This document shows, piece after piece, positions 1-64,000 of a stretch of DNA of 64,000 bases. The notes beneath the pieces were generated by a model. The model saw nothing but the letters and a program-made list of their open reading frames with translations, searched no databases and was not told the DNA's origin. The position numbers and the translations under genes were made by a program. Numbering within the stretch: position 1 is the stretch's first letter; each line of letters begins with the position of its first letter. The stretch comes from Bartonella rattimassiliensis 15908. GTDB lineage: Bacteria; Pseudomonadota; Alphaproteobacteria; Rhizobiales; Rhizobiaceae. The stretch spans positions 62,001 to 126,000 of the forward strand of contig NZ_JH725069.1 in assembly GCF_000278215.1 (NCBI RefSeq), read 5' to 3'.

Positions 1-479
1 TTGCTATCCTTACCAAGAAGCTTTGCCTTTAATTTTGTACCATCCGTAAAATTAACTTCAATATCATCAGCATCAACGATAACATGATAATTTGTAACAA
101 TAATCCCTTTTTGTGCATCAATTACAAAACCAGATCCCAAAGAACGCACCTTTTGGAATTGGCCATCTTTCTGACCATCTTTTGGTGTAAAAAAGTCGCT
201 AAAATATTCCTCCAACAATGAATTTTTTGGGATAACGGGTACGGAAGCATTTTCATCCTGTTCTGTTCCTTCAACAGTCTGTGCCGTAGAAATATTTACA
301 ACAGTCTCCAAAAGCTCAGAAGCTAAATCAGGAATAGAAAGCAGTACCTTACTTGTTTCTGCACCCCAAGAAAAACTCGCTGATCCTGATAGAAAAAAAA
401 TCCCACAAAAAACAACTTTTGTAATAAAAGACTTTAAAAACGTATTTTTACTCACGACACTTCTATCCATGACATGCAT
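1..479 (-). CDS. degP: DegP/HtrA-family periplasmic serine protease, N-terminal part (runs off the window)
   Basis: Only about 159 N-terminal codons are present; the gene continues past base 1. Reading the minus strand gives a short basic start, a hydrophobic signal segment (about residues 15-35), an acidic linker, then GSGFVID (115-121) and TNYHVI (129-134). This matches the start of the trypsin-like domain of Deg/HtrA proteases, with His132 as the predicted catalytic histidine. The Asp, Ser and PDZ domains lie outside the window. Deg proteases degrade misfolded envelope proteins. The gene follows hflK-hflC on the same strand, an order known from other alphaproteobacteria. Two in-frame ATGs (479 and 470) are possible and neither has a clear ribosome site. 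Confidence 0.85.
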   Translation of the reverse strand, partial: MHVMDRSVVSKNTFLKSFITKVVFCGIFFLSGSASFSWGAETSKVLLSIPDLASELLETVVNISTAQTVEGTEQDENASVPVIPKNSLLEEYFSDFFTPKDGQKDGQFQKVRSLGSGFVIDAQKGIIVTNYHVIVDADDIEVNFTDGTKLKAKLLGKDS

Positions 480-633
480 TTAATCAAAGCCGTAAAAAGC
501 CTTACTCAATTTATTATATAAATTATTATACAAAATCAGTATGACTTAGCATATTCTTACATTCATCATAAAAATAAGCAGCTATAGAACATACTCCTTA
601 TACGAAATAGTATCCTCAATATATCGGTTTCAT

Positions 634-1569
634 CTATTCCCCAGCGGATTTTGAATCAGTTTTGCTCAAACTAGGACTCATTGTTGATGAAAGTTTTTCC
701 TTTGCTTGCAAGGAATTTCGAAAATAGAAAAAGAAATCTTCATTTGGCGAAATGACCATCGGCATTTTTTCTAAATTCTTATACTGTTCCATTGCTAACC
801 AAAAGTCATAAAAAGATGGATTAGCTTCCCGTGCATTCAATAAAATACGAATGCTTTCAGCCTGTCCTTCACCCCGAGTAATTTCAGCATCACGCTTTGC
901 AGCTGCCACAATCTCTTCATATTCACGATTTGCTTCTGCTACGATACGATCTCGTTCTTGTTGCCCACGCGCCCGAATATTTTCTGCAGCAGCTTCCCGT
1001 TCAGCAGCCATTTGTCGATAAACATCTTCTGAAACAGCATCGGTTAAATCAGTTTTTCGAATACGTACATCAACAATAGTAATACCCAGGGAACCTGCAT
1101 CTATCGAAAATTGCCGTTGCACCTCAGCCATCATCGCACCTCGCTCATCTGATAAGGCTGCTTTAAATTCTCGCTTACCATAAACAGCGCGCAAAGCATC
1201 AATAAAACGGGGAGCAAGATTTTCACGTGCTGCAATTTGTGGACGCCCTGATGCAATACGTTGTAAAAACATTTTTGGATCCGTAATACGATAAATAAAG
1301 AACGCATCCACCTCATAATAAGCACCACCACTAACTTGCACAGATTGCGTAGGAACATCGTAACGCAACAACCGATTATCCACTACAATCATCTTATCCA
1401 CAAAGGGCATTTTCACATAAATTCCAGGGTTAGACTCTACCTTAACGATTTGTCCAAAACGCTTAATTGCCACTTGTTGACGAGGATAAACAATAAAAAG
1501 TGACGTCCATAAAATGATTAAAAGAACCGTTAGGCTACTAAAAATAAACAAAAAACGAGACTGCTGCAT
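634..1569 (-). CDS. hflC: HflC, SPFH-domain subunit of the FtsH-modulating complex
   Basis: The 311-residue protein has one N-terminal membrane segment (about residues 7-27) followed by an SPFH/band-7 domain (YPRQQVAIKRFGQIV onward). A charged helical stretch rich in E/R/A follows (about 180-240), typical of prohibitin-like proteins. HflC pairs with HflK in the inner membrane, periplasmic side, and restrains the FtsH protease. It begins two bases after hflK ends, so the two are surely cotranscribed. Its length is close to that of other HflC proteins. HflC rather than HflK is chosen because it lacks the glycine-rich N-terminus and follows hflK. Confidence 0.95.
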   Translation of the reverse strand: MQQSRFLFIFSSLTVLLIILWTSLFIVYPRQQVAIKRFGQIVKVESNPGIYVKMPFVDKMIVVDNRLLRYDVPTQSVQVSGGAYYEVDAFFIYRITDPKMFLQRIASGRPQIAARENLAPRFIDALRAVYGKREFKAALSDERGAMMAEVQRQFSIDAGSLGITIVDVRIRKTDLTDAVSEDVYRQMAAEREAAAENIRARGQQERDRIVAEANREYEEIVAAAKRDAEITRGEGQAESIRILLNAREANPSFYDFWLAMEQYKNLEKMPMVISPNEDFFFYFRNSLQAKEKLSSTMSPSLSKTDSKSAGE

Positions 1570-1571
1570 TA

Positions 1572-2705
1572 TTAGCGACCTCCAGAAATATGAGAATCCA
1601 AGAACGATGTAGAACGTGCTGATGGTTTTTTTACTTTTTCTGATAAATTGTTATGCAGCAATTCGTTCAAAGGAAGATACGGCACCATTGGAGAATTAAT
1701 TTGATCGAGAAGCAATTTATTTGGTGAAGAGAAGATACGCCCCATCGTCTCCATATAAAGGCGATAACGTGCAGCCTCTGGGGAAATAGCAGCCTCACGT
1801 GCTATAGCTTGAAAACGTTCAGCACGACCTGTTGCCTCTTCAACCATTTGTGCTTTTTCACCTTTTGCGATTTCCCGTGTACGGGAAGCTTCACCATTTG
1901 CTAAACCAATTTTCGTAAAACGCACACGATTTCCTTCTTCAATCATTCTCCCGCGTTCTTGTTCTGCCTGCTGAACAGAATTAAACGCAGCAGCAACCTT
2001 AGTCGGAGGAGCAGCTTCACTGATCGATACACGACTTATTTCGACACCGAGCTGATATTTATCGACAGTCAACTGGGTAATCTTTCTCACATCGTTAGCA
2101 ACTTCTTCTTTTTTATCGCGTAAAACATCATCAACAGGTCTTGAACCAATGACCTCTCGCATTGCACTTTCAGCAACCTGACGAACCGTTCCTTCTTGAT
2201 CATTCACATTAAATAAAAATTGTCCTGGATGTGAAATGCGATAGTAAACAGAAAAATTGACATTAACAATATTTTGATCACTAGACAGCATTAAACCTTC
2301 ACTTTGCTGTCTTTGTCCAGGTTGCCCACCAATCGCGATTGTTTTTTCAGTCAAAGGCACCTTCATATAGGTCTCAATTGGCCAAAAGTGAAAATGCAAC
2401 CCATCACCGATAACTTCCTCCTTAGGCACACCGAAACGCAATTCTACTGCTTGCTCATTTTGTTGGACAATATAAAGTGACTGATAGAGAAAAAAACACA
2501 CAACAAGCAGAAGGAACAAAACAAAAAATCCCTCTCTACTAAATTGTTTAAATTGTTGCTGCCCTTTACGCAAAATATCATCAAGATTGGGACCATTTTC
2601 CCCCCCAGAACCAAAAAGATTCTTAGGAGATGTTTTTTTGTCACCACTGTTTTTATTTTTATCGCCACTCCAAGGGCCACCACCATTTTGATTTGTCCAG
2701 GGCAT
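1572..2705 (-). CDS. hflK: HflK, SPFH-domain subunit of the FtsH-modulating complex
   Basis: The protein starts with a glycine/asparagine/lysine-rich cytosolic segment (MPWTNQNGGGPW...), then one membrane helix (about residues 59-78), then the SPFH domain (QQNEQAVELRFG onward) and a charged helical tail. This is the standard HflK layout. The start at 2705 is preferred over an in-frame GTG six bases upstream because that GTG lies inside the ribosome site GAGGTGG. The product length is 377 residues. HflK and HflC form a membrane cage around FtsH. It lies downstream of folA in the thyA-folA-hflK-hflC-degP run. Confidence 0.95.
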   Translation of the reverse strand: MPWTNQNGGGPWSGDKNKNSGDKKTSPKNLFGSGGENGPNLDDILRKGQQQFKQFSREGFFVLFLLLVVCFFLYQSLYIVQQNEQAVELRFGVPKEEVIGDGLHFHFWPIETYMKVPLTEKTIAIGGQPGQRQQSEGLMLSSDQNIVNVNFSVYYRISHPGQFLFNVNDQEGTVRQVAESAMREVIGSRPVDDVLRDKKEEVANDVRKITQLTVDKYQLGVEISRVSISEAAPPTKVAAAFNSVQQAEQERGRMIEEGNRVRFTKIGLANGEASRTREIAKGEKAQMVEEATGRAERFQAIAREAAISPEAARYRLYMETMGRIFSSPNKLLLDQINSPMVPYLPLNELLHNNLSEKVKKPSARSTSFLDSHISGGR

Positions 2706-2826
2706 TACCACCTCTTTAACTCATTACCATTCATCAAATATTAACCATTCATTTAAATCTTATAGGGTTTCTTTATCTCGCTACTATGCAACTGATAAAC
2801 TCTTACACTTTAAATATCACAAAAAA

Positions 2827-3336
2827 TCATTTCCGCTCATAAACAACAAAACGTGTTTGATGATTATCTTTATCCCCTTTTGGAATATCTTGTGTTTGCA
2901 CAATAGTCCATTTTTCTTTATCAAAAACAGGAAAAAAACTATCACCTTTCATAGAAGTTAAAACTTCTGTAAGGAATATTTTATCAGCCATATGCAATCC
3001 TTGCTGAAAAATTTCACCACCACCAATAATAAAAATTTCCTCTACATCATTTTGGGAAGCAATGCTTGTTGCAAGAGAACAAGCCTCCGGCAAAGAGTGA
3101 GCAACAATAGCCTCTTCAACCTTGAAGGTATAATTACGTGTAATGACGATATTTGTACGCCCTGGTAAAGGTTTTCCAAGAGAATCCCAAGTTTTCCGCC
3201 CCATAATAATAGGCTTACCCAACGTCAAAGCTTTAAAGCGTTTCAAATCTGTTGATAAATACCAAGGCATAGCACCTTCACGACCGATAACACCATTTTC
3301 TGCAACAGCAGCAATTAAACAAATGGAAATCGTCAT
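2827..3336 (-). CDS. folA: Dihydrofolate reductase
   Basis: The 169-residue enzyme reduces dihydrofolate to tetrahydrofolate with NADPH. Visible family marks are the N-terminal [11 protein letters not shown] strand-loop, MPW (23-25) in the active-site loop, the catalytic acid Asp30, GRKTW (46-50) and LPGR (57-60), and the late IGGGEIF nucleotide-binding turn. The start overlaps the end of thyA by four bases (ATGA), so the pair is translationally coupled. This makes sense because thymidylate synthase produces the dihydrofolate that this enzyme recycles. It is a chromosomal folA-type enzyme of normal length, with no sign of transfer. Confidence 0.95.
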
Positions 3337-4127
3337 ATCGCTACCGGCGCTTTAATATGGGGATGTGCTTCATAATTAAGCAATTCAAAATCCTTAAATT
3401 GAAAAGAAAAAAGATCTTTTACTGTCGGATTTATGCGCATATATGGCAAAGAATTTGGTATACGTGACAATTGACATTTTGCCTGTTCAAAATGATTAGA
3501 ATAAAGGTGAGCATCCCCTAGAGTATGAATAAACTCACCTGCTTTAAGGCCACTTACTTGCGCAACCATCATCGTTAACAATGCGTAGGACGCAATATTG
3601 AATGGAACACCTAAAAAAATATCTGCCGAACGCTGATAAAGCTGACAGGATAATTTACCCTCAGCAATGTAAAATTGGAAAAAACAATGGCAAGGAGGCA
3701 AAGCCATTTCCTCTATTAATGCAGGATTCCAAGCTGCTACAATCAAGCGACGAGAATTTGGCGTTTTCTTAATCATCGTTAAAAGATTTTCAATCTGATC
3801 GATATGACGTCCATCAGGAGCAGGCCAAGAACGCCATTGATAACCATAAATAGGACCAAGATCTCCTTCTTCATCAGCCCATTCATCCCAAATCGATACA
3901 TTATGCTCCTTCAACCACGCGATATTTGTTTCACCTCTAAGAAACCACAAAAGTTCATAAATAATTGAACGTAAATGCAATTTCTTTGTTGTCAACAATG
4001 GAAATCCCATTTGTAAATCAAAGCGCATCTGATACCCGAAAATAGACCGAGTTCCAACGCCCGTTCGATCTGTACGATCAATACCTTGGTTTAAAACATG
4101 GGATAAAAGAGTCAAATACGATTTCAT
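3333..4127 (-). CDS. thyA: Thymidylate synthase (ThyA type)
   Basis: The enzyme converts dUMP and methylenetetrahydrofolate to dTMP and dihydrofolate. From the ATG at 4127 the protein is 264 residues, the same as E. coli ThyA, and starts [15 protein letters not shown]. The frame is open for 32 more codons upstream, but these do not resemble the family. The active-site cysteine sits in ALPPCHCFF at residue 146. The folate/dUMP-binding segments [27 protein letters not shown] and DAHLYSNH are all present. It is first in a minus-strand run continuing into folA with a four-base overlap. Confidence 0.96.
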
Positions 4128-4345
4128 ATGGCCATTATGTCTGATTCTTCTAATTATAGAAAATAAAAACTGTAAAGCTATATAAATATAACTCAAATCT
4201 TTTTCCGTAAACATATTACACAAGAAATTATCATGATCTGATTAAAATTTTGATACAAAAGATAAAATACTATAGACAGCTTCTTAAGAAAAGAACATAG
4301 AGGAATAATGAATAAAGATGGATGAACGTAAAAAAGGGATTAACT

Positions 4346-5653
4346 ATGGAAAAACAAGAATCTTTAGCACCACATGATACAAGAAAACGTGTTCTTTCGA
4401 TCATATCGAGTGCATCAGGTAATCTGGTGGAATGGTATGATTTTTATGTTTATTCTTTTACATCTATTTATTTTTCCTCACAGTTTTTTCCTTCTGATGG
4501 AGATGTTGTTACCGAACTTTTAAAATCTTCCATTGCCTTTTTTATTGGCTTTCTTATGCGTCCAATTGGTGGCTGGCTTTTTGGTTTTATTGCGGATCGT
4601 TATGGACGTAAACGCTCTTTACTGATTTCTGTTTTTATGATGTGTAGCGGTTCTTTCCTTATTGCCCTCCTTCCTACCTATGAAACAATTGGAACGACAG
4701 CAGCAGTTTTACTCGTTTTACTTCGTATGATTCAAGGACTTTCCGTTGGTGGTGAATATGGCACCACAGCAACTTATATGAGTGAAATTGCTCTTAAAAA
4801 ACGTCGTGGTTTTTTTAGCTCCTTCCAATACGCTACACTTATTGGTGGTCAACTTCTTGCAAGTCTGGTTATGTTTATTCTTGCCCTCTATCTCACAGAA
4901 AATCAGTTAAAGGCATGGGGATGGCGTATTCCTTTTGTGATTGGTGGATGTGGCGCAATTGTGGCAATTTATTTGCGTCGTTCTCTGCATGAAACAACCA
5001 CAAAAGAGAGCCGCTCTCAACAACATACTGGTAATCTTAAAGAGCTTCTACGTAATCATGGAAAAGCATTCTTTTTGGTTATAGGTTTTACGGCTGGAGG
5101 ATCACTTATATTTTATACCAGCACCACCTATATGCAAAAATATCTGATCACGACGACCCAATTTGATAAACCCACTGCCAATACAATAATGACTGCTGCA
5201 CTATTTGTTTTTATGTTACTTCAACCCCTCTTTGGTTCTCTAGCAGATAAAATTGGCACAAAAACTCCACTGCTTATTTGGAGTACCCTCTCCATCATCT
5301 TTATCGTTCCAGGACTCAGAATCATTGGTAGTACCGATAACACTTGGATTGCACTCTTAATCATTATTGGAATGCTGTGTATTTTGAGTTTTTATACATC
5401 TATTTCTGGTATCGTAAAAGCAGAAATGTTTCCTGCTTCAGTACGCGCTATGGGAGTTGGGCTTTCTTATGCTATCGCAAATGCACTCTTCGGCGGCTCT
5501 GCTGAAACTGTAGCACTTCAATTTAAAAAACATGGATATGAATCTCTGTTCCATTTTTACATAATCGGCATAATGATCATTGCTTTCATCGCAATTCTCT
5601 TAATGCCAGATGCTCGTAAAAAGGGATATTTACAAGGAGACGATATTCATTAA
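4346..5653 (+). CDS. MFS transporter of the metabolite:H+ symporter family (KgtP/ProP-like)
   Basis: A 435-residue inner-membrane transporter with about twelve hydrophobic segments. The N-terminus (SGNLVEWYDFYVYSF) and the loop 2-3 signature (GFIADRYGRKRS) are typical of the metabolite:H+ symporter group, which includes alpha-ketoglutarate permease and proline/betaine carriers. The substrate cannot be read from sequence; Bartonella relatives are often labelled alpha-ketoglutarate permease. The ATG at 4346 is preferred to one at 4322 because AAAAAGGGA lies eight bases before it. The gene is monocistronic and ends in a clear terminator. A decayed copy of the same gene follows downstream. Confidence 0.9.
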   Translation: MEKQESLAPHDTRKRVLSIISSASGNLVEWYDFYVYSFTSIYFSSQFFPSDGDVVTELLKSSIAFFIGFLMRPIGGWLFGFIADRYGRKRSLLISVFMMCSGSFLIALLPTYETIGTTAAVLLVLLRMIQGLSVGGEYGTTATYMSEIALKKRRGFFSSFQYATLIGGQLLASLVMFILALYLTENQLKAWGWRIPFVIGGCGAIVAIYLRRSLHETTTKESRSQQHTGNLKELLRNHGKAFFLVIGFTAGGSLIFYTSTTYMQKYLITTTQFDKPTANTIMTAALFVFMLLQPLFGSLADKIGTKTPLLIWSTLSIIFIVPGLRIIGSTDNTWIALLIIIGMLCILSFYTSISGIVKAEMFPASVRAMGVGLSYAIANALFGGSAETVALQFKKHGYESLFHFYIIGIMIIAFIAILLMPDARKKGYLQGDDIH

Positions 5654-5667
5654 CTTTTGATATTAAC

Positions 5668-5695
5668 AAAAAAGCCCAGAATACTGGGCTTTTTT
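5668..5695 (+). terminator. Rho-independent terminator of the MFS transporter gene
   Basis: The stem AAAAAAGCCCAG / CTGGGCTTTTTT has a four-base AATA loop and ends in a T-run. It starts 15 bases after the stop codon. It is near-symmetric, so it could also work on the minus strand. Confidence 0.85.
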
Positions 5696-5699
5696 ATAT

Positions 5700-6315
5700 T
5701 CACCCTATAGAGTTTTAAAGCAACAATTCTTTTTATTTCCTCAAACACTTTAAAGAAAAAATTTTCTCTCCTGCATATACCGTTTATAAAAATTAAACGG
5801 CTTTAAATTATTATATAATAAATGCTTCTTTTGCTGAATCTGGTGTACTGAAAATAGAAAACTTTTGATTCACTTTAGTACTTCCATTCCTCATCGAAAT
5901 AGAAGCAAAACGATTATCTTTCAAGAAATTTTATCAATAATAGAAAATTACAGACTACTTCATTCTTTATTTAATACATTCTTCAATGGACCCCTTATAC
6001 AAAACAAAAAACACTCTCATGATATGAATTCTCTCACTTTTTCTAAGATATTTCTCAATACATCAAATCCATTTCACAACAATGCCCGTGAATGACATAA
6101 CGTAAAAATTCCGTAAAGTATAAACATTGTGCATTACCATCTTTATGCTTAATCTAAAGTGCAAACTGTTACCATGATAGTATTTGATGAGCTCTTAATG
6201 TTGCCTTCCTCCTTAACATTTAAGATGGTTCATAAAAAGTATTTTGACTCACAGATAAACCTCATATGTAATATACAATAATATCAAATATATAAACTAA
6301 AGAGTATCCTATCTT
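5700..6315. other. Intergenic stretch with no supported gene
   Basis: About 600 AT-rich bases between the intact transporter and its decayed copy. A 76-codon open frame at 5865-6095 (plus) has no ribosome site and no recognisable domain and is not called. The missing first 45 or so codons of the decayed copy may once have lain here, but no similarity was seen by eye. Confidence 0.4.
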
Positions 6316-7480
6316 TATAAACACGCTCAGAAGATGAAGATATCATTACACAATTGTTAAAAACAGCAGGAATCTTTATTATTAGCTTTCTGATACGTCC
6401 AATTGGAGAATGGCTCTTTGGCTTTATTGCTGCTCGCTATGGACGTAAACGCTCAATGCTTATTTTTGTCTTTATGATGTGTGATAGCTCTTTTCTCGTT
6501 ACCACAATTCACACTTACAAAACCTTGGAAATAACAGCAGCATTTCTTCTCCTTTTGGTCCGTCTGTTTTAAGAACTTTCCGTTGGTAATGAATATGGTA
6601 TAGAGTAGCCACTTATATGAATGAAGTTGAGCCTAAAAATCGTCGTGGACTCTTTTCTTTACTTCTTTTCGATATGCAACAACAATCTCAGGTCAACTTA
6701 TCGCAAATTTTATAATATTTATTTTAGCCATTTACCTTACGGAAGATCAGTTAAAAACGTGGGAATAGCGTATACCTATTGTCATTAATGGTTTTGAGCA
6801 ATCGTTTCAATTTATCTGCATAGTTTGCTCCACGAAACAACAACCTCTAAAAAGCCGTTCTAAACAACATGTTGGTAGTCTAAGAGAACTTCTCACCAAA
6901 CATACAAAAGCCGTTGTTGTAATTGCTTGCTTTGCATCAGAATGATCATTCACATTTTACACCTTTACGACCTATATGCAGAAATATCTGGTCACAACCA
7001 CCGGCTTTAATAAACATACCGCAACAACAATTATGACAACTGCCCTGTTTATTTTCATCCTATTTCAACCCGCAGCAGGTATCATCGTCGATAAAATTAG
7101 GACAAAAACTTTCCTCATCATTTGGAGTATACTCTCTACTATCTTTACATTTCCTAAACTCCAAAAAATCTGATAACATCCATAGTATATGGATTGCCTT
7201 ATTCGTCATCATTGGCTTGCTCTTAATTATGAGCATGTATACATTTATCTACGATGTAGCAAAATCAGCCCTGTTTCTCTCTTCCATACGCACATTCAGT
7301 TTAGAATTTCTCATGCTATTGGTAACGCTTTATTAGGTGGTTCTGCTGAATACATTGCACTTAGATTTAAAAAATATAGGTATGAATCACTCTTTTATTT
7401 TTCCATGATCATCGTGATTATCACGGCATTCATTGCGCTTCTCTGCGTCCCAAATATGCGCAAAGGAAGATACCTCTAAG
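6316..7480 (+). pseudogene. Decayed second copy of the MHS-family MFS transporter
   Basis: Fragments align in order with the intact transporter upstream: SEDEDIITQLLKTAG (intact PSDGDVVTELLKSS), RPIGEWLFGFIAARYGRKRS, TYMQKYLVTTTGFNKHTA, then GNALLGGSAEYIALRFKKYRYESLFYF and a C-terminus ending KGRYL. They lie in different frames, separated by stops (near 6572, 6765 and 7173) and frameshifts. The first 45 or so codons are missing. The copy is clearly a former tandem duplicate with the same kind of terminator after it. No functional protein is expected. Confidence 0.9.
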
Positions 7481-7513
7481 ATGATGAAAAACATTACCCC
7501 CCCTCTATAAACG

Positions 7514-7540
7514 AAAAAGCCCAATAAATCAGGCTTTTTT
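7514..7540 (+). terminator. Terminator after the decayed transporter copy
   Basis: AAAAAGCC and GGCTTTTTT arms flank a loop of about twelve bases. It occupies the same position and has the same sequence style as the terminator of the intact copy. It could also serve the minus-strand DUF2853 gene, which ends at 7566. Confidence 0.7.
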
Positions 7541-7565
7541 ATCATTATCACAAATTTAATATTGT

Positions 7566-7871
7566 TTAAATTTTATGGAGTGCATTAAGCTGTTTAGCAA
7601 CTAAATAATAAAAAGTCAAACGACTTTTTCTACGCTCTCCAGACATCATCTCTGCAACTTTTGCAACAGCCATTTTAGTATTTTGCTCATCTGTTTCTAA
7701 AACATCTTGAACCCATTTTTCAACACGCTCTAACTCTTTTGGATCCGATGTAGCAACAAGCGCTGCATCCTGCTTCTTCATCACCAAAGCTAAACGACGA
7801 CTAAGTCTCTCTACTGCTGCTTCATCGGGGTTTGAGTCATATAATTTAATATCTGTTAAATTACTTGTCAT
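7566..7871 (-). CDS. Small DUF2853-like protein of unknown function
   Basis: A 101-residue soluble, helix-rich protein with no signal or membrane segment. The segments DAALVATSDPKELERVEKWV (about 36-55) and RKSRLTFYYLVAK (about 82-94) resemble, from memory, the DUF2853 family common in alphaproteobacteria, whose function is unknown. The ribosome site GGAGAGGAG lies just before the start. It stands alone, facing the decayed transporter. The family assignment is by eye. Confidence 0.75.
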   Translation of the reverse strand: MTSNLTDIKLYDSNPDEAAVERLSRRLALVMKKQDAALVATSDPKELERVEKWVQDVLETDEQNTKMAVAKVAEMMSGERRKSRLTFYYLVAKQLNALHKI

Positions 7872-8003
7872 TTTGCATCATCTCCTCTCCAAAAATGAAC
7901 GGTCTATACTTTACAACCGCGTCACATAGCTCCATAAATAATTAGAGGACTAAAAATATTAACAACCCCCCTTTTCTTAAGACTATTCTTCATCTATATT
8001 TAG

Positions 8004-8325
8004 AAGGCTGGCTTACCAGCTATGGTAATAAATGGACGATGAAATAAACCTATTGGACCCGGGGGCGGTACCCGGCGCCTCCACCAAAATATAAACCATC
8101 AAAATTATATTTTGGTGGGGGCGAAACAGGATCGACAAAGGTGTAAAGATCGCTCTTTTACTCGGTATTGTACCACCGTTATCGGACTAAATGAATAGTT
8201 GCAAATGACAACTATGCGGAAGCACGTCTCGCCGCGTAAGGTGGTGTGAATGTTTCAAATTGACTCTTAAACCGTCGCAGGTTTAAGCGGGGTTCGAAGG
8301 CACCTGGCAACAGAAGCCTTCACTT
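8004..8325 (+). ncRNA. ssrA: tmRNA gene, circularly permuted two-piece form
   Basis: tmRNA frees stalled ribosomes and tags the unfinished protein for proteolysis. The acceptor piece comes first and ends in CGCCTCCACCA (8086). The coding piece starts GGGGGCG at 8117, and GGGGGCG pairs with CGCCTCC over seven positions (one G-T) to form the acceptor stem. The piece between, 8087-8116, together with the ACCA before it, folds as ACCAAAATATA / TATATTTTGGT; in permuted tmRNAs this loop is excised. A stem CCGGG/CCCGG (8058-8075) is the T arm. The tag frame is at 8201-8239. The 5' end (about 8004) and 3' end (GCCTTC, about 8321, then a T-run) are estimates. Confidence 0.95.
8201..8239 (+). other. 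tmRNA tag reading frame (ANDNYAEARLAA, stop)
   Basis: GCA is the likely resume codon, followed by AAT GAC AAC TAT GCG GAA GCA CGT CTC GCC GCG and TAA. The peptide starts with the AND motif bound by SspB and ends in LAA, the ClpX-recognition end. It lies in the coding piece of the permuted gene. Confidence 0.93.
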
Positions 8326-8504
8326 TTTTAATGTTATTGATTGATCTTTCAGACATTATCAGACATTATCTGTAATAGAATTTTGTGTTTTTTCGATTCA
8401 TTGAGGTATATCATCATAAAATACTGCTCATTTTGAAATGCATTCTATTACACAATATCAATACGACCCATTCTGCTACGTGAAATATAAAGGAATAAGC
8501 TTCA

Positions 8505-9050
8505 ATGGTTAAAGATCAAATCCGTTACGATATTCTCGTTCAGGATGCGCTTCGTGGAGTTATCCGTAAAGTTTTATTGGAAGTTGCCAAAGCCGGTCTT
8601 CCAGGAAATCATCATTTTTTTATAACTTTTTTAACGAATAGCCCAGGCGTTAAAATGTCTCCTCGGCTAAAAAATCGCTATCCCGAGCAAATGACTATCG
8701 TCTTGCAACATCAGTTTAGAGATCTCAGTGTTTCAGAAACTGCCTTCGAAGTAACCCTCTCTTTCAAGGAAATAACTGAAAAGCTTGTGATTCCTTTTAC
8801 ATCCATCCAAGTCTTTTATGATCCTGTAGCAGCATTTGAAGCAGCATTTGATCTCCCCTCAAATCTTACCTCTGGAGAAAGTGAAAATTTAGAAAGTAAC
8901 TCATCTACGCCCATTACTCTATCCAATAAACAAAAAAAAGAAAATACGCTTACAAAAGAACAAAACCTCAGTACAAATAAAGGGTCTTCGAATAACGATA
9001 CAAAGCAAAGTGCTGATGTTGTCTCTTTAGATTCTTTTCGGAAAAAATAA
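8505..9050 (+). CDS. sspB: SspB-family ClpXP adaptor
   Basis: A 181-residue protein. The first 120 residues match the SspB fold of alphaproteobacteria (IRYDILVQDALRGVIRKVLLEVA, then GLPGNHHFFITFLTNSPGVKMSPRL and FRDLSVSETAFEVTLSF). A long polar, asparagine/serine-rich linker follows, then a short C-terminal peptide (ADVVSLDSFRKK). In known SspB the tail docks on ClpX while the core holds the ssrA tag. Location 180 bases after ssrA is functionally apt: this adaptor delivers ssrA-tagged proteins to ClpXP. The start at 8505 has AAGGAATAA upstream. It is followed closely by two small genes on the same strand. Confidence 0.9.
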   Translation: MVKDQIRYDILVQDALRGVIRKVLLEVAKAGLPGNHHFFITFLTNSPGVKMSPRLKNRYPEQMTIVLQHQFRDLSVSETAFEVTLSFKEITEKLVIPFTSIQVFYDPVAAFEAAFDLPSNLTSGESENLESNSSTPITLSNKQKKENTLTKEQNLSTNKGSSNNDTKQSADVVSLDSFRKK

Positions 9051-9058
9051 ACTTACTC

Positions 9059-9241
9059 ATGACTGAATTGATTAATCTTCGCCAATTTCGAAAACGAAAA
9101 AAGCTTTCAGAAAAAGCTCTTCGAGCTGAGCAAAATCGGTATCGTTTTGGACGAACAAAAACTGAAAAACTTTTTGAGCAACAAAAATTTTTAAAAACGC
9201 AAAAATTTCTTGAGCAAAATCGTTTACAAAACGATGAATAA
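9059..9241 (+). CDS. DUF4169-like small basic protein
   Basis: A 60-residue, highly charged, fully helical protein. The opening MTELINLRQFRKRKKL and NRYRFGRTKTEK segments match the DUF4169 pattern (from memory), a family found in alphaproteobacteria with unknown function. It begins eight bases after sspB ends and overlaps the possible start region of the next gene, so sspB, this gene and the RHH_4 gene are probably one operon. It has no signal or membrane segment. Confidence 0.75.
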   Translation: MTELINLRQFRKRKKLSEKALRAEQNRYRFGRTKTEKLFEQQKFLKTQKFLEQNRLQNDE

Positions 9242-9251
9242 GGGGGAAGAA

Positions 9252-9503
9252 ATGCACGACAATAATCCTATTGATTGGTCAAGAGTTATTCCACAAAAGA
9301 TATCTGTCCGCATTGATGGACACGCAACAAGCATCTCTTTAGAACCACCATTTTTAGATATTCTAAAAGATATAGCCCGCAAAAAAGAACAATCTTTAGC
9401 CTTTATTATCACCGATATTGATAGCAAAAGACCACAAGGAGTCAATCTTTCATCCTCATTACGCGTGTATGCACTTCAAAATATTCTCACTCAACGTTTT
9501 TAA
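9252..9503 (+). CDS. RHH_4-type ribbon-helix-helix domain protein
   Basis: An 83-residue protein with SVRIDGHATSISLEPPFLDILKDIARKKEQSLAFIITDID. This resembles the RHH_4 (ribbon-helix-helix) domain seen in short alphaproteobacterial proteins thought to bind DNA, though targets are unknown. The ATG at 9252 follows AAGGGGGA. An in-frame ATG at 9234 overlaps the previous gene's end and is less likely because it precedes the ribosome site. It closes the likely sspB operon. Confidence 0.75.
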   Translation: MHDNNPIDWSRVIPQKISVRIDGHATSISLEPPFLDILKDIARKKEQSLAFIITDIDSKRPQGVNLSSSLRVYALQNILTQRF

Positions 9504-9615
9504 TATTTGCTTTTACTTTAGCCTATCTCTCGTTCAATCAAAACTGTTATGGCTTTTAAAAGAAAAGCTTTTTAAGCTAGAACTTCAATGAAAAAAAGAT
9601 TAAAAAAAAGGTATA

Positions 9616-11952
9616 ATGAGTAATTTTTCTGACCATATCCCTTTCTTTGAAGAAGATTCCGCCACAGCCCATGATGAGAAGAGCTCTGTTTTTTTTTCCC
9701 ATACACTAAAAGAACAAAAGTCATATAAAGCTGACTATTTAGAACAGCTAAATCCAGAACAGCAACAAGCTGTTATGAATACCGAAGGACCTCTTTTAGT
9801 TCTTGCTGGTGCAGGTACTGGAAAAACACGCGTTTTAACAACCCGTATTTCTCACATTTTACGCTCTGGACTTGCCTCTCCTCAGCAAATACTTTCTGTC
9901 ACTTTCACCAACAAAGCAGCACGTGAAATGAAAATACGTATTGGTGAACTTATTGGTGAAGTTGTTGAAGGAATGCCTTGGCTTGGAACTTTTCATTCTA
10001 TCGGTGCTAAAATTTTACGCCGTCACGCAGAGCTTGTTGATTTAAAAAGAAATTTTACAATTCTCGATAGTGATGATGTCCTTCGACTCTTAAAACAGCT
10101 TATTCAAGCTGAAGGATTAGATGATAAGCGTTGGCCCGCACGAAACCTTGCCATGATGATTGATTCTTGGAAAAATCAAGGACTTTCACCCGAACATATT
10201 TCAAAAAGTGATGCTCACTCCTTTGGCAACGGCATGGGACGGGAACTTTATCGCAGTTACCAAAATCGATTAAAAGATCTTAATGCTTGTGATTTTGGCG
10301 ATCTTTTGCTTCACTCTATCTCCATTTTCCAATATAATCCAGATATTCTTCGCGAATATCATTCTCAATTTCGCTATATTCTTGTCGATGAATATCAAGA
10401 TACAAATACAGCACAATATCTTTGGCTTCGTCTTTTGGCACAACATCCTCCAGGTCAACATGTTAATCTTTGTTGTGTAGGTGATGATGATCAATCCATT
10501 TATAGATGGCGTGGTGCAAAAATTGAAAACATCTTACGTTTTGAAAAAGATTTTCCTTCTGCTCAAATTATTCGTCTAGAATGCAATTATCGTTCAACAT
10601 CTCATATTCTTAAAGCCGCCTCCCATCTCATTGCTCATAATGAAGAGAGACTGGGAAAAGTTCTTTTTTCTGCTCAAATAAAAAGTGACGAAGAAAAAGT
10701 AAAAATTCATTCAGCATGGGATTCGGCAGAAGAAGCACGAGCAATCGGAGAAGAAATCGAACGCGCACAACAAACCGGTCATGCATTAAATCATATGGCT
10801 ATATTGGTACGGGCATCATTTCAAATGCGTGAATTTGAAGATCGCTTTGTAACACTTGGCCTTAACTACCGCGTCATCGGAGGTCCTCGTTTTTATGAGC
10901 GAATGGAAATACGTGATGCCATGGCTTATTTACGCGTTGTTATCCAACCAGCTGATGATTTGGCTTTTGAACGTATTATTAATACACCCAAACGTGGCAT
11001 AGGAGATGCAACTCTGCGCATTCTTTATGAAAGTGCACGTGCACGTGCTGTTTCTCTCTTTTCTGCTGCTGCTGACATCATTGAAACAGATGAGCTAAAG
11101 CCTAAGACACGGAGTGCTTTACGAAGCCTCATTGAAAACTTTCGACGCTGGCAGAATATGCTTCAAGATACTCCCCATAGAGAGCTTGCCGAAATCATCC
11201 TTGATGATTCTGGTTATACAGCCATGTGGTTAGAAGATCGCGCACCAGAAGCTTCTACACGACTAGAAAATCTTAAAGAAATGATTCGTTCCATGGAACA
11301 ATTTGAAAATCTTCAAAGCTTTTTGGAACATGTTGCACTCGTCATGGAAACGGAAAATAATGAAAATATGGATGCCGTCAATATTATGACCCTTCATTCA
11401 GCCAAAGGACTTGAATTTGAAACAGTTTTTCTTCCAGGTTGGGAAGAGGGACTCTTTCCTCATCAACGCTCATTAGACGAAGGAGGACGTTCAGGATTAG
11501 AAGAAGAACGACGCCTCGCTTATGTAGGACTCACAAGAGCAAAAAAATATCTGCATATATGGTTTGTATCCAACCGCAGAGTACACGGACTTTGGCAATC
11601 TGCTTCTCCCTCCCGTTTTCTAGATGAATTACCAGCAAAACATATAGAAGCCGTAGCCATAGAAACATCTTATGGCAGTTATGGAAAATCTTCCTTTCAA
11701 CATCAGGATTCCTTTTATCATAACTATGCAACACCAAACCAAAGGCATGCACAAAAAAATAAGAATATTGAAGGAAAAATTATCGCTCAATCAATCACTC
11801 ATGCACAATCAGATTTTTCTGTCAATGACCGAATTTTTCACATAAAATTTGGTTATGGTCATATTACAGCAATAGACGATCATAAATTAACAATCATGTT
11901 TGAAAAAGCCGGAGAAAAGCGTGTCTTGGACAATTTTGTAAACAAAGCTTAA
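9616..11952 (+). CDS. uvrD: UvrD/PcrA-type superfamily 1 DNA helicase
   Basis: A 778-residue ATP-dependent 3'-5' helicase. Visible motifs in order are the Q-motif LNPEQQQAV (45-53), Walker A AGAGTGKT (64-71), TFTNKAAREM (motif Ia), VDEYQDTN (motif II), GDDDQSIYRWRGA (motif III), LECNYRST (motif IV), TLHSAKGLEFETVFLPGWEEG (motif V) and EERRLAYVGLTRAKKYL (motif VI). The C-terminus ends in a small FGYGHITAI...VLDNFV segment like the Tudor-like end of PcrA. It works in nucleotide excision and mismatch repair. The gene stands alone. UvrD and PcrA cannot be told apart by eye. Confidence 0.93.
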   Translation: MSNFSDHIPFFEEDSATAHDEKSSVFFSHTLKEQKSYKADYLEQLNPEQQQAVMNTEGPLLVLAGAGTGKTRVLTTRISHILRSGLASPQQILSVTFTNKAAREMKIRIGELIGEVVEGMPWLGTFHSIGAKILRRHAELVDLKRNFTILDSDDVLRLLKQLIQAEGLDDKRWPARNLAMMIDSWKNQGLSPEHISKSDAHSFGNGMGRELYRSYQNRLKDLNACDFGDLLLHSISIFQYNPDILREYHSQFRYILVDEYQDTNTAQYLWLRLLAQHPPGQHVNLCCVGDDDQSIYRWRGAKIENILRFEKDFPSAQIIRLECNYRSTSHILKAASHLIAHNEERLGKVLFSAQIKSDEEKVKIHSAWDSAEEARAIGEEIERAQQTGHALNHMAILVRASFQMREFEDRFVTLGLNYRVIGGPRFYERMEIRDAMAYLRVVIQPADDLAFERIINTPKRGIGDATLRILYESARARAVSLFSAAADIIETDELKPKTRSALRSLIENFRRWQNMLQDTPHRELAEIILDDSGYTAMWLEDRAPEASTRLENLKEMIRSMEQFENLQSFLEHVALVMETENNENMDAVNIMTLHSAKGLEFETVFLPGWEEGLFPHQRSLDEGGRSGLEEERRLAYVGLTRAKKYLHIWFVSNRRVHGLWQSASPSRFLDELPAKHIEAVAIETSYGSYGKSSFQHQDSFYHNYATPNQRHAQKNKNIEGKIIAQSITHAQSDFSVNDRIFHIKFGYGHITAIDDHKLTIMFEKAGEKRVLDNFVNKA

Positions 11953-12014
11953 CAAAAAGCAAACCACAATCAGTTTTTTCAAAAAGCCAGTTTATTTGAT
12001 TATGAATATCATTT

Positions 12015-12609
12015 TCATTTGCAAACAAAGGCTTTGATGGGTGAATTTTGCATATCAAGCAACGTGTTATAAATTTTATCAAGCAATCGATCCCACCAAG
12101 CCATATCTAAAAGACATTCTATCATAGTACTGGGAAAATGCATCCACAACCATTTAGCAAGAACACCAACAGCGATCGTATAAGGCATAACATATTTTGT
12201 TACTACAGCACTTGCTCCAATTAATTGCCCCATGTCCAACTGCCACCCCAAGCATAATAACCGCCCCATATCCAATCCACACACCATGCCCAATAAGAAC
12301 ACGTTTTATACAACATCTTTCATGCAAAGAATGATCTAGTGCTTTATAACGAAAATATTCATTTGAACAATGAATTATTTCATGCGCTGAAATGCGCTCC
12401 ACGGGATGCTCTAACGCCCTCACCTATACATGAAATGCAATAGAATAAAAACAACCGATATCGCTCTCAATAAATCTCACTGTTCCGTTCTAAATAAGCA
12501 AAATCCCCCCCCTTATATCACACAAAATCACCCACTCATTAATCTCTACACAGCATCCCAATTTACAACCATGCGTCCGCACATCGGATGGATACGTGTT
12601 TACTTTCAT
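12015..12609 (-). pseudogene. Decayed hexapeptide (left-handed beta-helix) acetyltransferase, XAT/Vat type
   Basis: Fragments in successive frames follow the family order. The start MKVNTYPSDVRTHGCKLG and VEINEWVILCD, GGDFAYLERNSEIY lead, then a frameshift near 12465. SDIGCFYSIAFHV and a TAG come next, then ALEHPVERIS, HCSNEYFRYKALD, RVLIGHGVWIGYGAVIMLGVAVGHGA and a second frameshift near 12225. IGASAVVTKYVMPYTIAVGVLAK and AWWDRLLDKI close it. The hexapeptide repeats and the PAK-like and WWD ends are typical of xenobiotic-type acetyltransferases. A nine-base poly-C run on the plus strand (12504-12512) lies inside the old reading frame. It is convergent with the helicase gene. At least three lesions make it non-functional. 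Confidence 0.85.
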
Positions 12610-12772
12610 AAAATCGAAGATCATTCCTAATATTCAATTACTTTCCATCAATTCTTTCATAAATAGCTATGAAAAATATATTAACCAAACCAATAAAATT
12701 AACTGCAAAACAAATATTGCAAAAAAAAACAGCCAATGCTAGAATTTTCTAACACTTTTAAAGAGACAAGCT

Positions 12773-13354
12773 ATGAAAAATGTAATTCGTATTTTAGGGC
12801 TAACGGTTGTATTCCTTACAGGCGTTTTTATTTATGATACACTTATCAATAAGCCTTTAGGTGAAAACTTTACTCTCATCAATTCAAATGGGGAAATTAT
12901 TACCGAAGCTGATATTCGAAGCAAGCCTTCAATAATTTTTTTCGGCTTCACCATGTGCCCTGAAAGCTGTCCTAACACACTGATCAATCTTGATCAATGG
13001 CTTACAGCTCTTGGACCTAAAGCTGATAAATTAGGAAAATGGTTTGTGACTGTTGATCCTGAACGTGATACTCCAGAAATGCTTCATGAATATCTTAGTA
13101 ATTTTACGAATAAAATTGTTGGCATTAGTGGCGATCCTGAAAAAGTTCATAAAATGGTCAATTCTTTCAACATCGTTGCTGAAAAAATTCCTGGGGAAAA
13201 TGGAAACTATACTTATAATCATACGGCAGCAATTTTTTTACTCAAAAAAGGCGGAAAATTAGCAGGTGTTATCCCCTATGATACGAAAGAAAACGATAGC
13301 GAATTAAAAGATGAAATCGCCATTGAACGGCTAAAAAAACTCATCTCAAACTAA
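12773..13354 (+). CDS. SCO1/SenC-family copper chaperone
   Basis: A 193-residue protein with an N-terminal membrane anchor (about residues 5-22) and a thioredoxin-like domain outside. The copper ligands are visible: Cys62 and Cys66 in MCPESCP, and His150 in YNHTAAIF. The VDPERDTPE segment (94-102) is also typical. SCO proteins deliver copper to the CuA site of cytochrome c oxidase. The length is normal. It lies just upstream of prmA and may be cotranscribed. Spacing to the next gene is only 26 bases. Confidence 0.93.
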   Translation: MKNVIRILGLTVVFLTGVFIYDTLINKPLGENFTLINSNGEIITEADIRSKPSIIFFGFTMCPESCPNTLINLDQWLTALGPKADKLGKWFVTVDPERDTPEMLHEYLSNFTNKIVGISGDPEKVHKMVNSFNIVAEKIPGENGNYTYNHTAAIFLLKKGGKLAGVIPYDTKENDSELKDEIAIERLKKLISN

Positions 13355-13380
13355 AAAAATTGATCAAAAGAAAGAAGCGT

Positions 13381-14250
13381 ATGTCGCAACAAATTCGCCT
13401 CTTTTATAGTGCTTTTAAAAGTGAAGCAGAACAGTTTTATACCCTGCTAGAAACAGCTTTTGACGAAGAAGGATACCCCCTTGCTCTTGCAGAGATAGAT
13501 GAAAAGAATTCTATATATGAACTTTCACTTTATGTTGATCAAGACAATCAAAAAAACGTAATAAAACGTTTCGCAAACGTTCTTTCTATAGATTCTGATA
13601 AAATTAATATAGAAGTTTTACCCAATATTGATTGGGTACAAAAAAGTCTAGAGGGACTAAAACCTGTACATGCCGGTCCCTTTTTCCTTCATGGAAGTCA
13701 CAACCGAAATGCTATCCCAACAAATGTTCTCCCTATTGAAATTGAAGCAAATCAAGCTTTCGGCACAGGGCATCATGGAACAACAGCCGGTTGTTTAGAA
13801 ATGATTGCCAAAGTAATGGAAAATGAAAATCCACAAAATGCGCTTGATCTTGGTACGGGTAGTGGGGTTCTCGCCATTGGCATCGCAATGCTCAAACCTA
13901 TTACCATACTTGCCTCGGACATTGATCCAATTGCTATTCAAGTCACACAACATAATATACAACTCAATGGCGTAAAAGAATATATCACAGCTGTCACAGC
14001 AACAGGCTTTTCCCACGAGCAAATTGCTTCACGTGCGCCCTTTGATCTTATTGTTGCCAATATTCTTGCCAATCCTCTTATCGAACTTTCCCAAGAGATG
14101 GTAAAAGCGCTTCAAAAAGGCGGATCACTCATACTCTCTGGAATCCTTGAAGAACAACATGCCGATATTCTAAAAGCCTATGTAAAACAAAAGCTGAAAC
14201 CTATTGAAACATACCACCGTCAAGGATGGGTTACAATACATCTAAAATAA
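13381..14250 (+). CDS. prmA: Ribosomal protein L11 methyltransferase
   Basis: A 289-residue cytosolic SAM-dependent methyltransferase that trimethylates ribosomal protein L11. Family marks are FGTGHHGTT (substrate/SAM site), LDLGTGSGVLAIG (SAM motif I), ASDIDPIAIQ (motif II) and FDLIVANILANPL (the N-binding motif IV). The ATG at 13381 is preferred to a TTG at 13360 because the downstream sequence MSQQIRLFYSA matches family starts and AAAGAAAG precedes it. It sits between the SCO1 gene and pepP, 18 bases before the latter, on the same strand. Confidence 0.93.
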   Translation: MSQQIRLFYSAFKSEAEQFYTLLETAFDEEGYPLALAEIDEKNSIYELSLYVDQDNQKNVIKRFANVLSIDSDKINIEVLPNIDWVQKSLEGLKPVHAGPFFLHGSHNRNAIPTNVLPIEIEANQAFGTGHHGTTAGCLEMIAKVMENENPQNALDLGTGSGVLAIGIAMLKPITILASDIDPIAIQVTQHNIQLNGVKEYITAVTATGFSHEQIASRAPFDLIVANILANPLIELSQEMVKALQKGGSLILSGILEEQHADILKAYVKQKLKPIETYHRQGWVTIHLK

Positions 14251-14268
14251 TAAGGAAAGGATGTTGTG

Positions 14269-16095
14269 ATGTATCAATCTTTTGAAACAACAACAAACCC
14301 AGCCCATGCTCTAGAACGCATTGCCTCCCTTCATAAAGAACTTGATAATCTTGGACTCGATGGCTTTCTTGTTCCACATGCTGATGAACATCAAGGAGAA
14401 TATATTCCCCCTCATGCGCAACGTCTTAGCTGGTTAACAGGTTTTACTGGCTCAGCTGGTATCGCACTCATTTTAAAAAACAAAGCCATTATCTTTACAG
14501 ATGGACGCTATAAGCTTCAAGTTCGCCAACAAACTAATTCGCATATTTTCGATTATGAAGATCTAATCACCTGTCCTCCTTCACAATGGCTTGAAACAAA
14601 TGGAAAAAAACTTTCTATTGGCTTTGACCCCTGGCTTCACACCATTGCTGCTACCGATACATTGAGAAACGCATTAGAAATTAAAGCAGGTGGAAAACTT
14701 ATAGCAATTCAATCCAATCCCATTGATCTTCTTTGGCATAATCAACCACAATTACCACAATCCATCTTATCAATTCATCCATTCAAATATGCTGGATGCG
14801 ATCCGGATGAAAAACTCACATTGATTTGCAAAGATATACAAGAAGCCAATGCAGATGCCTTTATTTTTACAGATCCCTCCTCTATTGCATGGACATTCAA
14901 TATACGGGGCAAAGATGTTTCCAATACGCCTTTTTCCCTTTGTTTTGCTCTCATTCCCCTCCAAGAAACACCAGCCTTATTCATTGACAACAGAAAACTT
15001 GGTGAAGAACAAAAACAATATCTAGAACGTTATGCAAGATTATATGAACCAAAACAGCTTATTCCCACAATCAAAGAATATGTGCAAAAAGGAGCATCTT
15101 TTGCCTTAGATCCACAACACACATGCGAAAAGTTACGAATTGTTATTGAAGAAGAAAACAGCTCTTTCATTGCACTTACTGATCCCGCGGCTCTACCTCG
15201 TGCCATTAAGAATGACACAGAACTCAATGGCGCACGTAAAGCACATCTGCGCGACGGTGTCGCCTTAATCCGTTTTTTTTCTTGGTTAGATAAACAAATA
15301 CTAGGAACAATAAATGAAATTTCTGCTGCTCAAAAATTGGAAGAATTTCGCATAATGACAGCAAAAGAAATGGGCGAACAACTTGAAGATCTGTCTTTTG
15401 ATACAATCTCAGCAGCAGGGGAAAATGGTGCTATTGTTCATTATCGTGTAACGACACAAACAAATAAATACTTGAATGCCGGTGAACTTTACCTTGTTGA
15501 TTCAGGAGGACAATATCGTGATGGCACAACAGACGTCACACGCACAATAGCAATTGGGAATATTGCGCAAGAAGAAAAACGCTGTTTTACTCTTGTTCTC
15601 AAAGGCATGATTGCACTTTCAACCGCAAGATTTCCAAAAGGTACACGCGGACAAGATATTGATGTTCTAGCGCGCATTGCATTATGGAAGGCTGGTTTTG
15701 ATTATGCTCATGGTACAGGGCATGGGGTTGGATCTTATCTCTCTGTTCATGAAGGTCCACAAAATATTTCTCGCAAAGGATACCAAGAACTCATCCCTGG
15801 TATGATTCTTTCAAACGAACCAGGATATTACCGCGAAAGCGCTTTTGGTATCCGTCTTGAAAATTTGATGATTGTGAAGCCAGCACAAAAAATTGATGGT
15901 GGAGATATAGAAATGCTCTCGTTCGAAACACTCACACATTGCCCCATTGATCGACAGTTAATCCTTCCAGAACTTTTGACACAAGACGAACGGCAATGGC
16001 TCAATGATTACCATACACGTGTTTATCAAATGAGTGCACCTTACCTTAATGAAGAAGATAAAAAATGGGTAAAAGAAGCAACTATGCCTATTTAA
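14269..16095 (+). CDS. pepP: Xaa-Pro aminopeptidase (M24 metallopeptidase, three-domain long form)
   Basis: A 608-residue cytosolic peptidase releasing an N-terminal residue before proline. It has two creatinase-like N-terminal domains (about 1-310) and a C-terminal M24 pita-bread domain. Metal ligands lie in LVDSGGQYRDGTTDVTRTI (two aspartates), in HGTGHGVGSYLSVHEGP (His), in NEPGYY (Glu) and in IRLENLMIV (Glu). The length matches the eukaryotic-type APP1 long form rather than the roughly 440-residue E. coli PepP. AAGGAAAGG precedes the ATG at 14269. It is likely cotranscribed with prmA. Confidence 0.9.
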   Translation: MYQSFETTTNPAHALERIASLHKELDNLGLDGFLVPHADEHQGEYIPPHAQRLSWLTGFTGSAGIALILKNKAIIFTDGRYKLQVRQQTNSHIFDYEDLITCPPSQWLETNGKKLSIGFDPWLHTIAATDTLRNALEIKAGGKLIAIQSNPIDLLWHNQPQLPQSILSIHPFKYAGCDPDEKLTLICKDIQEANADAFIFTDPSSIAWTFNIRGKDVSNTPFSLCFALIPLQETPALFIDNRKLGEEQKQYLERYARLYEPKQLIPTIKEYVQKGASFALDPQHTCEKLRIVIEEENSSFIALTDPAALPRAIKNDTELNGARKAHLRDGVALIRFFSWLDKQILGTINEISAAQKLEEFRIMTAKEMGEQLEDLSFDTISAAGENGAIVHYRVTTQTNKYLNAGELYLVDSGGQYRDGTTDVTRTIAIGNIAQEEKRCFTLVLKGMIALSTARFPKGTRGQDIDVLARIALWKAGFDYAHGTGHGVGSYLSVHEGPQNISRKGYQELIPGMILSNEPGYYRESAFGIRLENLMIVKPAQKIDGGDIEMLSFETLTHCPIDRQLILPELLTQDERQWLNDYHTRVYQMSAPYLNEEDKKWVKEATMPI

Positions 16096-16840
16096 ATCAA
16101 TCACCGTATAACTTTTACTCTTTCTACAAAACACAAAAACTTCTCTTTTTAAGGGAAAAATATGTATCTACGTCAGGAAATATAAAAAATATTTCTAAAA
16201 GATGCTTCAAGTTTTTCGCTAATACGGCAAACACTAACCTAGATAGAATAGCATGGAATACGCTTACACGTCGTCATGCTTATCTTGTCAACTATAATTG
16301 CCTTAATTATGGTATTTTTATTCTCAATTGTGACCTTTTTAATTTAGATTCAAAATTTCTGCATATCGCTTTGCAATAATAATCTATATCTTCTTTAAAT
16401 TTTTGAACCATTTCCAATAACAGAGAATCCTTAATAACACGTATTGATACAATTAAATAGAATCAGCTATGAAAAGAGGGTTAACTTATTAAAATTTAAG
16501 GGGAGTATGATAATAATTATATTATGTTAAAGGACTTTACTTTATTTTCAATATTCAGCAGGACAGTGTTATTTCCTGAGTTGTATCTCCTAAAAAACGA
16601 TTGCGTGATAATATGAATAGTCTCCATTTATCGCTCTATCAAACGAGCAGATATAGGAGTGTATTTTACGCAAAACGTATTTTTACCTAAAGGAAGTGGT
16701 AAAAATGACATAGAAATTAGGGGATTTGCAAAAATGCAGAACATATATCACTACTTCTGCCATTATTTATTTTGGAAGTAATATTTATAATTTTATACTG
16801 TTCCCTTATCCGTCATTTTAGCAATTAAATAGTTATTACA
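16096..16840. other. Intergenic stretch with no supported gene
   Basis: About 745 AT-rich bases. A 104-codon plus-strand frame (16065-16379) overlaps the end of pepP and has no ribosome site. On the minus strand 16330-16440 reads as a charged helical peptide (MVQKFKEDIDYYCKA...) that stops after about 35 codons. It may be a gene relic but is too short to name. Confidence 0.4.
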
Positions 16841-17530
16841 ATGCGTATCATCTTATTTTGTTCCTTAATATTATTATGCGGATATTATATTGGAACTTTT
16901 GTACTGAAAGAAACTTCTGGATTTAAACCGGTTCCTATTTCTGCATTTTCTAAAAGTCAAGTAATCACTTCAGAAGAATACGATAAACTTTATGAACAGT
17001 ATGTGAATGAGCAATATCACTATGATCTATACAATAAACGTTTAGAAATTGCAAAAGTATATGTAGAATCGAAGGAATATGGCGTATATCATGTTATTAA
17101 TAGAGATCTAATAGTACTTGTCCCTGAAAATATAAAACACATTCATGCAAAAATTGTTTGGTGCGCATGTCTTGCGGACTTATTGCAGAATATTTATAAT
17201 GAGAGATTTCCAGCGCTATCTCTATCTACTTACGTACAGGTGCTACGTTCTAACTATAATTGGAAAGAAAACGATTTCATTTGGGCAAAAAATTTAGTTA
17301 TAAACTCTAAAGATCCAATGCTTAAGTACGCTCAAATGCTGTTTGATTATGAAATTTTCTCATACCAAATACTAGCTTTAATAAATGAGATTTCCCGTGC
17401 TGAGAAATTGGAGAGAGATAAAAGTAATAAGGAAAAAAATTACGGTGCTAGACGCCTTAGAGAATATCCAAAATTTTGTAATGAAATTGGTCATGTATAC
17501 CATATAATGATGCCTGATCAGTATAGATAA
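16841..17530 (+). CDS. Membrane-anchored or secreted hypothetical protein
   Basis: Not recognised. The 229-residue product has a hydrophobic N-terminus (residues 3-22, ILFCSLILLCGYYIGTFVL) that acts as a signal or anchor. A tyrosine-rich, charged body follows (EEYDKLYEQYVNEQYHYDLYNKR) with a probable helical bundle. Two cysteines in WCACL and one near the end could form disulfides. It has no clear ribosome site and is flanked by long non-coding stretches on both sides. The open frame and amino-acid use look genuine. It may be genus-specific; a secreted function is only inference. Confidence 0.6.
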   Translation: MRIILFCSLILLCGYYIGTFVLKETSGFKPVPISAFSKSQVITSEEYDKLYEQYVNEQYHYDLYNKRLEIAKVYVESKEYGVYHVINRDLIVLVPENIKHIHAKIVWCACLADLLQNIYNERFPALSLSTYVQVLRSNYNWKENDFIWAKNLVINSKDPMLKYAQMLFDYEIFSYQILALINEISRAEKLERDKSNKEKNYGARRLREYPKFCNEIGHVYHIMMPDQYR

Positions 17531-17813
17531 AATCATGAGATATAGCCGCAACTTTATCGCTATTTGTTATATATAATTATCAATAGTCTTTTATGAACTA
17601 AACACATCAATAATAAACAACTAAACAATCATATCTCTTATTTTATATGAAAACCTTCGTTATATCACCATCCTGAAGAATGATATTTTATAACACTAAA
17701 AAATAATGATGAGATTCCTGAAGAATCACACATTAACTTTTAATATCAGCAAATTACACCCGATGAATCATGAGAACCACGAGTGTATGTTTGTTCTTGA
17801 AGAAGCCCCATCT

Positions 17814-19988
<2,175 letters not shown>

Positions 19989-20080
19989 CTACGAGCTACT
20001 ACCCTAAGGATTTTCAAGTTTTGTCATAAAAGTGAATCACAATAAATATTTCCAGTATTTTTATTGCTGATCTATTACCT

Positions 20081-21742
20081 TTATGCTAAAAGCTTTTGAG
20101 CTGCTGCACGTGCTTCTTCAGTAATTTGTTCTCCTGCCAACATACGAGCAATTTCTTCTGCACGTTCCTGCTCTTCTATTTTATGAATAGCCGTCACAAA
20201 GCGCCCTTTATCATGACTCTCAATTTTCGAAATAAGAAAATGACTATGTGCTTTGGATGCAACTTGCGGTGCATGCGTAATTGCAAAAACCTGAATATGT
20301 TCTGATAAACGTTGCAACCGTTGCCCAATAGCCGCTGCAACAGCACCCCCAACGCCTGTATCAACTTCATCAAAAATCAGTGTTGGAGCGGATCCTCGAT
20401 CGGATAAAACAACTTTTAATGCCAACAAAAAACGAGATAATTCACCACCAGAAGCTACACTAAGCATGGGTCCCGCACGTGTTCCAGGATTTGTTTGAAC
20501 CCAATATTCAATACGATCATATCCCTCTGCACTGCGCCTTTCAGCATCACTTTGCATTTCAATAATAAATTGCGCTCTCTCTAATTTCAGTGCCGGCAAT
20601 TCAGCCATCACACTTTCAGACAAGTGCTGCGCAACTTCTTGACGTTTTATTGACAAAGCTTGTGCTAACAAATCATAGTTTTTTTGTGCTTGTTTTGCCT
20701 CATCTTCAAAACGTGTTAATATGATCTGAGCCTCTTCAAAATCAGCCAGTTCAGCCTCCATTTTATCACGTAACTGAACCAATTCATCGGCAGAAACTTG
20801 ATATTTACGAGAAAAATCTCGAAGAGCAAAAAGACGCTCTTCTATCCTTTCCAATTCATCAGGTTCAAATTCCAATGCTCGTATTGCCGCCTCAATACCT
20901 TCTTGTGCTGTTGCAAGTGCATGCAATGCCTCATCAATAGATTTTACTACTGGTGCAATAAGCTCTTGTGCTTCAGGAATTTTCCGCTCCAAACGCCTCA
21001 CCAAATTAGAAAGCATAGGGATAGGCGATTTTTGTCCCATTAAAAGATCATCGGCTTCTTTAATATCGGTCGCTATTTTTTCTAATTTAAGCATATCGGC
21101 ACGACGACAAGAAAGAGCAACCTCTTCACCAACTTGAAAATCAAGTTTTTCAAGCTCCTCTACACATGCACGAAGATAATCAACCTCACGTACAGTGCTC
21201 TCTACTTTAAGACGCTGCTGTTGCAAACGCTCTTCAAATTCACGCCATGTATGATAACACTGGCGCAAATTTTCTACTTCTACCTCAAGCCCACCAAACG
21301 CATCTAATAATTGGCGATGTGTAGCAACATCAACAAGCGCACGATCATCATGTTGTCCATGGATTTCGACCAGCAGACGGCCAACACTCCGCATCAATGC
21401 AACACTAGAAACCTGATCATTAATAAAGACACGGCTACGTCCATCACTTGCTTGTACACGTCGTAAAATAATATCGCCCTCATCATCAAGACCATTTTCG
21501 CGAATAAGTTGACGTGCAGGATGTGAAATAGGAACATCAAAAACAGCCGTAACCTGCCCACGATCAGCACCATGACGCACAAGTGAAGCATCACCTCGTC
21601 CTCCCAAAGCAAGCGATAAAGCATCAAGGAGTATAGACTTCCCGGCGCCTGTTTCTCCAGTTAAAACTGTCAACCCCGCTGTAAAATGAATATCGAGCGT
21701 TTCGATCAAAACAATATTATGAATCGAAAGCTGTACCAGCAT
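20081..21742 (-). CDS. recN: DNA repair protein RecN
   Basis: A 553-residue SMC-like ATPase acting in double-strand break repair. Walker A GETGAGKS lies at 29-36, and the ABC-type end motifs VASGGELSRFLLALKVVL and LIFDEVDTGVGG (Walker B) are in the last quarter. Two long charged coiled-coil arms lie between them (about 150-370). The start region LVQLSIHNIVLIETLDIHF is family-typical. It begins six bases after bamD stops, so the pair is cotranscribed. This bamD-recN-ligA linkage is known from other alphaproteobacteria. Confidence 0.95.
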   Translation of the reverse strand: MLVQLSIHNIVLIETLDIHFTAGLTVLTGETGAGKSILLDALSLALGGRGDASLVRHGADRGQVTAVFDVPISHPARQLIRENGLDDEGDIILRRVQASDGRSRVFINDQVSSVALMRSVGRLLVEIHGQHDDRALVDVATHRQLLDAFGGLEVEVENLRQCYHTWREFEERLQQQRLKVESTVREVDYLRACVEELEKLDFQVGEEVALSCRRADMLKLEKIATDIKEADDLLMGQKSPIPMLSNLVRRLERKIPEAQELIAPVVKSIDEALHALATAQEGIEAAIRALEFEPDELERIEERLFALRDFSRKYQVSADELVQLRDKMEAELADFEEAQIILTRFEDEAKQAQKNYDLLAQALSIKRQEVAQHLSESVMAELPALKLERAQFIIEMQSDAERRSAEGYDRIEYWVQTNPGTRAGPMLSVASGGELSRFLLALKVVLSDRGSAPTLIFDEVDTGVGGAVAAAIGQRLQRLSEHIQVFAITHAPQVASKAHSHFLISKIESHDKGRFVTAIHKIEEQERAEEIARMLAGEQITEEARAAAQKLLA

Positions 21743-21748
21743 AGAGAA

Positions 21749-22642
21749 TCAACGCGCCCTATTCTTATCATCACCTAAAGCATGTGAGATCCAAGAAGAT
21801 TTATGCTCCTGTGGCGATATTTTATTCTTTTGTAATAAATCATAAGAAAATTTATACCACTCACTTTTTGGATAATTACGTCCTAAAATAGCTGCGGCCG
21901 TTTGTGCTTCTGCCATCAAGCCAAGAGCAAGATTAACTTCTGTTAAGCGGAAAAGCGCTTCTTCAATTTGATTTGTATCAGAATACTCTTCCACCACAGT
22001 CCGAAACCGTCTACTTGCTGCAAGATAGCGCCGTCCCTCTTCATAATAACGACCAATTTGCATTTCTTTACCCGCCAGCTGTTCACGCCCAAAACGTATT
22101 TTATCCTTAGCATCTTTGATATATTCAGAATCTGGATAGCGCTCTATAAGGAGTTGCATAGCAGCAATAGCGCGCTTCGTGTCACGTTGATCACGCGTCA
22201 CATCAGGAATCCGACGGAAAGAAGAAAGACCAATAATATAATACGCATAAGCAGAGTCAGTCGAACCAGGATAAAGAGTAATATAGCGTTGAGCCATACT
22301 AATTGAATCATCATATTTTCCAAGCCGATAATTTGTAAAAGCACCCATGACTAAAGATTTACGTCCCCAATCTGTATACGCATACTGTTTTTCAATTTTC
22401 AAAAACTTCTTTGATGCATCTGCAAGCCGCCCACTCTCAAGACTAGCAAGCGCCTGATTATATAAAACATCTGGTGGATCTATTTTCAACACATAAGCAG
22501 ATGGGTCAAGGGTATTTTTCTCCTTAAAGAGGCATCCTGCTAACATACAGGTACTTCCCAAAAGTACTACCCCCAATATCCTGCGTACAATGTTCCATTT
22601 TCGATATCTAATATTTCCAATGCACACATAAGATTTTTTCAT
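21749..22642 (-). CDS. bamD: Outer-membrane assembly lipoprotein BamD
   Basis: The protein is a lipoprotein of the BAM complex, which inserts beta-barrel proteins in the outer membrane. From the ATG at 22642 it is 297 residues. The signal segment ends in the lipobox LAGC (34-37, lipidated Cys37). Five TPR-like helical repeats follow (LYNQALASLESGRLADASKKF, YRLGKYDDSISMAQRYI, then DTKRAIAAMQLLIERYP). The open frame extends 17 codons upstream, but GGAGG precedes the chosen start. The basic stretch before the signal segment is longer than usual. It sits between lpxC and recN. Confidence 0.9.
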   Translation of the reverse strand: MKKSYVCIGNIRYRKWNIVRRILGVVLLGSTCMLAGCLFKEKNTLDPSAYVLKIDPPDVLYNQALASLESGRLADASKKFLKIEKQYAYTDWGRKSLVMGAFTNYRLGKYDDSISMAQRYITLYPGSTDSAYAYYIIGLSSFRRIPDVTRDQRDTKRAIAAMQLLIERYPDSEYIKDAKDKIRFGREQLAGKEMQIGRYYEEGRRYLAASRRFRTVVEEYSDTNQIEEALFRLTEVNLALGLMAEAQTAAAILGRNYPKSEWYKFSYDLLQKNKISPQEHKSSWISHALGDDKNRAR

Positions 22643-22804
22643 AGTTTTTCCAGCCTCCAGAGAGAGTATCACCTTGTAGTAAAAACAATTCATTAAAGTT
22701 TTTATACCATATCACTTAAAATGCACATAAACAATTTAGCAGTTTAGGTCAATCATCCCCTTAAAAATCAAATCAACGATTTAAAAAATCTTGTCAATTT
22801 TCTT

Positions 22805-23689
22805 TTATTCTTCTTCTAAAAATCTTTTTTCGTAATATGATTCGTCTTCCAAAACAGCTTTCACCAATTGGGCATTAATTTTATGTCCACTACAATAAGA
22901 ACGAAATAATCCAATAAAAGGCGCCCCAAGCAAAGCAGTATCCCCAATCGCATCAAGCATCTTGTGTCGAACACATTCATTCTCCCAATAAGGACCAGCA
23001 GGATTTAAAACTTTGTCGTTAAGGCCAATCACAAGAGAATTTTCCAAAGAAGCGCCTCTCGCTTTCCCAGAAAGCCGTAATTTTTCCACGTCTTTGATAA
23101 AACCAAAAGTGCGCGCACGAGACAAATCATCTCGAAATTTTTGTGTGGTAAGATCAAAACTGAAATGTTGCTTACCAATAGCAGAAGAAGAAAAAGAGAT
23201 CGTTACATCAAAACGACGTCCATCAAATGGCAAAAACTCTGCAACACCATGATCTCCCTCAACCCGCAACGGCTTTTTTATAATGAAATAGGAACGGTAT
23301 GCATTCTGCTGTACAATGCCAACATTTTCAAAAGCTTGGCAATATAGCCACGCTGAACCATCTAAAATAGGGATTTCATTCTGTGATACTTCAATAACAA
23401 GATTATCCAAATTATAAGCAGCAATTGCTGCCATCAAATGTTCAATTGTTTCAACTCTTACATCACCATCTCCAAGCACGGTTGATAACTGAGTTTCCCC
23501 CGTTTGCGACGCATGGGCTTGAAATATTTTCTCTGTTCCATCTAATCCACAACGCTTAAAAATAATACCACACCCAATATCTGCTGGACAGACCTTTACC
23601 ACTGACAAACAGCCACTGTGAACCCCTATACCCTTAAATGTTACTGCTTTTTTTAGAGTATACTGATATTTTGGCATCAAATTCATCAT
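22805..23689 (-). CDS. lpxC: UDP-3-O-acyl-N-acetylglucosamine deacetylase
   Basis: LpxC performs the committed step of lipid A synthesis. The 294-residue protein has the two-domain pattern: N-terminal TLKKAVTFKGIGVHSG, then EHLMAAI (zinc-ligand His84), and late HKMLDAIGD with the second His and Asp zinc ligands. It is about ten residues shorter than E. coli LpxC. The start is uncertain because ATGs at 23689, 23686 and 23677 all lack a clear ribosome site. It follows the ftsZ terminator and precedes bamD by 162 bases. Confidence 0.94.
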   Translation of the reverse strand: MMNLMPKYQYTLKKAVTFKGIGVHSGCLSVVKVCPADIGCGIIFKRCGLDGTEKIFQAHASQTGETQLSTVLGDGDVRVETIEHLMAAIAAYNLDNLVIEVSQNEIPILDGSAWLYCQAFENVGIVQQNAYRSYFIIKKPLRVEGDHGVAEFLPFDGRRFDVTISFSSSAIGKQHFSFDLTTQKFRDDLSRARTFGFIKDVEKLRLSGKARGASLENSLVIGLNDKVLNPAGPYWENECVRHKMLDAIGDTALLGAPFIGLFRSYCSGHKINAQLVKAVLEDESYYEKRFLEEE

Positions 23690-23766
23690 ATCATTTTATT
23701 GAATTTTTTTTACATATTTTGATAAAATTTATAAAATCATAAAAATAATATTCATAGCAAATAATA

Positions 23767-23797
23767 AAAAACCCGCTTAATTATCAAGCGGGCTTTT
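23767..23797 (-). terminator. Terminator between ftsZ and lpxC
   Basis: On the minus strand a CCCGCTT / AAGCGGG stem with a seven-base loop is followed by TTTTTTATT. It lies about 100 bases after the ftsZ stop and ends the division transcript before lpxC. Confidence 0.8.
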
Positions 23798-23900
23798 AAA
23801 AACAAATTACCTTCCCCCAAACAGCAATATATTTTACTGTATAATTTTTTATACATTATCAAAGAGATAATATTTTTTACTTTTCCTCATTTTTTATCAA

Positions 23901-25673
23901 TTAATTTGCCTGACGACGTAAAAATGCTGGTATTTCCAACTGATCTTCTTCACTAATAAAAGTACGCTGCTCTTGCGGCACCTGAGGATGCAACTCACCA
24001 GAACGACGTGAAATATAAACAGAAGCATCTTGAGAAAGTGTCTGAGAATTTTTATTGTAAACACGAGAATCTTGCTGCTGAGACGATTTCACAGCAGGCT
24101 CCAGCCTTGCTTCTGGTTCTATTTCTTCACGATGTGTCAAACTCTGTTTCAAACGCTGCCAAAGATTACGAGGCCCTTGATCGGTCGCGGAGATTCTTTG
24201 AGTTTGTCCATGAGCAACAGGAGGAAAATCCTTTAACTCAGGCATACGCATTGGTGGACGTGTTTGCACTTGTTGTACTTGCTTTTGCTGTGCTTGCTTT
24301 TCTTTTTGCTTCACCACCCCTGTCATTTCATCAAGAACATGCGCTGTTGCTCCCATGCTCACGGGCGCCACCACAGCCTGTTGAGAACTACGATTTCCTT
24401 GCATACGTGGCACATTTGATATCTGCTCCTGCCCAATATTTGAACCAAAAGCAACAGCTTTAGCTGTACTTCGTGTTGCAATTGCTTCTGCAGGTTGTGC
24501 AAAAATTTGACTTTTAGGACGGAACGGTTCTCCTGCTGGTTTACCCTTTTCTACATCAAGCGATTCGATTACTTCTACCATCGACTCAGAACGCAAGGGT
24601 GATGACTGAACATGAAAAGAACTGTGTGACGTTCCAGGATCACTTTTACGCACTGAAGAGGTAGGCCTTTGAAACTGAGGATGAGAGGATTGAACCATAT
24701 CATTAACCTCGCGATCAATACCTGTAGCAACCACAGAAACACGAATAACCCCTTCTAATGACTCATCATCAATGGCCCCAAAGATCACATTCGCATCAGC
24801 ATCCACTTCTTCACGAATACGATTAGCAGCTTCATCAACTTCAAAGAGAGTCATATCACGACCACCGGTAATAGAAATCAGTAAACCACGCGCCCCACGC
24901 ATAGAGGTATCATCCAACAATGGGTTCGCAATAGCAGCTTCAGCAGCAGCCAAAGCACGCCCTTCACCAGATGCCTCACCAGTTCCCATCATGGCCCGCC
25001 CCATCTCATGCATAACAGAACGAACATCAGCAAAATCAAGGTTAATTAAGCCCTCTTTAATCATCAAATCCGTAATGGAAGCAACACCAGAGTAAAGCAC
25101 TTGGTCAGCCATAGCAAAAGCATCAGCAAACGTTGTCTTATCATTTGCAATGCGGAAAAGATTTTGATTGGGAATAACAATCAATGTATCAACGGACTTT
25201 TGCAGCTCTTCAATACCAGCCTCTGCCGTTTTCATACGACGTGCTCCTTCAAACTGAAATGGCTTTGTCACAACACCAACGGTTAAAATACCTTTTTCAC
25301 GCGCCGCGCGAGCCACAACGGGAGCCGCTCCTGTTCCTGTTCCTCCACCCATACCAGCAGTAATAAAGACCATATGGGAGTCTGCAAGATGATCGATAAT
25401 TTCATCAATACATTCCTCTGCAGCTGCTTGTCCAACTTCCGGTAAAGCACCAGCTCCCAAACCTTCTGTCACAGCTGCACCAAGCTGGATAACACGTTCA
25501 GCCTTTGACATAGCCAAAGCTTGTGCATCCGTATTTGCAACAACAAAGTCAACTCCCTGAAGGCCAGCATTAATCATATTATTCACGGCATTCCCGCCAC
25601 CACCTCCAACACCAAAAACGGTAATGCGTGGCTTCAATTCCGCGATATCTGGCCGATGCAGATTAATCGTCAT
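23901..25673 (-). CDS. ftsZ: Cell-division GTPase FtsZ with a long C-terminal extension
   Basis: FtsZ forms the Z-ring that recruits the divisome. GTP binding is seen in [14 protein letters not shown] (20-33) and the tubulin signature GGGTGTG (109-115). Residues 1-320 are the conserved core. A glutamine/serine/proline-rich linker of about 250 residues follows and the extreme C-terminus ([14 protein letters not shown]) is the peptide that binds FtsA and other partners. At 590 residues it is far longer than E. coli FtsZ (383), as expected for rhizobial FtsZ1. GAGAAGGAAAAGAAA precedes the chosen ATG. It closes the ftsQ-ftsA-ftsZ run. Confidence 0.97.
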
Positions 25674-25737
25674 TTTCTTTTCCTTCTCATAAGACACCGC
25701 AAGCCAAAGCGATGAAATTTTATCTAACTAGACCTAA

Positions 25738-27039
25738 CTAAAAACTCTCACGCAACCACTGACCAACACGCTGAAAATACCCACGCGTGCCCATCGATAA
25801 ATGATTTCCTGCTATTTGCATTGTTTTTTCTTCAAAACCCACTAATTGCGGATAAATTAACAACCCAACAGCAGATGTAAACGCCGCTCCTTTTGCAAGA
25901 GCAGGAAGCCTCGAAATACCTAAAGGCCGCCCGATACGAACATTTCTTCCTAATAGAGTACGTGCCATTTCTGGCAATCCTGTTAACTGGCTTGCACCTC
26001 CAGTCAAAATGACACGCTTACCAATGATATGACCCAAACCAGAACGATTTAAACAATCACGCACCATCTCTAAAATTTCTTCAACACGCGCACGAATGAT
26101 ACGCCCAAGAACAGCACGAGGATATTGAGTTTCACGCTGTTCACTCCCAATCTCTGCTACATTAATCATTTGCCGCTCATCTGCACTTGTTAAAAGTGCT
26201 GAACCATAAACAACTTTTAAACGCTCCGCTTCTGTAAGTGACATAGAGAATCCACGCGCAACATCAAGAGTGACATGATGCCCGCCCACAGCAACAGCAT
26301 CGGCATAAATAAATTTTCCCTCAAAAAACACTGAAAATGTTGTTGTTCCACCACCAAAGTCAATACATGCAGCACCTAAATGCGCCTCATCATTCATCAA
26401 GACAGCAAGACCACTTGCAAAGGGAGTAGCAACCATTGCTTCAACACTCAAATGTGCGCGGTTAATACAAGTTTCCAAATTACGCAAAGAAGCTGTTTCG
26501 GCTGTGACCACATGCACATCAACACCAAATATTTCCCCTGCCATTCCGACAGGATCAGAAATTCCTTTATCTCCATCCAATACATAAGAAACCGGAATCG
26601 TATGCATCACATGACGTTCAGCATCAAAAGCTTTACGCGAAACATCTGAAAAGGCCATACGTATATCACGCTTGGTGACTTCACGACCATTCAAATGAAC
26701 CATTCCATTAATCAAAGCACTTTGTAATCGACTTGAGGAAAAGTTCACAATCACTGAATCCACAATCAAACCAGCCATTTTTTCTGCTGCATCAACAGCC
26801 AAGCGTATTGATTGTTCTGCCGCAAACATATCCATGATAACGCCAGATTTAATACCGCGTGAACGCTGCACTCCAAAGCCTAGAATTTCCATAGAATGAG
26901 TACGACCATGTAAATAGTGTGTACGCTTCAAAGGACGCAAACAAGCAATAAGACAAACAATCTTACTTGAACCGACATCAAGAACCGTTAAAAAACGTGT
27001 TTTTCGCCCTCCCCGATGATGTGATCTGAGTAACATCAT
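25738..27039 (-). CDS. ftsA: Divisome protein FtsA (actin-like)
   Basis: FtsA tethers FtsZ to the membrane and signals to the septal synthase. The 433-residue protein shows the actin-family phosphate loops: LDVGSSKIVCLIA near the N-terminus and IDFGGGTTTFSVF, with VILTGGASQLTGL later. An SHS2 insert (FGVQRSRGIKSGVI) is present. The C-terminus (VGQWLRESF) is the amphipathic membrane-targeting helix. The ATGA overlap with ftsQ shows coupled translation. The N-terminal 14 residues are basic and longer than usual. Confidence 0.95.
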   Translation of the reverse strand: MMLLRSHHRGGRKTRFLTVLDVGSSKIVCLIACLRPLKRTHYLHGRTHSMEILGFGVQRSRGIKSGVIMDMFAAEQSIRLAVDAAEKMAGLIVDSVIVNFSSSRLQSALINGMVHLNGREVTKRDIRMAFSDVSRKAFDAERHVMHTIPVSYVLDGDKGISDPVGMAGEIFGVDVHVVTAETASLRNLETCINRAHLSVEAMVATPFASGLAVLMNDEAHLGAACIDFGGGTTTFSVFFEGKFIYADAVAVGGHHVTLDVARGFSMSLTEAERLKVVYGSALLTSADERQMINVAEIGSEQRETQYPRAVLGRIIRARVEEILEMVRDCLNRSGLGHIIGKRVILTGGASQLTGLPEMARTLLGRNVRIGRPLGISRLPALAKGAAFTSAVGLLIYPQLVGFEEKTMQIAGNHLSMGTRGYFQRVGQWLRESF

Positions 27040-27947
27040 AGGTTTCCTGCCTTTCGCGCTTTTAAAACACGCTCTTCTTCTGCTACACGAGCATAATAAC
27101 GCTCCAACGTTTCATCTGATAAAGAAATAGTAATCCGATCAGCAAGACGTAAATCAACACTGAGAATATCGCGAGATAAAAGGTCTTGCATTGTACCGGA
27201 TGCAATAAGAGAGGAAAGCCTTTCAAGTGCACCATTTTCAGGCAACATAACGCGCACGCCATTATCCAAAACAAGATCCCAACGCCGATCACCTACCCGC
27301 ACAAAAGCACGAATACGATCATACACTTCTGGATAAACTGACAGCGCTTGAATAAACACTTTTGCAGCATTTTGCGCACCCTGCCCAACCACAAGCGGCA
27401 AATTCCGAATATTTTCTCCTTTAAAGGGCACAATGACACGACCTGTATTATCAATAATATCTACCAAGCCATTATGTTGCCAAATAGCATAAGGTTCACG
27501 TTCCGCAATAGAAATGCGCATTCTATTAGGATAAATTTTCTGAACATTAACCGATTGAACCCAAGCTTGTTTTTCCAAAAGAGAGCGAGCTCTTTCGACA
27601 TCAAAAGTGAATATAGAGGGAGCAACATCAAGTTCTAAAACTTTCAAAATATCCTGCCTTGCCAGGCGTTTATTACCACTTATATCGACATTCACGACCA
27701 CAAAACCAATATCCGACACTATCGTTTTTACAATTACGGACATCTGACCACTGGATGACAGCCCATAAAAGGCTGTAATAAAGAAAAGCCATACAACAGC
27801 AAAAGAGCCAAAGTGGCGCGGAATATGAATATTGGTAAAAACAAACTCAAACATAAACCGAAGAAAACGACGATAAAGACGTGGCAAAACCGGCACTAAA
27901 AGCACCTCCATCGGAATATTTGTTTTATTAACACTCAACGCATACAT
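27036..27947 (-). CDS. ftsQ: Cell-division protein FtsQ
   Basis: FtsQ is a bitopic inner-membrane protein that links FtsA and FtsZ to FtsL and FtsI. The 303-residue protein has a cytosolic basic N-terminus, one membrane helix (about residues 45-65, [18 protein letters not shown]) and a POTRA domain ([18 protein letters not shown]) followed by the FtsQ beta domain ([28 protein letters not shown]). The ATG at 27947 has GGAGGA seven bases before it and overlaps the end of ddlB by 13 bases. It overlaps ftsA by four. Confidence 0.93.
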
Positions 27948-28855
27948 GATGCGTCCTCCACTATCCACTGAACAATATCGCCATAAGTACGGCCGCTCGC
28001 TTTTGCAATATCAGGAAGAAGAGACGTCGATGTCATACCGGGCTGTGTATTAATTTCAAGCCAAACCAATTCTCCTGTTTTTTCATCAAAACGAAAATCA
28101 GAACGGCTAATACCTCGACACCCTATCGCCTGATGTGCTGCTAAAGACATTCTTTGCACACTTTGGTAAATATTTAGTGAAAGTTGTGCAGGACAAATGT
28201 GAAGAGAACCACCAGTTTTATATTTTGAGTCATAATCGTAAAATGGAAAAGACTGACTGGGAAGAATTTCACACACATCCAGCACTTCATCCCCCAAAAC
28301 AGCACAAGTCAATTCACGACCAGGAATATATTTTTCAACCATCACCTCATCAGCATACCCCCACTCAACCCCACTAATATTATGCAGTAACGCAGATTCA
28401 TGTCCCTGTACAATAACAACACCAAAACTTGATCCTTCACACACAGGTTTAATCACATAAGGGGGAACCATAGGATGCGCTTGCCCAACAGCAAAACGGC
28501 TCATGATGCGAGAAGGAGCAACACAAACACCAACACTTGCAACGATAATTTTTGCACGCCCTTTATCCATTGCCAAAGCGGATGCCATCACACCAGAATG
28601 GGTATAAGGAATTTTTAAATATTCAAGAATCCCCTGAATGCGACCATCTTCACCAAATGGGCCATGCAATGCATTGAAGGCGATATCTGGCTGCAACTGC
28701 TCGAGAACAGAAGCAATATGAACATCAACATCCACGCGGCTTACACGATACCCCAGTTTTTCAAGAACATCAGCACAAGCCGCCCCTGAAGATAAACTTA
28801 CAGACCGTTCAGAAGAAAAGCCTCCCATTAACACAGCTATATGTTTATCTTTCAT
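27935..28855 (-). CDS. ddlB: D-alanine--D-alanine ligase
   Basis: An ATP-grasp enzyme of 306 residues joining two D-alanines for the peptidoglycan stem. Family marks are [15 protein letters not shown] (9-23), [42 protein letters not shown] and the metal site [16 protein letters not shown]. It is last before ftsQ and overlaps it. A 240-base gap separates it from murB, so it may have its own promoter. This is the standard alphaproteobacterial order. Confidence 0.96.
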
Positions 28856-29094
28856 AACAAATCACCCTCTTTTACATACTATATTTAGTTCATATAGAAC
28901 ACACCAACACCACATACAGAAAAAAACAAAGTTTATCATTGCGAATCAATAACCTAGCACTTTGCATAATGAATCAGACTCAAAAGCTTGATGCAAGAGA
29001 TTCTTTGTTAATTTATTGATTCTTAATAGATTTTTTTTATTATCTCTTTGAAATGACTCAATTTTTTACTTGCATTTTTTTAGTGCACAATAAG

Positions 29095-30069
29095 TCAATG
29101 AAATGGATCAAAAAAAGAAACGCTTCGACCGCGCTCAAATTGACCGATACGCTCTATTTCCCATTGCAAAAAATGGGCTGAATGTGCAAAAACACGAGCG
29201 CGCACTGTTTCTCCCAATGTTTCGAGATCATATCCTGTTGCTTGCCCTGTATTAATCATAAAATTACAGTGCATTTCACTTATTTGAGCACCACCAATTT
29301 GTAAACCACGACACCCTGCCTCATCAATCACGCGCCATGCAGAGCTATTCTCAGGATTTTTGAAAGTTGATCCCCCTGTCTTTTCACGAATAGGTTGCAC
29401 TGTTTCCCTATGGAGGGCAACTTCATTCATAGCAGCACGAATATCATCTTTATTACCAGGTTTTCCTTCCAACAAAGCAGCAGTAAAGATAAAACCTTCA
29501 GGAATATCACAATGGCGATAGGAATAATGCATATCTTTCAAACTCAAAATATGGCGTTTTCCTTTACGATCCAGCGCATAAACCTCAACAACACGTGCTG
29601 CGGTTTCAACACCATTTGCCCCCGCGTTCATTTTGAGTGCCCCTCCAAGACCACCAGGAATACCATGATAAAAATGAAAACCTGCAATTTCTGCCTTTAA
29701 GGCAGCAGCAGCTAAATGTTTATCTGCCGCACCTGCACCAACTAAAAAACGTTTTGGAGAAACTTGTTGCACATGCCCAAAATTTTTTGGTGAAAGACGA
29801 ATCACAACACCAGGAACACCTCCATCACGCACCAGCAGATTAGAACCGATTCCTACAATTGTTACAGGAATAAATTCAGGCAAATTATGAAGAAAGAGGG
29901 CCAAATCTTCTTCATCAGCAGGCTGATAAAAAAGCTCTGCCAACCCGCCAGTGCGAAACCACGTCACCTTACGCATTTCAACATTAGGTGTAAGCTTACC
30001 TCTTATATTATCCAAGAGTGGTTGCAATTGCGCTAATAGCGCCTCACCATCAATGTGCTGAAAATTCAT
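29095..30069 (-). CDS. murB: UDP-N-acetylenolpyruvoylglucosamine reductase
   Basis: An FAD- and NADPH-dependent enzyme completing UDP-MurNAc. From the ATG at 30069 ([12 protein letters not shown]) it is 324 residues. FAD-binding and catalytic marks are [53 protein letters not shown], and the late [10 protein letters not shown] and [23 protein letters not shown]. The longer open frame upstream overlaps murC and does not resemble the family. The start lies 20 bases inside the end of murC, so coupling is likely. Confidence 0.94.
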
Positions 30070-31477
30070 CATGACCATCAAGCCCCGACAACTGGTGAGG
30101 CAATGCACACGCCCATTGTGTGATATTGCCAGCACCAAGAAAAACAACATAATCCCCTGCCTGGGCAAATGTCGAAACAACAGACGCAACATCTTCCAGA
30201 CTATATATCAAACGCACATCACGATGACCAGCCATTTTAATATGCTCGACCAACTCTTGAGAACCAAATCCTACGATAGGTTCTTCACCAGCCGCATAAA
30301 CCGGTGTAATCAGTACTGTATCTGCATCATTAAAACAAGCAGCAAAATCATCAAATAAATGATACAAACGTGAATAACGATGGGGTTGTGCAATTGCAAT
30401 GACACGTCCTTTTGCACTCTCACGGACTGCACGCAAAACAGCCTTTATTTCAACAGGATGATGCCCATAATCATCAAATATTTCAATGCCACGCCAACTT
30501 CCTGTTCGTGTAAAACGCCGTTTTACTCCGCCAAATCCTGCTAAGCCCTTCTTTATCAATTCATTTGAAATACCAAGTTCATGTGCAATGGCTATCGCTG
30601 CCGTTGCATTAGCAACATTATGCTGTCCTGCCATAGGCAGGAGCAAATTTTTCAACTCAATCTTTCGTCCTGTTTTGCGTGAACGAATAAGAACATCAAA
30701 ATATGTTTTTTGACCTTCCATTGAAAGATTCAGAAAACGAACATCCGCTTGTGGATTTGCACCATAAGTGATCACCCAACGATCATCAATACGGCTCGCC
30801 AATGACTGAACCTCTGGATGATCCAGACACAAAACAGCAAAACCATAAAAAGGAACATTTTCCACGAATTGTCGAAAAGCCTCACGCACAGCATCAAAAC
30901 TTCCATAATGATCCAAATGCTCAGCGTCAATATTGGTAACAACAGCAATATCAGCAGGCAGCTTCAAAAATGTACCATCACTTTCATCAGCTTCAACAAT
31001 CATCCAATCGCCATCTCCTGTACGAGAATTCGTACCATAAGCATTAATAATACCACCATTAATCACCACCGGATCAAAACGACCAGCATCAAGAAGTGCT
31101 GCAACCATTGATGTAGTCGTTGTTTTACCATGTGTACCACCCACCGCAATTGCACGCCTAAATCGCATGAGCTCTGCTAACATTTCAGCCCGTCTGACAA
31201 GTGGCAAATGTCTTTCTTTTGCAGCAATATACTCAGGATTTGTTTTTTTAACGGCAGTAGAAAAAACAACAACCTCTGCATTTCCTAAATTTTCAGCACG
31301 ATGATCTATATAAATGTTAATTCCTTTTCTCCGCAAACGCTCAACATTTGCACTCTCAACTTGATCTGACCCTTGAACTTTATAGCCAAGATTATAAAAA
31401 ACCTCTGCAATTCCACTCATGCCGATCCCCCCGATCCCGATAAAATGGATAACGCCTATATCAAGCGGCATTTTCAT
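30050..31477 (-). CDS. murC: UDP-N-acetylmuramate--L-alanine ligase
   Basis: A cytosolic Mur ligase of 475 residues adding the first stem residue, L-alanine. Marks are the N-terminal [15 protein letters not shown] nucleotide fold, the ATP loop [37 protein letters not shown] and [14 protein letters not shown]. The ATG at 31477 has GGAG eight bases before it; a TTG three bases earlier is less likely. It overlaps murG by 17 bases and murB by 20. Confidence 0.96.
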
Positions 31478-32597
31478 CAAAAAGCTCCTCTTTTATATCT
31501 GACAACAATCGCCCTGCAATTAAGGATTCAGCCATATCAGCAAGGCAACGAGTTGCATGAGGCTGCCCAACTTTTTTTGCAGCAAGCGCTTGTTTTTCCA
31601 ATAAATGGGGTTCACAACAAGCCTGCGTTAAAAGAGAAGAAAGCCTTTGTGCATTTAAATCTTTTTCTAATACAATTTGCGCGCCACCCACACGAGTAAG
31701 CAAAGCGGCATTTTCTACCTGATCATGATCCAAAGCATAAGGATAAGGAATCAGCAAAGCAGGTCTACCAATTACTGCTATTTCACAAACGGATGATGCC
31801 CCTGCGCGCGACAAAATAAAATGGGCATGTGCCATACGTTCAGCCATATCATCAAAGAAAGGAGCAACCTCTGCTTGTACCCCCATATCACGATAGATTT
31901 TGATCAACTCTCCAGCATCACCCCGAACTTGCTGCATAATTCGCAAACGTTTACGATTTTTATCATCGAGTAAAGCAATAGCTTCTGGAACAATTTGTGA
32001 AAAAACAGAAGCCCCTTGGCTACCACCAAAAATCAAAAAATAAAACGGCATTTCCCCTTCTGAAGAATGATAAGGAATTTCAGCCACCTTCAGCACAGCC
32101 TCACGGACAGGGTTCCCTGTCAAAAGCGTTTTATGAGCATAAGCACCATTTGGCGATAACAAACCACCAGCGATCGCACGCACAAAAATTGCCAACACCC
32201 GATTGGCACGCCCCATAACAGCATTTTGTTCATGAATAAATGTTACACGCCTCGTTAAGGCCGCGATAAAAAGAGGAGGGAAGCTTGGATATCCCCCAAA
32301 ACCACCGACAAGCACAGGGCGTAATTTATAAAATAACACCAACGATTGCCCCATTCCTCTTAACAAAGTCCAAAGTGTTTTTACCAAAGCAAACGGATGG
32401 CGTCGTGTAAATGTTGCCGATGAAACAATATGTGTATGTTCTTCATCATAGCTCCGTACAAAAGATCGCGCTCTTTCATCTGTTATCAAATGGACATCAT
32501 ATCCACGCTGCCTTAATTCAACAGAAAGCGCTTCAGCAGGAAAAAGATGTCCACCTGTACCACCCGCCACCAAAACAATAACTTTTTTATCATTCAT
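31461..32597 (-). CDS. murG: UDP-GlcNAc:lipid I N-acetylglucosaminyltransferase
   Basis: MurG converts lipid I to lipid II on the inner face of the membrane. The 378-residue GT-B enzyme has the N-terminal glycine loop [11 protein letters not shown] (11-21), [12 protein letters not shown], the [11 protein letters not shown] loop, and the C-terminal donor site [32 protein letters not shown]. It starts eight bases inside the end of ftsW and overlaps murC. Confidence 0.96.
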
Positions 32598-33744
32598 AAG
32601 GCGTATCCAAGACAGAAGAGGAAGAAAAAGCTGAAAGGCGTGCTTCTGGCCAACGACGTGTTAAACTGAGCAAAATGCCCATTGAAAACGAAATTGCCAG
32701 CATCGATGAACCACCATAAGAAATAAAAGGCAACGTCATACCTTTGGGAGGAATTAAGTGAAGATTAACAGCCATATTAATAGCTGATTGAAAACCAATC
32801 ATCATTGCTATGCCTGTAATACCAAGACGTATAAAAGAATCACGTGTATTCATTGCGATATACAATGAACGCATAACGATAAAGCCAAAAAGCATCATAA
32901 TTAACAAACAAAGAACAATACCATATTCTTCAGCAGCAACGGAAAATACAAAATCTGTATGGCTATCAGGAATGATACGTTTTACTGTTCCCTCTCCGGG
33001 ACCTTGCCCAAACCAACCACCATTCAAAATAGCCTCACGTCCTACATCCACTTGAAAGGTATCTCCTTCACCTGTCAAAAAACCATTGATACGCTCGCGC
33101 ACATGATGCAAAAAAAGATAAGCAAAAACAATTCCTACAACGCCTAAAATGAGAAAGAGAAAAATAACGGTAAGCGGCATACCAGCAATAAAAAACAAAC
33201 CACCCCATGTTGCACTTATTAAAAGTGTTTGTCCAATATCAGGTTGCAAAACCAAAAGCACACAACAAATGACATAAAGTACAATTGCTAACATATAACC
33301 CGAAATTCCCCTCCGCCGTATCTGTTCTGAAAAAAGCCAAGCAGACATAACCATAAAAGCTGGTTTCATAAACTCTGAAGCCTGTACAGAAAAACCAAAG
33401 AGCATAATCCACCGCCGTGCTCCCTTTAATTCTGGTCCCCAAAATAAGGTTGCAACCATAAGAGCGAGTATTACAATGAGAAAAAAAGCACATAAACGAC
33501 GAATATTAGGCAGTGAAAAAAAAGAAATTGTAACCATCGTAAAAAATGCTGCAATGCTAAAAATGATATGCCACCGAACAAAATAAAAACTATCGGCAAT
33601 GCCGATTTTTTTTGCAATAGTAGGACTAGCAGCAAAAGATAGCATAATACCAATCCCCATTAAAATTAAACAAGCTGCAAAGATAGAGCGATCAATCGTC
33701 CACCACCAATTAGCGATTGGGTCTCTATCTGCACGCGTAACCAT
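32590..33744 (-). CDS. ftsW: Septal SEDS glycosyltransferase FtsW
   Basis: An integral membrane SEDS protein of 384 residues with about ten hydrophobic segments, polymerising lipid II at the septum together with FtsI. Family marks are FWGPELKGARRWI, QASEFMKPAF, QPDIGQTLLI, and the late HTDFVFSVAAEEYG and PPKGMTLPFISYGGSSML. The ATG at 33744 is preferred to a GTG at 33753 because AGGTGG lies just before it. It is followed by murG with an eight-base overlap; the gap to murD upstream is 143 bases. Confidence 0.95.
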   Translation of the reverse strand: MVTRADRDPIANWWWTIDRSIFAACLILMGIGIMLSFAASPTIAKKIGIADSFYFVRWHIIFSIAAFFTMVTISFFSLPNIRRLCAFFLIVILALMVATLFWGPELKGARRWIMLFGFSVQASEFMKPAFMVMSAWLFSEQIRRRGISGYMLAIVLYVICCVLLVLQPDIGQTLLISATWGGLFFIAGMPLTVIFLFLILGVVGIVFAYLFLHHVRERINGFLTGEGDTFQVDVGREAILNGGWFGQGPGEGTVKRIIPDSHTDFVFSVAAEEYGIVLCLLIMMLFGFIVMRSLYIAMNTRDSFIRLGITGIAMMIGFQSAINMAVNLHLIPPKGMTLPFISYGGSSMLAISFSMGILLSLTRRWPEARLSAFSSSSVLDTPYE

Positions 33745-33887
33745 AATATCCACCTATCTGTTTTATAAATTGTCTCAAAGTGAGATGATTCCCCATCCTG
33801 TTCAAAAAACACTTTAAAAACTAAATTACATAACAAAAGATTCTGGAGTCTTAATGCAAAAACATTTTTTTATAATTGATGCTTTTT

Positions 33888-35282
33888 TTATTGTAACTGC
33901 ATCACAAAAGAGACAAATGCTTCGCCTCGCACTTCATAATTTTTAAACTGATCATAACTTGCACAAGCAGGTGACAAAAGAACCACCGCCTCTTTTGCCT
34001 TACAACTCATTGCGTCAAAAGCTGCTTCACGCACTGCATTTTCCAAAGTTAAGCTCATAGAAAAAGGAAAAGAAGATCCAATAACGTTAGCAAATTCTTG
34101 CGCTGCGCTCCCAATCAAATAAGCTTTACGAATTTTAGGAAAAAATTCTCTAAGAGACTCAATTCCTCCCTTTTTTGCCTGTCCCCCAACAATCCAAAAA
34201 ATATCATTAAAAGCGCCCAGTGCAGGAGCTGTTGCATCTGCGTTAGTTGCCTTGCTATCATTGATAAACAAAACCGCTCCCATTTGACGCACTTGCTGCA
34301 TACGATGATCCAACCCTTTATAACTTTCTAAATGCTTGTCCATAGAGAGATCGGTGATTTTTAAAGCCTGCAACGTTGCCAATGCCATAAGAGCGTTTTG
34401 CGCATTATGACGTCCGCGCAAAGCAGCCATAGATGCAAGATCTGCAAGCATATAACGCTGTCCTTGACGAACAGAAAAAAGCTTTGTCCCATCTGCATAA
34501 AAACCATTTTCAACAAAATGATCCTTGGAAATTCCTTCAATTTTCTTCCCCTCATGAAGCAACTGTTGATACAAAATCTGACAAGCCGTATCATCAACTG
34601 AAATAAAAGCCTGAGAAGCCTGAGCAATCAGACGCCTTTTGGCTTGCACATAACAGGAAAAACTCCCATGTCGATCAATATGATCAGGTGCTAAATTCAA
34701 TAAAAGTCCAATGGTTGGATGAAGAGAGGGCGTAAGATCAATTTGAAATGATGAACATTCAATCACATAAATACGTTTTTTAACAAACGGCTTAAGCGTC
34801 AATATTGCCTTTCCAATATTTCCCCCCATCTGCACATCATAACCCATTTTTTCCAACAAATGCGCAAGCAAAGCTGTTGTTGTCGACTTTCCATTCGTCC
34901 CCGTAATCGCAATGAAAGGCACATCTCGGTCACAAAGACCATAATGCTGTAAAAAATGATGTCGCGCCCGAACAAATAATTCAATATCACCGATAATTTC
35001 TATATTATTTTTACGTGCTTTTTCAATAACCCAATGCGGTTGAGGATAATTTAAAGGAACGCCAGGAGCAAGAATCAATGCAACAAATTCTGACCAATCT
35101 TCATCGTGAAGATCTCTTGTTGGAATATTTTGCTGAAAAGCTGCTTGCACGCTCATAGGATTGTCATCCCACGCCACCACTTCCGCATTACCACTGATCA
35201 AAGCTTGTGCCGCTGCTAATCCAGACTTCCCTAATCCAAATAGAGCAACTTTTTGTCCTTTATAACACGCAACAGAAATCAA
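33888..35282 (-). CDS. murD: UDP-N-acetylmuramoylalanine--D-glutamate ligase, TTG start
   Basis: MurD adds D-glutamate to the peptidoglycan stem. The 464-residue reading starts at a TTG (35282) with GCGGTGAT just before it, and runs [27 protein letters not shown], the family's N-terminal fold. The 16 codons upstream, which overlap the end of mraY, do not fit the family. ATP loop [34 protein letters not shown] and [13 protein letters not shown] are visible. Four bases separate it from the mraY stop. Confidence 0.93.
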
Positions 35283-35286
35283 AATA

Positions 35287-36357
35287 TCACCGCAATTTAA
35301 GTGTTGAAAGACCAATGAGGGCAAGAACAATTGAAATAATCCAGAAGCGTATCACCACTTGGCTTTCAGTCCAGCCTTTTTTCTCAAAATGATGGTGTAT
35401 CGGCGCCATAAGAAATACTCGTTTTCTTGTTAGTTTGAAATAACCAACCTGAATAACAACGGAAAAAGCTTCCACAACAAAAAGTCCACCAATAAGAACC
35501 AAAACAATTTCATGCTTCGTAGCAACCGCAACAGTCCCTAAGAGTCCTCCAAGAGCCAACGAACCAGTATCCCCCATAAAAATAGCTGCAGGTGGTGCAT
35601 TAAACCACAAAAAACCAAGACCTGCCCCAACAACGGCTCCCAATAAAACAGCCAAGTCACCTGCTCCCGATACGTAATGGATTTGGAGATAATCAGCAAA
35701 ATTCATATTACCAGAAAGATAAGCAATGAGAGCAAAAGATAAAGCTGCAACCATCACAGGAACAATAGCAAGCCCATCAAGTCCATCCGTCAAATTTACT
35801 GCATTACCCGTCGCAACAATAACAAAAGCAGAAAAAGGAATAAAAAACCATCCCAAGTTAATCAAGTAATCTTTCAAAAAAGGCAATGCTAATCCCGATG
35901 AGCCAATTTTCAGAATGGCAAAAGCAGCGATTGCCGCGACCAAAAACTCTAAGCTTAACCGCGCTTTCCCAGAAAATCCTTTATCTGTTTGTTTTGTGAC
36001 CTTAAGATAATCATCATAAAATCCAATAGCTCCAAAAGAAAGCATAACCGATAGCGACACCCAAAAATAAATATTCGATAAATTACCCCACAACAATGCC
36101 GATACCACAATGCCGGTTAAAATCATTAATCCACCCATTGTAGGTGTTCCAGCTTTTTTAAAATGTGTTTGAGGACCATCAGCACGAATCGGTTGCCCTT
36201 TGCCTTGCCGCAATTTAAGAGAAGCAATGATGCTAGGTCCAAATAAAAAAACAATGAGCCCCGAGGTCAGCATAGCTGCTATCGTGCGAAAAGTAATATA
36301 ACGGAAAACATTCACACCTGGAAGCCAATCACTAAACAAAGAAAAAAATAGCATCAT
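35287..36357 (-). CDS. mraY: Phospho-N-acetylmuramoyl-pentapeptide transferase
   Basis: An inner-membrane enzyme of 356 residues making lipid I from UDP-MurNAc-pentapeptide and undecaprenyl phosphate. About ten membrane segments are visible. Signature loops are [12 protein letters not shown], the aspartate pair in GFYDDYLKV, the [13 protein letters not shown] site, [12 protein letters not shown] and the [13 protein letters not shown] loop. ATGs at 36357 and 36354 are equivalent. It is 21 bases after murF. Confidence 0.96.
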
Positions 36358-36378
36358 GGTACAAAAAACCTCTTAAAA

Positions 36379-37800
36379 CTATGAAGAAACTGCTTTATAG
36401 CGATCCAACAATGCAGTCACAATATTTGATGAACAAAGGCTATTAGATGATTTAATCATCAGCAGATCCCCAGGCGAAATTTCTGTCAAAAGAAGCGGTA
36501 AAATTTTCTCAATATTTTCAGCATAATAAACCTTAACATAAACAGACAACTCACTGACTAAAGATTTCATCGCCTCACCAAACAAAAAAACGGGATTAGC
36601 GTCCGACAAACGTATTGGCCCTATTAAATCGCGATGAAGCTTTTCACTATATACCCCTAACTCTAGCATATCCCCTAAAATAGCAATTCGCCGCCCTTCC
36701 TCTCCTACTGGTCCTGTAGCAAGAAGCTCAAGAGCAGCACGCATAGAAGCAGGATTAGCATTATAACTTTCATCAATGAGATGAAATTCACTGCCATTTG
36801 ATAAAAACAATTGATAACGAATCCCCCGTCCCTTTTGAAGAGAAAAATAATTAAAAGAAAGAAAAATAGGCTCTAGCTCAACAGCCATAGCATCACAAGC
36901 AGCAATCACCCCTAAACTATTTTGCACAATATGGCGCCCGGGAGCACCAATTTGGACCTCCCTATCTCGCTGTCCAATCCGCACAATCATAGAAGAACTA
37001 TCGGTGAAAAGACGTATATCACGCGCTTGATAATCAGCATTTTCAGCCTCACCAAAGCTTAAGATCTTTTTTACACCGCATAGCTTTGCTTTTTGAACGA
37101 GATAAGAAAAAAAATCACTATCCGCATTTAAAATAGCAATGCCTTCCTCATCCAATCCTTCAAAAATTTCAGCTTTTGCCTCTGCTACTGCTTCAAGATC
37201 TTTAAAAAAACCCATATGCCCTGCACCAATATGGGTAATAAGAGCAACATGTGGGCAAACTAGCTTGACCAGAGGGCGAATTTCATCTTTATGATTCATG
37301 CCAATTTCAAAGATACCATAATCACTCTCCATAGGCATCCGCGCCAAAGTAAGCGGAACCCCCCAGCAATTATTTAAAGAAGCAAGATTCGCATGAACTT
37401 TACCAGCCGTTTCAAGGACTTGTTTCAAAGCTTCTTTTGTTGTTGTTTTTCCCACCGATCCTGTTATCGCGATAATCTGAGCTTTTGAACGTTTGCGTGC
37501 GGCTTTCCCGAGTTTTTCTAGAGCTTGCAAAACATCAGGAACAACAATGAGTGGAGCCGATATCTTTTCCATATCCTTCAAACGGTGTTCCGCAACGATA
37601 AGAACGCCTGCACCTCGTGCATAAGCTTGCGCAACAAAATCATGACCATCAAAACGATGCCCCTTAATGCAGAAAAAGATATCGCCTTTTACAAGAGTAC
37701 GGCTATCAATGGAAATCCCAGAAAAAGTTTCTGGCACATGCCCAATGACAACACCATCAATTGCAGTGACAAGTTCTTGTTTATCCCATAAAGCTGTCAT
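36379..37800 (-). CDS. murF: UDP-MurNAc-tripeptide--D-Ala-D-Ala ligase
   Basis: MurF adds the D-Ala-D-Ala dipeptide made by DdlB. The 473-residue Mur ligase shows the N-terminal [20 protein letters not shown] domain, the ATP loop [37 protein letters not shown] and the C-terminal [15 protein letters not shown] and [10 protein letters not shown]. Its first codon overlaps the end of murE by four bases (ATGA). Confidence 0.96.
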
Positions 37801-39248
37801 CTCTTGCGATCCTCTAGAGCTTCTATCACTTTCAAACGATCTGAAAAAGGATAGGTAGTCTGTCCTATAATTTGGCCATCCTCATGACCTTTTCCTGCAA
37901 TGATGAGTGTATCACCCGCTTTCAAAAGCTCCACCGCATAAGAAATAGCCTCACCACGATCTGCTATCTCTATTGCTGTTGGCACCACCTGTAAAATATC
38001 TTTGCGTATTTTTTCTGGTATTTCTGTGCGCGGATTATCATCCGTTACAATAACAATATCCGCTTTATCCGCTGCAATTTTTCCCATCAAAGGTCTTTTT
38101 CCTTGATCACGATCCCCTCCACAACCAAAAACAACAACCAAACGCCCTTGCGTAAAGGGACGAACAGAAAGTAAAACCTGCTCCAAAGCCTCTGGTTTAT
38201 GAGCATAATCAATATACACAGAAGCATTATTCTCTGTTTTTCCAACGAACTCTAACCGTCCAGGTGCCCCCTTCAAAGTTTCAAGAGCAGAAAAAACCTT
38301 ATGAGGTGCAACACCTGTTGCAATTGCTAACCCCGCTGCCATAAGCGCATTAGCCACCTGAAAATCTCCAGCTAAAGGCAAATCAAATGTATAAATATTG
38401 TTTTCCAAACGACACTCAATACACTGTTTTGAGCGTTGATGTTCAACACGATTAATAGTGATAAATTGCCCCTTACGTCCAATCGTCAAAACACGGCGCC
38501 GTGCTTGTGTAACAGTATCAATAACCTTTTGTGAATAAACATCATCGGCAAAAATCAAAGCAGGAGCAGATGCAGGCAAAAGTGTATCAAACAACCTCAT
38601 TTTAGCCCGCAGATAATCTTCTACCCCCGCGTGATAATCCATGTGATCACGCCCTAAATTAGTAAAGGCAGCAGCCATTAAATGAACTCCATCAAGTCGT
38701 CCTTGATCAAGACCATGTGAAGAAGCTTCAAGAGCTGCATGGGTCACACCTTCATGAGAAATTTCGCAAAGAAGGTGGTGCAAGACGACCGGATCAGGTG
38801 TTGTGAGAGATCCATAAACATTTCGTTTAGGGGAAACAAGACCAACCGTTCCTATACTTGCAGCACAAAATCCAACATGAGTCCAAATTTGCCGAATAAA
38901 AGAGACAACAGATGTTTTACCACTTGTCCCTGTCACAGCAACAACCGTTTCAGGCTGAGAACCGTAAAAACGTGCTGCTGCCAACGCTAAACTATGACGA
39001 ACATTCGAAACACGCAAAATTGGAACAGGTAAATCCTCAAGAACAGCATTATAATCTGTCACGATTGCTCGTGCCCCACGCTGTATTGCATCATTGATAT
39101 AGTGTCTTCCATCACCTTTTTTTCCTTGAATAGCGACAAAAACATAGCCCGGCAAGACTTGTCGAGAATCTGCACTGATTCCTGTTATTTCCATTGAAGA
39201 AAGCTTTTGATCTTCAAAACATTCTGTAAAAACTGTTCCAAACAACAT
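37797..39248 (-). CDS. murE: UDP-MurNAc-dipeptide--meso-diaminopimelate ligase
   Basis: MurE adds the third residue of the peptidoglycan stem. The 483-residue protein has [20 protein letters not shown], the ATP loop [31 protein letters not shown] and the C-terminal substrate motif DDNPR followed by TE, which in this family marks specificity for meso-diaminopimelate. The carbamylated lysine site lies in the LRAKMRLFD stretch. It starts 24 bases after ftsI ends. Confidence 0.96.
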
Positions 39249-39272
39249 AACGATGCACCTTATATATTTATT

Positions 39273-41018
39273 TTACCGTTGCTTAACGAAACTTGGAGGA
39301 CGGCTCTTTTTACTTAAAAAAGGTTCATATTCTTTTTTAAAATCAGGTTTTACACCAAGAAAACTAGCCGAGCGACGAACAATATTAGCGAGCATTGGTC
39401 CAGCATTCATCCCCGCTGTTGCTGAATGTTTTCCCTCTTCTGGTTTTGGTTCATCAATAATTGTTAAAACAATATAAGCAGGATCATCAATAGGAAAAGC
39501 AGCAAGAAAACTATTGAAATTTTTTGTTTTAGAATATTTTCCATTTTCAACTTTCTCAGCTGTTCCTGTCTTACCACCTACACGATAACCTTCCACTTTT
39601 GCATTACGTCCAGAACCAATATCACTATTTAATTTATAAAGGTAACGCATACTTTGACTTGTTTTAGCCTGCAAAACTTGTTTTGCATAGGGTAAAGTTT
39701 GTTCTTTTGTACGTTTTAAAAATGTCGGTGAAATTAACCAACCACCATTCATTAAAGCAGCAGCCCCAACTGCTGTTTGCAAGGGGGTTGTTGCCATACC
39801 ATGCCCAAAAGAAATGGTCATAGAATGGATATCTTTCCAATGATGTGGCACAATAGGATGGGCAACTTCAGGCAACTCTGTTGAAAGTCGATCCAAGAGT
39901 CCAAGTTTTTGCAAAAAATTACGATGTTTATCAATCCCTATCGCCAATGCTTCTTTAGCAGAACCAATATTGGAAGAATAAATAAAAACCTCCCATAATG
40001 TTAAGGGCCGATTTTTACCGTGAAAGTCATGAATAGCATATCCACTACTTGCTTTTATTGGCTTTGAAGCATCAATAATACTGTTTAAATGAAAAATATT
40101 GGAATCAAGTGCCATAGCGGTCGTAAAACTTTTAATGATCGATCCCATTTCAAAAGCACCAGCCGTCATCCGATTCAAACGATCACTTTTTAAAGCTTCA
40201 ATAGGATTTCCAGGATCAAAATCTGGTAATGATGCTAAAGCCAAAATTTCCCCTGTATATATATTTAAAATAACTGCTCCTGCAGCAATAGCCTTATAAC
40301 GCTTCATAGCCTGAATAAGCTCATCATGAACAATTTCTTGAACACGCACATCAATCGAAAGCTGAACTTGTTTTAATGATTCTTCTATGGCAAGACCAGC
40401 AGCACGCAAAACACTCAACCCCGCATCATCAATATATTTTTCCATACCTGCAATGCCCTGATTATCAACATTCACCATGCCGAGAATATGGGAAGTTACA
40501 GGTCCCTCGGGATAAAAACGACGAATTTCAGTCCGAAAACCAATTCCTGGAATACCAAGAGCCATAATTTGCGTCTTCTGCATTGGTGTTAACCCACGCT
40601 GTATCCAAGAAAAACCTGTTTTTCTTTTTAAGCGTTTATAAGTTTCCTGCCAATTAAGATCAGGCAAAACGCTTGAAAGCAATTCAATTGTTTCATCTAC
40701 ATCAATAATACGTCGTGGCTCAGCAAAAAGTGAATAAGTTTTAATATCTGTTGCCAATAAACGACCATTACGATCAACAATATTAGGTCGTGCTATCAAT
40801 TGAATTGCTCCTGGCCCCTTTGCTTCTTCAATCTGCCCACCTTCCAACCCATAAGAAATAAGGCAAACCCCCATGATGCCATATAAAATTAAAAAGCAGA
40901 ACAACGAAAAAAGCAAACGTAGACGACTAGAATATAAACGACGAACAGAAAAATTATGATTATTCAACGAACTTTTTAAACGTTTTTTCTTTTGAGAGAA
41001 TAAAAAAATTGATTTCAT
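39273..41018 (-). CDS. ftsI: Septal transpeptidase FtsI (penicillin-binding protein 3)
   Basis: A 581-residue class B penicillin-binding protein crosslinking septal peptidoglycan. It has a basic cytosolic start, one membrane helix (about residues 33-55), a dimerisation domain and a transpeptidase domain with all three motifs: SIIK (nucleophile serine) in FEMGSIIKSFT, SSN in IYSSNIGSA, and KTG in VGGKTGTAE. The ATG at 41018 shares its first base with the ftsL stop. AAAAAGG lies a few bases upstream. Confidence 0.95.
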   Translation of the reverse strand: MKSIFLFSQKKKRLKSSLNNHNFSVRRLYSSRLRLLFSLFCFLILYGIMGVCLISYGLEGGQIEEAKGPGAIQLIARPNIVDRNGRLLATDIKTYSLFAEPRRIIDVDETIELLSSVLPDLNWQETYKRLKRKTGFSWIQRGLTPMQKTQIMALGIPGIGFRTEIRRFYPEGPVTSHILGMVNVDNQGIAGMEKYIDDAGLSVLRAAGLAIEESLKQVQLSIDVRVQEIVHDELIQAMKRYKAIAAGAVILNIYTGEILALASLPDFDPGNPIEALKSDRLNRMTAGAFEMGSIIKSFTTAMALDSNIFHLNSIIDASKPIKASSGYAIHDFHGKNRPLTLWEVFIYSSNIGSAKEALAIGIDKHRNFLQKLGLLDRLSTELPEVAHPIVPHHWKDIHSMTISFGHGMATTPLQTAVGAAALMNGGWLISPTFLKRTKEQTLPYAKQVLQAKTSQSMRYLYKLNSDIGSGRNAKVEGYRVGGKTGTAEKVENGKYSKTKNFNSFLAAFPIDDPAYIVLTIIDEPKPEEGKHSATAGMNAGPMLANIVRRSASFLGVKPDFKKEYEPFLSKKSRPPSFVKQR

Positions 41019-41422
41019 CACTGGGCGCCTTTTTGGACAACACCATTCATTTGTAAAGCTCGATTATTTGCCAAAACATCCTGTTTATTTTCCAAGATAT
41101 TTTGTTTAATCATTTCTTTAATTGGATCGTGTTCGCGTCCCGGAATGTCTTTAAACTCCACAATTTGACGCGGCTGTATAACCTCTAGCTTAAGTTCTTT
41201 TTGATAACGTTTCGCAAGTTTTTGCATGCGTGAAGGCTTTATCATCACAGCCCACTCAGCATGAAGCAAACTCACCGTATTTTTCGCTGCAGCGATTTCA
41301 TGCTCAAGATGACGAACTTCATTCATTCGTTTTTGAACATCATATTTTACCTTATAAGTAAGACCCGCCATACAAATCATAATCATCACTAAAATCATAT
41401 CAAATGTACGAAAAACTGTCAT
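41018..41422 (-). CDS. ftsL: Division protein FtsL (alphaproteobacterial type)
   Basis: A 134-residue bitopic protein with one membrane segment (about residues 8-26) followed by a coiled coil ([24 protein letters not shown]). [21 protein letters not shown] is typical of alphaproteobacterial FtsL. FtsL bridges FtsQ and FtsB to the FtsWI synthase. It sits between rsmH and ftsI as expected, with a four-base overlap with rsmH. Assignment rests on position and layout as much as on sequence. Confidence 0.88.
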
Positions 41423-42417
41423 TTCTTGCTGCCTTCAAAACTGGCAATCTCTGCTAAACCAAATAATTTCATATCTGCTGCAAGAGCCTCTGCTTCAGTC
41501 CGTACACCAATCCGCAACCGTGCAGAACGTGCACGAGGATTTTTCTGTAATTCCTCTTCAGTTGCTGTTATCCCACCTTTAAACAAAGGAACAAATGTTG
41601 CTGGAGCATTTTTTATTTCAGGCAAATAGCGTGATCTCATACATTCTCCAGAACGAGCCGAAAAAAATCTTTTGACTATCCGATCTTCAAGAGAATGAAA
41701 ACTTACAACACCCAAACGGCCCCCGGTTTTTAAAATGCGTTCAGCAGCAAATAAACCACGCGCCAATTCACCAATTTCATCATTCACATATATACGAAGA
41801 GCTTGAAATATACGTGTTGCAGGATGAATACGATCTCCCGGCCTACGCCCTACCAACGCTTCGATAGCACACGCCAAATCACCTGTACGCAAAAAAGGCT
41901 GAATAACACGACGCTTTTCAATCATCTGTGCAATTCGCCCCGCATAACGCTCTTCTCCTAATATCTTAAAAATACGCGCTAAATCTTTTACTTTTAAATG
42001 ATTGACAACATCACTTGCTGTAAAACCAGCCTGAGCCATTCGCATATCTAATGGACCATCTTTTTGAAAAGAAAAGCCTCTTTCTGCTTCATCAAGCTGC
42101 ATTGAAGAAACACCAATATCCAAAATAACAGCATCTACCTTCTCTTCAACGACACGATCGAGCTGTGAAAATTCCATATGAATCAAACGAAGCCGTGGAA
42201 AAAATTCATCAACAAGCGATTGCCCCGCACCAATAGCATAAGGATCACGATCAAGAGCAATCACCTGTGCGCCTGCCTTTAACAAAGCGCGCGTATAACC
42301 ACCAGCACCAAAGGTACCATCAATCACTTTTGCTCCAACCAATGGCATAAGCCCAGCCAAAACTGGTTGCAACAGCACTGGAATATGGCGTTCAGCTCTT
42401 TGATCCTGTTTTGTCAA
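41419..42417 (-). CDS. rsmH: 16S rRNA m4C1402 methyltransferase RsmH, TTG start
   Basis: A SAM-dependent rRNA methyltransferase of 332 residues. Marks are [13 protein letters not shown], the SAM loop [55 protein letters not shown] and [15 protein letters not shown]. The start is a TTG; the first internal ATG is about 24 codons in and would remove the conserved start. It is the first gene of the division and cell-wall run. No mraZ lies upstream. Confidence 0.94.
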
Positions 42418-42683
42418 AATAATCCGTCTTGAAGTTATGCTATTTCAAATCAACAGCGCTCTCATGGCAACCGATATCAGAATAACTCCACCTTCAACTT
42501 TCATATCAATCACAATGAAAAAAAGAGCTGCAGTTATTCAAATACACATCCTAATGCATCATACTTAAAGAAATGTTATAATTTTTTAAAAATACTTTGG
42601 GTTCAAGTATACATTTCAAAAACACCGACCCATAAAAGTCTATATGTAATCGATCTTATAAAATATCGCTTATAATCATGGAA

Positions 42684-43074
42684 TATCAGTCGGCCTATAA
42701 GCCGGGTTCTGTATAATAAAGCTTACGCTTTACATGGCAACCATTCATCTAGGACGGATGTTACCATCCGCCTCGTGCAACCTACCCGAATGACTCGCCC
42801 GGAAATCGGCTGCAAATTAAATTTTGCACGTCATTTCTATTTGGTCTTGCTCCCGGTGGGGTTTACCTTGCCACATTCATTACTGAATGTGCGGTGGGCT
42901 CTTACTCCACCCTTTCACCCTTACCTATAAAAATAGGCGGTTTACTTTCTGTGGCACTTTCCCTAGGGTCACCCCCGCCGGGTGTTACCCGGCACCGTCT
43001 TTCCATGGAGCCCGGACTTTCCTCACCTGCCGCCTTTAGGCATTAGACAAGCGCGGCTGCCCAGCCGACTGACG
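42684..43074 (-). ncRNA. rnpB: RNase P RNA (type A)
   Basis: The RNA is the catalytic part of RNase P, which trims tRNA 5' ends. On the minus strand GAGGAAAGTCCGGGCTCCAT near the 5' end is the universally conserved core, and the 3' end has CAGAACCCGGCTTATAGGCC. The ends pair as TCAGTCGGC / GCCGACTGA (helix P1), which sets the bounds. The 390-base size is normal. It lies 265 bases before rsmH. Confidence 0.95.
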
Positions 43075-43155
43075 TATCAATTTGTAAAACATTTTTTGCG
43101 CAATGAAAATAGCATCTTAAAATATTTTATAGTAAACTTCTCTCAAAAAATGTTA

Positions 43156-43665
43156 TTATTTTAATGAAGCCAGATAGGTTTTTACTTTCGCGCAATATTT
43201 CGCTGAAACGGAATTCATTTTGGTTGCAGCATGGCCTGCGTTATATTTAAGAACTGTACCACACGTACTTCCACCACTGAGTTTATATGCCCGCGCCAAA
43301 TAACGCATACCATATTCAAGATTGATCGCAGGATCGTACAAATCTTGTACAGAACCACTAAAACCTAACCCTCGTGCAGTAGAAGGTTTAATTTGCATCA
43401 AACCTATTTCGCCAGCAGCACCCTTTATATCAGCCTTATAATTACTTTCAACTTTTACAACAGCATGTGCTAAATTAACGGGAACATTATACTTATTCGC
43501 AAGTTTCCGAATAAGAAACTCATAAGGACGAGCAGAAATCTGAGAAGCAACAATCGCTGAACTTTCTTTTGATTCTGCAGCATTTAAAACATTATGAGCC
43601 CAACTTATATCAAATACAAAAAATACAGCACACGCTGTATTGAACAAGATTTTCAAAAATTGCAT
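43156..43665 (-). CDS. Small lytic transglycosylase (SLT family)
   Basis: A 169-residue protein with a signal peptide (about 1-23, cut near SWA-HN) and an SLT domain: catalytic Glu73 in VKVESNYK, GEIGLMQIKPSTARGLGF, YDPAINLEYGMRYLARAY and KYNAGH. It cleaves peptidoglycan glycan chains in the periplasm. The small size resembles VirB1-type or EtgA-like enzymes serving envelope machines, but no such machine lies in the window. It stands alone next to rnpB. Confidence 0.88.
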   Translation of the reverse strand: MQFLKILFNTACAVFFVFDISWAHNVLNAAESKESSAIVASQISARPYEFLIRKLANKYNVPVNLAHAVVKVESNYKADIKGAAGEIGLMQIKPSTARGLGFSGSVQDLYDPAINLEYGMRYLARAYKLSGGSTCGTVLKYNAGHAATKMNSVSAKYCAKVKTYLASLK

Positions 43666-43669
43666 TTTC

Positions 43670-44660
43670 TTTCTCTTTACTCAAAAGTTCTCAAATTCTA
43701 ACCGCAAATAATTTGCGAATGTATTGTACAAAAAAAGAAAGCAAAAGAACGTCTTTAAAAGGGAAATATTAAGACTATTTCAAGATAAAATCCCGCAGTA
43801 AAAGAAAATCTCTTTATGCATAAATTATAGATTTCTCTATATCATAAAATAAAAAATAAAGATACTATAGTTAAACTTATATCATATTAAACAAATATGA
43901 TATACTATTAATTCATGCTGTAGCTATTATAATATTCAATTTTTATATTACAAAATTAGAACTTTAAATAGATATAACAGTCTTTCATATACAGTATGAA
44001 ATTTTTGATTGAGATTAGCTCTGCATAGGAGACATAACTACTTTTATCGAAGATCCCTCGATATCGCAAAAGCTTCACAAAAAATAAAAACTGTTCTTAA
44101 TGCTTCCCGCTAGTCAATAAATACCTGCAGTACTCTTTATGCCCAATAAATCACCGACCAAAACCGATCGTAAATCCCATATACCCTACTTCATCATTAT
44201 GCATAAGAAATTTACAAATATACCAAAACTATTCCATTCTCTATGAATTCAAAATATTGCGCAAACCCTTTGAGGGTTTTCTATCCGCCCATATCAAACG
44301 AAAAAAGTAACCGGCCTATAAAATGCGTTAACCCATTTCATTACAGAAAATTCTGCTTTCGCTTTTCTGCAAATTAGCACACTCAGATTATCTTCAATCT
44401 TTTATAAAATACTATATTGATTTAAAGTGTTTTTTATTGCTTTTGTTGTTATAGAAATAATAATGCAGTTAGCCTAACGAATGCCCTTAGATGAACTCGC
44501 TATTGTTCTTGTAAATTACAACGTTATCTTTATACTCTGATTTCTTATCTTTTTGTAAAATAAGTTTTCTGATTATCTTACGCATTCATTATCTTCCTAA
44601 TACGCCTTTCAAAAACTCATGAAAAGCTTGCCCCCCCCCAATCAAAAATGCGATTTTAAA
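43670..44660. other. Non-coding stretch, about 1 kb
   Basis: No open frame of substance on either strand. Around 44080-44220 the minus strand reads EVGYMGFTIGFGR before a stop, which could be an outer-membrane-protein relic, but it is too short to name. A nine-base poly-C run is at 44631-44639. Confidence 0.4.
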
Positions 44661-44665
44661 AACGG

Positions 44666-45046
44666 CTAAAAATAAGCATTCGCAATAGAGGGATGAGAAA
44701 CCGCTTTTGAGAGAACCATAGCAACGGTTTTACCAAACTCTTGAGCTTTCTCATTCCCATAACCATTTTCACAAGCAAATGAAACTACATCACGACGAAC
44801 CTTTTCAATAAACAGCTCCTGCTGCTGAGGATTCATCTTAGAAAGGCGCATGATAATATCTGGAAAAGACACAGACAACCTCTCTAGCAATGCCTCCTCT
44901 GTTACATCAATCTGCTGAGAAGAAAAAGAAGAACGACCGGGAAGAAACTGAGAAATAGTACCGCTCCGTAAAGCAAAAAGACCAGCACCAAAAATAGAAA
45001 ACATAAATAAAATAAGAACAATACGATGTCCGAAAGATCCCATCAT
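44666..45046 (-). CDS. Small membrane-anchored hypothetical protein
   Basis: Not recognised. The 126-residue product has one N-terminal hydrophobic helix (about residues 8-27, IVLILFMFSIFGAGLFAL). A helical, charged region follows (VTEEALLERLSVSFPDIIMRLSKMNPQQQELFIEKVRRDV). AGGTAAGAGAG directly before the ATG supports translation. It is isolated between long non-coding stretches, and the predicted small RNA lies upstream on the same strand. It may be genus-specific. Confidence 0.6.
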   Translation of the reverse strand: MMGSFGHRIVLILFMFSIFGAGLFALRSGTISQFLPGRSSFSSQQIDVTEEALLERLSVSFPDIIMRLSKMNPQQQELFIEKVRRDVVSFACENGYGNEKAQEFGKTVAMVLSKAVSHPSIANAYF

Positions 45047-45249
45047 CTCTCTTACCTAAAGATTACAGAACAAAAACACAGATTCGCTTTATAGCATTTA
45101 ACGATACTTCAATAAAGAAAAATTCTCATCACTTGAATAAATATGAACACTAACCAATCCATAACCGCTATCCACTACAGGCTCAATAATAGCAGATCTT
45201 ATATCTTTTACCCCCTCCTGATAACACCTTACAAAACTATAACAAAAAC

Positions 45250-45372
45250 AAAAAAACCTGACTGAGGAAATCCTCAGTCAGGCCAGACAATCTAAGGGAT
45301 CCACGCGGGGGGGGGGGGGAGGAGGTTCCCCGATTGTCTTCCCGCATCAACCACTAAGGTAGCCGATGCAAT
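45250..45372 (-). ncRNA. Predicted structured small RNA with anti-Shine-Dalgarno motif
   Basis: Read on the minus strand, three consecutive stems are visible. GCATC/GATGC lies at 45344-45369. AGACAATC/GATTGTCT pairs 45332-45339 with 45285-45292. A perfect 12-bp CCTGACTGAGGA/TCCTCAGTCAGG hairpin (45257-45282) is followed by TTTTTTTGTTTTTG, a strong terminator. The loop of stem 2 holds CCTCCTCCC inside a 13-base C run. This three-hairpin layout with CCTCCTCCC recalls the alpha-r14 (NfeR1-like) family of alphaproteobacterial small RNAs, which block ribosome sites; that match is from memory. Ends are estimated. No protein gene overlaps it. Confidence 0.7.
45307..45319. repeat. 13-base G/C homopolymer
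   Basis: Thirteen consecutive G on the plus strand, in a genome segment that is otherwise AT-rich. It lies inside the loop of the predicted small RNA, directly extending its CCTCCTCCC motif. Tracts this long are prone to slippage, so the length may vary between cells or reads. Confidence 0.9.
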
Positions 45373-46144
45373 ATTATTGCTATGGAACAAAATGCTTTAA
45401 ACAACAAGAAATTCTTATCATCTTATACGCAAAAAAGCATAAAAGAATTATAAATCGTTTAAAAATGGTGATATTTAGGCAAAAAAAATTCAAATTGACC
45501 CAATTTGAAGCAATTTTATTTCTAAAAAATTCAATAAAAATTTCCGACCATAATAATTTTTTTCATCACTCCGATAATCATAATTAACAAACTAGGTAAT
45601 TTGTATGCTTCACCCTATAAAAAGCAAATTCCAGAAAGGCAGAATCAGAAGAATCACTTATCCAACAGCGATCACCACAAAAAGAAAAACATCTGCTCAA
45701 AGGAGGATATGAGTCACTTAAAATAAAAACAATAACTTAGGTAAATAGAATCTTATCTATCTTCATAAAAATTTCTGCAAATGATCTTTTAAACTATTAT
45801 CAAACCACTTACGCATTACGCAAACAACATCAATGAAAAATTTAAACAACTTAATTTTACAAAAAATAAGAGCTCTGAAAATATTTATTCCGAATCGTGT
45901 CCCATAATCATGCTAAATAACAATAAACTATTCTACACTAGCCAAAAGACTCCACTGCATTTTAATATAACGAGCAAAGATCAGTGCAGGCATTTTCTCT
46001 TAATCTCTATCACTTAACTTAACCCATAAAAACACGGCAGTTTTCATACTCAAAAATTATTCCACTTTGTTCTTTTAACGTAAATAATTCATTGAATTAC
46101 AAATCATAATTCATCATTTTACAACTTACTGTAAAAATCTAAAC

Positions 46145-46390
46145 AGTGTAAGATCCTCTTATTCCAAATCTCCTTATATCAAATCCATAAAAAACATTCA
46201 TTTGCACATCACAAGCAAAACGAGGCATATGAATAGAAACCATTAAAAGGCGTAGAATACCTCTGATGAATCATTTTAAAGCGGAGAGTGACAACAAACA
46301 TAAAAAAATGATAACGCCAGCTTAAACTAAAAATGGTGATATTCTGTAAATTTTACGCCATACCATCCACAATCCATATCATAGATAAGC
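46145..46390 (+). pseudogene. Integrase 5' remnant, copy A
   Basis: The left part (GTAAGATCCTCTTATTCCAAA, then TTGCACATCACAAGC) matches the stretch before the integrase remnant at 52.4-52.5 kb. About 150 bases on, AATGGTGATATTCTGTAAATTTTACGCCATACCATCCAC reads NGDIL*ILRHTIH, lining up with NGSVQ*LYNYTLH of that remnant. It is heavily decayed. The integrase label is inferred through the better-preserved copy. Confidence 0.5.
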
Positions 46391-46506
46391 GCACAAATAT
46401 GAAAAGAAAGAAGAAAATCACTTTTGAAAAAATAACAAGCACATTCAATTTTAATAACCTTCATTGTTTCTAATGATAAAGATACACAAAATTATACATT
46501 TTTCTT

Positions 46507-46662
46507 TCATATCTTCTCCAAAGCCCATCTCAATTTGATTTTATAAAGATAACGTAAAAGACTTAGACAAATACCTGTACAAATCAGAATCATAAAGCCA
46601 AATGTATTACAATTATTATGAATAAAATATTTCATAAAATCCAAAATATCTCTCCAATCCAT
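46507..46662 (-). CDS. Possible 51-residue membrane microprotein
   Basis: The open frame reads MDWRDILDFMKYF..., then a hydrophobic helix (about residues 21-41, FGFMILICTGICLSLLRYLY), then a basic helix KIKLRWALEKI. The layout (short charged start, one membrane helix, basic tail) is credible for a small membrane protein. There is no strong ribosome site and no known family. It could equally be the end of a decayed phage gene. Confidence 0.35.
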   Translation of the reverse strand: MDWRDILDFMKYFIHNNCNTFGFMILICTGICLSLLRYLYKIKLRWALEKI

Positions 46663-47468
46663 TTGGCTGGTCTATAAGTATTTTCATGGCCTTATTTGCT
46701 AAATTCTTGCTGTAACTTATTATCAATAACCCGTTCTTAATACATCAGCATATTTAAAATAAAAATTAAAACGAATTTTCTCCTGCAAATCATTTTAGCT
46801 TTTATAGACCAATTAGAGTACAAATATTTATGCCATTGAAGAATCTTTAAAAAGGGAAAACCATCATTCATTTGGGAAAAAATATAAAAGCTTAAAGATA
46901 AAAACCCATTGGCCATCTTTACTCCCTTTTCATTTGGCTTTACAGCTTTTAAAAATTCTCTGAACATTGCATTTTAAATAACAAAAGTTGCATTTTGCCT
47001 CACGCTTTTATTTTTTTGTTCTCTTTAGCATCTTTTCCCCCCTCACGAAAAACTCTCAGATACTTTTCATCTAGGAATTTGTTAAAAAAGAAATACCTCG
47101 CCCCATTTCACCCCATTTCACCACATCTCTCTATATAGCTTAAAATCTATTAAAACCACCATTTTTGACATTCATGAAGATACGAACCATCAGCCCATTA
47201 TTATATTGCAGTAGCTCCTAGAAAGTACATGAGAGGTATATTTGCTTCTCTAAACGATATTATTTACACAAAAATTTGCTCTTGTAAGATACCAACAAAG
47301 TACGTTTGGATTTTGAAACAGAAGATTGGAAATGCAAAAACATTTTTGCATTAGATCTTCTTATTGGAATAATATAAAAAATAACTACTCTTCAATGATT
47401 GAATAAAATTTTATATCTAGGTTATTTCTTGAAAAAATCAGAGAATAAAGCACATCAACAGACACTAT

Positions 47469-48407
47469 TTATGCAAACTCTACTTGTTTATCTTTGATAT
47501 CATCAACCAATAAACGCGGATCGCGAGCAAGCCAAAGTGTAACCATACCCTCCTCATTATTTTCATTTTGGGTAAGATCGAGACAAGAAGTTCGTTCTAA
47601 AATAAGTCCCGCATTTTTAAACCATTGTTCTATTTGTAAAGACGAAAATCCAAAATGCATAGATGCTTGATAAGAATGTGAAGACTCAACTTTATGATAA
47701 CCAAAATCTATAATCAATAAACGCCCATGAGGACGCAAAACACCTGATATCTCCTGAAGAAACATTTCAGGATTTTCAAGAAAATGTAAAACCCAATGAA
47801 GAATTACAAAATCAAAAGTTATATTTCCCACAGACAAGTGCAAAACATTGCTATCAAGCACGATTTCAACCGCATGCGTATAAAGATCAGAAAATAATTT
47901 TAAAACAGAATCCCCACCCCTTCCAATATTAAGAATTGTCTCAAATGGTTTATCGCCAACGATTTCAAGTAAAGCATTTTCCACAACATGATCTGCCATA
48001 TAGGATGATCGTAATACATCCCATTGCGATGTATTTTGTAAAAAATGCTTCTTTTCCATCTTTTGACGCTGCTTTTTAACGTCCTTCAAACGTTCTAAAT
48101 CATGCGCTAATATCATATCATGCTTTGGCAAAGCCGAAAGAACACCCATCACAATATCTTTCCCCCAAAAGTCATGACAAAGCTTAAAATAAAGGCAATC
48201 TCCCTTCTGATAACGCTCAATCAATCGTGCTTCGTATAATAAACGTAAATATCGCGCTATACATACTTGCGACTGCTCAAGAATAAAAATAAAATCAGGA
48301 ATTGTTAAATCTTCATGATGCAAAAGTGTAAGAACACGTAAATGGCTTACTTCTGCTACCGCTTTCAGCAGCATAATCATTGCATCTAAACTTTCATTTT
48401 TTTTCAT
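47469..48407 (-). CDS. ArsR-type regulator fused to a SAM-methyltransferase-like domain
   Basis: A 312-residue fusion. Residues 1-90 form an ArsR winged helix (LLKAVAEVSHLRVLTLLHHEDLTIPDFIFIL, then VCIARYLRLLYEARLIERYQKGDCLYFKL). Residues about 130-300 resemble a class I methyltransferase (FDFVILHWVLHFLENPEMFLQEISGVLRPHGRLLIIDF). The usual SAM loop is altered to ILNIGRGGDSVLKLF, lacking the DxGxGxG pattern, so binding may be changed. In relatives such fusions sit near methionine-cycle genes; none is here. A perfect palindrome covers its promoter region, suggesting autoregulation. Confidence 0.85.
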   Translation of the reverse strand: MKKNESLDAMIMLLKAVAEVSHLRVLTLLHHEDLTIPDFIFILEQSQVCIARYLRLLYEARLIERYQKGDCLYFKLCHDFWGKDIVMGVLSALPKHDMILAHDLERLKDVKKQRQKMEKKHFLQNTSQWDVLRSSYMADHVVENALLEIVGDKPFETILNIGRGGDSVLKLFSDLYTHAVEIVLDSNVLHLSVGNITFDFVILHWVLHFLENPEMFLQEISGVLRPHGRLLIIDFGYHKVESSHSYQASMHFGFSSLQIEQWFKNAGLILERTSCLDLTQNENNEEGMVTLWLARDPRLLVDDIKDKQVEFA

Positions 48408-48427
48408 AATTATCCCTTACGTACTCA

Positions 48428-48445
48428 TATAAACATTTGTTTATA
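48428..48445. promoter_or_regulatory. Palindromic operator candidate for the ArsR-type regulator
   Basis: TATAAACA-TT-TGTTTATA is a perfect 8-2-8 inverted repeat. It lies 21 bases before the regulator's start codon. The AACA..TGTT core with a two-base centre resembles known ArsR/SmtB operators. Confidence 0.65.
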
Positions 48446-49017
48446 AGAAAAAAAGTCAAGCATCAGATGCATATTCTTATTTATTTTGTTCCAGCCATTG
48501 TATCATAATATGAAAAAAATAGGCTACTATAAAAAAGAACGAATTTTGTCTAACTGCCTTTTACTATAATTTTAATATATTGATTTATAATAATAATTAT
48601 TCATTTCTAACTTGAATAAAAAATCATATAAATAAATGAAAACATCTCTTACGGCCATCTCAAAATAAGAACGATCAAACATCGAGAGAAAGTCAATAAC
48701 ATGATGCTTCTAACTTGCATCTTTATTCAGTAAAAATGATAATACTCAATGGCCAGAACATTTATAGAATAGTCCTTACACTTTCTATAAAAACTCCCCT
48801 CTTCATATGAATTTTACAAATAATAATCAGTTATATCTCATAAGTAAAATAGTCTTATTTATGTCATGATCTTATAAAGATTTACGCTGTAGTCTCCTAA
48901 GATATCCTACTCTTTTCAACAAACAAAAACTTCCATGGAGTACACGCTTTAATTTATGAAATAACAAATACCCAAATATGCTATTTTTTCAACCAAGTCC
49001 CAATAAGATAGGAAACT
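48446..49017. other. Intergenic stretch with no supported gene
   Basis: About 570 AT-rich bases. TATTGATTTATAATAATAA at about 48578-48596 is also found before integrase remnant copy C (near 52345), hinting at another trace of the same element. Nothing else was seen. Confidence 0.4.
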
Positions 49018-50667
49018 CTAGCGTGTAAGAGGCTTATAATTTACATGCTTAAGATTAAGGGACTCTGCACCAAGACGGCGAACTTTATCAGCCTCATATT
49101 CAGCGAAATTACCTTCAAACCATTCCACATGACCATTACCTTCAAAAGCTAAAATATGCGTTGCCAATCGATCAAGAAACATACGATCGTGCGATATGAT
49201 AACCGCACAACCAGCAAAATTTTCCAATGCATCTTCTAGCGCTCCCAATGTTTCAGTATCGAGATCATTTGTCGGTTCATCAAGAAGAAGCACATTCCCT
49301 CCCTCTTTTAAAAGTTTCGCTAGATGTACGCGATTACGCTGCCCCCCCGATAAATTTGCCACCTTCTGCTGCTGATCTGCACCCTTGAAATTAAAAGCCC
49401 CGCAATAAGCACGGCTATTCATCTCGTATTTTCCTAACTTAATAATATCGTTTTCACCAGAAATTTCTTCCCAAACAGTTTTATTACCCGCTAAGGAATC
49501 GCGGCTTTGATCCACATAACTCATGTGAACCGTCTCACCGATGCGTATTTGACCTGAATCGGGCTGTTCCTGTCCAGTCAACATTTTAAACAAGGTAGAC
49601 TTTCCCATCCCATTAGCTCCAATAACGCCAACAATACCACCAGCCGGAAGTTTAAAAGAGAGAGAATCAATCAACACACGTTCACCATACACTTTAGAGA
49701 GGTTATCAACTTCAATGACAACCTGCCCTAATCTTTCTCCAATAGGGATAATGATTTGCGCTTCTCCAGGACGGCGTTCACGTGCGGCTTGAACCAACGC
49801 ATCATAAGCTTTAATTCGAGCTTTTGACTTTACTTGTCGCCCTTTTGGACTAGAAGCAATCCATTCTTGCTCACGCGATAAAGCGCGTTGACGTGCAGCT
49901 TCTTCACGGCCTTCTTGAGCCAAACGTTTGGCCTTAGCCCCTAAATAAGCAGAATAGTTTCCCTCATAAGGAATACCTCTCCCCCGATCTAACTCCAAAA
50001 TCCAACTGGTAACATTGTCAAGAAAATAACGATCATGAGTTATCAAAAGCACGGCCCCTGGATATTCACGCAGATGCCTTTCAAGCCAAGCAGTCGTTTC
50101 AGCATCTAAATGGTTTGTCGGTTCATCTAAAAGTAACAAATCAGGCTTTGACAACAGCAATTTACAAAGCGCTACACGCCGCTTCTCACCACCGGAAAGC
50201 TTTGTCACATCACCATTGGCTGGCGGACAACCAAGAGCAGCCATCGCCATTTCCACTTGACTATCTAAATCCCAAAGATTCTGACTATCAATAATATCCT
50301 GAAGCCGTGCACTTTCATCCGCCGTTTCCTCGCTATAATTCATCATCAATTCGTTATAACGCTCAAGAATTGCCTGTTTATCTGCAACACCTTCCATTAC
50401 ATTGCCACGCACATCTTTGCTTTCATCAAGCAAAGGCTCTTGTGGTAAATAGCCACAGCGTGCTCCTTCAGAAAGCCATGCTTCTCCCGTATATTCCTTA
50501 TCTAGCCCAGCCATAATACGTAAAATAGTTGATTTACCTGCACCATTTGGCCCTAAAATACCAATCTTTGCATCTGGATAAAAAGACAAATGAATATTTT
50601 CTAAAATTTTTTTATTGCCATAAGCCTTGTTGAGCCCAGCCATATGATAGATAAATTGACGTGCCAT
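49018..50667 (-). CDS. ettA: ABC-F translational throttle EttA
   Basis: A 549-residue soluble protein with two ABC ATPase cassettes and no membrane segment. Walker A motifs GPNGAGKS (39-46) and GANGMGKS, signatures LSGGEKRRVAL and LSGGQRNRVHL, and Walker B LLLDEPTNHLD and LLLDEPTNDLD are visible. The linker between cassettes (QEWIASSPKGRQVKSKARIKAYD) is the P-site tRNA interaction motif type. EttA binds the ribosomal E site and gates the first peptide bond according to ATP level. It stands alone. Confidence 0.94.
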   Translation of the reverse strand: MARQFIYHMAGLNKAYGNKKILENIHLSFYPDAKIGILGPNGAGKSTILRIMAGLDKEYTGEAWLSEGARCGYLPQEPLLDESKDVRGNVMEGVADKQAILERYNELMMNYSEETADESARLQDIIDSQNLWDLDSQVEMAMAALGCPPANGDVTKLSGGEKRRVALCKLLLSKPDLLLLDEPTNHLDAETTAWLERHLREYPGAVLLITHDRYFLDNVTSWILELDRGRGIPYEGNYSAYLGAKAKRLAQEGREEAARQRALSREQEWIASSPKGRQVKSKARIKAYDALVQAARERRPGEAQIIIPIGERLGQVVIEVDNLSKVYGERVLIDSLSFKLPAGGIVGVIGANGMGKSTLFKMLTGQEQPDSGQIRIGETVHMSYVDQSRDSLAGNKTVWEEISGENDIIKLGKYEMNSRAYCGAFNFKGADQQQKVANLSGGQRNRVHLAKLLKEGGNVLLLDEPTNDLDTETLGALEDALENFAGCAVIISHDRMFLDRLATHILAFEGNGHVEWFEGNFAEYEADKVRRLGAESLNLKHVNYKPLTR

Positions 50668-50829
50668 AAATTTCTCTTTAATATTGTGCGATATTAATAA
50701 TGAGGATTTTGCAAAAACTGCTTTCGCTTTTTGAAACTGTACAGTAAAGAGCGCTTGTATCGTATCAAAAGCTTTCCACTTTATATTGGTACATTTTTTC
50801 TAATCTCACAAGCCCCAGTATGGTTCTGA

Positions 50830-51366
50830 ATGCAAAAAAATATCCTCTTAAAAAGAAAAAAGCAAATCTTTTTAGCTGTCCCTGAAACATGTTATCAAAC
50901 CTTACCTCTCTTTTCTATACCAGATATCACGTTGTATTTGTATCGCATTAAACCAACTTATCAATGTAATATGGTACCAAAAAGAAAAGTAATTCTCTAT
51001 GCACCTTCCTTTTTTGCTTTATGGGCTTTATATTACGCAGTCCAAAACCCTTCCCTTTTTTCTTCGATTTTTTGTTACGAAAAACAGTGGACTTCACCCC
51101 TTGCCTTGATGTGGCTTAAATTACGTTTGCAAAACGACCGCCGCCTGATGGGCTCTGACGTCCCAAGCCCAATGATCATGAAGGCTTTGCATCAACACGT
51201 AGCAAAAAATGATTACAGTGCACTTCCCATTGGCACGTGGTTACAATTCGTAAAAAACTATAAAATGAATTGTAAAAACTTATCCATTCCCCTTTTTTGG
51301 CTTGATAATTATAAAAATAATAACAATATCCAACAAATCATTTCAAAACTTCAAGACGAAATATAG
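50830..51366 (+). CDS. Shortened esterase-like protein, possibly decayed
   Basis: The 178-residue product has RKVILYAPSFFALWALYYAVQNPSLFSSIFCYEKQW (about 52-87). It follows the pattern of esterase-D/IroE-type hydrolases, where the nucleophile elbow reads GHSFGGLFALYALL..P.LF. The serine is kept but the elbow glycines are lost, so activity is doubtful. The length is well below the usual 250-300. No clear ribosome site precedes the ATG. It is 46 bases before pncA on the same strand. Confidence 0.5.
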   Translation: MQKNILLKRKKQIFLAVPETCYQTLPLFSIPDITLYLYRIKPTYQCNMVPKRKVILYAPSFFALWALYYAVQNPSLFSSIFCYEKQWTSPLALMWLKLRLQNDRRLMGSDVPSPMIMKALHQHVAKNDYSALPIGTWLQFVKNYKMNCKNLSIPLFWLDNYKNNNNIQQIISKLQDEI

Positions 51367-51412
51367 CTTTTTAAAAGTACGATAAAAGCTCATCCCCTAA
51401 GGAAATATATTT

Positions 51413-52021
51413 ATGGAAAAAAAAGCCTTAATCGTCATTGATATTCAAAATGACTTCTTACCAGGTGGAACACTTGCAGTACCACAAGGCGATGCTATTT
51501 TACCCGCCGTCAATAATCTCATAAATCATTTTGACCACATTATCTTAACTCAAGACTGGCATCCTAAAAACCATTGCAGCTTTGCGTCCTGCTATCCTGC
51601 AAAAAAGCCTTATGATACCATCAATCTTGACTATGGTCCTCAAATACTTTGGCCTGATCATTGCATACGAGGAACACAAGGAGCAGAATTTCATACATCT
51701 CTTAGAGTGGAAAAGGCACAACTTATCCTTAGAAAAGGCTATAATCAAAAAATGGATAGCTATTCTGCTTTTTTTGAAAATGATCAAAAAACACCAACAG
51801 GTTTACAAGTTTATCTCAAAGAACACGGTTTTACCAAACTTATTATGTGCGGCTTAGCAACTGATTTTTGTGTCGGATTTTCCGCTCTCCACGCCATACA
51901 ATGCGGTTTTAAAGTCAGCGTTTCATTAAATGCCTGTGCTGGTATTGATGTAAACGGATCACTAAACACCATGCTTAAAACTATGAACGAAGCTGGTATA
52001 GAATTGTTAATGGTCTCATGA
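51413..52021 (+). CDS. pncA: Nicotinamidase
   Basis: PncA converts nicotinamide to nicotinic acid for NAD salvage, and also activates pyrazinamide. In this 202-residue protein the catalytic triad Asp10 (VIDIQNDF), Lys108 (LRKGYNQ) and Cys153 (ATDFCVG) are present. The metal ligands Asp48, His50 (QDWHP) and His83 (WPDHC) are also present. AAGGAAAT precedes the ATG. It is of normal length and apparently intact. Confidence 0.94.
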   Translation: MEKKALIVIDIQNDFLPGGTLAVPQGDAILPAVNNLINHFDHIILTQDWHPKNHCSFASCYPAKKPYDTINLDYGPQILWPDHCIRGTQGAEFHTSLRVEKAQLILRKGYNQKMDSYSAFFENDQKTPTGLQVYLKEHGFTKLIMCGLATDFCVGFSALHAIQCGFKVSVSLNACAGIDVNGSLNTMLKTMNEAGIELLMVS

Positions 52022-52054
52022 AATATTCTTTTATAATCTACGATTATAACACAC

Positions 52055-52270
52055 TGATTTATAAGAAATAAATTATTTTTATATATTTAAGTGAAAGACC
52101 CAAATATCGTAAAGTTCTCTCATTTCAAAGCTATTTTAAAACCATTCTCTTGCGCGTCACAAAGAGGATCAGCATATGAATAAAAATCATTCAAGAAAAC
52201 AGCAAAAATGCTTTCTACGAACCGTTAAATGCAAAAATTTTATAGAACTGCAAACAAGTAAAAAGTATAG
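52055..52270 (+). pseudogene. Integrase 5' remnant, copy B
   Basis: The sequence AATATCGTAAAGTTCTCTCATTTCAAAGCT, then CTTGCGCGTCACAAAGAGG, parallels the stretch before copy C. At about 52224 TTAAATGCAAAAATTTTATAG reads LNAKIL*, aligned with LSAKNF of copy C. The rest is unrecognisable. It lies directly before copy C. Confidence 0.5.
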
Positions 52271-52339
52271 TGCTAACCTGCACCTTCATATTTAAGTTAA
52301 AAGATGTCCAAGAGATTGTACATTATTCCTTCATATTCA

Positions 52340-52510
52340 AGATATTGATTTATAATAATAAATAATTGTTTTACATGTTAAACGAGAGCCCAGAATATCG
52401 TAAGATTCTCTCATTCCAAAGCTGGTTATATTGAATCAATTAAAATCACTTACTTGCACATCACAAGCGAGGCTGACGTGAAGAAAAAGGGGTAAAAATG
52501 CCTCCTATGA
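52340..52510 (+). repeat. Upstream repeat shared by the integrase remnants (copy C)
   Basis: Sequence from TTGATTTATAATAATAAATAATTG through AATATCGTAAGATTCTCTCATTCCAAAGCT to TTGCACATCACAAGCGAGG recurs, with divergence, at 52.06-52.19 kb and at 46.14-46.24 kb. It sits just before the start of the integrase-like reading, so it may be the old promoter or leader of that gene. Confidence 0.6.
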
Positions 52511-52858
52511 ATGCTCTTAAGTGCCAAGAACTTTACCTCCCCCAAAGCTGGCAAATGGTGTGAGAGTGCCAGCTCGTAACTTAACAAACGTAAAGATGGT
52601 AATGGTAGTGTTCAATAGCTTTATAATTATACCCTTCATGGATTCCGTTGCGAAATGGGTATGACGAGCTTTGCGACATATCTTTTAAAAAAAGCACGCA
52701 AATTAACACCACATCAGAAACAAAAGCGTGAAGCAATGCGCAGTCTTCATTATTAAAGACATTGTTTGAGAGACTCTTGAAAGCTATAAAGCTAAACTAA
52801 TGATAGTAAAGATGGAAACTAATTTTTACCTTTGCGTCTTTATATCTTCCCTATCATA
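52511..52858 (+). pseudogene. Decayed phage-type tyrosine integrase, N-terminal part (copy C)
   Basis: From ATG at 52511 one frame reads LLSAKNFTSPKAGKWC, stop, LNKRKDGNGSVQ, stop, LYNYTLHGFRCEMGMTSFATYLLKKARKL and KQKREAMRSLHY. After a one-base shift it goes on IKDIV*ETLESYKAKL. This order matches the N-terminal arm-binding (DUF4102-like) and core-binding start of P4-type integrases. The catalytic C-terminal half is absent. Two stops and a frameshift make it dead. It lies between pncA and the DUF475 gene. Confidence 0.75.
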
Positions 52859-52992
52859 GGGAGAATTCATGCAATAGACTCACCTTAAAAAAATGAAAAT
52901 AAGCAATAAAATGGCATTTTTTTCATGAAAGATATTTCTCTTCAAAGACATGCTATAAACAAAAGCGTGAGAAAATATAAAGTTTCCATTAC

Positions 52993-54042
52993 TTAAGACA
53001 CACCATGTTTATCCAATTGAGAACGCTTAAAACGAATCGAAGAATACAACGCCATTCCAATAATACAGACTCCCCCAAGCCCTGTTAACACTTCAGGAAC
53101 AGATATAATTGTTTGCAGATACATAATCACTGCCAGAACGACAATAGCATAAAAAGCACCGTGCTCCAAATAACGATAATGCAATAATGTCCCTGATTCA
53201 ACCAACATAACCGTCATAGAACGAACGTAAAATGCACCGATACCAAGACCAATTGCGATAACAAAAAGATTGTGTGAAAATGCAAAGGCACTAACCACAC
53301 CATCGAAAGAAAAACTAGCATCAAGAACTTCTAAATAAAGAAACGCTCCTACTCCCCCTTGGGTCACTGTTGTTAAAGTCTTTTTAGGAGCATCCAGAAA
53401 ATGACCAACAGCTTCAACACCTATAAAAGTCAAAAGTCCATAAAGGGCCGCCAATAAAAAAGTTACTTTATCTTCTGGATCAATCTGTCCTAAAACAAAT
53501 AATATTAAGATCAAAACAACTGCAACATCACTCCCAATAAGCCCGCCAAATTTTTGAGCAGGTCTCTCTATAATATTAATCCAATGTACCTCTTTTTCAA
53601 AATCAAAAAAATATTTTAAGCCAACCATCATAAGGAAAGTTCCTCCAAAAGCGGCAATCCCCATATGCGCATTGGTTAAAACTTCAGCATATCGATATGG
53701 TTCCCATACTGCTAACTTGACTGCAGCAATTGGATTAATCCCAACAGCAATAACCACCACCAGTAACGGAAAAACAATCCGCATCCCAAATACAGCGATC
53801 AAAATGCCCCATATAAGAAAACGACGACGCCATAACGGATCCATTCTACCAAGAATACGGGCATTGATAATAGAATTATCAAAAGATAAAGAAATTTCCA
53901 AAATCCCTAAAACACAGCAAATAAAAAAATATTTAAGAAAACCAGTAATGCTTCCCGTTTCAAACCAACCAATAGCCCCTCCTAAAAAGACACCAATAAT
54001 CGTGAAAAAAAAAGCACACCCAAAATAGCGTAATAGGGCCAT
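52993..54042 (-). CDS. DUF475 (TerC-like) integral membrane protein
   Basis: A 349-residue protein with about nine hydrophobic segments. Acidic residues within membrane helices (EISLSFDNSIINA near 50-62 and LEVLDASFSFDGVVSAFAF near 230-248) match the DUF475/TerC pattern, thought to bind or move metal ions. The function is unproven. The ATG at 54042 has GAGGA seven bases upstream, better spaced than the ATG at 54048. It stands alone and is divergent from the XRE regulator gene. Confidence 0.85.
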   Translation of the reverse strand: MALLRYFGCAFFFTIIGVFLGGAIGWFETGSITGFLKYFFICCVLGILEISLSFDNSIINARILGRMDPLWRRRFLIWGILIAVFGMRIVFPLLVVVIAVGINPIAAVKLAVWEPYRYAEVLTNAHMGIAAFGGTFLMMVGLKYFFDFEKEVHWINIIERPAQKFGGLIGSDVAVVLILILFVLGQIDPEDKVTFLLAALYGLLTFIGVEAVGHFLDAPKKTLTTVTQGGVGAFLYLEVLDASFSFDGVVSAFAFSHNLFVIAIGLGIGAFYVRSMTVMLVESGTLLHYRYLEHGAFYAIVVLAVIMYLQTIISVPEVLTGLGGVCIIGMALYSSIRFKRSQLDKHGVS

Positions 54043-54306
54043 GATCATTCCTCAAAGTTTATTTTCTATTCATAGACAGCATGCAATATAAATCCAAAGA
54101 TTTCATCTCTTTAAAGTTGCATCTATTAATGCAGAGGTGTATAGAATATATATGATAAGGTTACATGAAAATTTTCTCAAAAAAACAAGAGACAAAGTGC
54201 GGTAAACACAGAATTTTGTTTTGAAATGAATATTTGTCTTCAATACTCTATATAAAAGAGAGTTTTTTATTTGTTGAAAAAATAAAGAGAAATTAACACT
54301 ATAATA

Positions 54307-54334
54307 TTGACATTATATCATAGAATATTAATAC
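54307..54334 (+). promoter_or_regulatory. Sigma-70-like promoter of the XRE regulator gene
   Basis: TTGACA at 54307-54312 and TAATAC at 54329-54334, separated by 16 bases. The promoter lies 60 bases before the GTG start. It is one of the best consensus promoters seen in the window. Confidence 0.65.
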
Positions 54335-54393
54335 ATAGTGTGCTTTTATTATTCAAAATTTATACCATGATGATTTACTGAGGGAGATAATTC

Positions 54394-54933
54394 GTGGCAC
54401 GTCCTGAAACTGAATCAAAAACTATATTTGGAAAACGTTTACGTTATGTACGTCTTGCTTTAGGTGATCCATCACGTGAAACCTTAGCCAAAAATTTTAG
54501 CATGACGAAAAACTCTATTGCTTTTTATGAACGTGGAGAAAGAGAACCCAATCTTAGTGTCTTACAAACATACCGCACATTATATGGTGTCAATATTAAT
54601 TGGCTTTTAACTGGACAAGGAAAAATGTTTGACACCGAATACGCAAAAGGTGATTTTGACTGGAATTATTTTATTAAAAAAATTGAAGGACTTGAAGAAA
54701 CACTTGCAAATAGTGATCGTAATGAGAAATTAAATCAAGAAAAAATCGATAGTTCTTATGAAAAATTGCAACAATATTTATCAAGGCAAGGTTTATCAAA
54801 TGGCTTTAATCCTAAAACTGCAACCTCTTTGATCGATATGAAGGCTAAAATGGCCAATTCTTACACCCTTAGCTTATTTATTGATCTGCTCATTCGAAGT
54901 GCATCCCAAAAAGAGGTTATAGCAAACCAATAA
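54394..54933 (+). CDS. XRE-family (phage repressor-like) transcriptional regulator, GTG start
   Basis: The 179-residue protein has an N-terminal helix-turn-helix (about residues 12-68: GKRLRYVRLALGDPSRETLAKNFSMTKNSIAFYERGEREPNLSVLQTY, then INWLLTGQGKMF). It also has a helical C-terminal part probably for oligomerisation (LEETLANSDRNEKLNQEKIDSSYEKLQQYL). The tail has no protease-like residues. GAGGGAG precedes the GTG start. Such regulators are typical of prophages; no other prophage gene is next to it. Targets cannot be read from the sequence. Confidence 0.85.
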   Translation: MARPETESKTIFGKRLRYVRLALGDPSRETLAKNFSMTKNSIAFYERGEREPNLSVLQTYRTLYGVNINWLLTGQGKMFDTEYAKGDFDWNYFIKKIEGLEETLANSDRNEKLNQEKIDSSYEKLQQYLSRQGLSNGFNPKTATSLIDMKAKMANSYTLSLFIDLLIRSASQKEVIANQ

Positions 54934-54966
54934 ACCTCTATTTCAAAAAAAGAATAATTAAACTCT

Positions 54967-55007
54967 ACCAGTATGGAAAAAAGTACATTTACTTTGCCTA
55001 TACTGGT
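54967..55007. repeat. Inverted repeat after the XRE regulator gene
   Basis: ACCAGTAT (54967-54974) and ATACTGGT (55000-55007) form an 8-bp stem with a 25-base loop. It lies 34 bases after the stop codon. It could be a weak terminator or a binding site; no clear T-run follows. The rest of 54934-55319 shows nothing else. Confidence 0.45.
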
Positions 55008-55319
55008 GAAGTTTTGTATGTTCTGTAAAGTTTTTTATCTGTAACGATAATAAAAATATTTGTATTGTACATAAAAATATATTTGCTATTAGACTAGTAA
55101 AAAATAATTATATAGTATAAAATTCTTATTCATATCTTATTGACAAGAAAATTTTTCTTGTTAAAACAGTAATAGCTCTCATAGAAATTATTATTTAAGG
55201 TCAGAAAATTTAAAGGGAATATATTGACGACTTCCTATGGAGACATACATTAGTGTTTACAAACGGGTTAGTTGAGTATTTATCCTGAAAATTATGAGAT
55301 ATTTTATGAGGTGGGAAAC

Positions 55320-55499
55320 ATGTATTTTGAGGTGTTTCAAGGCGTTCACAATCAATGGTACTGGCGTTTAATGTCAAGAGATGCACAAAAGATTGCTTTC
55401 TCTAGTAAAGGTTATCCAACAAAACAAGATATTTTAATGAATATTGAGCAAATAAAAGAAATTACACAAAAAGCCCTTATTAGAGAATTGCAATTTTAA
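55320..55499 (+). CDS. DUF1508 (YegP-like) small protein
   Basis: A 59-residue protein. MYFEVFQGVHNQWYWRL and IAFSSKGYPTKQDILMNIEQIK match the DUF1508/YegP repeat (FEVY...WRWRL...IA.SS.GY..K). One repeat is present where YegP has two. GAGGTGGGAAAC directly precedes the ATG at 55320, which decides this start over an open frame 16 codons longer. Function unknown. Confidence 0.8.
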   Translation: MYFEVFQGVHNQWYWRLMSRDAQKIAFSSKGYPTKQDILMNIEQIKEITQKALIRELQF

Positions 55500-56264
55500 C
55501 ATTCTAAACCATTGAGACAAACGTTTATTTTTTTATAATGAAGTTTTAGATTACTTCTCTGGTGAGTAAAAAGCGACTGATTTTCTCTTAATGAGAAAAA
55601 GGTTTTTTTGTTATTTCTAACCCTCACAAATAACACTTAAACTTTTTACAGGTTATGTATTTGTTTTCAAATGCAGTCAATTTTCTACAGTCTCTATTAA
55701 GCAGCAAATCTCTCAAATCTTGTATTTTTCATAAAAAACATACATAAAAAAAGATAAATCATAAACTGGAATATAATTCCTCTACTGAGATCAAATACCT
55801 TTTACGTTCATCCTCCTATTCTGTACCCGATAACCATAACGCATTTATCCATTTCATCTTCATAACAAGTCAATATCCCTTTCCATTATCACATAATTTT
55901 TTATATTCATTAGTTAAAGCTATTGTAACATTTCATACCTTACATCTAAAAGAAGCATGCAAAATTGTTTTCAGCAATAATATAACGTCACCACAACAAT
56001 TTCTGAATCTTATATACGGGGTTTTAATAATCTAGCATATCTAAAAACGGTAGCATCATCATAAACTTTTATTTTATCAACGACGCTCTATCTTATAAAA
56101 TTCAATCTTTTCATAAATTAAAGTAAGCTTGAATTCTAGCGAGTACAATTTCCCCACAGCACTGTAATTTGCTTAATTAAAATTTATCTCTCTCGCCATT
56201 CTAAACTTTCTAACATATTTCTCACCCCTTTAATGCATAAATTTGATGAAAAATATGAATATAA
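55500..56264. other. Non-coding stretch with a possible terminator
   Basis: About 765 AT-rich bases without a supported gene. TTTTCTC-TTAAT-GAGAAAA followed by AGGTTTTTTT (55581-55608) is a plausible terminator for the DUF1508 gene. Confidence 0.45.
55581..55608 (+). terminator. Possible terminator of the DUF1508 gene
   Basis: A 7-bp TTTTCTC/GAGAAAA stem with a five-base loop, then AGG and seven T. The stem is AT-rich and the T-run is offset by three bases, so strength is uncertain. Confidence 0.4.
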
Positions 56265-56576
56265 TTACTTATTATCATCTTCAGGTTTAAGCATTTTTTG
56301 ATATTTCTTTTCATTTTCTTCATATTGTTTAATTTGTTTTTTCAATTCTTCGATCGTTTTATCGCGCCTTTTAATCATCATATTTTGCTCTCTAACGGCT
56401 CTATCTCGTTCTTCAGTCATTTTCATAGAATTCTTCAAAAACTTATGCCTTATCCTTCTAGTTTCCTCTTTTATGGTTTTAACTTGACTACGATAATATA
56501 AAGAAAATCGAAATATAACCCCGCTGAACAACAAAACAACAACCACTGCTCCCAATAAAATCTCATTTACATCCAT
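56265..56576 (-). CDS. Membrane-anchored coiled-coil hypothetical protein
   Basis: Not recognised. The 103-residue product has one N-terminal membrane helix (about residues 6-27, ILLGAVVVVLLFSGVIFRFSLYY). A long, highly charged coiled coil follows (VKTIKEETRRIRHKF to KKYQKMLK). AAAGGAGAT before the ATG supports translation. The layout resembles small phage or envelope coiled-coil proteins, but no family is recognised. Its neighbours are non-coding stretches and a pseudogene. Confidence 0.65.
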   Translation of the reverse strand: MDVNEILLGAVVVVLLFSGVIFRFSLYYRSQVKTIKEETRRIRHKFLKNSMKMTEERDRAVREQNMMIKRRDKTIEELKKQIKQYEENEKKYQKMLKPEDDNK

Positions 56577-56880
56577 CTGGATCTCCTTTAATTGCCGCTC
56601 AAGTAATCATCTTGACTAATTTTTTTTTCCACCTTCAATCAAAAAAATGCAATAAACTGCATGTTCCAAGTGCGAACAATCACTCTCAGCATTCTTATTT
56701 TCTCCATTAAAAAGATTGATCTATGACACGAAAAAGCACTCTGAAATAAGCTAAATCCACACGCTCACACCAATTATTCGCAACATATTTATTGATCCAA
56801 AATATAAACAATAAGGAACTTCCAATAGAAAGAACAACATGAGAAGGTTAATACCCACCTTCCCTGAAACAATCCTATTT
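56577..56880. other. Intergenic stretch with no supported gene
   Basis: About 300 AT-rich bases upstream of the coiled-coil gene. Nothing was recognised apart from the ribosome site of that gene. Confidence 0.4.
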
Positions 56881-56899
56881 TCCTCTTTTACGCCCTATG

Positions 56900-57465
56900 A
56901 AATACGGCTACATGTGGAAGCTTTTTTATTCTTACAAAAATCTTCAGTGCCACAAAGCACCACTTTTCTATAAAGTTTTACCTTCCCACAAATCTTTAAC
57001 ATCACCACAAACAAAAGCACTATTATAAAACATGAACCTTTCTATAATCACGAGTATCACTAGAAACTTTAATTATTTAGCCTTCAAAATTTAACCCAAA
57101 ACGACTACATTAGTGTAAACACATATATCTCTACTCATACTTGAATGATTATAACTTTCTCCCCTTTCACAAACATGCAAATTCCTGCAAACCTCTATAT
57201 GACCATATATTAACGCATTGTTATAAATAACAATACCATTGTAAACACAAACTTTATTATAAACCACAACATCTAAAAAACACATCCCTCCTCATAGAAG
57301 CATTGACCGAGTATACACATACTACCAAACAAGCACCTTTGTGAATCAAGTTATCTTCATGTTCAATAAAATCATCAAAGTTATTTTTTTTGATATTTCC
57401 CCAATCTTTTAATAAACGCATGCGATATAGCACCTGAGAGTGATCTAATTTATTACAATAAAGGA
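56900..57465 (-). pseudogene. Decayed hexapeptide-repeat protein gene (VYGNA-repeat, YdcK-like)
   Basis: One minus-strand frame reads CNKLDHSQVLYRMRLLKDWG followed by NIKKNNFDDFIEHEDNLIHKGA (57451-57325), the pattern that opens phage-associated VYGNA-repeat proteins (LYRI.AL..FGDVKKGDLGG.IE.E.NLSHEG). After a frameshift, 57285-57150 reads VVVYNK VCVYNG IVIYNN ALIYGH IEVCRN, a clear six-residue periodicity. Further on, FYNSAFVCGDVK continues it. Stops and shifts break the frame at least three times. Function of intact relatives is unclear. Confidence 0.7.
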
Positions 57466-57862
57466 GAAATTAGTACTTTTTACCTATGAATTTACATTTT
57501 TTCTACAGCCATTATTCTACCTCTTCAGGCTCTAAAGCTTCATTATGCTCACATACCGCCTTAACGAACAATTTTTTACAAATACGGATGTTGGGGTATA
57601 TCTTGATTTATAATATCGCTGCGTATACTATTATGGTAAAATCTCATAAATATATGAGAGTGTATTGCCGCTCCTGGTATACGCACTAACTTCGTCACAA
57701 CCGTGGAACTAAGCAACCATTTTTTATTGATTCGAATCTGAAAGTGTATGGGGACATTTTGTTATTAGTTAAAAACAACTCTATATGCTTCATAAGCGAA
57801 GAGCTATGCATGGATATTTTAATCCTCCTTGTACCATATATTTCGGATTCGCAACTCAATAT

Positions 57863-57878
57863 TAACGCTATAGCGTAA
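57863..57878. promoter_or_regulatory. Operator-like palindrome before the small HTH gene
   Basis: AACGCT-AT-AGCGTA, with a perfect 12-base core ACGCTATAGCGT at 57865-57876. It lies 20 bases before the start codon. The same 6-2-6 site is found before the convergent gene at 58346-58359. Confidence 0.65.
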
Positions 57879-57896
57879 ATATGTAAAGGTCTAAAA

Positions 57897-58211
57897 ATGA
57901 CAAAGACTGAAAAAGATTGGTTCCAACGCTTAGTTGAATTGATAAAAAGTGACGGGCGAACAATGATTGAAATCAGCAGAGCTGCAGGTTGCGGACAAAA
58001 TTACGTACAACAAATGATAAACGGAGGAAAAAGGCCTTCAGTTGATAAACTTATGGCTATTTTGAACACGCTAGGAAATGCTAGTGCCATATATGTCATA
58101 ACTGGTTTTAACATCTCCGATGAAGACCTAAAGCTCATAACTCTGATTTCGTCTGGAGATAAAAAGAAGATTGAGGCCTTAAATGTTCTGTTGAATGAGC
58201 AGAATCTGTAG
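57897..58211 (+). CDS. Small helix-turn-helix regulator (phage/Cro-like)
   Basis: A 104-residue DNA-binding protein. The HTH lies at about 10-60 (RLVELIKSDGRTMIEISRAAGCGQNYVQQMINGGKRPSVDKLMAIL). The C-terminus (ISDEDLKLITLISSGDKKKIEALNVLL) is a short helical tail. AAAGGT lies seven bases before the ATG. The palindromic AACGCT-AT-AGCGTA site overlaps its promoter region. Its 3' end overlaps the end of the opposite-strand small gene by 77 bases. It could be one of the small Bartonella HTH proteins linked to virulence regulation, but that is speculation. Confidence 0.8.
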   Translation: MTKTEKDWFQRLVELIKSDGRTMIEISRAAGCGQNYVQQMINGGKRPSVDKLMAILNTLGNASAIYVITGFNISDEDLKLITLISSGDKKKIEALNVLLNEQNL

Positions 58212-58317
58212 AATTTTCTACTCTATCTAAGATCGCTTGCTTTTGAGACGTCGATAAAGACTCCCATTTCACAATAATATCAGATAAAGTTGTCTCATTT
58301 TTTTTATCATTCTTCAT
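58135..58317 (-). CDS. Small convergent gene sharing the HTH operator, function unknown
   Basis: From the ATG at 58317 the product is 60 residues: MKNDKKNETTLSDIIVKWESLS then TSQKQAILDRVENS, then a polar tail. GGAG lies eight bases before the ATG. Upstream, AACGCTTTAGCGTT (minus strand) sits just before TATAGT, a likely -10 box. The LSDII..W..LS..QKQAIL pattern is seen in short proteins encoded beside phage HTH regulators. It overlaps the HTH gene tail-to-tail, so antisense effects are possible. Real expression is inferred from the ribosome site and operator. Confidence 0.55.
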   Translation of the reverse strand: MKNDKKNETTLSDIIVKWESLSTSQKQAILDRVENSTDSAHSTEHLRPQSSFYLQTKSEL

Positions 58318-58345
58318 AGTTACACTCCATGTAGTCAAACTATAT

Positions 58346-58359
58346 AACGCTAAAGCGTT
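58346..58359. promoter_or_regulatory. Operator-like palindrome before the convergent small gene
   Basis: AACGCT-AA-AGCGTT is a perfect 6-2-6 inverted repeat. It lies 28 bases before the ATG at 58317 and abuts a TATAGT -10 box, so a bound protein would block RNA polymerase. It matches the site before the HTH gene. Confidence 0.65.
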
Positions 58360-59770
58360 TAAATATACTTCATACCTTAGAAAAAAATATTTGCAATAGG
58401 CAGTATGGAAGCAATTGTGTATAAACTTATTTTATAAAATCAGATGAAGTTCTATGAATCATATACCATAGTGAAACAGAAAGCCTCGCATGATCTAGGC
58501 CTTCTTATGAAAATTGATATGATCACTTTTATCAACAACGCAAATAATTTTACGCAAATCTTATGATTCGAACCAATGATAAATTATGTGAAACTATCTC
58601 TGAAAACACTCTTGAATTCTTAATATAAGAGAACACAAAAAATCTTATTTTGAAAGAGATAATATATCACTATTTGATTCTACATAGTGCCATCTATGTT
58701 TTTAAAGTCATATTTGCAAAACAAGACTATAAAAGCGTTATATAAGAACAAATTCTTATAAATAGCTGCACTCCTTAAAACTCTGTAACTTGTTCGCTCC
58801 CTCTAAATGCACCTTGTAAACACTGATATAATTATCTATCATCAGTAAAAATGGTAATATAAAAAATAAAATGAATCATTCCGCGTGATCTCTTTATGTA
58901 AATTGTATAGAAATTTACAACGAGGAATAAATTTTTTTGTGTAAATAAGAGATTACACTTTACAAAGCATGATCTTGAAAAAGAAGTGTACTTCTTCCAA
59001 CAAAAAATTTGCCCTGCCAATAATTTTTCACAAGAGTAAAAAAGCATAACAAAGATAAAATTCTCTTCACAAGAGATACGGAAAAAAATTTTAGCAATAC
59101 AATAAAATAGCTAGATTTACCGAAATACTGCCAATACCTTATAAAAATAAAATCAAAAAAGACTTTCTGCTCTTCAATAACAATTCACATTACATGAGAA
59201 TTCTAGAATTCGACCATTAAGCAGAAAATACACAAAGGAAAAAAGGACATTAGAACGAATTTTTTAATACTATAGAAAACATTTTTTACAGAATAATAAA
59301 ACAGCTTATTCCAATACAATTTAATGATGTAAGATAACATAAACAATCACTCAATTAACTTTTCAAAAAACAATTGATTAAATTCTTTTTAGAGAACACA
59401 CCATCACCCCTATAAACACTATCTTTCAAAAATCAGAAAGAGCTTTTTTCGTGGGAAAATAAGCTATTAACCAATATTATCACCGTTACCCCCATGCTAT
59501 CTATGAATGTCTATAAATCACATTCTTTTATAGGCAGCTTTTCTTCATAATTAAAGCTGTTCGAACGTCTAAAAAACCTTAATATCATTTAAGGAAGTAA
59601 ACAGCGACACATATCAGCTAACCTCAATGCTGTAAATGAAAGCATTTTTTTGATGAGACTAAAGAAGTATGCCATTCGTTTAATACTAAAATAACTGATA
59701 GAAAAAACTGCAACAAAAAAACGACAGAATAGAATCCTAAAACCTTTGTATAAGCTATCCGTTTTCCTAC
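58360..59770. other. Non-coding stretch, about 1.4 kb
   Basis: AT-rich and without a supported gene. A half-site AAAGCGTTATATA near 58732 resembles one arm of the operator above. Open frames at 58832-59047 and 59589-59804 (minus) have no ribosome site, and the second one overlaps the tRNA gene. Neither is called. Confidence 0.45.
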
Positions 59771-59847
59771 TGGTGGGCCCGGAGGGACTCGAACCCCCAA
59801 CCAAGCGGTTATGAGCCGCTGGCTCTAACCAATTGAGCTACAGGCCC
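59771..59847 (-). tRNA. tRNA with CAT anticodon (Ile2 or elongator Met)
   Basis: A 77-base cloverleaf with encoded CCA: acceptor GGGCCTG / CGGGCCC (one T-G pair), D arm GCTC/GAGC, anticodon arm AGCGG-CTCATAA-CCGCT with anticodon CAT at 59813-59811, and T arm GGGGG-TTCGAGT-CCCTC (last pair G-C; one mismatch-free reading). The GGGCC acceptor and CTTGGT after the anticodon arm look more like Ile2 (lysidine-modified CAT) than Met. This cannot be settled by eye. Confidence 0.93.
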
Positions 59848-60016
59848 CACATAGGTCGTTTCTCTCTAAACTAAAATTCTCCATGATACAAGAGCTGACC
59901 TGAATTATAACCTATCTTTTTCTCTTTTCTATTGGTTTTTTTTCTAATGCTCTAACTTCTTTACAAGAACTCTCAAAAATGAGAAGGTAGTAAACTAATA
60001 AATTAAAGGAATAGAT

Positions 60017-60745
60017 ATGATAAAAAAGAAAATTCAAGCAATGCAAAATTCTTTGGTTAAAATAGCGATATTAACATTTACACTTTTAGCCGTTTTATCG
60101 AGTGTCCATGCCTACGCTGAAGAAAATAAAAGAGATGCAACGATTACAGTGACTGCAATCGGAGAAAGTCAAGCTGCACCGGATATGGCAATTATTAATC
60201 TCGCCGTTGTTACTGATGATAAAACTGCTCAAAAAGCATTAGCAGCGAATAATAAATCTATGAATGATATTATAAATGCCTTTAAAAACAATGGTATAAA
60301 AGCAACTGATTTACAAACATCAGGCTTATCTATTTATCAGTTATCCCACGAAAAAAAGAATCATGAAAAACTCTATCACGTTTCAAATTCTTTAACTGTA
60401 CGCATCCGTGATCTCAACAATGCTGGTAAAATCTTTGATCAAGCAATGGCACTAGGGATTAATTCAGTGAATGGCATTACTTTTACCAATGCAGATACGA
60501 AGCCATTTTATCAAGAAGCGCGTAAAAAAGCCATTACTGAAGCCATTGAAAAAGCACAAACAATAGCACAAGCTGCTAACTTAAAATTAGGTAAAATTAT
60601 TGAAATCAATGAAAAAGATGATTACTATCGCCCAACACCACGTCTTATGAGTAGAGCAGCAGAAGCAAGCTATGCAGATACAAATTTTTCGGGAGGTGAA
60701 TTAAATTATAATGTAACTGTCACTGTCGTCTTTGCGATCGATTAA
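60017..60745 (+). CDS. SIMPL-domain (DUF541) periplasmic protein, BP26/Omp28-like
   Basis: A 242-residue protein with an N-terminal signal peptide (about residues 1-33, hydrophobic IAILTFTLLAVLSSVHAYA). A SIMPL domain follows (ATITVTAIGESQAAPDMAIINLAVV, QTSGLSIYQL, ARKKAITEAIEKAQTIAQAANLKLGKIIEI). The order matches Brucella BP26 (Omp28), an immunodominant periplasmic antigen that forms ring-like oligomers. The molecular role is unknown. AAAGGAATAG precedes the ATG. It is monocistronic, downstream of the tRNA gene on the other strand. Confidence 0.9.
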   Translation: MIKKKIQAMQNSLVKIAILTFTLLAVLSSVHAYAEENKRDATITVTAIGESQAAPDMAIINLAVVTDDKTAQKALAANNKSMNDIINAFKNNGIKATDLQTSGLSIYQLSHEKKNHEKLYHVSNSLTVRIRDLNNAGKIFDQAMALGINSVNGITFTNADTKPFYQEARKKAITEAIEKAQTIAQAANLKLGKIIEINEKDDYYRPTPRLMSRAAEASYADTNFSGGELNYNVTVTVVFAID

Positions 60746-60774
60746 ATCACCCACCATTGTATAAAACACTCATA

Positions 60775-61248
60775 TCATTGGCCTTTACATAAAAGACCAG
60801 TAATATGAGTGAGATAATCTTCTTCAGATGATAATTCATCTTCGTAGATCTCTATATAACTGCGTGCAGAAATGTGTGCTTTATGCACCATCTGATAATC
60901 TCCTGATACCAATGGGTGCCACCATGGGAGATCTTTTCCTTCATAAATTAATTTATAAGCACAACTTTCTGGAAGCCAACGCACCGTTTTAACGGTTGTA
61001 ACATCTAACGATATACAATCTGGTACAATTGATTGACGATGAATATAATCTCGACATCGGCAAGTTTTCCCATCTAAAAGACGACAAGCAATACTGGTTG
61101 CATACAGATCACCCGTATCATCATCCTCAACTTTATGGAGACAACAACGACCACAGCCATCACAAAGGCTTTCCCACTCAGAGAAGGAAAGGTCTTCTAA
61201 TTTTTTTACTTTCCAAAAAGGAAGTTCTCTACTCATAAACTCAGACAT
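60775..61248 (-). CDS. YcgN/UPF0260-like cysteine-cluster protein
   Basis: A 157-residue cytosolic protein. FWKVKKLEDLSFSEWESLCDGCGRCCLHK (about 11-39) and ACRLLDGKTCRCRDYIHR, followed by PDCISL and LPESCAYKLIYEGKDLPWWHPLVSGD, match the UPF0260 (YcgN) pattern of conserved cysteines that probably bind a metal or iron-sulfur centre. The function is unknown. An in-frame ATG 12 bases further in is an alternative start. It is convergent with the BP26-like gene, 29 bases apart. Confidence 0.9.
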   Translation of the reverse strand: MSEFMSRELPFWKVKKLEDLSFSEWESLCDGCGRCCLHKVEDDDTGDLYATSIACRLLDGKTCRCRDYIHRQSIVPDCISLDVTTVKTVRWLPESCAYKLIYEGKDLPWWHPLVSGDYQMVHKAHISARSYIEIYEDELSSEEDYLTHITGLLCKGQ

Positions 61249-61824
61249 ACCTTTTTTAATTAAGATGATCGATAAAAAAATTAAAAGTTTAATTTCTATA
61301 ATTTCATCTATTTCTGTCTCTTAAAAAGATTCAACTCTCAAAGCATACTTCATACAATTTTCTTAAAATTTATATGAAGGAAAAGGAAATCTTCAAAAAA
61401 TAGCGCATATAAATGAACATAACCTATTAGAAACATCTATTTTTTGTAAACTGACAAAGAATGAAACACGCTATCTAACATTATAGAATAATCCCAAAAA
61501 GCATACACCTTTCTCATCACAAAGTCAGTATGCTATCATTGTGAGTTTATTCTAATATATTTCCCTCTTAAGAAACGAATCGCTATACGCAAATAGTATT
61601 TTATCGTTCATTTTTTGAAAGACTATCACACCACTCTTTGCCCTATTCAGAAAGAAAAGAACAAAATCACAAAGCTAAGAACAACATTAAACATTGTAAA
61701 CTTTCTAGATTATCAAAGTCTTCCCACATTTTTCTCAAAAAAGCATTCAAATAAAGTACATAGTCCCCCCCTTCCCTCGATGAAGAAGAAAGGGAGAATG
61801 ATTAAAATGTACCAACTCCTTTAA
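61249..61824. other. Intergenic stretch with no supported gene
   Basis: About 575 AT-rich bases between rpoD and the YcgN-like gene. A 69-codon frame at 61615-61824 has no ribosome site and is not called. GTACAT...ATGTAC (61757-61811) is a loose inverted repeat after rpoD that could help end its transcript. Confidence 0.4.
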
Positions 61825-63840
61825 TTAAGAATCGAGAAAACTACGTAATTTCCGTGAACGACTAGGATGTTTCAATTTACGAAGCGCCTTTGCTTCAATC
61901 TGGCGAATACGCTCTCTTGTAACCGAGAACTGTTGTCCAACTTCTTCTAATGTGTGGTCAGTATTCATCCCTATTCCAAAACGCATCCGCAAGACACGCT
62001 CTTCTCTCGGTGTAAGGGAAGCAAGAACACGCGTTGTCGTATCTCGAAGATTCGCCTGAATAGCTGCATCAATGGGTAATAACGCATTCCTATCCTCAAT
62101 AAAATCCCCCAAATGGGAATCATCTTCATCACCAACAGGCGTTTCAAGTGAAATAGGCTCTTTTGCAATTTTAAGGACCTTTCGCACTTTTTCCAACGGC
62201 ATAGAAAGCTTGCTCGATAATTCCTCTGGTGTTGGTTCTCGTCCAATTTCATGAAGAATCTGACGCGAAGTACGAACGATTTTGTTAATTGTTTCAATCA
62301 TATGAACAGGGATACGAATAGTACGTGCCTGATCAGCAATTGAACGTGTAATGGCCTGCCGAATCCACCATGTGGCGTAAGTTGAAAACTTGTAACCGCG
62401 CCTATATTCAAATTTATCCACAGCCTTCATCAAACCGATATTTCCCTCTTGAATAAGATCAAGGAACTGCAAACCACGATTGGTGTATTTTTTTGCAATT
62501 GAAATTACAAGACGTAAGTTAGATTCCACCATTTCCTTTTTCGCAATTGTTGATTCGCGTTCACCTTTCTGCACCTGCATAACGATCCGGCGAAACTCAC
62601 CAATCGAAATAGCCGTTTCTTGCGCAAGATTTTGTATTTCACTCCGCAATTTTTGAATTTCTTTTGCTTCACGTAATGAAAATTCTTTCCAACCAGGTGT
62701 AGGCAAAGTGGCAATATAATTCACCCAATCTGCATCCAATTCACGTCCTTGGTATTCTTTTAAAAAATCCTCATGACCAATGCCATAGCTATTGGCAATC
62801 CGTTTCAGTTTACCTTCATTATGAATTAATCTCTTATTGATGTCATAAAGCTGTTCAACCAACGCTTCGATACGATTTTGGTTCAAAGAAAGAGACTTTA
62901 CTGCTTGAATCAACTCACCCTTTAATTGAATATATTTTTTCTTCTGAGAAGATGTAAGAGCTCCCTCTTTACGCTCTGCTAAACTGCTTTCAACATGTTG
63001 ATCTTGTAGTTTTCGTAATTTTACATAGGTTTGAGCAATAAAGTCCAATGTTTCCATAACTTGAGGACAAAGTTCATTTTCCATTGCCGCCAGCGATAAA
63101 TTAACATCATCATCGTCATCTTCATCGTCGTCTTCAATGCCTCTCTCTTCTGCATTTTCCCCCATATCATGTATACCGGAAGACATCTTTTCTTCTTTAG
63201 TTTTATCAATTTCACTTCGCTCGATAACAGGAGTCTGCTTTGCTTCTGGCCCTGCATAAGTTGTTTCAAGATCAATAATTTCTCGAAGAAGAATACGCTG
63301 TTCTTTTAATTCGTCGCGCCAGATAATAAGGGCCTGAAAAGTTAAAGGACTCTCGCACAATCCTGCAATCATTGTCTCACGTCCTGCTTCAATACGCTTA
63401 GCAATGGCAATTTCACCTTCTCGTGAAAGAAGTTCAACAGCTCCCATCTCACGCAAATACATACGCACTGGATCATCAGTACGATCTGTTACTTCGCGTT
63501 TATTCGTCGTTGTTGCAATTGCGTGGCTAGAGGCCTCTATTAAGTCACCACCTTCTACAGTAACTTCTTCGTCATAATTTTCAGTCTCAACTTCATCCTC
63601 ATCATCCACAACATTAACCCCCATCTCAGAGAACATCGCCAAGATATCTTCAATTTGTTCGGATGTCACTTCGTCGGAAGGAAGAACTGCATTGAGTTCA
63701 TCCATCGTTACGTAACCATTTTTTTTGGCAAGCCTAATCATTTTCTTGATGGCATCATCAGAAAAATCAAGAAGAGGACCATCCAAATTCGCTTGGCTTG
63801 TTACTTCCGCATTATCTTTCTGTTTAACCTTTGTTGCCAT
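61825..63840 (-). CDS. rpoD: Housekeeping sigma factor RpoD (sigma-70)
   Basis: The 671-residue primary sigma factor directs RNA polymerase to most promoters. Region 1.1 is acidic ([19 protein letters not shown]). Region 1.2 has [29 protein letters not shown], and a long non-conserved acidic insert follows (about 200-270, [11 protein letters not shown]). Region 2 has [39 protein letters not shown] and [18 protein letters not shown]. Region 3 has [15 protein letters not shown], and region 4 ends [19 protein letters not shown]. The ATG at 63840 ([10 protein letters not shown]) is preferred over one seven codons upstream because GGAG lies eight bases before it. It probably follows dnaG outside the window. 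Confidence 0.97.
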
Positions 63841-64000
63841 ACCATAACTCCACTTGATCACTCATATTCCATGTGACCAGCTTTTTGTTCTCACCCAAAT
63901 CTACCAATAGTTTCTCATATATACTTCCTTTAAAGAGATTACTATTGGAAAGAATACATTTTGTACACACGTTGTCATTCAGACAAAAACGCGGGAAAAC

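Follow-up and report, generated by a model that had tools for sequence, protein, structure and literature searches.

The window analysed here is a stretch of 64,000 nucleotides from Bartonella rattimassiliensis 15908 (contig NZ_JH725069.1, positions 62,001 to 126,000), and all coordinates given below refer to it. A small RNA gene of about 125 nt lies on the minus strand at 45250..45374, with the 5' end inferred from the promoter. The upstream neighbour on the same strand encodes a methyltransferase-domain protein (47469..48407, Pfam Methyltransf_11) and the downstream neighbour a 126-aa protein with no Pfam match (44666..45046, minus strand); the RNase P RNA gene is located in the same neighbourhood (42682..43072, minus strand, RF00010, 323.8 bits). 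None of the listed open reading frames of at least 60 aa covered the RNA. The initial annotation had placed the RNA in a protein-free stretch; a 73-aa plus-strand frame starting at 45366 overlaps the RNA at its 5' edge only.

Folding of the minus strand from 45380 to 45240 gave three hairpins with an energy of -59.1 kcal/mol (z -6.2), and none of 200 shuffled sequences folded as well, in agreement with the three stems expected on this strand. Hairpin 1 (45342..45371, minus strand, positioned from the natural-length fold) has a covarying stem and a variable loop. Hairpin 2 (45285..45339, minus strand), whose pairing is conserved across the alignments, presents a C-rich loop. The last hairpin is an intrinsic terminator (45255..45284, minus strand) followed by T7GT5, as had been described; its stem was initially reported as a perfect 12-bp helix, whereas it consists of 13 pairs, 7 of them G-C, which we read as 11 Watson-Crick pairs and two G-U pairs at the base. 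The proposed pairing region in hairpin 2 (45303..45325, minus strand) consists of CCUCCU, C13, and GCGU, the motif running directly into the 13 C as first noted. In the predicted fold, the first CC of this region pairs with GG and the C-run is unpaired. The C13 tract itself occupies 45307..45319 of the minus strand (G13 on the plus strand), and its length differs between relatives. At the RNA, no Rfam family scored at or above its gathering threshold; matches to anti-hemB, NsiR1, and Hrs13 in related loci were weak, below gathering, and taken as terminator-driven.

Upstream of the RNA, a -35 element CTTGTT (45403..45408) and a -10 element CCATAG (45380..45385) were assigned on the minus strand. 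The corresponding pattern CTTG-N17-YCATA was present in 65 of 71 members, a count made on the members alone and without a shuffled control; the spacer was 17 nt in all 65, with 16-18 nt permitted, and the other six were missed by the pattern. The proposed promoter was not among the sites of a general sigma-70 scan, which picked the overlapping site TTTAAA-N17-AATAAT (45401-45373) and yielded promoter and terminator counts similar to those from shuffles. The promoter assignment therefore rests on conservation. A well conserved block, AAGAATTTCTTGTTGTTTAAA, overlaps the -35 element on the minus strand (45396-45416) and contains an AAGAA-A-TTCTT palindrome. It was seen in 29 aligned main-clade loci and was not seen by eye in the deep clade (both groups are defined below); this block is possibly a regulator site.

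A DNA search found the RNA in 29 of 37 genomes of the genus, including the own genome, and in none of 24 others of the order. A first covariance model (R1) was built from these 29 sequences, and covariance searches recovered the RNA in all 71 Bartonella genomes, with 140.4 bits at 45250-45378 of the window for a model that includes this sequence. Each genome had one full-length match except G101, where a second one overlaps the first on the opposite strand; the other second matches were the palindromic terminator read from the opposite strand. The RNA is thus single-copy and genus-wide. The scores fell into two groups, one of 57 genomes (92-151 bits), called the main clade, and one of 14 genomes of 2.2-2.9 Mb (33-52 bits), for which "deep clade" is a label based on score and not on a tree. 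From genome size, we take the latter to be the insect-gut Bartonella. Synteny was inspected in four deep-clade stretches of 20 kb (L182-L185). Two of them, L182 and L184, show the arrangement of the window, the RNA being flanked by the methyltransferase gene and rsmH in unchanged order and orientation. In L183, rsmH follows about 6.5 kb downstream of the RNA, and 1.4 kb of contig remain on its upstream side; L185 contains rsmH but yielded no match for the methyltransferase gene. This gene is also upstream of the RNA in a further deep-clade stretch, L073. Because of the shared order of methyltransferase gene, RNA, and rsmH, the deep-clade matches are very likely orthologs despite their low scores. 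In other genera of the family, only weak matches were obtained, in 3 of 149 genomes with model R1 and in 16 of 243 with model R2; some genomes belonged to both samples. Visual inspection of nine of these loci as candidate relatives showed, in every case, what looked like a bare terminator without a C-rich loop.

In the unfitted alignment of 29 sequences, 98.2% of the cells pair and 11 of 37 pairs show compensatory change, a level of covariation that none of 500 shuffles reached. With 69 distinct sequences, the values were 97.3% and 31 of 37 pairs changing on both sides; fitting to the model biases this larger alignment in the model's favour, and the 29-sequence alignment is hence the cleaner test. 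Hairpin 2 was paired in 99.3% of cells (29 sequences) and 98.3% (69 distinct sequences), with changes on both sides in 12 of its 15 pairs in the latter set. The RNA structure is under selection, and the covariation between stem arms that had been proposed as a check in other Bartonella was found. Taken together, the conserved promoter pattern, the intrinsic terminator, the presence in 71 of 71 genomes, and the covariation indicate that the feature is a real small-RNA gene with three hairpins, as the initial annotation had supposed.

The loop of hairpin 2 differs between the two clades. The final C-run comprises 9-14 C in 52 of 57 main-clade members, and 5 or 7, with a T further in, in the other five. 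Deep-clade loops contain C6 or C7 followed by GC in 14 of 14. What all 71 members share is consequently a stretch of five or more C with GC directly after it (57/57 and 14/14). The loop had been described as that of an anti-Shine-Dalgarno RNA, and CCUCC does occur in 51 of 57 main-clade members (CCUCCUCCC in 42 of 57), but this motif forms a part of the loop and is found in none of the 14 deep-clade members. The genus-wide element is accordingly the C-run with GC, and the anti-Shine-Dalgarno motif is a secondary part of the loop. The longest C-run was predicted to be unpaired with a mean of 0.91 in the 57 main-clade and 0.93 in the 14 deep-clade members, the lowest value being 0.80. Mimicry of the 16S helix 45 sequence, GGGGAACCU, was considered for this RNA and dropped because 9 of 57 members have GGGAGCC.

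The C tract is not a chance occurrence. It is the longest G/C run found in its own genome, the next longest being 11 (39 overlapping G8 matches, collapsed to 23 tracts), and across the 279,906 bases of 35 named Bartonella loci, each of the 34 G/C runs of at least 8 proved to be this tract. In the window, a C9 run on the plus strand (G9 on the minus strand) is present at 44631-44639, 26 bases past the stop of the 126-aa gene. Since no such run is found in the loci of the 35 named relatives, this G9 might pair with the C tract in this species.

We propose that the gene encodes a trans-acting small RNA with its own promoter and a C-rich loop that pairs with G-rich leaders and probably hinders ribosome binding (probability of about 0.66). 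The RNA of about 125 nt would be transcribed from a sigma-70-type promoter and ended by the intrinsic terminator, and hairpin 2, according to the predicted folds, would hold the C-rich loop open. The loop could then pair with G-rich stretches of mRNA leaders and start regions, with repression through hindered ribosome binding as the most likely outcome. The ancestral seed likely consisted of a short C-run and a following GC; the run seems to have grown to 9-14 C in the main clade, where it usually has a CCUCC anti-Shine-Dalgarno arm.

The length of the C tract was compared across relatives and is not fixed. Among main-clade pairs with at most one substitution elsewhere, it differed in 7 of 8, although these pairs are not independent and share 10 genomes; with at most two substitutions elsewhere, it differed in 17 of 22 pairs, which likewise share genomes, and three B. 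vinsonii subspecies have 9, 10, and 11 C. The lengths were taken from one assembly per taxon, in which homopolymers are error-prone. By these numbers, tract length changes faster than the rest of the RNA. The initial annotation had regarded the tract as slippage-prone and suggested that a changing number of C could alter loop size or target pairing and so give a phase-variable riboregulator. The length differences between close relatives agree with the first point, but no sign of a functional switch was observed, and the C-run is predicted to be unpaired in all 71 natural variants.

Two interpretations of the tract were weighed on this basis. One is a phase-variable riboregulator, in which the seed itself is a slippage-prone homopolymer, so that the tract varies within populations and switches or grades the regulation of mRNAs with G-tract leaders. 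The length differences among near-identical pairs and the B. vinsonii subspecies speak for it. On the other hand, the tract is positioned after the promoter and is not crossed by any conserved reading frame, and the assembly-derived lengths carry the above uncertainty. Furthermore, since the C-run is predicted to be open in every natural variant, the folding models lend no support to on/off phase variation, and we consider this interpretation, including its graded form, unlikely. Instead, the tract seems to drift by slippage while the loop stays open, so its length probably either tunes pairing slightly or is neutral.

The second interpretation takes the tract as a neutral product of slippage and assigns the action of the RNA to other parts, for example the conserved GCGUGGAUCCC side. 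Consistent with this, GCGUGGAU was invariant in 29 of 29 sequences and present in 56 of 57 main-clade members, and G6 runs were more numerous in main-clade samples (58 in 264 kb, 43 in 200 kb, and 21 in 140 kb) than in the deep clade (12 in 200 kb); another genus had 11 in 200 kb. The G6-denser main-clade samples (L205-L211, L242-L251, L262-L271) are AT-rich, and the deep-clade samples (L252-L261) are GC-richer. Because G6 runs are denser in the main clade, part of the tract expansion may reflect a looser genome-wide brake on G/C runs. Nevertheless, 52 of 57 members retain a C-run of at least 9 while no other G/C run of at least 8 exists in the 35 named neighbourhoods, and C6-7 precedes GC in all 14 deep-clade members, all of which are devoid of CGCGUGG. 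A wholly neutral tract is therefore improbable.

The architecture had also been likened to that of the alpha-r14/NfeR1 (cuckoo) anti-Shine-Dalgarno RNAs. The available part of the description of NfeR1/alpha-r14 (RF02344) gives three hairpins, unpaired CCUCCUCCC, and an RpoD-type promoter (PMC10746234), features that the present RNA shares, CCUCCUCCC being found in the main-clade loops. NfeR1 is described there as having three redundant anti-Shine-Dalgarno loops (PMC10746234), and the family is characterised in the same source by three hairpins each with CCUCCUCCC; in the present RNA, hairpin 2 alone carries it, giving one C-rich loop against three, and CCUCC is absent from the deep clade. An Infernal search with RF02344 at E values up to 10, as had been recommended, gave no match in 45150-45500 and none in the own genome, whereas as a positive control the model matched 19 of 61 genomes of the order, 6 of them over the cut-off. 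Within the genus, 40 of 71 genomes had an RF02344 match at E 0.1 or better. Those over the curated cut-off were exactly the 14 deep-clade genomes, and the other 26 were below it; inspected by eye, none of the places in these 40 genomes coincided with the poly-C-loop RNA, so the two are found at different loci of the same genomes. Because RF02344 also gave a match below the cut-off in one of 14 control genomes, the weak matches may be due, at least in part, to chance. Decay or divergence of the alpha-r14 family in the main clade is possible. From the missing model match, the separate loci, and the single C-rich loop, membership in this family was rejected as very unlikely; by analogy, the RNA may still work in a similar way.

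A tiny open reading frame frameshifted by slippage, which an ATG frame running through the tract in the window would allow, is the least probable explanation and was rejected as a general function, as an ATG frame crosses the tract in only 36 of 57 members (53 of 57 with ATG, GTG, or TTG) from differing starts, and in 25 of 57 a stop codon directly follows the hairpin-1 GATG/GGTG.

For the trans-acting RNA that we favour, G-rich start regions were sought as targets. Target prediction had been suggested at the outset; when 183 own start regions were scanned by energy, 11 reached -8 kcal/mol or lower, compared with 17 for reversed sequences, and there was thus no excess. The top match of the scan was located, with GGGCGGGGGG, upstream of a gene (L242:15192-17804) that we read as ClpB-like, its best PHROGs match being "ATP-dependent protease"; the true start of this gene is probably further in. 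A search for a G-tract start pattern returned 86, 119, and 84 matches against 44, 35, and 29 in reversed sequences, overlapping matches being counted. G6 before the start was found in 3 of 183 own genes, in 1 of 154 and 0 of 102 genes of other main-clade samples, in 0 of 148 deep-clade genes, and in 1 of 172 genes of another genus; because it is so rare in the sampled stretches, the class of G-tract start sites is small at most. A prophage-like stretch with a late transcriptional activator and an Rz-like spanin (L246, G000:C1:340001-360000) had G4 or longer before the start in 8 of 18 genes, versus 15 of 165 when the window and nine further sampled stretches were counted together; this contrast was noticed after the scan and no claim is made of it.

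The 1,445,021-base genome G099, which we take to be B. bacilliformis strain KC583, carries an ortholog whose fold energy was about -45 to -50 with one parameter set, depending on which likely 5' end was taken, and -51.0 with default parameters. In the accessible part of the report on B. bacilliformis small RNAs, BbsR9 (BB092) is an intergenic RNA with a sigma-70 promoter and a terminator, is conserved in other Bartonella, and has GC-rich seeds in a large stem-loop and a fold energy of -46.9 (PMC7717549). The poly-C-loop RNA likewise has such a promoter, a terminator, and conservation in Bartonella, and resembles BbsR9 in its GC-rich seed in a large stem-loop and its similar fold energy, whereas that part of the report contains no mention of poly-C or length variation (PMC7717549). 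BbsR9 is described as binding the gcvT, nuoF, and ftsH mRNAs in vitro via GC-rich regions (PMC7717549). In G099, GGGG was present in the 150-nt start region of all three targets versus 19 of 101 background genes. The complement of CCCCGC, G[CT]GGGG, a motif framed after the targets had been seen, occurred at two of the three versus 0 of 101. The G-runs of the three genes are only partly conserved between species, GGGG being missing at nuoF in the own genome of the window and at gcvT in G009. By energy, gcvT, nuoF, and ftsH ranked 4, 24, and 68 of 102 (50, 26, and 46 in a cruder scan), and the energy test alone hence gives no support to the identity. Provided that BB numbering runs along the chromosome, BB092 would be expected somewhere near this locus. 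The link is circumstantial, and we lean towards the B. bacilliformis ortholog being BbsR9. BbsR14 of the same species differs from the poly-C-loop RNA in having, in the available description, two TTCCTCCTAA loops (PMC7717549).

Parallels in other bacteria were drawn from partial accounts. GsrN of Caulobacter is similar in that a C-rich loop pairs with the G-tract of the katG leader, and unlike the repression proposed here, it activates katG; the comparison is a loop analogy by description only (PMC5869019). According to the same account, BLAST homologs of GsrN are limited to Caulobacteraceae, typically near general-stress-response genes (PMC5869019). RepG of Helicobacter pylori likewise uses a C/U-rich loop against homopolymeric G, with repeat length mattering; in that system, it is the target that carries the variable repeat, and the pairing loop belongs to the terminator (PMC8295292), whereas the poly-C-loop RNA has the variable repeat in its own middle hairpin, and the lineages are unrelated. 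For HPnc4160/NikS, the repeat is in the promoter region. From these accounts, RepG and HPnc4160/NikS are the nearest precedents for regulation by a length-variable repeat; a literature search that took in few subscription journals and no supplementary tables returned no small RNA whose seed loop itself contains a homopolymer of variable length.

With this RNA, Bartonella gains a genus-wide small RNA that has a covariation-backed structure and a clear pairing element preserved in both the deep and the main clade, and that is now separated from alpha-r14. A testable identity is offered for the published RNA BbsR9; the RNA has possibly already been seen in one species. If the tract length matters, this would be a regulator whose specificity element is itself hypermutable, and if a slippage-graded seed were true, it would be the mirror image of RepG, in which the variable repeat sits in the target.
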